Made by a program: the position numbers and the translations under genes. Below are positions 1 through 22,770 of a stretch of 22,770 nucleotides of DNA, one piece after another. The DNA lies in IMG/VR virus record IMGVR_UViG_3300021376_000374, positions 1 to 22,770 of that record; one strand, given 5' to 3'. The stretch's first letter is position 1. Every line of letters starts with the position of its first letter. The DNA comes from a virus. The notes below the pieces were generated by a model. That model was not told where the DNA came from. It saw only the letters and a program-made list of their open reading frames with translations, and did not search any database.

Positions 1-398
1 TGGTGAAGTATATGTTTGAGTTACCAACCGAAGCAGACTTTGAAATGCTTTATGGTAATCTTAAAACTCAAGGAACAATCAGTTTCTGGAGCACCTCATT
101 TATTCGTGGCACAACTTTAGACAATGCGATTATTATTGTTGATGAGTTTCAAAACTTGAATTATCATGAACTTGATAGTATAATTACTCGTGTGGGTGAA
201 AATAGTAAGATTATGTTTTGTGGTGATGCTACTCAATCTGATCTTATTAAAACAAACGAGAAGAATGGGATTATTGATTTTATGAAGATTCTTCGTGTGA
301 TGCCCTCAATTGATATTATTGAATTTGGAGTAGAAGACATTGTTCGCTCTGGATTAGTGAAAGAATATATCCTTGCGAAAATGGAAGTTGGTTTATGA
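1..398 (+). CDS. phoH: PhoH-like ATPase, C-terminal part (5' end outside window)
   Basis: This is the C-terminal ~130 residues of a PhoH-family P-loop ATPase. The frame is open to the left edge, so the Walker A region lies outside the window. The visible marker is a Walker B-type strand ending in VDEFQN, followed by a helicase-like segment (KIMFCGDATQSD) that resembles motif III of superfamily-1 ATPases. PhoH proteins are phosphate-starvation-associated in bacteria and very common in marine myoviruses; their biochemical role in phages is unsettled. The stop overlaps the next start as ATGA, which suggests translational coupling to the exonuclease. The family call rests on residues I can see. 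The claim that it helps under phosphate stress is family knowledge, not shown here. Confidence 0.85.
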   Translation, partial: VKYMFELPTEADFEMLYGNLKTQGTISFWSTSFIRGTTLDNAIIIVDEFQNLNYHELDSIITRVGENSKIMFCGDATQSDLIKTNEKNGIIDFMKILRVMPSIDIIEFGVEDIVRSGLVKEYILAKMEVGL

Positions 399-1075
399 GT
401 TTTATTCATTGTAATTTTTTAGGTGAACTTGAACTAGAAAAGAAAGAAACAAATGGTATCCGTCTCTACAATCTTCCAAGTGGAGACTGGGTGCCATCAA
501 TTACATCTGTAACTTCCTTCTATAATCGTCAAATCTTTGCAAAATGGCGTGAGCGTGTTGGTCTTGAAGAGGCAAATCGCATCACCCGAAAGGCAACTGC
601 GAGAGGGACTGACTTCCATTTAGTTTGTCAGGATTATCTGGAGAATAAAGAACTTGTCTGGGATAAGTATCAACCTCTTACAAAGTTTATGTTTTATCAT
701 GCGAAACCATATCTTGATAAGATAAATAACATACACGCAATTGAACGCACACTTTACTCTGAGTATCTTGGACTTGCTGGTAGAGTGGATTGTATCGCTG
801 AATATGAAGGCGAACTCGCGGTCATTGACTTTAAGACTTCAGAAAAAATTAAACCAGAAGAATGGCTTGAAAATTATTTCGTCCAAGAAACATTCTATGC
901 TGCTGCTTACTACGAACTCACAGATATTGTCCCCGTAAAACTTATCACCATTATGGTAACTCCTGGTGGTGAAGTAAAAGTATTTGACAAAAGAAACAAA
1001 GGGGATTATATTAAGTTATTAGTTCGTTATATTAAAGAATTTGTACGTCACAATACTGGGTCAAATGGAGAATGA
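395..1075 (+). CDS. PD-(D/E)XK exonuclease (MGME1/RecB-like)
   Basis: A 226-residue nuclease of the RecB/MGME1-like PD-(D/E)XK class. An RGTDFH motif sits near residue 70. The active-site strand pair follows: GRVD with D132, then VIDFKT with D145 and K147. These give the D...D-x-K metal-binding and catalytic signature. Such proteins occur in T4-like cyanophages and are often annotated as exonuclease; they probably process DNA ends during replication, recombination or host DNA breakdown. The start at 395 overlaps the phoH stop by 4 bases. The 3' end carries a sigma70-like promoter for the next gene and overlaps the gp33 start by 11 bases. Class assignment is firm; the exact substrate is inferred. 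Confidence 0.8.
   Translation: MSFIHCNFLGELELEKKETNGIRLYNLPSGDWVPSITSVTSFYNRQIFAKWRERVGLEEANRITRKATARGTDFHLVCQDYLENKELVWDKYQPLTKFMFYHAKPYLDKINNIHAIERTLYSEYLGLAGRVDCIAEYEGELAVIDFKTSEKIKPEEWLENYFVQETFYAAAYYELTDIVPVKLITIMVTPGGEVKVFDKRNKGDYIKLLVRYIKEFVRHNTGSNGE
984..1012 (+). promoter_or_regulatory. sigma70-type early promoter for gp33
   Basis: The -35 TTGACA (984-989) is separated by exactly 17 bases from the -10 TATATT (1007-1012), five of six matches to TATAAT. It lies inside the exonuclease coding sequence, about 50 bases before the gp33 start at 1065. Matches of this quality are uncommon by chance, and the same layout recurs twice more in the window. Host RNA polymerase would use it early in infection. 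Not experimentally shown. Confidence 0.6.
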
Positions 1076-1322
1076 ATTAGAAAAAGCTTTCGAAAATAAA
1101 TTCTTTTGCCCATCACGATTTGCTCAAGAGATTGAATCTCTGGTGCTTACGAATGAGAAAATGAGTTATATTGATGCTATCATTTACTTCTGCGAACAGA
1201 ATGGCATTGATATTGAATCAGTTCCTAAACTTATTTCAAAACCACTGAAGGAAAAGATTAAGTATGAGGCAATGGAATTAAACTTTCTGAAAAAAAGTTC
1301 CCGCGCAAAATTACCCCTCTGA
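1065..1322 (+). CDS. 33: gp33-like late transcription co-activator
   Basis: This 85-residue protein begins MENELEKAFENKFFCPSRFA and ends with a KSSRAKLPL tail. I recognise it as the cyanophage form of T4 gp33, which bridges host RNA polymerase and the sliding clamp to activate late promoters. The central segment (SYIDAIIYFCEQNGIDIE...PKLISKPLKEKIKYEAM) is helical and typical of the family. I chose the ATG at 1065 because an upstream in-frame start adds a poorly conserved extension lying inside the exonuclease gene. T4 gp33 is 112 residues, so this is a short version, as seen in cyanophages. Its promoter is at 984-1012. The product would control the late boxes listed below. The partner sigma gp55 is not in the window. 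Confidence 0.75.
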   Translation: MENELEKAFENKFFCPSRFAQEIESLVLTNEKMSYIDAIIYFCEQNGIDIESVPKLISKPLKEKIKYEAMELNFLKKSSRAKLPL

Positions 1323-1329
1323 ATAAATA
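1322..1329 (+). promoter_or_regulatory. late promoter box AATAAATA
   Basis: AATAAATA matches the NATAAATA late motif described for cyanophages (T4 TATAAATA). It overlaps the gp33 stop codon (TGA 1320-1322) and ends 20 bases before the ATG at 1349, a normal leader length for a T4-type late transcript. It would place the RlpA-like gene in the late class although it is surrounded by replication genes. Confidence 0.5.
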
Positions 1330-1348
1330 TCAATAAAGATCCAAGTAG

Positions 1349-1942
1349 ATGAAAACTTTTAATCAATTCTGTTCGGAAGCTTATCAAGTTCAAGAATTTT
1401 TCGGTTTTTTTGGTCAAAAATCAAAACCAAAGCCAAAACCACAAAACACACAAGTTCTTGCATATCAAAATTATAAACCAGGAGTTCTTGATAAAAAAAC
1501 TGGTGAATTTACTGCACGACCACACACTTCCAAAGAACAGGAAAGATATGGATGGAAACCAGTAAGTGTAAGTTCTTACAGTAAGGCAGATACTCCAGGA
1601 TCATTGACTGCAAGTGGGCATAAATTTGATGACAAACAAAAGTTAGTTGCAGTCCCTTATGCGTCTCAAAAAAGTTCTAAACCATCTACATCATTTGGAA
1701 CTAAGCTTGATATGACTAGAGCGCCAGGAGTTACTCCAGTTGCTAAAACATCGGTTCAAGACACCGGAAACTTTGGACCTGCGGGAGATTATAATAGAAA
1801 TACAAGTTATGACCTCTCTCTTTCAACTGCAAGGGATGTTTCTGGAAAACCAAATATTACCTCTACGGAATTTGGTAAACAAAAAGTTTATGTCCGCACC
1901 ACACCAACTGCCACTGCAAAACCAGCACCAAAACCGAAATAA
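1349..1942 (+). CDS. RlpA-like double-psi beta-barrel protein with capsid-targeting-like N-terminus
   Basis: A 197-residue protein in two parts. The N-terminus, MKTFNQFCSEA, closely resembles the capsid-targeting peptide of T4 internal proteins and Alt (MKTYQEFIAEA), which directs them into the prohead and is cut by gp21 after Glu. After a Lys/Pro linker (residues 24-32), residues ~70-185 resemble an RlpA/3D-type double-psi beta barrel: TASG at 87-90, a hydrophobic AV segment near 101, FGTKLDM at 115-121, a D-x-G-x-F stretch with D137, then YDLS with D154 and a VYVR strand. RlpA proteins are peptidoglycan lytic transglycosylases. The Glu of the usual SGE motif is His91 here, so activity is uncertain. 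A late box precedes it. Best reading: a packaged, possibly injected, cell-wall-active protein. The domain call is by pattern only. Confidence 0.55.
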   Translation: MKTFNQFCSEAYQVQEFFGFFGQKSKPKPKPQNTQVLAYQNYKPGVLDKKTGEFTARPHTSKEQERYGWKPVSVSSYSKADTPGSLTASGHKFDDKQKLVAVPYASQKSSKPSTSFGTKLDMTRAPGVTPVAKTSVQDTGNFGPAGDYNRNTSYDLSLSTARDVSGKPNITSTEFGKQKVYVRTTPTATAKPAPKPK

Positions 1943-2055
1943 ATTATAGTTTTTTATTATGAGTCTTTTTGAGATTTATCGATAACAAAATCGTCACTTT
2001 GATTACGTTTTGGGGTAAAAATTTTCCCGGCAAAAAATGAACTTTATTACTTTTT
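1943..2055. other. 113-base intergenic region before gp59
   Basis: It holds a perfect 10-base palindrome TTATCGATAA (1976-1985) and the GGGG/CCCGG element listed separately (2008-2034). It ends in a T-rich run just before the gp59 ATG. I see no clear sigma70 promoter and no exact late box. Confidence 0.5.
2008..2034 (+). repeat. GGGG-A/T-CCCGG intergenic element, copy 1
   Basis: TTTTGGGG, a 10-base A/T stretch, CCCGG, pyrimidine, AAA. A near-copy lies at 22541-22566. Both stand in a gene-free gap, 20-35 bases before an ATG, and are followed by a run containing ACTTTTT or ACTTTTTT. GGG and CCC could pair around the AT core. Function unknown; candidates are a middle promoter, an operator or a transcript processing site. 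Confidence 0.5.
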
Positions 2056-2652
2056 ATGATGCCATATGATGCCTATAAGTGTTATCTGTCTTTAAAAAAT
2101 CACTTCACAAAAGACAGTTATGATTATCACAAGTATTGTGGTAAGAGTCGTGCGAGTGTTCAATCTTTCTATAAACGAAAAGATCGTTTTTGGTTTGAGC
2201 GTGTTACACGACAGAAAACAGATCAAGAGATTGTAGAGTTCTTTGTATCAAACTTTATCACCTGCACTGATCCAAGTAAGCTTTGGATAGGAGAAATTAT
2301 AAGAGAGGGTGAAACACGATACGCAGAATGGAAGAAAAGAAATCAATCACTATCTTACGTCTTTAAAGAGGAAACTCAAAAACTATTTGATTCCAAAAAA
2401 GTTGATGATGTCTTTGACTGCTCTAAAGGACATCCACCTGTTCTTAAAAATTACCTGAGCGGGAATATTAGTATGGAAACCCTAGTGATTTATGATAGAA
2501 TATTCCTGTTCGGGGATAAATTTGATAAGCAACTTTCTGACCCAGTGTGGGAAACCGTCCGTATGAAAATGAAAAAATATTCTCCGTTTCTAAATATTGA
2601 TGTACCGCGTTATAAAAATATCTTGAAAGAAGTTGTTCTAGGAGACAAATGA
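2056..2652 (+). CDS. 59: gp59-like helicase loader
   Basis: A 198-residue protein that I recognise as the T4 gp59 family (T4: 217 residues). It loads the gp41 helicase onto gp32-coated forked DNA. The N-terminus (PYDAYKCYLSLKNHFT...YDYHKYCGK) and the strongly basic, aromatic helical body match cyanophage gp59 proteins. Two ATGs stand in tandem at 2056 and 2059 and either may be used. Its stop overlaps the next start as ATGA at 2649-2652. The gene order gp59, DUF1825-like, gp32 keeps loader and ssDNA-binding partner close, as expected for proteins that interact at the fork. Confidence 0.8.
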   Translation: MMPYDAYKCYLSLKNHFTKDSYDYHKYCGKSRASVQSFYKRKDRFWFERVTRQKTDQEIVEFFVSNFITCTDPSKLWIGEIIREGETRYAEWKKRNQSLSYVFKEETQKLFDSKKVDDVFDCSKGHPPVLKNYLSGNISMETLVIYDRIFLFGDKFDKQLSDPVWETVRMKMKKYSPFLNIDVPRYKNILKEVVLGDK

Positions 2653-2993
2653 GTTTCTTTAAATCTGAAGTTGTTCGGGCAGAGATGACCGAAATTAGTG
2701 AGATGCAAGAAGAGGTTTATCAAAGCGTCTTCAAGTTTCCAACAATGTCAAAAGAAGATAAAATGAAGCATGTTGAACTTTTGGAAAAACTTCTAGACAA
2801 ACAAAAAGTTCTTTATACTCGTTTGAGCCTATCAGACGATCCTGAAGCGCAGGAAATGAAGCAACGCATTACACAATCTGCCTCAATGATGGGACTTCCT
2901 CCCAATGTTGACATGAGTATCATTCTTAGTAATATGTCTAGAATGCTTGAGGTAATGAAAGAACAAATTGACAAGACAGGTTCCGACCTGTAG
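2649..2993 (+). CDS. DUF1825-like protein
   Basis: A 114-residue, mostly helical protein starting MSFFKSEVVRAEM. Its opening, its length and the C-terminal pattern of an ML(E)VMKEQ helix match the DUF1825 family, known from cyanobacteria and cyanophages (typical start GFFDSEIV). No function is established. Position between gp59 and gp32, with an ATGA overlap to gp59, suggests a replication or recombination accessory role, or a host-derived modifier carried with that cluster. Its last codons contain the gp32 promoter; the stop TAG is the first half of the -10 hexamer. The family call is by memory of the pattern and should be confirmed by a profile search. Confidence 0.6.
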   Translation: MSFFKSEVVRAEMTEISEMQEEVYQSVFKFPTMSKEDKMKHVELLEKLLDKQKVLYTRLSLSDDPEAQEMKQRITQSASMMGLPPNVDMSIILSNMSRMLEVMKEQIDKTGSDL

Positions 2994-2996
2994 AAT
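2968..2996 (+). promoter_or_regulatory. sigma70-type early promoter for gp32
   Basis: TTGACA (2968-2973), a 17-base spacer, TAGAAT (2991-2996). It lies in the end of the DUF1825-like gene, with the -10 sharing that gene's stop codon. The predicted start near 3003 leaves a leader of about 40 bases before the gp32 ATG at 3043. A perfect inverted repeat fills the spacer (separate entry). Confidence 0.65.
2976..2991. promoter_or_regulatory. 6-bp inverted repeat between -35 and -10 of the gp32 promoter
   Basis: ACAGGT-TCCG-ACCTGT is a perfect inverted repeat centred in the promoter spacer, with its last base being the first base of the -10. As DNA it could be an operator. As RNA on the upstream transcript it would form a 6-bp hairpin with a UNCG-type loop, closed by U-A rather than the extra-stable C-G. 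No T-run follows, so it is not an intrinsic terminator. Confidence 0.45.
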
Positions 2997-3042
2997 AACT
3001 AGGTATACACAAGCCAAATCTGTACAAATACGAGGTAATCTA

Positions 3043-3978
3043 ATGTCTTTTAAAGATCTTAAGAAGCAATCTTCTCTGGGTTCTCTTACACAGAAACTAG
3101 TCAAAGAAGTAGAGAAGATGAGCACAACTTCTAGTGGCGTAGATGAGCGTCTCTGGAAACCCGAAATGGATAAGACTGGTAATGGTTTTGCCGTTGTCCG
3201 TTTTCTCCCTGCCCCTGAAGGCGAAGAACTTCCTTGGGCAAAAGTCTACTCTCATGCCTTCCAAGGTCCTGGTGGTTGGTATATCGAGAACTCTCTGACA
3301 ACAGTGGGTCAAAAAGATCCATTGGGCGAATATAATCGTGAATTGTGGAATACTGGCACAGAGACAAATAAAGAAACTGTGCGTAAGCAAAAGCGTAAAC
3401 TGTCTTACTATTCCAACATTTATGTTGTAAAAGATCCCGTAAATCCTGCTAACGAGGGTCGTGTCTTCCTGTTCAAATACGGTAAGAAAATCTTTGACAA
3501 GATCATGGAAGCAATGCAACCTGAGTTTGAGGATGAAACTCCTATCAATCCTTTTGACTTCTGGCAGGGTGCAAATTTCAAACTCAAAATCGTAAAGAAA
3601 GATGGGTATTGGAACTACGACAAATCAGAATTTGGTTCAGTTGAACCACTACTGGATGACGATGATGCTCTTGAAGCCATCTGGAAGAAAGAGTACTCAC
3701 TTGCAGCAGTAACTGCTCCCGATCAATTCAAGTCCTATGAAGAACTTGAGAAGCGTTTGCAGTATGTTCTTGGACAAAAAGGTACTCCTCGTATGTCTTC
3801 CGTTGAAGAAGAGACTGAATACGATAATTACGTTGACAACAAAGAGAGTGCTGTTGTAAAAGAACTGGAAGAGTCCTATGCTCGTTCCAAGTCTCCTTCA
3901 CTTCCTGTAGTTACTAAGGAAGTTGATGAAGATGAAGATGATGCTCTTGCTTATTTCCAGCGTCTTGCTGAGGATTGA
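3043..3978 (+). CDS. 32: gp32-like single-stranded DNA-binding protein
   Basis: A 311-residue homologue of T4 gp32 (301 residues). It covers and protects ssDNA in replication, recombination and repair. The core shows the family segments KTGNGFAVVRFLPAP, GGWYIENS, KLSYYSNIYVVKDP, GRVFLFKYGKKIFDKI and the C-terminal acidic tail DEDEDDALAYFQRLAED that contacts other replication proteins. The start at 3043 follows a GAGGT ribosome site; longer in-frame starts lie inside the promoter. In T4 three Cys and one His bind zinc. Here the Cys cluster is replaced by a DPLGEYNREL stretch, so the zinc site appears lost. The stop abuts the convergent gp53 stop, and a terminator-like hairpin follows inside that gene. 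Confidence 0.9.
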   Translation: MSFKDLKKQSSLGSLTQKLVKEVEKMSTTSSGVDERLWKPEMDKTGNGFAVVRFLPAPEGEELPWAKVYSHAFQGPGGWYIENSLTTVGQKDPLGEYNRELWNTGTETNKETVRKQKRKLSYYSNIYVVKDPVNPANEGRVFLFKYGKKIFDKIMEAMQPEFEDETPINPFDFWQGANFKLKIVKKDGYWNYDKSEFGSVEPLLDDDDALEAIWKKEYSLAAVTAPDQFKSYEELEKRLQYVLGQKGTPRMSSVEEETEYDNYVDNKESAVVKELEESYARSKSPSLPVVTKEVDEDEDDALAYFQRLAED

Positions 3979-4647
3979 TCAAGAATAAAGTCTAATATTC
4001 TCTGCTCTCTTAAGGGTTTCACTCACATACTGAGTGGAACCCTCTTTATATGGCATGAATTCTTCCAAGTCATTTAAAACAAGATTTAAATAAGTCCCTT
4101 TAAGTGCAAAAATATTTCTTTTAGCATCTTCAATTTTATTTTCATAATCATAATTTGTTATTGGAACGGTGATATTTGTTCTTGTAACATATTGTTCAAT
4201 TGCAGAATCATAAAATTCAACCCTATAATTAGAATTCACAATCAAACCTGCGGGAACAATTGTTGATCCTAAACTATCTGTAACTTTAATTGTTTCGTGA
4301 TGATGAACTCCAAAGATATTTGCATCAGAACCATACTTATTACTCAAAAAGTTTTGAAAAGAATTTTGAGTCAAAGGCCATTCATTTTGAACATTCAAAA
4401 TATTATTTGAAAGTAAAATTAACCAGTCTAAAGTTTCATCCCCATAAACTTCAAAAGCAACATTGTCTGGGCGATCATCTCCAACAATTTGATACTTGGT
4501 GAAAAATGTTAAATCACCAAAAATATCATCACGAAGTTTTCCTCTTTTAAAAAGATTTTTGACAGTTCTGTACTCTGATATATTTTTTGTATCAGTAGTT
4601 CTGCTGACGTATTCAAAGTCTGGAACTTGGCGGAAATATGTTGGCAT
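3979..4647 (-). CDS. 53: gp53-like baseplate wedge protein
   Basis: A 222-residue homologue of T4 gp53 (196 residues), the wedge component that completes wedge assembly and helps join wedges around the hub. The recognisable core is YRTVKNLFKRGKLRDDIF, then VAFEVYGDETLDWLILLSNN, where the GDETLDW-x-ILL-x-NN pattern is the family hallmark. The start is separated by one base from the gp48 stop. It is the last gene of the minus-strand block. Its stop codon and that of gp32 form TGATCA, so there is no spacer between convergent genes. The first part of the mature mRNA antisense region encodes a strong hairpin for the opposite strand. Confidence 0.8.
   Translation of the reverse strand: MPTYFRQVPDFEYVSRTTDTKNISEYRTVKNLFKRGKLRDDIFGDLTFFTKYQIVGDDRPDNVAFEVYGDETLDWLILLSNNILNVQNEWPLTQNSFQNFLSNKYGSDANIFGVHHHETIKVTDSLGSTIVPAGLIVNSNYRVEFYDSAIEQYVTRTNITVPITNYDYENKIEDAKRNIFALKGTYLNLVLNDLEEFMPYKEGSTQYVSETLKRAENIRLYS
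4013..4049 (+). terminator. terminator-like hairpin for gp32, antisense to gp53
   Basis: AGGGTTTCACTC (4013-4024) pairs fully with GAGTGGAACCCT (4032-4043), with one G-U wobble. A25-T31 can add a pair, leaving a 5-base loop. CTTTAT follows on the plus strand, a short T-run; no T-run follows on the minus strand. It starts 35 bases after the gp32 stop, inside the gp53 coding sequence. Stem length and position fit an intrinsic terminator of gp32 transcription. Confidence 0.6.
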
Positions 4648-4648
4648 T

Positions 4649-6016
4649 TTAGTAACCTATTTCGTCAGAAGTTGAACCTGGTTCATTATAATCACTGTCA
4701 TAGATAGGATCTAATTCGCTAAATCTAAGTGATAGTTGATATGAAGTTAAAGTTTTAGCTGCATCATTAAATGTCATATATGTCCCATCAGGAGTATAAT
4801 CAACATCGCAAGTCAGTAAAGCACATCTTTTTATCCTTGGTAAAGATTTGTGCTTGGCATTTTCATCACCGACTTGATATTGAATATCAAAAACATTTGG
4901 TGCCCTTAAAAATACATTATTTGCTGCTTTTCTCACTGCCATACCTTTTTTGAAGAAACGAATAATTTTTCTTACTTCTGTAGCTTCATCTTCATCTCTT
5001 GGTGATAGTCTAAACATAAAATTAAATGGACGTAAAGTAGGAGCATTAAATAATAATTCAAGGTTAGGATTTAGTATAGCTCCAGAAGTTCTTGATAATA
5101 ATCCCTGAAGTCCTACTGCTTCTTGAGCAAGATAAACTTTTAAAGATTGAGCTACTGGATTATCACCTCCCCCTATCGCCAAACGCTTAGCAGTTTCTTT
5201 GACATCATTGAAAATTTGAGATGCCAGATTGGCTACATTACTTTTACTCATCAAATCGAGAGATTTTCCAAATGCAGCGGCTTCAAATGCATTTAAAGTT
5301 CCTCCACTCCAATCTACTGAATTACTATCAGTAATTCCTGCTTGAATTGGTAAGTATACTTCTCCTAAAGAAGTTGTTGAATTTGTTCGTCTAACAATTG
5401 AACCTGAAAAGTTTGTAGCAAATATACTTGCTGCGTCACCAGAAACAGTTGCTCCTACAGATTCATACATTGTAAATTTAATTCTATCCTGTTGATTTGT
5501 TCCTAAATCAATAGGATAAACATACGTTCCTTGATGTACTGCTTGAGTAGCAGCAGGTATATTGATATTTGTTTGAGTAACACCAGCGTCTGTTATTTGT
5601 TGCGCTGTGCGTGCTGCCGCTGCTGCTGGTGTTACTGGTATTGGTGTTGGTGCTACATTTGTTGTTCCTGGTATCCCCAAAGAACGTGCAGTTTGGGGAC
5701 TATTGTAACCAGTCGGAGAATTCCATGTCTCTAAACGAGCATTATTCAGTGAAGTTTGTGAAGATGTATTGCCATAAAATAATTGTCTTTGTGCGGTTGT
5801 CGGGCAGGTTACTCCATCAACACAATTCGCTGATGGTGTCCAATTGAAATTATTTGATGCGTTTGAGGTAAATGTTGGGGTTGATTGTTGTCCCAAACCA
5901 GTTCCAGCAAACCATTCAGCATCACCATTATTATTCAATAATAAAGTACCAGGAACTATTGCTCTATTTGGACCTATGGGTAATCCAATTGGTCTTGTTC
6001 GTCTATCATCCGGCAT
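4649..6016 (-). CDS. 48: gp48-like baseplate tail tube cap protein
   Basis: A 455-residue protein with the gp48 family signature near residues 320-365: LLFNAPTLRPFNFMFRLSPRDEDEA followed by IIRFFKKGMAVRKA. T4 gp48 is 364 residues; it caps the baseplate and, with gp54, starts the tail tube. The first ~250 residues are low in recognisable motifs and rich in Asn, Thr and Ala, including a run of Ala near residue 135. I chose the ATG at 6016 over a TTG one codon earlier because an AAGGAGG ribosome site (6022-6030) stands 7 bases before it. A 20-codon frame ends in TGATG on this start. A late box lies at 6097-6104. Confidence 0.75.
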   Translation of the reverse strand: MPDDRRTRPIGLPIGPNRAIVPGTLLLNNNGDAEWFAGTGLGQQSTPTFTSNASNNFNWTPSANCVDGVTCPTTAQRQLFYGNTSSQTSLNNARLETWNSPTGYNSPQTARSLGIPGTTNVAPTPIPVTPAAAAARTAQQITDAGVTQTNINIPAATQAVHQGTYVYPIDLGTNQQDRIKFTMYESVGATVSGDAASIFATNFSGSIVRRTNSTTSLGEVYLPIQAGITDSNSVDWSGGTLNAFEAAAFGKSLDLMSKSNVANLASQIFNDVKETAKRLAIGGGDNPVAQSLKVYLAQEAVGLQGLLSRTSGAILNPNLELLFNAPTLRPFNFMFRLSPRDEDEATEVRKIIRFFKKGMAVRKAANNVFLRAPNVFDIQYQVGDENAKHKSLPRIKRCALLTCDVDYTPDGTYMTFNDAAKTLTSYQLSLRFSELDPIYDSDYNEPGSTSDEIGY

Positions 6017-6078
6017 CAAACTTCCTCCTTATTCATAGAAGGTGTAACTATCTCAATTTTTTGCAGAGAATGAGACAT
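6016..6078 (-). CDS. possible 20-residue leader peptide before gp48
   Basis: ATG at 6078, 20 codons (MSHSLQKIEIV...NKEEV) and TGA at 6018-6016, which overlaps the gp48 ATG as TGATG. It contains the gp48 ribosome site. Its own ribosome site is poor. It may be a coupling peptide or a chance frame. Confidence 0.3.
   Translation of the reverse strand: MSHSLQKIEIVTPSMNKEEV
6021..6030 (-). promoter_or_regulatory. strong ribosome binding site of gp48
   Basis: Minus strand AAGGAGGAAG, 7 bases from GGAGG to the ATG at 6016. It is far better than most starts in this window and decides the gp48 start. Confidence 0.7.
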
Positions 6079-6096
6079 TTATTGATACTTTTTACT

Positions 6097-6104
6097 TATT
6101 TATC
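6097..6104 (-). promoter_or_regulatory. late promoter box GATAAATA (minus strand)
   Basis: Minus-strand GATAAATA overlaps the TAA stop of the upstream gene (codons CCT GGA TAA) and lies about 80 bases before the gp48 start. It would allow gp48-gp53 to be transcribed late without gp4. Confidence 0.5.
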
Positions 6105-6489
6105 CAGGCACTGTACGGAAATAAGCATATCCAATATCACGCAAGTCGTTGATTTCGCTTTGACGAACAACGTGTAATTGTCCTGCAACTTCATTCCAAG
6201 TGTAGTTTCTTACTGCTCCCCAGTGAAAATTAAGTCCACGAAATCCCCATCTTTCAACACTCAAGCAAGCAATCAGTGGGTGTTGATCGTATTCTAGTCT
6301 TGGAGTTTTTGGATTGTATATAAAGGTATAATAATTTCCAACATCAGGAACAATTTCAATATCCTTTAAAGTATCAATAATGACTAACATCATTTCTTCG
6401 GGATCATCTATTTCCTTCAAATTTTTTTTAATTCTTATAATTCTATTGGTTCCAACAAGTTTTTCATATTGTCCAAAACCCTCTGCCAT
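6100..6489 (-). CDS. conserved phage protein of unknown function between gp4 and gp48
   Basis: A 129-residue protein starting MAEGFGQYEKLVG. I do not recognise a named T4 counterpart. Visible features are a Y-Y-x-F-x-Y-x-P-K-T-P segment near residue 55, a YDQHPLIACLSVERWGFRGLNFHW stretch and an aromatic VRNYTW region, the kind of compact beta-rich pattern seen in small virion or assembly proteins. Its start overlaps the gp4 stop by one base (TAATG), which implies coupled translation, and it lies between head-completion and tube-cap genes. A structural or assembly role is therefore an inference from context only. Its start region and that of gp4 share GATAATGGCAGA. Confidence 0.65.
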   Translation of the reverse strand: MAEGFGQYEKLVGTNRIIRIKKNLKEIDDPEEMMLVIIDTLKDIEIVPDVGNYYTFIYNPKTPRLEYDQHPLIACLSVERWGFRGLNFHWGAVRNYTWNEVAGQLHVVRQSEINDLRDIGYAYFRTVPG

Positions 6490-6932
6490 TATCTGATACC
6501 TAAGTGATCTTCTGTGATGACTTTAAATTGTATCATTCTGTCTTTGCACCATTCATCTGCTGCTTTCCACTTTGCTTGATTCACTGCATAAGTTTTTGCT
6601 TCATGAAGAAAAGATTTTGTTATTCTTGATTTTTGCTTTGGTGGAAGAGTTTGTTTCTTTGGTTTTACCTCAATAATATAAGTTTTAATTTCACCAGTTT
6701 GTTCTTTAACCTTAATAATAAAATCTGGAAAATATCTATGAACTCGATTGTCAACTGGAGAAAGATAAGGAACCCAAAATTCTTCACTACCCCAAGAAAT
6801 TATATTTTCATTTAAATCACACCATCTACAAAAACGTCTTTCCCAACTACTTCTACAGATGATATTATTCACATCACCTTGATATTTTCTAGGATATTCT
6901 GGTTTGTATTTACTCTTAATACTTTCTGCCAT
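6489..6932 (-). CDS. 4: gp4-like head completion protein (nuclease-fold)
   Basis: A 147-residue protein matching T4 gp4 (150 residues), required to complete the packaged head before tail joining. It carries a nuclease-like layout: SSWERRF with E31, a Y-F-P-D-F motif with D70, then an IIEVKPKK strand with E88 and K90. That E...D...E-x-K spacing resembles TnsA/Vsr-type PD-(D/E)XK folds, in line with the proposed nuclease relation of gp4. I chose the ATG at 6932; a TTG at 6956 would add 8 residues but nearly coincides with the predicted transcript start of the late box at 6965-6972. Confidence 0.75.
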   Translation of the reverse strand: MAESIKSKYKPEYPRKYQGDVNNIICRSSWERRFCRWCDLNENIISWGSEEFWVPYLSPVDNRVHRYFPDFIIKVKEQTGEIKTYIIEVKPKKQTLPPKQKSRITKSFLHEAKTYAVNQAKWKAADEWCKDRMIQFKVITEDHLGIR

Positions 6933-6964
6933 TATCCTAACTACATAATATATCAAAGTAAAAG

Positions 6965-6972
6965 TATTTATA
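6965..6972 (-). promoter_or_regulatory. late promoter TATAAATA (minus strand) for gp4 block
   Basis: The minus strand reads TATAAATA, the exact T4 late consensus, 33 bases upstream of the gp4 ATG. It lies in the 45-base divergent gap, only 6 bases before the plus-strand gp54 ATG. I found no comparable box for gp54 on the plus strand. Confidence 0.65.
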
Positions 6973-6977
6973 GATAG

Positions 6978-7769
6978 ATGTCTTTACCTAGTAGTCCATC
7001 AAAAAAAGTTCTGGCGGATTTAAAAGCATCTATTTTAAATCCATCACTTACTTCAACATATCAGTGTTGGTTTCAACCATTAAATTCGGCATTAGATTCG
7101 AGTGGTAATAGTAAATTAGAAAAATGGTTTTCCGATAGAACTGCTGCTGGATTGGGAAATTATACTAATACTCAAGATGAATTTATTTCATTATCGTGTT
7201 CAGAGGCATCTCTTCCGGGTTCCTCTTTAGCAACACATGAGATTAATAATGATTATACTGGTGTAACAGAAAGACATGCTTATCGCAGACAATACGACGA
7301 CAGAATATCATTTACTTTTTACGTAGATCATGATTATCAAATTATACATTATTTTGAAAACTGGATGTCTTTTATTGTTAATGAACAAAGAACGAACTCT
7401 ACTGCTTTTGGACCAGGAGTAGATAATTTAAATTATTCATATCGCGTAAATTTTCCAAAAAATTATCAAGTACCAATTTATGTGGGAAAGTTTGAAAGAG
7501 ATTATACGGGAAGATCTTTAGAATATAAATTTATGAATGCATATCCAATTAGTATTGATTCGATGCCAGTCTCTTATGATTCTTCACAGTTATTAAAATG
7601 TACAGTATCGTTTACTTATTCTAGATATGTTATCAGCGTAAAAAATATAAGTGTTAGTAACAGCGAAGGACCTTTACAAAATAATTTTGGATTGCAACTA
7701 TTGCCAGGTAATGTTGGTGGATTCACTGGAACAGGATTTGAAGGATTTGCACCTTCAGATGTAGGATAA
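6978..7769 (+). CDS. 54: gp54-like baseplate tail tube initiator
   Basis: A 263-residue protein with a tail-tube-like core. Residues ~70-220 show LPGSSLATHEINNDYTGV, RRQYDDRISFTFYVD, a central helix HYFENWMSFI, then YKFMNAYPISIDSMPVSYDS and a final VSFTYSRYVI strand. This is the tube-protein beta-barrel pattern shared by gp19 and gp54 proteins. I favour gp54 over gp19 because it lies among baseplate genes beside gp48 and gp4, without a sheath gene next to it. T4 gp54 is 320 residues. gp54 sits on the gp48 cap and nucleates gp19 polymerisation. The gene diverges from gp4; its own promoter is not evident. Confidence 0.7.
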   Translation: MSLPSSPSKKVLADLKASILNPSLTSTYQCWFQPLNSALDSSGNSKLEKWFSDRTAAGLGNYTNTQDEFISLSCSEASLPGSSLATHEINNDYTGVTERHAYRRQYDDRISFTFYVDHDYQIIHYFENWMSFIVNEQRTNSTAFGPGVDNLNYSYRVNFPKNYQVPIYVGKFERDYTGRSLEYKFMNAYPISIDSMPVSYDSSQLLKCTVSFTYSRYVISVKNISVSNSEGPLQNNFGLQLLPGNVGGFTGTGFEGFAPSDVG

Positions 7770-7775
7770 TAAATA
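7768..7775 (+). promoter_or_regulatory. late promoter box AATAAATA before gp26
   Basis: AATAAATA overlaps the gp54 stop codon (TAA 7767-7769) and ends 27 bases before the gp26 ATG at 7803. An AGGATATT ribosome site lies just before that ATG. Confidence 0.55.
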
Positions 7776-7802
7776 ATCACACTGAAACTTCTATAGGATA
7801 TT

Positions 7803-8522
7803 ATGCCTTTACCAAAGATCTCTACGCCAACATATGAGTTGGAATTGCCTTCGACTGGACAAACAATTCAATACCGTCCATTTTTAGTTAAAGAAGAAAA
7901 ACTATTAGTATTAGCATTAGAAAGTGAGAATACAAAAGAGATTACAACTGCGATTAAAAATGTAATCAAATCTTGTATTCATACCAAAGGAATCAAAGTA
8001 GAAACTCTACCTACATTTGATATTGAATATCTTTTCCTCAACATTCGCGGTAAGTCTGTTGGGGAAGAGATTGAGGTGAATATCATCTGCCCTGATGATG
8101 GGGAGACTTATGTCCCTGTCAAAATTAGTATTGATGATATTAAAGTAGATAAAAAAGAAGAGCACACTAACAAAATCCAAGTTGACAAATCAATCGTGAT
8201 GGAGATGAAGTATCCATCACTAGATCAGTTCATTAAAAGTAATTTTGATCTTAGTTCTGATGGTGCGATGGATCAATCATTTGATTTAGTTGCAGCATGT
8301 ATTGATAAAATTTACACCGAACAAGAAGTATGGGCTGCGGCAGACTGCACAAAGAAAGAACTAGTGGAGTTTCTTGAACAGATGAACTCAACTCAATTCA
8401 AAGAGATTGAGAAATTCTTTGAGACAATGCCTAAACTTTCTCATGAAGTCAAAGTTACAAATCCTAAGACTGAAGTTGAGAGCACTGTCGTGCTGGAGGG
8501 ACTCTCAAGTTTTTTCGCATAG
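7803..8522 (+). CDS. 26: gp26-like baseplate hub assembly protein
   Basis: A 239-residue protein recognised as cyanophage gp26 (T4 gp26: 208 residues). The family core is near the N-terminus: PTYELELPSTGQTIQYRPFLVKEEK, with acidic helices, and FDIEYLFLNIRGKSVGEE near residue 80. T4 gp26 acts in hub assembly and is not a major structural part. The mid-region has a NIICPDDGETY strand pair; the C-terminal half is acidic and helical. The last codons read agt TTT TTC gca TAG, placing a canonical -1 slippery heptamer two codons before the stop, so a fraction of ribosomes may continue into the next frame. This resembles the lambda G/GT and P2 E/E' chaperones that precede tape measure genes. Confidence 0.75.
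   Translation: MPLPKISTPTYELELPSTGQTIQYRPFLVKEEKLLVLALESENTKEITTAIKNVIKSCIHTKGIKVETLPTFDIEYLFLNIRGKSVGEEIEVNIICPDDGETYVPVKISIDDIKVDKKEEHTNKIQVDKSIVMEMKYPSLDQFIKSNFDLSSDGAMDQSFDLVAACIDKIYTEQEVWAAADCTKKELVEFLEQMNSTQFKEIEKFFETMPKLSHEVKVTNPKTEVESTVVLEGLSSFFA
8510..8516 (+). promoter_or_regulatory. programmed -1 frameshift site T_TTT_TTC
   Basis: In the gp26 frame the bases read T TTT TTC, an X XXY YYZ heptamer, directly before GCA TAG. A -1 slip continues as CGC ATA GCC ... through the 55-codon frame to 8701, giving a protein of about 299 residues. Ten bases after the site is the perfect palindrome AATCCATATGGATT (8527-8540), a weak hairpin with the next ATG in its loop. Confidence 0.65.
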
Positions 8523-8533
8523 CCTTAATCCAT

Positions 8534-8701
8534 ATGGATTTGGAAAGTTATTTCAAACTTAATTTTTCGTTGATGCAGTACCATAAATACTCATTAACGG
8601 AGATTGAGAACATGATTCCTTGGGAAAGAGACATCTATGTTGAATTATTAAGAGCTCACTTAGAAGAAGAAAAACTTAAGCAGCAGCAAAATGGGTCCTG
8701 A
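8534..8701 (+). CDS. 55-codon frame after gp26: hub/tail assembly chaperone extension (gp51 position)
   Basis: The frame encodes MDLESYFKLNFSLMQYHKYS...IENMIPWERDIYVELLRAHLEE and ends at 8701. The pattern of an aromatic stretch, a short helix with E-I-E-x-M, then P-W-E-R-x-I-Y is typical of the small second proteins of tail assembly chaperone pairs. It lies where gene 51 follows 26 in T4, although T4 gp51 is much longer, so I leave the symbol blank. No ribosome site precedes the ATG. The frame stays open back to 8480, upstream of the slippery site, so it is probably translated mainly as a gp26 fusion. It overlaps the next gene by 11 bases. Confidence 0.65.
   Translation: MDLESYFKLNFSLMQYHKYSLTEIENMIPWERDIYVELLRAHLEEEKLKQQQNGS
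8582..8589 (+). promoter_or_regulatory. possible late box CATAAATA inside the 55-codon frame
   Basis: CATAAATA matches NATAAATA and lies about 100 bases before the tape-measure-like start at 8691. It is inside coding sequence (codons CAT AAA TAC), so it may be chance. Confidence 0.3.
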
Positions 8702-10820
8702 CGAGTTAGATGATCTATTATCCAGTATAAAAGCGGAGGGTAAGAAAGGTTCTGCTCTTGCTTTGTATGAAGGCGTTCGTGAGGATGATTTAGTTGATGA
8801 GAATATAGATGAAAGAATATTAAAATTACTTGGACTTGATGATGTTTTTGATATTGACTATGGAACATATGTCACTCTTCTAAAAGAAAGGCTTGCAGCA
8901 TCTAGAAGTTTCAGTAAAAAACTTTCTACGGAAGAAGACGAACTACTTGTCGAAGAGTTTAGAAAAGTTAAAGGAAAAGTTGGTAGATTTAAAATAAAAA
9001 GAAAAAAGATATCAGCAGAAAATCTTGGTGTCACTGGTCCTGTTAAAGTCTCTACTGAAAAATTTTATCTAACATCAAAAGCAATCATTCCCCAACCAGC
9101 AGCTCCTGCTGAAGGAAAATCTGAAGATATTAAAGACATTAGTGAGGCACTTGATGCATTATTAAAAAGCATCATAGGAGAAAATAAAAGAGAAAAGAAA
9201 AATGCAGAAAAAAATAGAAAGGATGATGAACAAAAGAGAAGAACAAAAAGAGAATCAGATCTAGAAAAACCAATTCAAAAGGCACTTGGTTTAGTTAAAA
9301 AAATAGTAGCACCATTCCAAAGTATTCTGGATAGAATCATGAGATTCATTCAGTTTACTTTACTTGGATTTTTAGTTGATAAAGTTTTAAAATGGTTTGC
9401 AGATCCTAAAAATAAAAGGAAAGTAGAAATCCTTGGTAGATTCTTAAAGGATTGGTGGCCTTCATTAGCATTTGCTGCTGGATTATTTCTAACTCCACTC
9501 GGAGCATTTATTCGTACAACTCTCAAGATGCTACGAGGATTTATTCCTCGAATGGTTCAGTTTATGGCACGTCATCCTTTAGTTTTTGCTGCAGTTACTG
9601 GGGGACTTGCCGCTGGTGCTGGTGAAATGTTTAGACAGAAAGAAGAGAAAAGGCAAATAGAAAGAGAAGCAAAACAAAGAAATGTAAAACCTGAAGTTGT
9701 CAAAAAAGAACTTGTAGAAGCACAACGTTCTCCTTTTGCAATGTTTGGTGAAGCAATGCAGAACATTTCTGGTGTTGCAGGTGGCGGTAGAATTAAAAGA
9801 AGATCCTTCTTTGGTGGGAATAGAGATGTCAATGTAAAAGATATTGCTTTTGAAGAGGGAGGTGGAATCAATGATGATAGTGGAGTAAGAATTACTGGTG
9901 CCGGTCCTGATACTCAACTCATTGCTGCTCAACCTGGCGAAGTTATGATGTCTAAAAAGGCAGTTGATAAGTATGGCGCTAACTTCTTCTTGGGATTAAA
10001 CAAGAGAGCAGGTGGAACTAACATTCCAAGAATGGTAAGTAACATTCAACTTGCTGCTGGTGGAGGAAAAATTAAAAAAATAATTCCATCTTTCCAAGGT
10101 GGAGGGATGATTGGTAGAGGATTGAATTTCTTAGGAAGACTTGGGTTGCCTGGAACTGGTAGTGTGATGGCACCAAATTATACTGATATGGGATATCAAA
10201 ATAAGTTTCTTGGTATGAATCTGAATAGAGTTAAATTACCACAAATTCCTGGACAACAGTTCTCTCAATCAGAAGTCCAAAGATATAATCAGTCACCTAC
10301 TGCCCCAAGTACAATAAGAGACTATAGTCCCTATGATCCTGTTCAAGTCAGTGTGCCAAGAGCACGAAGACAACCTACAACACCATCAACTAGTAAGAAT
10401 CGCTACGGTGAAGAAAGAACAAATGATCCTCTGACAAATACAATGAGAGGAATAAGAGACATGCAATTTTCTGAAAAGAAACTAAAGGCTATTGAAGAAC
10501 AACTAGGTAGACCTCTTGGCAATACAACATATGGTGAAACTCAGAAACAATTAATGGATGAATTCGGAAGATCAACTTTCGGAGAACAAAGAAAATTATT
10601 ATTGGGACCACAGTCTAGAGCAATGCCTGTAGGAACTCCAACAATTATCTCAAGAACTCAAACAATTGTGATGCCACCACAAACAATGCCAGGTAAGAAA
10701 CCAAGTGTTCCTGTCAAGACTGGAACACAAATACCTGACGTTTCAACTGTTGCCAGAATTCCTCACAGAGAAATGGTAACTCGGTCTCTTGGGATTGGTG
10801 ATTTAATGGGAGTCGGATGA
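8691..10820 (+). CDS. tape-measure-like tail protein (gp29 position)
   Basis: A 709-residue protein. The N-terminal ~200 residues are acidic then strongly charged and helical (a Lys/Arg/Glu-rich coiled-coil stretch near 165-195). Residues ~214-320 hold three hydrophobic segments (RFIQFTLLGFLVDKVLKWF, WWPSLAFAAGLFLTPLGAF, HPLVFAAVTGGLAAGAG). A Gly-rich part follows, with AAQPGEVMMSKKAVDKYGANFFLGLN near 415-440, a segment common in phage tape measure proteins. The C-terminus is Pro/Thr/Arg-rich and disordered. It directly follows the assembly chaperone pair, the classic position of a tape measure, and precedes a related gene with tail hydrolase domains. The start overlaps the previous frame by 11 bases. 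T4 gp29 does this job; I cannot prove homology to gp29 by eye. Confidence 0.6.
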   Translation: MGPDELDDLLSSIKAEGKKGSALALYEGVREDDLVDENIDERILKLLGLDDVFDIDYGTYVTLLKERLAASRSFSKKLSTEEDELLVEEFRKVKGKVGRFKIKRKKISAENLGVTGPVKVSTEKFYLTSKAIIPQPAAPAEGKSEDIKDISEALDALLKSIIGENKREKKNAEKNRKDDEQKRRTKRESDLEKPIQKALGLVKKIVAPFQSILDRIMRFIQFTLLGFLVDKVLKWFADPKNKRKVEILGRFLKDWWPSLAFAAGLFLTPLGAFIRTTLKMLRGFIPRMVQFMARHPLVFAAVTGGLAAGAGEMFRQKEEKRQIEREAKQRNVKPEVVKKELVEAQRSPFAMFGEAMQNISGVAGGGRIKRRSFFGGNRDVNVKDIAFEEGGGINDDSGVRITGAGPDTQLIAAQPGEVMMSKKAVDKYGANFFLGLNKRAGGTNIPRMVSNIQLAAGGGKIKKIIPSFQGGGMIGRGLNFLGRLGLPGTGSVMAPNYTDMGYQNKFLGMNLNRVKLPQIPGQQFSQSEVQRYNQSPTAPSTIRDYSPYDPVQVSVPRARRQPTTPSTSKNRYGEERTNDPLTNTMRGIRDMQFSEKKLKAIEEQLGRPLGNTTYGETQKQLMDEFGRSTFGEQRKLLLGPQSRAMPVGTPTIISRTQTIVMPPQTMPGKKPSVPVKTGTQIPDVSTVARIPHREMVTRSLGIGDLMGVG

Positions 10821-10821
10821 T

Positions 10822-13800
10822 ATGGCAGTCATAGATTCCAAGAAACTATTACCTCCTAGTAAACCTGGTGGTGCGATTGTAGATTCGCAAAAACCATTTC
10901 TGGTTCCTGTAAGCAATATTCTGTATAAGAAAGATGTCAACATCTCTCAAAAACTTTTAAAATCTGCAGATAAAGAAACACAAGAATCTGGTGGCAGTCT
11001 TGTTGTTATTAAAAAGAAAGTTTTAAAAATTAAAGACATAATTAATAACACATATTTAATTAAACAGAGTGAGGATAATCGTAAAACAAAGGAAAAGCAA
11101 AGACAGAGAAGAGATGAAAGAGAAAAAAAATTAGAAACTAAACCAAGTGGAAAAGCAGATTTTAATAATTTACCAAAAGTATCTTTACCTGGAAGAAGTA
11201 TTCTTGATACTATTAAACGTTTCCTTTTTTTCACTTTTGTTGGATTTTTGTTTAATAAGTATAGTGAATATCTACCAAAACTGGTAGAGTTTGGAAAATA
11301 TATAGAACCAGTTACTAAATTTATTGATTCATTTGCAAAAAATGCGATCAATGGTGTTATCAATTTTATCGATTTTGGTTATCAAGCATATGATAATGTT
11401 AGCAAAACCATTAAAAACATTGGCGGGAAGGATGCGGAAAAAACATTTACTGAGTTTTCTACTCAATTAAATCTTCTTTTAAATGGTGCCATCGCTGCTG
11501 CAATGTTGATTGCTAGCACTGCACCTAGGGGACCTAAGGGTGGGGCAGGGGCAGGTCGGCGCGGCGGTGATTTTGCTGCTGGATATGCGGCTGGATATGC
11601 GTCTGGACTTGCTTCTGGTAAAGGAATTAGACCTGGCGCTGGATTTACAGATCCTGGTAGGTATAGGGCATCTGGTCAAGCTAGAGCAGGTGGATTTGGA
11701 TTAGAACAAACAAGGAGGGGTTTATCATTTGAGCAATCGGTTGCAGCAAGAAAAACTACACAAACAACAGCAACTCAAGTTGCTAAAGGTGCTGCAAGAT
11801 TTGGTATCGCAAAAGTACCAATCATTGGTGCTTTGATTGGTTTTATTATCGATACTGTTGTTTTTCGTGAGAAACCATCCAGAGCAGCTGCAGGTGCAGT
11901 CGGAAGTGCTGTTGGACAAGGTATTGGACTTGCTCTTGCTGGAGGAACTACATTTGGACTTGGTGCTGGTGTTGGTTTATTTGCTGGTGGATTCTTAGGA
12001 GACATTATTGGAAAATCTTTATATGATGCTTTTGCTGGAGTTAAACCAGAACCAACACCAGCAAAAGCACAAGGAGGACAAGTAACCTCTGGACAATCTA
12101 CTGTTGCTTCATCAAGAAGAATTAAAACACAACAAGCTCCACGTCGTAAAACTTATACACCACCAAAGACGCAACCAGGAAAAGACATTGGTGGTAAACT
12201 AAAAATTGAAGAATTATATGGTAAAGATGAACCAGAACAAAGAAGTGCATTAAGAGCACTCACAAAGAGTTCTGCGGACTTAAAGAAAATGAACTCCATG
12301 TATGGGGTTACTGGTGGTATGCTTGGTGCTGGTATTGACATGGCACTTGGACAAAAACCAGATAAAAAACTTGCACGTGCCTTAGGAGATATGTTTGGTT
12401 CAGTGGTTACAGCGGCAGTTGATGCAGAACTTAATTCCTCATTTAATAGTATAACGAAAACTATTGGCATGGCAAATGGTGGTGTAGTTCCCTCTAGAGA
12501 AATTGGAGGTGGGATGAGTATCGGTGAAAAGATTGGTAAGTATATTTCTAATGCTTTTTCAATCGCACTTGAAAGTTCTGCTGCAAAAGTCTTACGTAAT
12601 TTAAATCAAGAATTAAATTTAGAGGGAGGTCCTCCAGGCGGCGCCACTGGACCCACTGGTCCTGATGGAAATGTTCCTGGTGCTAGACTTCGTGGGGGAT
12701 CCAATGCACAAATAGAGGCAGATCTTTTAGAATATTTTACCGCAATTTATGGTAAGAACGCTGCTATTGGTATTGTTGCTAATATTAGAAGAGAGAGTGG
12801 ATATAGAACCGCAACTCCAGAAAATTCTACTCATGAGGGAATGGTTCAGTGGAGTAGAAATGATCGTTGGCCTAAATTTGAAAAATGGGCTCAAAGTAAA
12901 GGGTTAGATCCTTACAATAGAAATGCTCAGGCACAATATATTGCTATTGATATTAATAATCATGGAATTGGTGCAGAATTAAAGTCTGCATCAAGTCCAG
13001 AAGAGGCAGCGAGTATTTTTTATAATAAATTTGAAAGAGGTGCTCATAGTAAACCTGTCAAAGGTAATTCTTATACCCCAGATAATCCTCATGAAACGAA
13101 AAATAGACGATTCATCGCAGAGATAACTGGCAGAAACCCCAACATTGGTAGTAGAAGTCAACAAGTAGTAGTTCAACCACAATCAGCACCACCAAGTAGA
13201 TTAACTAGTGCTCAATTCAAAGCTGTATTACCAGAGGGAAATCCTCAACTAACAAGTGGATTTGGATTTAGAAATACTGGTATTCCTGGAGCTTCTACGA
13301 ATCATCAGGGAATTGATATTGGTGTTGATCCAAATTCTAAGGTTACTGCATTAGAAGATGGTAAGGTAGTTGATATCTATCCAAATTTTGGCACACATGG
13401 CGATGGAGTTGTTGTTCAACATGCCGATGGAAATGTAATGGTATATGGACATGTTATTAGTAAAGTAAAGATCGGTGATAAAGTTAAGAAGGGGCAGGTA
13501 ATAGCACTAGTAAAACTATGGAAAGATCCTCGTTATCCAGGTCCTGGTAGTAGAACACACTTACACTTAGAAAGACGTATGGGTAGTGCAACCGGGACTG
13601 CCATAGATCCGACTAATTATTTGAAATCAGTAGCACCAAAACCACCCCAATTACAATCTTCACTAGCACCAACATCAGCATCAATAGTATCAACTCCTTC
13701 ATCTACTAGTAGTATACTTGCATCTGTTCAACAAAATCCTACATATAGCACGATATTTCAAGATATATTAATTGTAGAAAAGACAACTGTTGTTGTGTAA
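10822..13800 (+). CDS. tail protein with lysozyme-like and M23 endopeptidase domains
   Basis: A 992-residue protein. Residues ~1-600 resemble the preceding gene: a charged helical start, a hydrophobic RFLFFTFVGFLFNKYSEYL segment near 132, Gly/Ala-rich stretches (~225-400) and a Gly-zipper-like hydrophobic region. Residues ~630-770 match the phage tail lysozyme type, with ANIRRESGY (candidate catalytic E658) and a GMVQWSRNDRW region. Residues ~804-940 are an M23/LytM endopeptidase with metal ligands H828, D832 (NHQGIDIG) and H915 in HLH, plus H913. Both domains cut peptidoglycan, glycan and peptide bonds respectively, so this protein likely opens the wall during DNA entry. It starts one base after the previous stop. 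Domain calls are strong; its exact place (hub or tube lumen) is inferred. Confidence 0.8.
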   Translation: MAVIDSKKLLPPSKPGGAIVDSQKPFLVPVSNILYKKDVNISQKLLKSADKETQESGGSLVVIKKKVLKIKDIINNTYLIKQSEDNRKTKEKQRQRRDEREKKLETKPSGKADFNNLPKVSLPGRSILDTIKRFLFFTFVGFLFNKYSEYLPKLVEFGKYIEPVTKFIDSFAKNAINGVINFIDFGYQAYDNVSKTIKNIGGKDAEKTFTEFSTQLNLLLNGAIAAAMLIASTAPRGPKGGAGAGRRGGDFAAGYAAGYASGLASGKGIRPGAGFTDPGRYRASGQARAGGFGLEQTRRGLSFEQSVAARKTTQTTATQVAKGAARFGIAKVPIIGALIGFIIDTVVFREKPSRAAAGAVGSAVGQGIGLALAGGTTFGLGAGVGLFAGGFLGDIIGKSLYDAFAGVKPEPTPAKAQGGQVTSGQSTVASSRRIKTQQAPRRKTYTPPKTQPGKDIGGKLKIEELYGKDEPEQRSALRALTKSSADLKKMNSMYGVTGGMLGAGIDMALGQKPDKKLARALGDMFGSVVTAAVDAELNSSFNSITKTIGMANGGVVPSREIGGGMSIGEKIGKYISNAFSIALESSAAKVLRNLNQELNLEGGPPGGATGPTGPDGNVPGARLRGGSNAQIEADLLEYFTAIYGKNAAIGIVANIRRESGYRTATPENSTHEGMVQWSRNDRWPKFEKWAQSKGLDPYNRNAQAQYIAIDINNHGIGAELKSASSPEEAASIFYNKFERGAHSKPVKGNSYTPDNPHETKNRRFIAEITGRNPNIGSRSQQVVVQPQSAPPSRLTSAQFKAVLPEGNPQLTSGFGFRNTGIPGASTNHQGIDIGVDPNSKVTALEDGKVVDIYPNFGTHGDGVVVQHADGNVMVYGHVISKVKIGDKVKKGQVIALVKLWKDPRYPGPGSRTHLHLERRMGSATGTAIDPTNYLKSVAPKPPQLQSSLAPTSASIVSTPSSTSSILASVQQNPTYSTIFQDILIVEKTTVVV

Positions 13801-13803
13801 ATA
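13796..13803 (+). promoter_or_regulatory. weak late-box variant TGTAAATA
   Basis: TGTAAATA overlaps the stop (TAA 13798-13800) of the hydrolase gene, 15 bases before the gp27-like ATG. It departs from NATAAATA at one fixed base. Confidence 0.25.
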
Positions 13804-13817
13804 CTAATAAAAGATAA

Positions 13818-15134
13818 ATGATAGGTTCAAAAGAGTCACTACAGTTTAATCGATTTGAAATTATCTCTAATCAAGATGGAAAGTCCATAGATCTTCGTTC
13901 GGGAACTCCTAGAATCGAATATCGTGAGAGTGTTTTTACTCCCTTTGTGACAATCACCGCTGCAATCGTTGATACTGGTAATGCCTCTGCTGCAGATGGA
14001 GAATCATCAGGAACTATAAGTGTATTAAATTCAATTAAGTGTCAAGGAACAGAAAAGATATTGTTTAATATTGAGGATGGAAATGGAAATAAAATTAAAT
14101 TAGATAAAGATTCTGACTTGAGAGTAGATACCACAAGTCTAATTACAGAATCATTTAAGAGTACATCGTTCATATTATCAGTGGTTTCAAAAGAAGTATA
14201 TGATAATACTCTATTAGAACGCAGATGTAGAACCAATTATAGTGGTAAAATATCTGATATCGCAAAAACAATCATCCAGCAAACTTTAAGATCGAATAGA
14301 AAAATTTTTGTAGATAATACATTAAACACATTAAGTGAATCTGGAAAGGATAGATTTCCATTTGAGATGCTTCTTTATATTCAGAAATTAGGAATACCAG
14401 ATATTCAAAATGCAAAAGGAAATATGGCAGGATATCTATTTTGGCAAACCTCAGAGGGATATCATTTTAAGTCTCTTGATAAACTTTTTGATAAAACTGG
14501 AAAAAAAATTAAAAAATATATTTTAAATCACAGAGTTGATAATCAAACTCTTCCTCCAGGATATGATGATAAGATTCTTTATCATAAAGCGAATAGAACA
14601 ACTCAAGGGGTTCAGCAATTCTATTCTGGAGCATTTGGAACAGTTATCGAATTTTTTGATCCAGTAACTCAAACATACACAAAAGCAGCACCGTTCACTG
14701 CGAAAGAAAAAGGAAATGGCATCATTGCTGCGAAAACTTTACCTGTTGTGAACTCTGACTACGAAGGTCAAACAACAGTTAGGATTGTTACTCAAGCAGC
14801 CAAAGGACAACTTGTAATTCCTGGAGATTCATACGAGCAGCAAAATGAAAAGAAAACACAAGAGAATTTTAGTGTAGAAGAAATTTTACAACAATCCAAA
14901 CAAAATTATCGTCAGAAATTTAATATGTCTGTAGATATTATTATTTCTGCCGATTTTAGTTTACACGCTGGAGATTTAGTTCATTGTGATTTTCCTCAAC
15001 CATCTACAACAAGAACAGTTAGACAGAGTCCTATCAGTAGTGGCATATATATGATATCAGATCTTTGCCATTTTGGGACCAGATCAAAAACTTTTACAGG
15101 TCTTCATTTGGTGAGAGATTCTTACGGTAAATAA
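13818..15134 (+). CDS. 27: gp27-like baseplate hub protein
   Basis: A 438-residue protein resembling the T4 gp27 hub (391 residues), the trimeric ring that holds the gp5 spike. Supporting segments are FVTITAAIVDTGN near residue 45, TSFILSVVSKEVYDNTLLERRCRTNYSGKISDIA (115-150) and the GYLFWQTSEGYHFKSLDKLFD segment (~205-226), which is typical of gp27-type hubs. The C-terminal part contains an HAGDLVHCDFP strand. It precedes the gp5-like spike gene by one small gene, as expected for partners. T4 gp27 also forms the bridge between six-fold wedges and the three-fold spike. A distant gpD/VgrG N-domain-like fold is likely; the exact homology needs a profile search. Confidence 0.65.
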   Translation: MIGSKESLQFNRFEIISNQDGKSIDLRSGTPRIEYRESVFTPFVTITAAIVDTGNASAADGESSGTISVLNSIKCQGTEKILFNIEDGNGNKIKLDKDSDLRVDTTSLITESFKSTSFILSVVSKEVYDNTLLERRCRTNYSGKISDIAKTIIQQTLRSNRKIFVDNTLNTLSESGKDRFPFEMLLYIQKLGIPDIQNAKGNMAGYLFWQTSEGYHFKSLDKLFDKTGKKIKKYILNHRVDNQTLPPGYDDKILYHKANRTTQGVQQFYSGAFGTVIEFFDPVTQTYTKAAPFTAKEKGNGIIAAKTLPVVNSDYEGQTTVRIVTQAAKGQLVIPGDSYEQQNEKKTQENFSVEEILQQSKQNYRQKFNMSVDIIISADFSLHAGDLVHCDFPQPSTTRTVRQSPISSGIYMISDLCHFGTRSKTFTGLHLVRDSYGK

Positions 15135-15140
15135 ACAATC

Positions 15141-15356
15141 ATGGACAGAACACTTCAACAACACATTAATGATGATCGTGACGAATTGGATAACCCCAGC
15201 ACAAACTCTCAGCGTCGCCGTCATCTTGAGAGTGAATTAGATTCTTTAGAGAAGTATCAAGCAAATCATCCTGATGAAGATCATGATCCAAATGCATTAG
15301 AATTATATTGCGATGATCATCCAGATGCATCTGAATGTAGAGTTTATGAGGATTAA
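15141..15356 (+). CDS. small acidic conserved protein, unknown function
   Basis: A 71-residue, highly acidic protein (MDRTLQQHINDDRDEL...). It has an Arg-rich RRRHLESEL helix, then DHDPNALELYCDDHPDA with two Cys in the last 20 residues (LYC and SEC) that could form a disulfide or bind metal. I recall similar small proteins in cyanophage tail clusters but know no function. It lies tightly between the gp27-like hub (6 bases) and the gp5-like gene (7 bases), so it may assist hub or spike assembly. This is inferred from position. Confidence 0.65.
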   Translation: MDRTLQQHINDDRDELDNPSTNSQRRRHLESELDSLEKYQANHPDEDHDPNALELYCDDHPDASECRVYED

Positions 15357-15363
15357 GTGAGGG

Positions 15364-18300
15364 ATGAACCAATACACTGGCAATGCAGGAGAACAAAGTA
15401 ATCAACAACTTTTTGAGTACATCTTAAACTCTAATCCAACTTTTAAACCACAAATTGCTCAGATTGCAGATGAAGATGGGTATTTGTCTGGTATTCCTGA
15501 TCGAAAATATACCGTAGCAGGATTATCTACAGATATTATTTTAAGAAGATATAAAATTAGAATATGCTCAATGCATGATTCTACAACTCCTATCACTGAT
15601 TTGCCATGGGCATATGGTAAATTAACTACATCTGGTCTTAGAAGAGAGTCAGTTGGAATAACAGTTTATCCTAAAAATACATACGTTACAGTTTTTCAAA
15701 ATCCTGACACTGGAGATTACTACATTGATGAGGTTCGTGCAAATACATTACCTAATCTCTCCAATGATGACTCTGAGAATGTTTGTAAACCTAGAACTGG
15801 TATAGTTCCAGGGTCACTTCATTATGAGATTTCAACAACCGCACAAAACCCAAAGGGAAACGGTAGAGCTCGTGGAGGAGAACTTAATCTAACTGTTCCT
15901 AATAAAGCTGGTGAGCAGCAAAATGTAACAAATGAAACTATTATATTAGGTCAGGGTTGTAAGAAAGTTAATACTGAAGCTATTAATAAAGAAATTTCAA
16001 ACTTAATCAAAGATGTTGAAAATTTAAGAACAGGATTATTAGGTGATGATAGTTTTTTAACAACTAGTCAAAATTTTATAAATGATGTTCAGTCTAAAGT
16101 TAATGATGCCTCTGCCAAGTTATCAAATCTCACGGCATGGTTAATTCAAGAATTAAGAAAATATATCAATAGAAAAGTCAATGCGGGGATTAGAGATTTA
16201 ACTGGCAATGCTCCTTTAAGTTCCAGATATTTAATCAATGAAGTCACAAAGGAATCATTGAATACTATCTCCTGTCTTTTTGTAAAACTATTACAGAATC
16301 TTGAAAATATTATCAGACAAATTTTGAATGCAATTATTGATAGAGTTGTTAATACTGCTCAGTGTGTTTTAGAAAACTTACTTGGCAACTTAATCGGACA
16401 AATTGTTTCTCAATTAACCTCTGCAATTAATGGTATTTTAGGTCCAATATCAAGTCTTCTTGGTTCTATTATTTCTTTTACAAGTGAAACCTTAGATTTT
16501 GTAATTTCAATTTTAGATTTCTTAGAATGTAAAGTTGAGAATGTATGTCCAATTCCTAAGGAATGGAACTTTTTGGAAGGAGCTCCACCACCCATACCAT
16601 CTATAGATTTCAATAGGGTGTTCAATGCAGCTAGAAGCGTTGTTGATAGTGCGGTTGGAGTAGTCAACATACCAGAGAATTTGAGCAATTTTAATTTTAA
16701 TGTTGATGTGGATGGTGCTATCGTTGGTGCGGCTGGATGTTTAGGATTTGGTCCCGAAGCATGTGGGGCACCTAATGTTGTTTTTTGGGGAGGTAAAGGT
16801 TCTGGTGGAACTGGAAATGCAGTTCTCAATGCGGCAGGTGATATCATTGGAGTAGACATTATTACACCAGGAAACTATACTTCAGCTCCTGTCATTGCGT
16901 TTGAAGATAATTGTGGAAATGGTGTTGGGGCATATGGAATTCCTATTTTAGGAGATGTGGTTGGTATAATAACAGCATCTGATGGAACAACTGGCATCGG
17001 AACAACAACGCTCCCTGGAACAACAACGCTCCCTGGAACAACTGGTATCGGAACAACAACGCTCCCTGGAACAACAACGCTCTCTGGAACAACTGGTATC
17101 AGAACAACAACGCTCCCTGGAACAACTGGCATCGGAACAACAGCAATAGTAACGGGTATTACTGATGTTGTGATGATTAAAACTGGATATGGATATCTTC
17201 CAGCTCCAGACGGTTCTAAAGGAGGAATGAATAGAACTTGGGCAGGTCGTTGTCAAACTATTGTGAGAAGAGCGAATGGAAATTGGGATCCTGTATATAG
17301 TGAGGGACAACTTATTAAATTATTATTTGGAGACATGATACAACTTCCTGGTAAGGGAGAAGTTTATATTGACTGCGATTTTACCGCAGCAAAATTACCA
17401 GGATGTAATGTAGTTGGAACATTGACTTGCTTAAAAAGCATGATTGGATTTGATGATGGTAGAGGAGGAATAAAATCTCAACTTCCGAATATAAAAAGTA
17501 TGGTTGGTTTTGACGATCTTAGAGGATCGAGTCTAGAGAACACTCCACCAATTCCTCCAGATCATAAAAGACGAGTTGATGAATTGATGAAAACGACAGA
17601 AGCAATTGAGGCATTTGAAAGAGAAAGAGTTTTGGTAGAACAAGGGGTAATCACTGGAATATATCGTCCAGATCAATTTGGATTCTATAATGATTATCCA
17701 TATGCGAAGGAACTTGGATTTACAGATCAAGACATTAGATTTTACATTGAAGGTTTCTACTCAAAGATATTGGGCAAGAGAGTTGGACCTTTGATGCAAG
17801 TTGTACTAGGTGATCCAAACTTTGGTCCTTTACCCAAGTATCTCACTGGTAACGGAGGTGCTGGAGTATTTGATTATGAGAATGACTATCCATATGCAGT
17901 TTCCCTTGGATTTACTGATCAGGATATTCGTTACTATTTGGAAAATTTCTATACTGGAATTATTGCGGATGATATGCGGAGAAAATTAAATGATCCAAGT
18001 TGGGGAAGAATACCTGAGTTTTATGTAACGATTACTGCACCAGGTTGTCCACCAGAAAATCCTCCAAAGGACGATTATGGTGTAATTCCTATCATTAAAG
18101 ATATCTATATTGAACAAGGTGGATTTGGATACAAACCTGAGGATACTGCGACTCTTCTAGATTGCGTTGGAAATCCAGATGCGGCAACGAAACTTGAGTT
18201 TGATGTTGATCAGAACGGATCAATTATCAAAATGAGAGTTATTCAATCTGGAACGAACTTTGCATGTGTTCCTGAGATTAGAATGAATACTAAAACAGGA

Positions 18301-18762
18301 TACAACGCAAGACTCAAACCCATTCTTAGATTTAGAAAAGAATTTGAAGATGATGTTCCAGCTGGAACTGTTCCACTCAAAGTTATTGATTGTGTAGGCA
18401 CTCCTCGTCGAGAAATTAAAGCATTACCAACTCCAAAGTCTATTGTCACTACTCGTGCCGATACAACTTCAACCACTACAGGATCAACAGCAGCCGCGAG
18501 TCCTTCGACTTCGGCAAGGGTAACAACTTCAACAATAACTTCAACTCCAACAACAACTCAAACAACAACTCCAACAACTCCAACTCCATCTCCTTCGCCA
18601 ACTCCAACTCCATCTCCTTCGCCAACTCCAACTCCATCTCCTTCACCAACACCAACACCATCCCCTTCACCAGCACCAACACCATCCCCTTCACCAGCAC
18701 CATCTCCATCACCGACCCCTCCATCACCACCACCCTCTCCACCTCCCTATTATGGATATTAG
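15364..18762 (+). CDS. giant gp5-like OB-fold spike protein with repeat tracts
   Basis: A 1132-residue protein. Residues ~35-125 look like a gp5/VgrG OB-fold (IRICSMHD..., LPWAYGKL, YVTVFQNPDTGDYYI). A long amphipathic then hydrophobic helical region follows (~200-400), rich in Ile, Leu and Val. Next come a Gly-rich region, a T-G-rich repeat (541-590), two copies of a DYPYA...LGFTDQDIR module (~773-880), a C-rich part, and a Thr-rich plus Pro-rich tail ending PPYYGY, made of TPTPSPSP units. T4 gp5 has OB, lysozyme and beta-helix parts; only the OB part is visible here. It probably forms the spike or a spike-attached fibre. The repeats are low complexity and may vary between strains. Confidence 0.65.
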   Translation: MNQYTGNAGEQSNQQLFEYILNSNPTFKPQIAQIADEDGYLSGIPDRKYTVAGLSTDIILRRYKIRICSMHDSTTPITDLPWAYGKLTTSGLRRESVGITVYPKNTYVTVFQNPDTGDYYIDEVRANTLPNLSNDDSENVCKPRTGIVPGSLHYEISTTAQNPKGNGRARGGELNLTVPNKAGEQQNVTNETIILGQGCKKVNTEAINKEISNLIKDVENLRTGLLGDDSFLTTSQNFINDVQSKVNDASAKLSNLTAWLIQELRKYINRKVNAGIRDLTGNAPLSSRYLINEVTKESLNTISCLFVKLLQNLENIIRQILNAIIDRVVNTAQCVLENLLGNLIGQIVSQLTSAINGILGPISSLLGSIISFTSETLDFVISILDFLECKVENVCPIPKEWNFLEGAPPPIPSIDFNRVFNAARSVVDSAVGVVNIPENLSNFNFNVDVDGAIVGAAGCLGFGPEACGAPNVVFWGGKGSGGTGNAVLNAAGDIIGVDIITPGNYTSAPVIAFEDNCGNGVGAYGIPILGDVVGIITASDGTTGIGTTTLPGTTTLPGTTGIGTTTLPGTTTLSGTTGIRTTTLPGTTGIGTTAIVTGITDVVMIKTGYGYLPAPDGSKGGMNRTWAGRCQTIVRRANGNWDPVYSEGQLIKLLFGDMIQLPGKGEVYIDCDFTAAKLPGCNVVGTLTCLKSMIGFDDGRGGIKSQLPNIKSMVGFDDLRGSSLENTPPIPPDHKRRVDELMKTTEAIEAFERERVLVEQGVITGIYRPDQFGFYNDYPYAKELGFTDQDIRFYIEGFYSKILGKRVGPLMQVVLGDPNFGPLPKYLTGNGGAGVFDYENDYPYAVSLGFTDQDIRYYLENFYTGIIADDMRRKLNDPSWGRIPEFYVTITAPGCPPENPPKDDYGVIPIIKDIYIEQGGFGYKPEDTATLLDCVGNPDAATKLEFDVDQNGSIIKMRVIQSGTNFACVPEIRMNTKTGYNARLKPILRFRKEFEDDVPAGTVPLKVIDCVGTPRREIKALPTPKSIVTTRADTTSTTTGSTAAASPSTSARVTTSTITSTPTTTQTTTPTTPTPSPSPTPTPSPSPTPTPSPSPTPTPSPSPAPTPSPSPAPSPSPTPPSPPPSPPPYYGY
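16984..17133 (+). repeat. nested 15/18-base tandem repeats in the spike gene
   Basis: Nine units in order 15-18-18-15-18-18-15-18-15: 15-mers GGAACAACTGGYATC (4 copies) and 18-mers GGAACAACAACGCTCCCT (5 copies, two with a single change). They encode GTTGI and GTTTLP blocks. The units share their first 8 bases, so one probably arose from the other by slippage. Confidence 0.9.
18577..18696 (+). repeat. five 24-base tandem repeats coding TPTPSPSP
   Basis: Five consecutive 24-base units; the first two are identical and later ones diverge progressively. They encode TPTPSPSP four times, then APTPSPSP, continuing into a Pro-rich end. The pattern is consistent with recent expansion at the 5' end and older copies at the 3' end. 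Confidence 0.9.
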
Positions 18763-18875
18763 TGATAAATAGAAAAAATCACTCACATTCTTTTGTCATA
18801 AAGACATCTTGACAAACAAAATTAGTGAGGAAAAAATTTATTTTTATCAACTCATTTATATCTTTAAATTAACAA
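18763..18875 (+). other. 113-base leader region before the beta-helix gene
   Basis: It holds the late box (18764-18771), framed by AGTGAT/ATCACT (18761-18766 and 18778-18783), and a TTTGTC/GACAAA inverted pair (18792-18797 and 18811-18816). A TTGACA at 18809 has no good -10 partner. No gene seen. Confidence 0.5.
18764..18771 (+). promoter_or_regulatory. late promoter box GATAAATA
   Basis: GATAAATA begins two bases after the TAG stop (18760-18762) of the spike gene. It lies 104 bases before the ATG at 18876, so the transcript would have a long leader. Confidence 0.5.
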
Positions 18876-19514
18876 ATGACATATAGTAATCCAAATACAG
18901 GTGAAACTCAATGTAAAAGTTTTAATTATTTTGGAACCACCGAAGGAGAAGTTTGTTTTGGTGATGTGATGAAAAATAACGTCAAGATGTCTGTCTTGAT
19001 TAGTCGTATTTTTCCATCTAGATTTAAAAATCGTCAATATATTGGACTGGTTCAAGATGGTAAATTGGATGGATCTATTTTAAATGTCGCTCCAGCAACT
19101 TATCAGGTTTATTGTGGGGAAGAAGCAGTAGATAATGTTGCTGGTTATTTTTATGCAAAAAATGGTGACTTGATTTTACAAGCTCCTAGTGGGAGAATTC
19201 GTTTGATTGCTAAAGATATCGATATTGAATCTACCGGAAATGGAACTGATACTGGATGGGTAAATATTAGATCTAACGCTGCCATCGATCTTAGTTCCCC
19301 AAGAATTCAATTGGATGCCGCAGATTCTTTAGCGTTTGGTGGAGAGAGAGATGTAAGCATTAGTGTTCCCGGTGAGTATAAAATAACCTGTGGTAATTTT
19401 AAAGTTGTGGAAACTCCCGATGTTTCTCCAATTACAAGTCCACTGGGTAGTGGTTCAAATTCCATCAAACAAACTTTAGAGGGAATTAGAAAATTAATCG
19501 AGAGTATTAGATAA
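18876..19514 (+). CDS. beta-helix spike-like protein (gp5 C-terminal / VgrG type)
   Basis: A 212-residue protein. Residues ~90-170 alternate hydrophobic and polar residues in short turns: YFYAKNGDLILQAPSGRIRL, IAKDIDIES, VNIRSNAAIDLSS, PRIQLDAADSL. This is the pattern of the triple-stranded beta-helix of gp5C and VgrG spikes. The C-terminus is a short helix (IKQTLEGIRKLIESIR). It lies directly after the OB-fold gene and 2 bases before the next gene, so it may be the needle part of the same spike. A late box stands at 18764. The beta-helix call is by pattern; a modelled trimer would settle it. Confidence 0.6.
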   Translation: MTYSNPNTGETQCKSFNYFGTTEGEVCFGDVMKNNVKMSVLISRIFPSRFKNRQYIGLVQDGKLDGSILNVAPATYQVYCGEEAVDNVAGYFYAKNGDLILQAPSGRIRLIAKDIDIESTGNGTDTGWVNIRSNAAIDLSSPRIQLDAADSLAFGGERDVSISVPGEYKITCGNFKVVETPDVSPITSPLGSGSNSIKQTLEGIRKLIESIR

Positions 19515-19516
19515 GT

Positions 19517-20542
19517 ATGGAAGTATCAGACGTACACGTAGGAAAACAATTACAAGTAAATTTCACTCCAGCAGGATCTCCAACTGTTCCTCCACTTTGT
19601 TTTGGATTTGGACCCACTGCAGTTCCTGGAACTGGTTCTTTTAATGGCGCAGTTTTAATTGGAAGTCCATTAAGTTTTCCAATTCCAAACGTTCCCGAAG
19701 CAGCATTGATGGTTGGAAGACCTCTTATAAAAGATAATCCATTAGCTGCCGCAGCTCCGTCAATTTTTAAAGTAACCTCTAGAGCATCACATCTTCCAGT
19801 TGGTACTCCAATTGATGTCATGCTTGGCGATCCAACAGGACCTGTTGGTGTTACATGTTTTTGTGGTATACAACCATTTACAGTTCAATCTGCTGCAATT
19901 GAACTTCTTACTATTGCTTATAACTTAATTGCTCCAGCTAGAAGTGAAATCGGTGCCTCATCTGATATTGGCGCCAAAGTTTTTAGTGGAGCAAAAACTA
20001 GTTTATCTGCCGACTTTAAATTTGGAGTAGCATTTAATGGCGCTCCTAGTTTTGGTGTTGCGCCAAAAGAGTTTCCCGATTTCTCAAGTAAAATTGGTAG
20101 TGTAAACGTAACTAGTCTTAATGCAACGTACGCGCAAGTACTTAGAAAAAAGGATTTTGATATAGAACATCCAAATAAAAAAGGGTGGAGATTAAGACAT
20201 GTTTGTATTGAAGGTCCAACCGCTGATGTTTATATTAGGGGAAAATTGGTAGACTCAAATATAATTGAATTGCCATCATATTGGAATGGACTGGTAAATC
20301 CAGAAACAATTACGATAAATTTAACTCCAATTGGCGCTTATCAAGAATTATTTGTAGAAAAAATAGAATGGGGTAAAAAAATTATTGTAAAAAATAATTC
20401 CGGTGGAATAATTAATTGCAGTTATTTAATTCAGGCTGAGAGAATTGACGTTGAGAAAAATATTGTAGAGTATGAAGGTAATTATGAAGATTATCCAGGA
20501 GATAATTCTGAATATATGAGCACCATAATCAAAAATAAATAA
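19517..20542 (+). CDS. virion structural protein with C-terminal beta module
   Basis: A 341-residue protein. The first ~185 residues are rich in Gly, Pro, Ala and Val (for example VPPLCFGFGPTAVPG and PVGVTCFCGIQPF) and not recognised. From about residue 210 the sequence FDIEHPNKKGWRLRHVCIEG starts a module seen in cyanophage fibre and structural proteins: an RG-containing strand, an I-E-L-P-S-Y-W segment, a V-N-P-E-T-I-T-I strand, LTPIGAYQELFV and a closing AERIDVEKNIVEYEG. The separate small protein at 22026 is built from the same module. It follows the beta-helix gene by 2 bases. It is probably a spike- or fibre-associated virion protein; function is not known. Confidence 0.6.
   Translation: MEVSDVHVGKQLQVNFTPAGSPTVPPLCFGFGPTAVPGTGSFNGAVLIGSPLSFPIPNVPEAALMVGRPLIKDNPLAAAAPSIFKVTSRASHLPVGTPIDVMLGDPTGPVGVTCFCGIQPFTVQSAAIELLTIAYNLIAPARSEIGASSDIGAKVFSGAKTSLSADFKFGVAFNGAPSFGVAPKEFPDFSSKIGSVNVTSLNATYAQVLRKKDFDIEHPNKKGWRLRHVCIEGPTADVYIRGKLVDSNIIELPSYWNGLVNPETITINLTPIGAYQELFVEKIEWGKKIIVKNNSGGIINCSYLIQAERIDVEKNIVEYEGNYEDYPGDNSEYMSTIIKNK
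20534..20541 (+). promoter_or_regulatory. late promoter box AATAAATA
   Basis: AATAAATA overlaps the stop codon (TAA 20540-20542) of the preceding gene and ends 25 bases before the ATG at 20567. Confidence 0.55.
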
Positions 20543-20566
20543 AGTATATAATTATTGAATCTAATT

Positions 20567-22021
20567 ATGAATACGGATAGAGTTTTTGATATAACTAAGG
20601 TTGTTAATACTAAAATTCAACAACAAGAAGATGTAATTAAATTTGCAAAACAAAACATCGTTATACTTGATGATGCAAGAGAACCTTATTATGCAGCTTT
20701 AAAAAATGTAGATACAAGTCTTTATAGAAGTATAGAAGATGTTAATAATACTTTAGTTGCTGTCACATCTGCATATCAAGAAAGAATCAATGTAGGTTGT
20801 AGAACAGATTTATTTTGGGTTCAAACTGGTGTTACCCCTATTGCTGCTCCTGGTCCTGGTGGATATGTGAATGAATACTCATATCAGTGTATAAACATTA
20901 ATTATGTTGGTTATTCAACGACTCACACATTACCAGTTGCAGTTGGTGTAGGAACGACTACTGGTGCTCCAATACCAAGTAAGCATGGATATGAAACTGA
21001 TAATCTGCACGGATTGAAAGTTTACAATGAACCATACATGGAGGACTTATTAAGCACATACATAGGTTCTGGTATTGGAACTATCGGTGCCGGTTCTACT
21101 GCTTTGTATATAATGGCGCCAATTGACGCAGGAGGAATTTCAGGATTAGAAGTTGGGCAAATTGTACAATCATCTAAATCATTAATGTTTCCCAGTAATG
21201 TGAATACGATTGTTGCAATTGGAACGACAACTAGGAATTTGTCAACTATACCAAGTTCCGGTGTAACAACAAATTCTAGTACTATTAATGTTCTATATTT
21301 GGAAGATTCTGCAGTTTTGTCCGCTAAAAATCCAGAGGATGATAATACATATGTTACTTTCACCATTCTTATAGATCCGGATAATATTCCAGATGATTTT
21401 TCGTTAGAATTTGCATCTTCTCCGTATACACCACAAACAGTGAATATGATGAGCAGTAATACTATTGGAGCAGGAATATCTATTGCTTATGTAAATAATG
21501 GAGATCCAAATGTTTCGGTGCAGTGGAATCATTTTTTAAATGGATTTCAAAATCCAAACGATCTTAGACCTGGGCAAATAGTGACTCCACCAATAGTTGG
21601 AGCGGGAATTACTCACTATAGGGTTGGATTTTCATCTAGACCTGCAGTTTACAATAATAGTGGTTTATTCGATCATTATGCTGTTGAAGGAGAAACTGTC
21701 ACTACAACTGAAAATTTTGGAGTTTTATTCTCTCCAATAGTAAATGAACCCATTTCAATAGCTTGTACTGCACAAGAAAATGCACTTACTAATGCAATTA
21801 CAGTTAGAAATAATAAAGAATCTCAATTTTCCTCTGGATTCTCAACTTTTGCTTCAACACTTAATTTGTCCAATGCACTAAAGGAAGATGTATCTGAAAT
21901 TAATTCAAGAATATGGGCATTTAGAATGCAAATAGGGAAAGCTAAAGAAAATAGAGTTAAATACAATTCATTTTCTTCAACAATTAACGATTCAACAAAT
22001 AAAGATTTGATTAACGGATAA
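20567..22021 (+). CDS. fibre-like virion structural protein
   Basis: A 484-residue protein. The ATG at 20567 is preferred over a TTG 12 bases earlier. Residues ~1-65 form a helical, coiled-coil-like start (TKIQQQEDVIKFAKQNIVIL...). The middle is beta-rich with G-I-G-T-T-T and V-G-V-G-T-T-type turns. The last ~80 residues are helical again (LNLSNALKEDVSEINSRIWAF...). A helix-beta-helix layout is common in trimeric fibres and connectors, but I recognise no named family. It has its own late box and lies between two proteins that share a beta module, which suggests a role in the same structure. Confidence 0.6.
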   Translation: MNTDRVFDITKVVNTKIQQQEDVIKFAKQNIVILDDAREPYYAALKNVDTSLYRSIEDVNNTLVAVTSAYQERINVGCRTDLFWVQTGVTPIAAPGPGGYVNEYSYQCININYVGYSTTHTLPVAVGVGTTTGAPIPSKHGYETDNLHGLKVYNEPYMEDLLSTYIGSGIGTIGAGSTALYIMAPIDAGGISGLEVGQIVQSSKSLMFPSNVNTIVAIGTTTRNLSTIPSSGVTTNSSTINVLYLEDSAVLSAKNPEDDNTYVTFTILIDPDNIPDDFSLEFASSPYTPQTVNMMSSNTIGAGISIAYVNNGDPNVSVQWNHFLNGFQNPNDLRPGQIVTPPIVGAGITHYRVGFSSRPAVYNNSGLFDHYAVEGETVTTTENFGVLFSPIVNEPISIACTAQENALTNAITVRNNKESQFSSGFSTFASTLNLSNALKEDVSEINSRIWAFRMQIGKAKENRVKYNSFSSTINDSTNKDLING

Positions 22022-22025
22022 AATT

Positions 22026-22313
22026 ATGAAAATTAAATTAGAAAATCAAGAGTTAGAATACTCATATCCAGGCACACCGGAGAATTGTGTTTTTTTCAGA
22101 GGTAGGGCAAAAAAACCTTTCATTAAACTTCCTGATGAATGGGAAGAGTTTGTGGATTTAACCAGTCTTTCCGTACATCTCACTCCAATTGGAGCAAATC
22201 AAAATATTATTGTCAAGAGAACTCAAGGACTTGAAGTTCATTTACAGACAAATGGACTGCCGGTGGATTGCTACTACCTTATTTTTGGACAGGTGCTTGA
22301 CAAGGCACTTTGA
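22026..22313 (+). CDS. 95-residue protein of the fibre-module type
   Basis: A small protein (MKIKLENQELEYSYPGTPEN...) that is nearly a stand-alone copy of the C-terminal module of the protein at 19517. Shared pattern: C-V-F-F-R-G, then I-K-L-P-D-E-W, T-S-L-S-V-H-L-T-P-I-G-A-N-Q, then an I-I-V-K strand and a closing CYYLIFGQ strand. The start lies 4 bases after the preceding stop. It may complement or compete with the fused module. Its end carries a sigma70-like promoter, so it closes the late block. Confidence 0.65.
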   Translation: MKIKLENQELEYSYPGTPENCVFFRGRAKKPFIKLPDEWEEFVDLTSLSVHLTPIGANQNIIVKRTQGLEVHLQTNGLPVDCYYLIFGQVLDKAL

Positions 22314-22325
22314 ATGTTCTATACT
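22297..22325 (+). promoter_or_regulatory. sigma70-type early promoter for the gene at 22351
   Basis: TTGACA (22297-22302), 17 bases, TATACT (22320-22325). It begins inside the end of the upstream gene and leaves about 20 bases of leader before the ATG at 22351. Bases TTGACAAG.CA match those at the gp32 promoter. Confidence 0.65.
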
Positions 22326-22350
22326 ACCTAAGTAATCAGCAAACGAACCG

Positions 22351-22533
22351 ATGCAAGATGAGTATCTGACAAGCTGCGTGGTTGACCCTCTAAAGAAAAC
22401 AGTGTATCTGTATTCGAATGAAGGCGACACGAAGGAAGTAACCTGTGATACAATCGAAGAATTTATGAGCGTGTTGGAGTTTGTTCGCAACACCGTGGAT
22501 GAAAGAACTCTTACCTACGCAAATCCACTTTGA
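22351..22533 (+). CDS. small conserved early protein, unknown function
   Basis: A 60-residue protein (MQDEYLTSCVVDPLKKTVYL...) with a beta-rich start, then an acidic helix (CDTIEEFMSVLEFVRNTV). I recall near-identical small proteins in other cyanophages, always without function. A strong sigma70-type promoter stands directly upstream, so it is probably early. Two Cys (SCVV and VTCD) are present. It marks the switch from the late structural block to early-type genes. Confidence 0.65.
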   Translation: MQDEYLTSCVVDPLKKTVYLYSNEGDTKEVTCDTIEEFMSVLEFVRNTVDERTLTYANPL

Positions 22534-22540
22534 GTTTCAT

Positions 22541-22566
22541 TTTTGGGGCAAAAAAATCCCGGTAAA
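22541..22566 (+). repeat. GGGG-A/T-CCCGG intergenic element, copy 2
   Basis: TTTTGGGG, a 9-base C/A/T stretch, CCCGG, pyrimidine, AAA, then a run including ACTTTTTT. It matches the copy at 2008-2034 and stands about 30 bases before the ATG at 22596. Confidence 0.5.
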
Positions 22567-22595
22567 TTTTCTCACACGATACTTTTTTATAAAAT

Positions 22596-22770
22596 ATGAA
22601 TTTGTATAAAATTTCCTACAAAAGTCTCAAAGAAGAACCCGTTAAAACTACACCACAAAACGTTCAAGAGGCAAATGAGGCACTTTTTACTGTAAAGTGG
22701 AATTTACCAACAGCAGCAAAACACTGCGGAATGTCACAAAAAGAGATGAAACTGACATTTTGGGAATATC
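22596..22770 (+). CDS. hypothetical protein, 5' part, HTH-like
   Basis: Open to the right edge (58 codons seen). It starts MNLYKISYKSLKEEPVKTTP. Residues ~35-56 (WNLPTAAKHCGMSQKEMK) have the spacing of a helix-turn-helix: a helix, a G-M-S turn, then a second helix. This is suggestive only; the rest lies outside the window. The upstream gap contains the GGGG/CCCGG element and a TATAAAAT run, but no clear -35. Confidence 0.5.
   Translation, partial: MNLYKISYKSLKEEPVKTTPQNVQEANEALFTVKWNLPTAAKHCGMSQKEMKLTFWEY

Follow-up and report, generated by a model that had tools for sequence, protein, structure and literature searches.

A probable programmed −1 frameshift fuses gp26 to the 'gp51' frame in T4-related cyanophages

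Introduction

The usual order of phage tail genes is tail tube, chaperone, tape measure. The window analysed here, the whole 22,770-base virus record of a T4-related cyanophage, has a tail-tube-like gene, gp26, an extension in the −1 frame and a large ORF in this order, all on the + strand. The tail-tube-like gene (6978..7769; PHROG 45 tail tube, E 4.5e-37) lies directly upstream of gp26 (7803..8522), whose 239-aa product is 76–80% identical to gp26 of SynMITS9220M01, S-SM2, P-TIM68 and Bellamy. The locus raises the question of whether all ribosomes finish at the gp26 stop codon or some slip back one base shortly before it and read on into the following frame, as the initial annotation had claimed in proposing a programmed −1 frameshift between the two. 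Comparative evidence from relatives of this phage strongly supports that proposal, and we address below the slip site, the RNA around it, the protein that would result and the gene that follows.

Results

A slippery heptamer precedes the gp26 stop codon

The 3′ end of gp26 reads AGT (8508–8510), TTT (8511–8513), TTC (8514–8516), GCA (8517–8519) and TAG (8520–8522). The heptamer T_TTT_TTC reported in the initial annotation is thus present at 8510–8516 and in the gp26 frame. The −1 frame, said there to be open from 8480 to 8698, was found open over exactly this span, with a TGA stop at 8699–8701, and after the Phe-Phe pair (FF) it reads RIALIHMDLESYFKLNFSLMQYHKYSLTEIENMIPWERDIYVELLRAHLEEEKLKQQQNGS. 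The extension proper (8516..8701 with its stop) comprises 61 residues from RIALIH on (8516–8698) and matches the protein called 'gp51' in cyanophage annotation, so that the predicted fusion is 299 aa long, with 238 gp26 residues through FF followed by these 61. For the chaperone tail suspected in this frame, matches were found to PHROG 634 (E 6.4e-28) and to the C-terminus of PHROG 150, and tblastn with the extension matched 550 phage records. The first ATG of the −1 frame (8534–8536), a rival start codon partly within a hairpin, does lack an upstream Shine-Dalgarno sequence, as had been suggested.

In each of the 80 closest IMG/VR relatives, a single codon separates T_TTT_TTC from the gp26 stop, and the extension is in the −1 frame. 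We then assembled 239 distinct gp26 junctions from IMG/VR relatives, more distant relatives and named phages. Loss of the heptamer among relatives, which would have spoken against the frameshift, was the opposite of what we found: U_UUU_UUN stands in frame at 237 of the 239 junctions (183 with C, 50 with U and 4 with A in the last position). When the 231 loci whose extension is full-length were clustered at 60% protein identity, a step applied to this main claim while the other counts include related sequences, the heptamer was present in 63/63 clusters. Since codon usage predicts the T + TTT part at a frequency of only about 45%, its occurrence in every cluster is beyond chance. The heptamer is also found in phages that are about 26% identical in gp26 (PhiW-14 and Marzo). 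As an internal control, T_TTT_TTY occurred in only 2/237 of the other Phe-Phe pairs of the same genes. Four relatives have UUA, a leucine codon, so it is the bases that are kept and not the Phe-Phe pair.

The two junctions lacking the heptamer are those of Vibrio phage D503 and of a T4-like locus (L102), where the search had matched the gp51 paralogue. In D503 (L091, 3580–3600) the extension is still in the −1 frame, but the heptamer position reads A_CTT_TTC and there is an overlapping TAATG start; this lineage may have switched to coupled initiation. In S-SCSM1 (L085, MK867354.2, ~1990–2016) the heptamer is intact and an 11-nt insertion 3′ of the gp26 stop throws gp51 out of the −1 frame; the frameshift may have been truly lost here, or the assembly may be wrong.

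Candidate stimulators flank the slip site

A hairpin, AAUCC-AUAU-GGAUU (8527–8531/8536–8540), begins 10 nt past the heptamer in the window, a spacer longer than the usual 5–9 nt between heptamer and stem. The initial annotation had described a palindrome with the ATG in its loop; the hairpin is there at 10 nt, but only the A and U of this codon lie in the loop and the G belongs to the stem. Taken alone, the hairpin of the window is weak (z −1.29 against dinucleotide shuffles and −2.15 against synonymous-codon shuffles). Across relatives, the 53 nt past the heptamer had a mean folding z of −1.95, with 48% of sequences below −2 and thus more stable than shuffles in which synonymous codons were exchanged while the −1 frame protein was left unchanged; control segments further downstream gave −0.37 and −0.60. 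The stem found in the window's clade (GGUCC-AUAU-GGACC) shows compensated variation, and its pair 20–27 is the top covarying pair of the whole region. When the 3′ letters were shuffled, 76% of pairing remained compared with 83% observed, and because the shuffles retain so much pairing, the support for this stem comes mainly from the covarying pairs and the register-slide controls. The P-SSM2-like clade has an 11-bp stem (AGUAUGGCUCA/UGAGUCAUACU) that starts 5 nt past the heptamer, shows compensatory changes at two pairs and is paired in 97.7% of cells, compared with 26–41% in slid registers. Relatives of MC09 have a third, different perfect stem. With differing stems in three clades, a downstream stem therefore appears to be kept while its sequence and position change. 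The 5-bp hairpin of the window's clade was also considered as a structure common to all relatives and was rejected, as its pairs are mostly unpaired in cyanophages without an ATG at that site; in those cyanophages other stems occur. No Rfam match was found around the junction.

Upstream of the slip site, gp26 of the window contains GGAGGG (8495–8500), a Shine-Dalgarno-like candidate stimulator 9 nt 5′ of the heptamer. The Glu-Gly codons of a conserved 'LEGL' segment are GAG GGN or GAA GGG, and GGG was used in 23/37 cases after GAA but in only 11/111 after GAG, in counts uncorrected for relatedness. This codon choice preserves AGGG about 10 nt 5′ of the heptamer in most cyanophages; the motif is missing from most of the distant relatives with UUUUUUU.

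T4 gp51 resembles the predicted fusion protein

PF12322 spans residues 9–239 of the window gp26 (E 3.9e-77), T4 gp26 and residues 1–201 of T4 gp51. PHROG 150 extends over all of T4 gp51, and the window gp26 corresponds to the first part of this family and the window extension to the last; PHROG 634 and PHROG 150 are both common to the extension and T4 gp51. When T4-like gp51 was aligned with the frameshift fusions by profile, the alignment ran for 235 columns through the junction (E 1.2e-21). By these alignments, T4 gp51 is the counterpart of the whole predicted fusion. T4 gp26 and gp51 are themselves paralogues (BLAST E 1.7e-6 over 161 aa), encoded on opposite strands, and gene 51 has its own AAGGAG. 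In T4 gp26 (L084, 3803–4429) and its close relatives the Phe-Phe pair is kept as TTC TTT, which is not slippery, and the more distant Straboviridae phage Ah1 retains both the heptamer and the −1 extension. Most simply, T-even phages would have exchanged the frameshift for two genes, a direction that we infer.

Frameshifting accounts best for the −1 frame

Cyanophage records in GenBank carry gp51 as a CDS of its own, and it could accordingly be a separate small protein, made by re-initiation or coupling at the ATG at 8534–8536 just past the gp26 stop. In 151/237 loci an ATG is indeed present no more than 40 nt from the heptamer, and overlap starts of the form TGATG or TAATG occur in some distant phages. 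Yet 63/237 loci have no ATG, GTG or TTG in the first 40 nt, and the stretch of peptide preceding any start is nonetheless conserved in them. Conservation begins at the first codon past the slip (motif xxxxH; e.g. FFRxxxxHxxLxxYY and FFYLALSH), and from this pattern the −1 frame is judged to be coding from the slip site onward. Translation of the second frame only from its own ATG, which the initial annotation had named as evidence to the contrary, thus fits poorly with the many relatives that have no early start codon. The difficulty shows in the GenBank entries: no gp51 is annotated in S-CAM4 and ACG-2014d, and its start is placed within conserved sequence in S-RIM2, ACG-2014a and Syn1. In the cyanophage records examined, 'gp51' starts would then be wrong or truncated, or the gene missed, and none of the GenBank records examined has a joined gp26–gp51 gene. 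A separate protein also leaves the conserved heptamer unexplained, and its T4 equivalent is one fused protein; we regard this explanation as improbable.

Slippage could also occur during transcription, with RNA polymerase slipping on the T run so that a minority of mRNAs gain one base or lose two. T runs of 6 to 8 are present in all relatives, but often there are just 6 T before a C, a short run for polymerase slippage; UUUUUUA and UUUUUUC moreover stay in the heptamer register, and both the RNA structure downstream and the Shine-Dalgarno-like motif within gp26 suit a slipping ribosome, so that we give transcriptional slippage marginally less weight even than a separate gp51. Homopolymer runs are prone to sequencing error, and the two frames might adjoin merely through an indel in the assembly, the T run being incidental. 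The same arrangement at 237 distinct junctions from isolates and metagenomes rules out such chance or error. We conclude with high confidence, from comparison of sequences, that gp26 and the 'gp51' frame very probably encode a tail assembly chaperone of the lambda G/GT type, expressed by a programmed −1 frameshift.

We infer the slippage itself, its efficiency and the role in assembly as follows. The window gp26 would be the short tail assembly chaperone (TAC-N, G-like) of a T4-related cyanophage, with most ribosomes stopping at 8520–8522 to give the 239-aa protein. In a minority, the P- and A-site tRNAs would re-pair one base back on U_UUU_UUC, aided in the window's lineage by the upstream GGAGGG and the downstream stem-loop (8527–8540), and these ribosomes would add the 61 residues (TAC-C) of the 299-aa long chaperone. 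If assembly proceeds as it does with lambda G/GT, the tape measure protein would be coated by many copies of the short chaperone and a few of the long one, and these would recruit tail tube subunits.

gp26 is predicted to have a tail assembly chaperone fold

The AlphaFold model of gp26 had a mean pLDDT of 88.6. Comparison with VIA-align placed residues 1–86 on the HK97 tail assembly chaperone (TAC) 2OB9 with Z 7.9 and an rmsd of 4.0 Å over 84 residues, and the first 90 residues of the model matched 3FGX (Z 8.0) and YqbN 3KLU (Z 7.2), above all unrelated structures. The Z values for 3FGX, 2OB9 and 3KLU are moderate, but they are mutually consistent and the matches cover most of each target. Foldseek with the gp26 model gave no match below E 0.001, its TAC match being weak (E 0.66), and a search of PDB chains with the gp26 sequence found no relative, the best hits (E 0.089) being unrelated proteins. 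For the T4 gp51 model, VIA-align returned a TAC match of only Z 3.7, among unrelated matches. From its model, gp26 is thus predicted to have the tail assembly chaperone fold. For T4, gp26 and gp51 appear among the hub assembly chaperones, and gp51 is not found in the particle although it is required (PMC3004832).

The start of the next gene overlaps the −1 frame

The next ORF (8691..10820, 709 aa), a tape-measure candidate by position, has an ATG start that overlaps the end of the −1 frame (8691–8701) and lacks a Shine-Dalgarno sequence. The overlap recurs in 157/214 relatives, and only 39/157 of the overlapping starts have a Shine-Dalgarno-like match of at least 4 nt. This arrangement suggests that the next-gene start is translationally coupled to frameshifted ribosomes: because the start overlaps the −1 end, usually without a Shine-Dalgarno sequence, only slipped ribosomes would reach it and re-initiate there. 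If this were true, the supply of tape measure would be tied to that of the long chaperone. A wider reading, in which the frameshift sets the level of the next gene and unrelated downstream stimulators have replaced each other between clades at a fixed slip site, is offered tentatively, and we think it rather unlikely to hold as a whole.

A further ORF of 992 aa (10822..13800), with tail lysozyme and M23 peptidase domains (PF18013, PF01551), is a second tape-measure or cell-puncturing candidate. The 709-aa and 992-aa ORFs share an N-terminal segment and both match PHROG 35997; they could be paralogues, or a tape measure split in two. Elsewhere in the window, an ORF of 1132 aa (15364–18762) has GTTGIGTTTLPGTT-type repeats and, at its C-terminus, a long repeat rich in Pro, Ser and Thr.

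Discussion

Like lambda gpG/gpGT, P2 E/E′ and HK97 gp13 (reviewed in PMC5009743), the locus described here combines a short chaperone with a −1 extension, and predicted structure suggests that the TAC fold is shared as well; in the window the pair follows a tail-tube-like gene and precedes the tape-measure candidate. In contrast to lambda gpG, gp26 is larger (239 aa) and has a second C-terminal domain, and its slippery site is U_UUU_UUC, whereas the lambda G/GT site is G_GGA_AAG. The candidate signals resemble those of E. coli dnaX in having an upstream Shine-Dalgarno-like AGGG, a slippery heptamer and a downstream stem-loop. In dnaX the Shine-Dalgarno-like motif is about 10 nt upstream of the slip site, the heptamer is A_AAA_AAG, the stem is much stronger and the shifted product is shorter, not longer; the window differs in its U_UUU_UUC, its weaker stem and its longer shifted product. 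The internal Shine-Dalgarno sequence of the dnaX −1 frameshift is described in PMC5600365.

G–T frameshifting has been described as widely conserved 'except T4' (Atkins et al. 2016, PMC5009743). According to passages in two later articles (PMC10885494, PMC12846349), the chaperone genes of T4-like phages were identified by Vladimirov, Gautam and Davidson (2022, Virology 566:9), who, as cited there, argue for a mechanism other than frameshifting. The PRFect article, in its summary of that work, states that in some T4-like phages one gene is short and the other is a long, fused gene (PMC10885494), and the article on phage Adele cites the same study for poly-T slippery signals as known in T4-like TAC-N genes (PMC12846349). 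Because T4-like chaperone genes and poly-T TAC-N signals have already been published, the frameshift of the window is best viewed as a further case of a known mechanism. We found no prior description of the conserved yet changing downstream stems, the internal Shine-Dalgarno-like motif or the overlap of the next gene with the −1 frame. The TAC of phage Adele, from the Vandenendeviridae/Andersonviridae, likewise has a poly-T signal at the end of TAC-N, followed ahead of the tape measure by a −1 frame that is conserved, but it belongs to different families and has a GTTTTT motif, and the available text reports no RNA stimulator (PMC12846349).

The closest comparison is with T4 itself, whose gp26 and gp51 belong to the same protein family (PF12322; PHROG 150 and 634). 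In the T4-related cyanophages examined, the frameshift layout is near-universal, while T4 makes the short and long forms from two opposite-strand genes, one of them a separate, already fused gp51, and has no slippery heptamer. Related phages thus illustrate well how one job would be done by a frameshift in some and by a paralogous gene pair in others.
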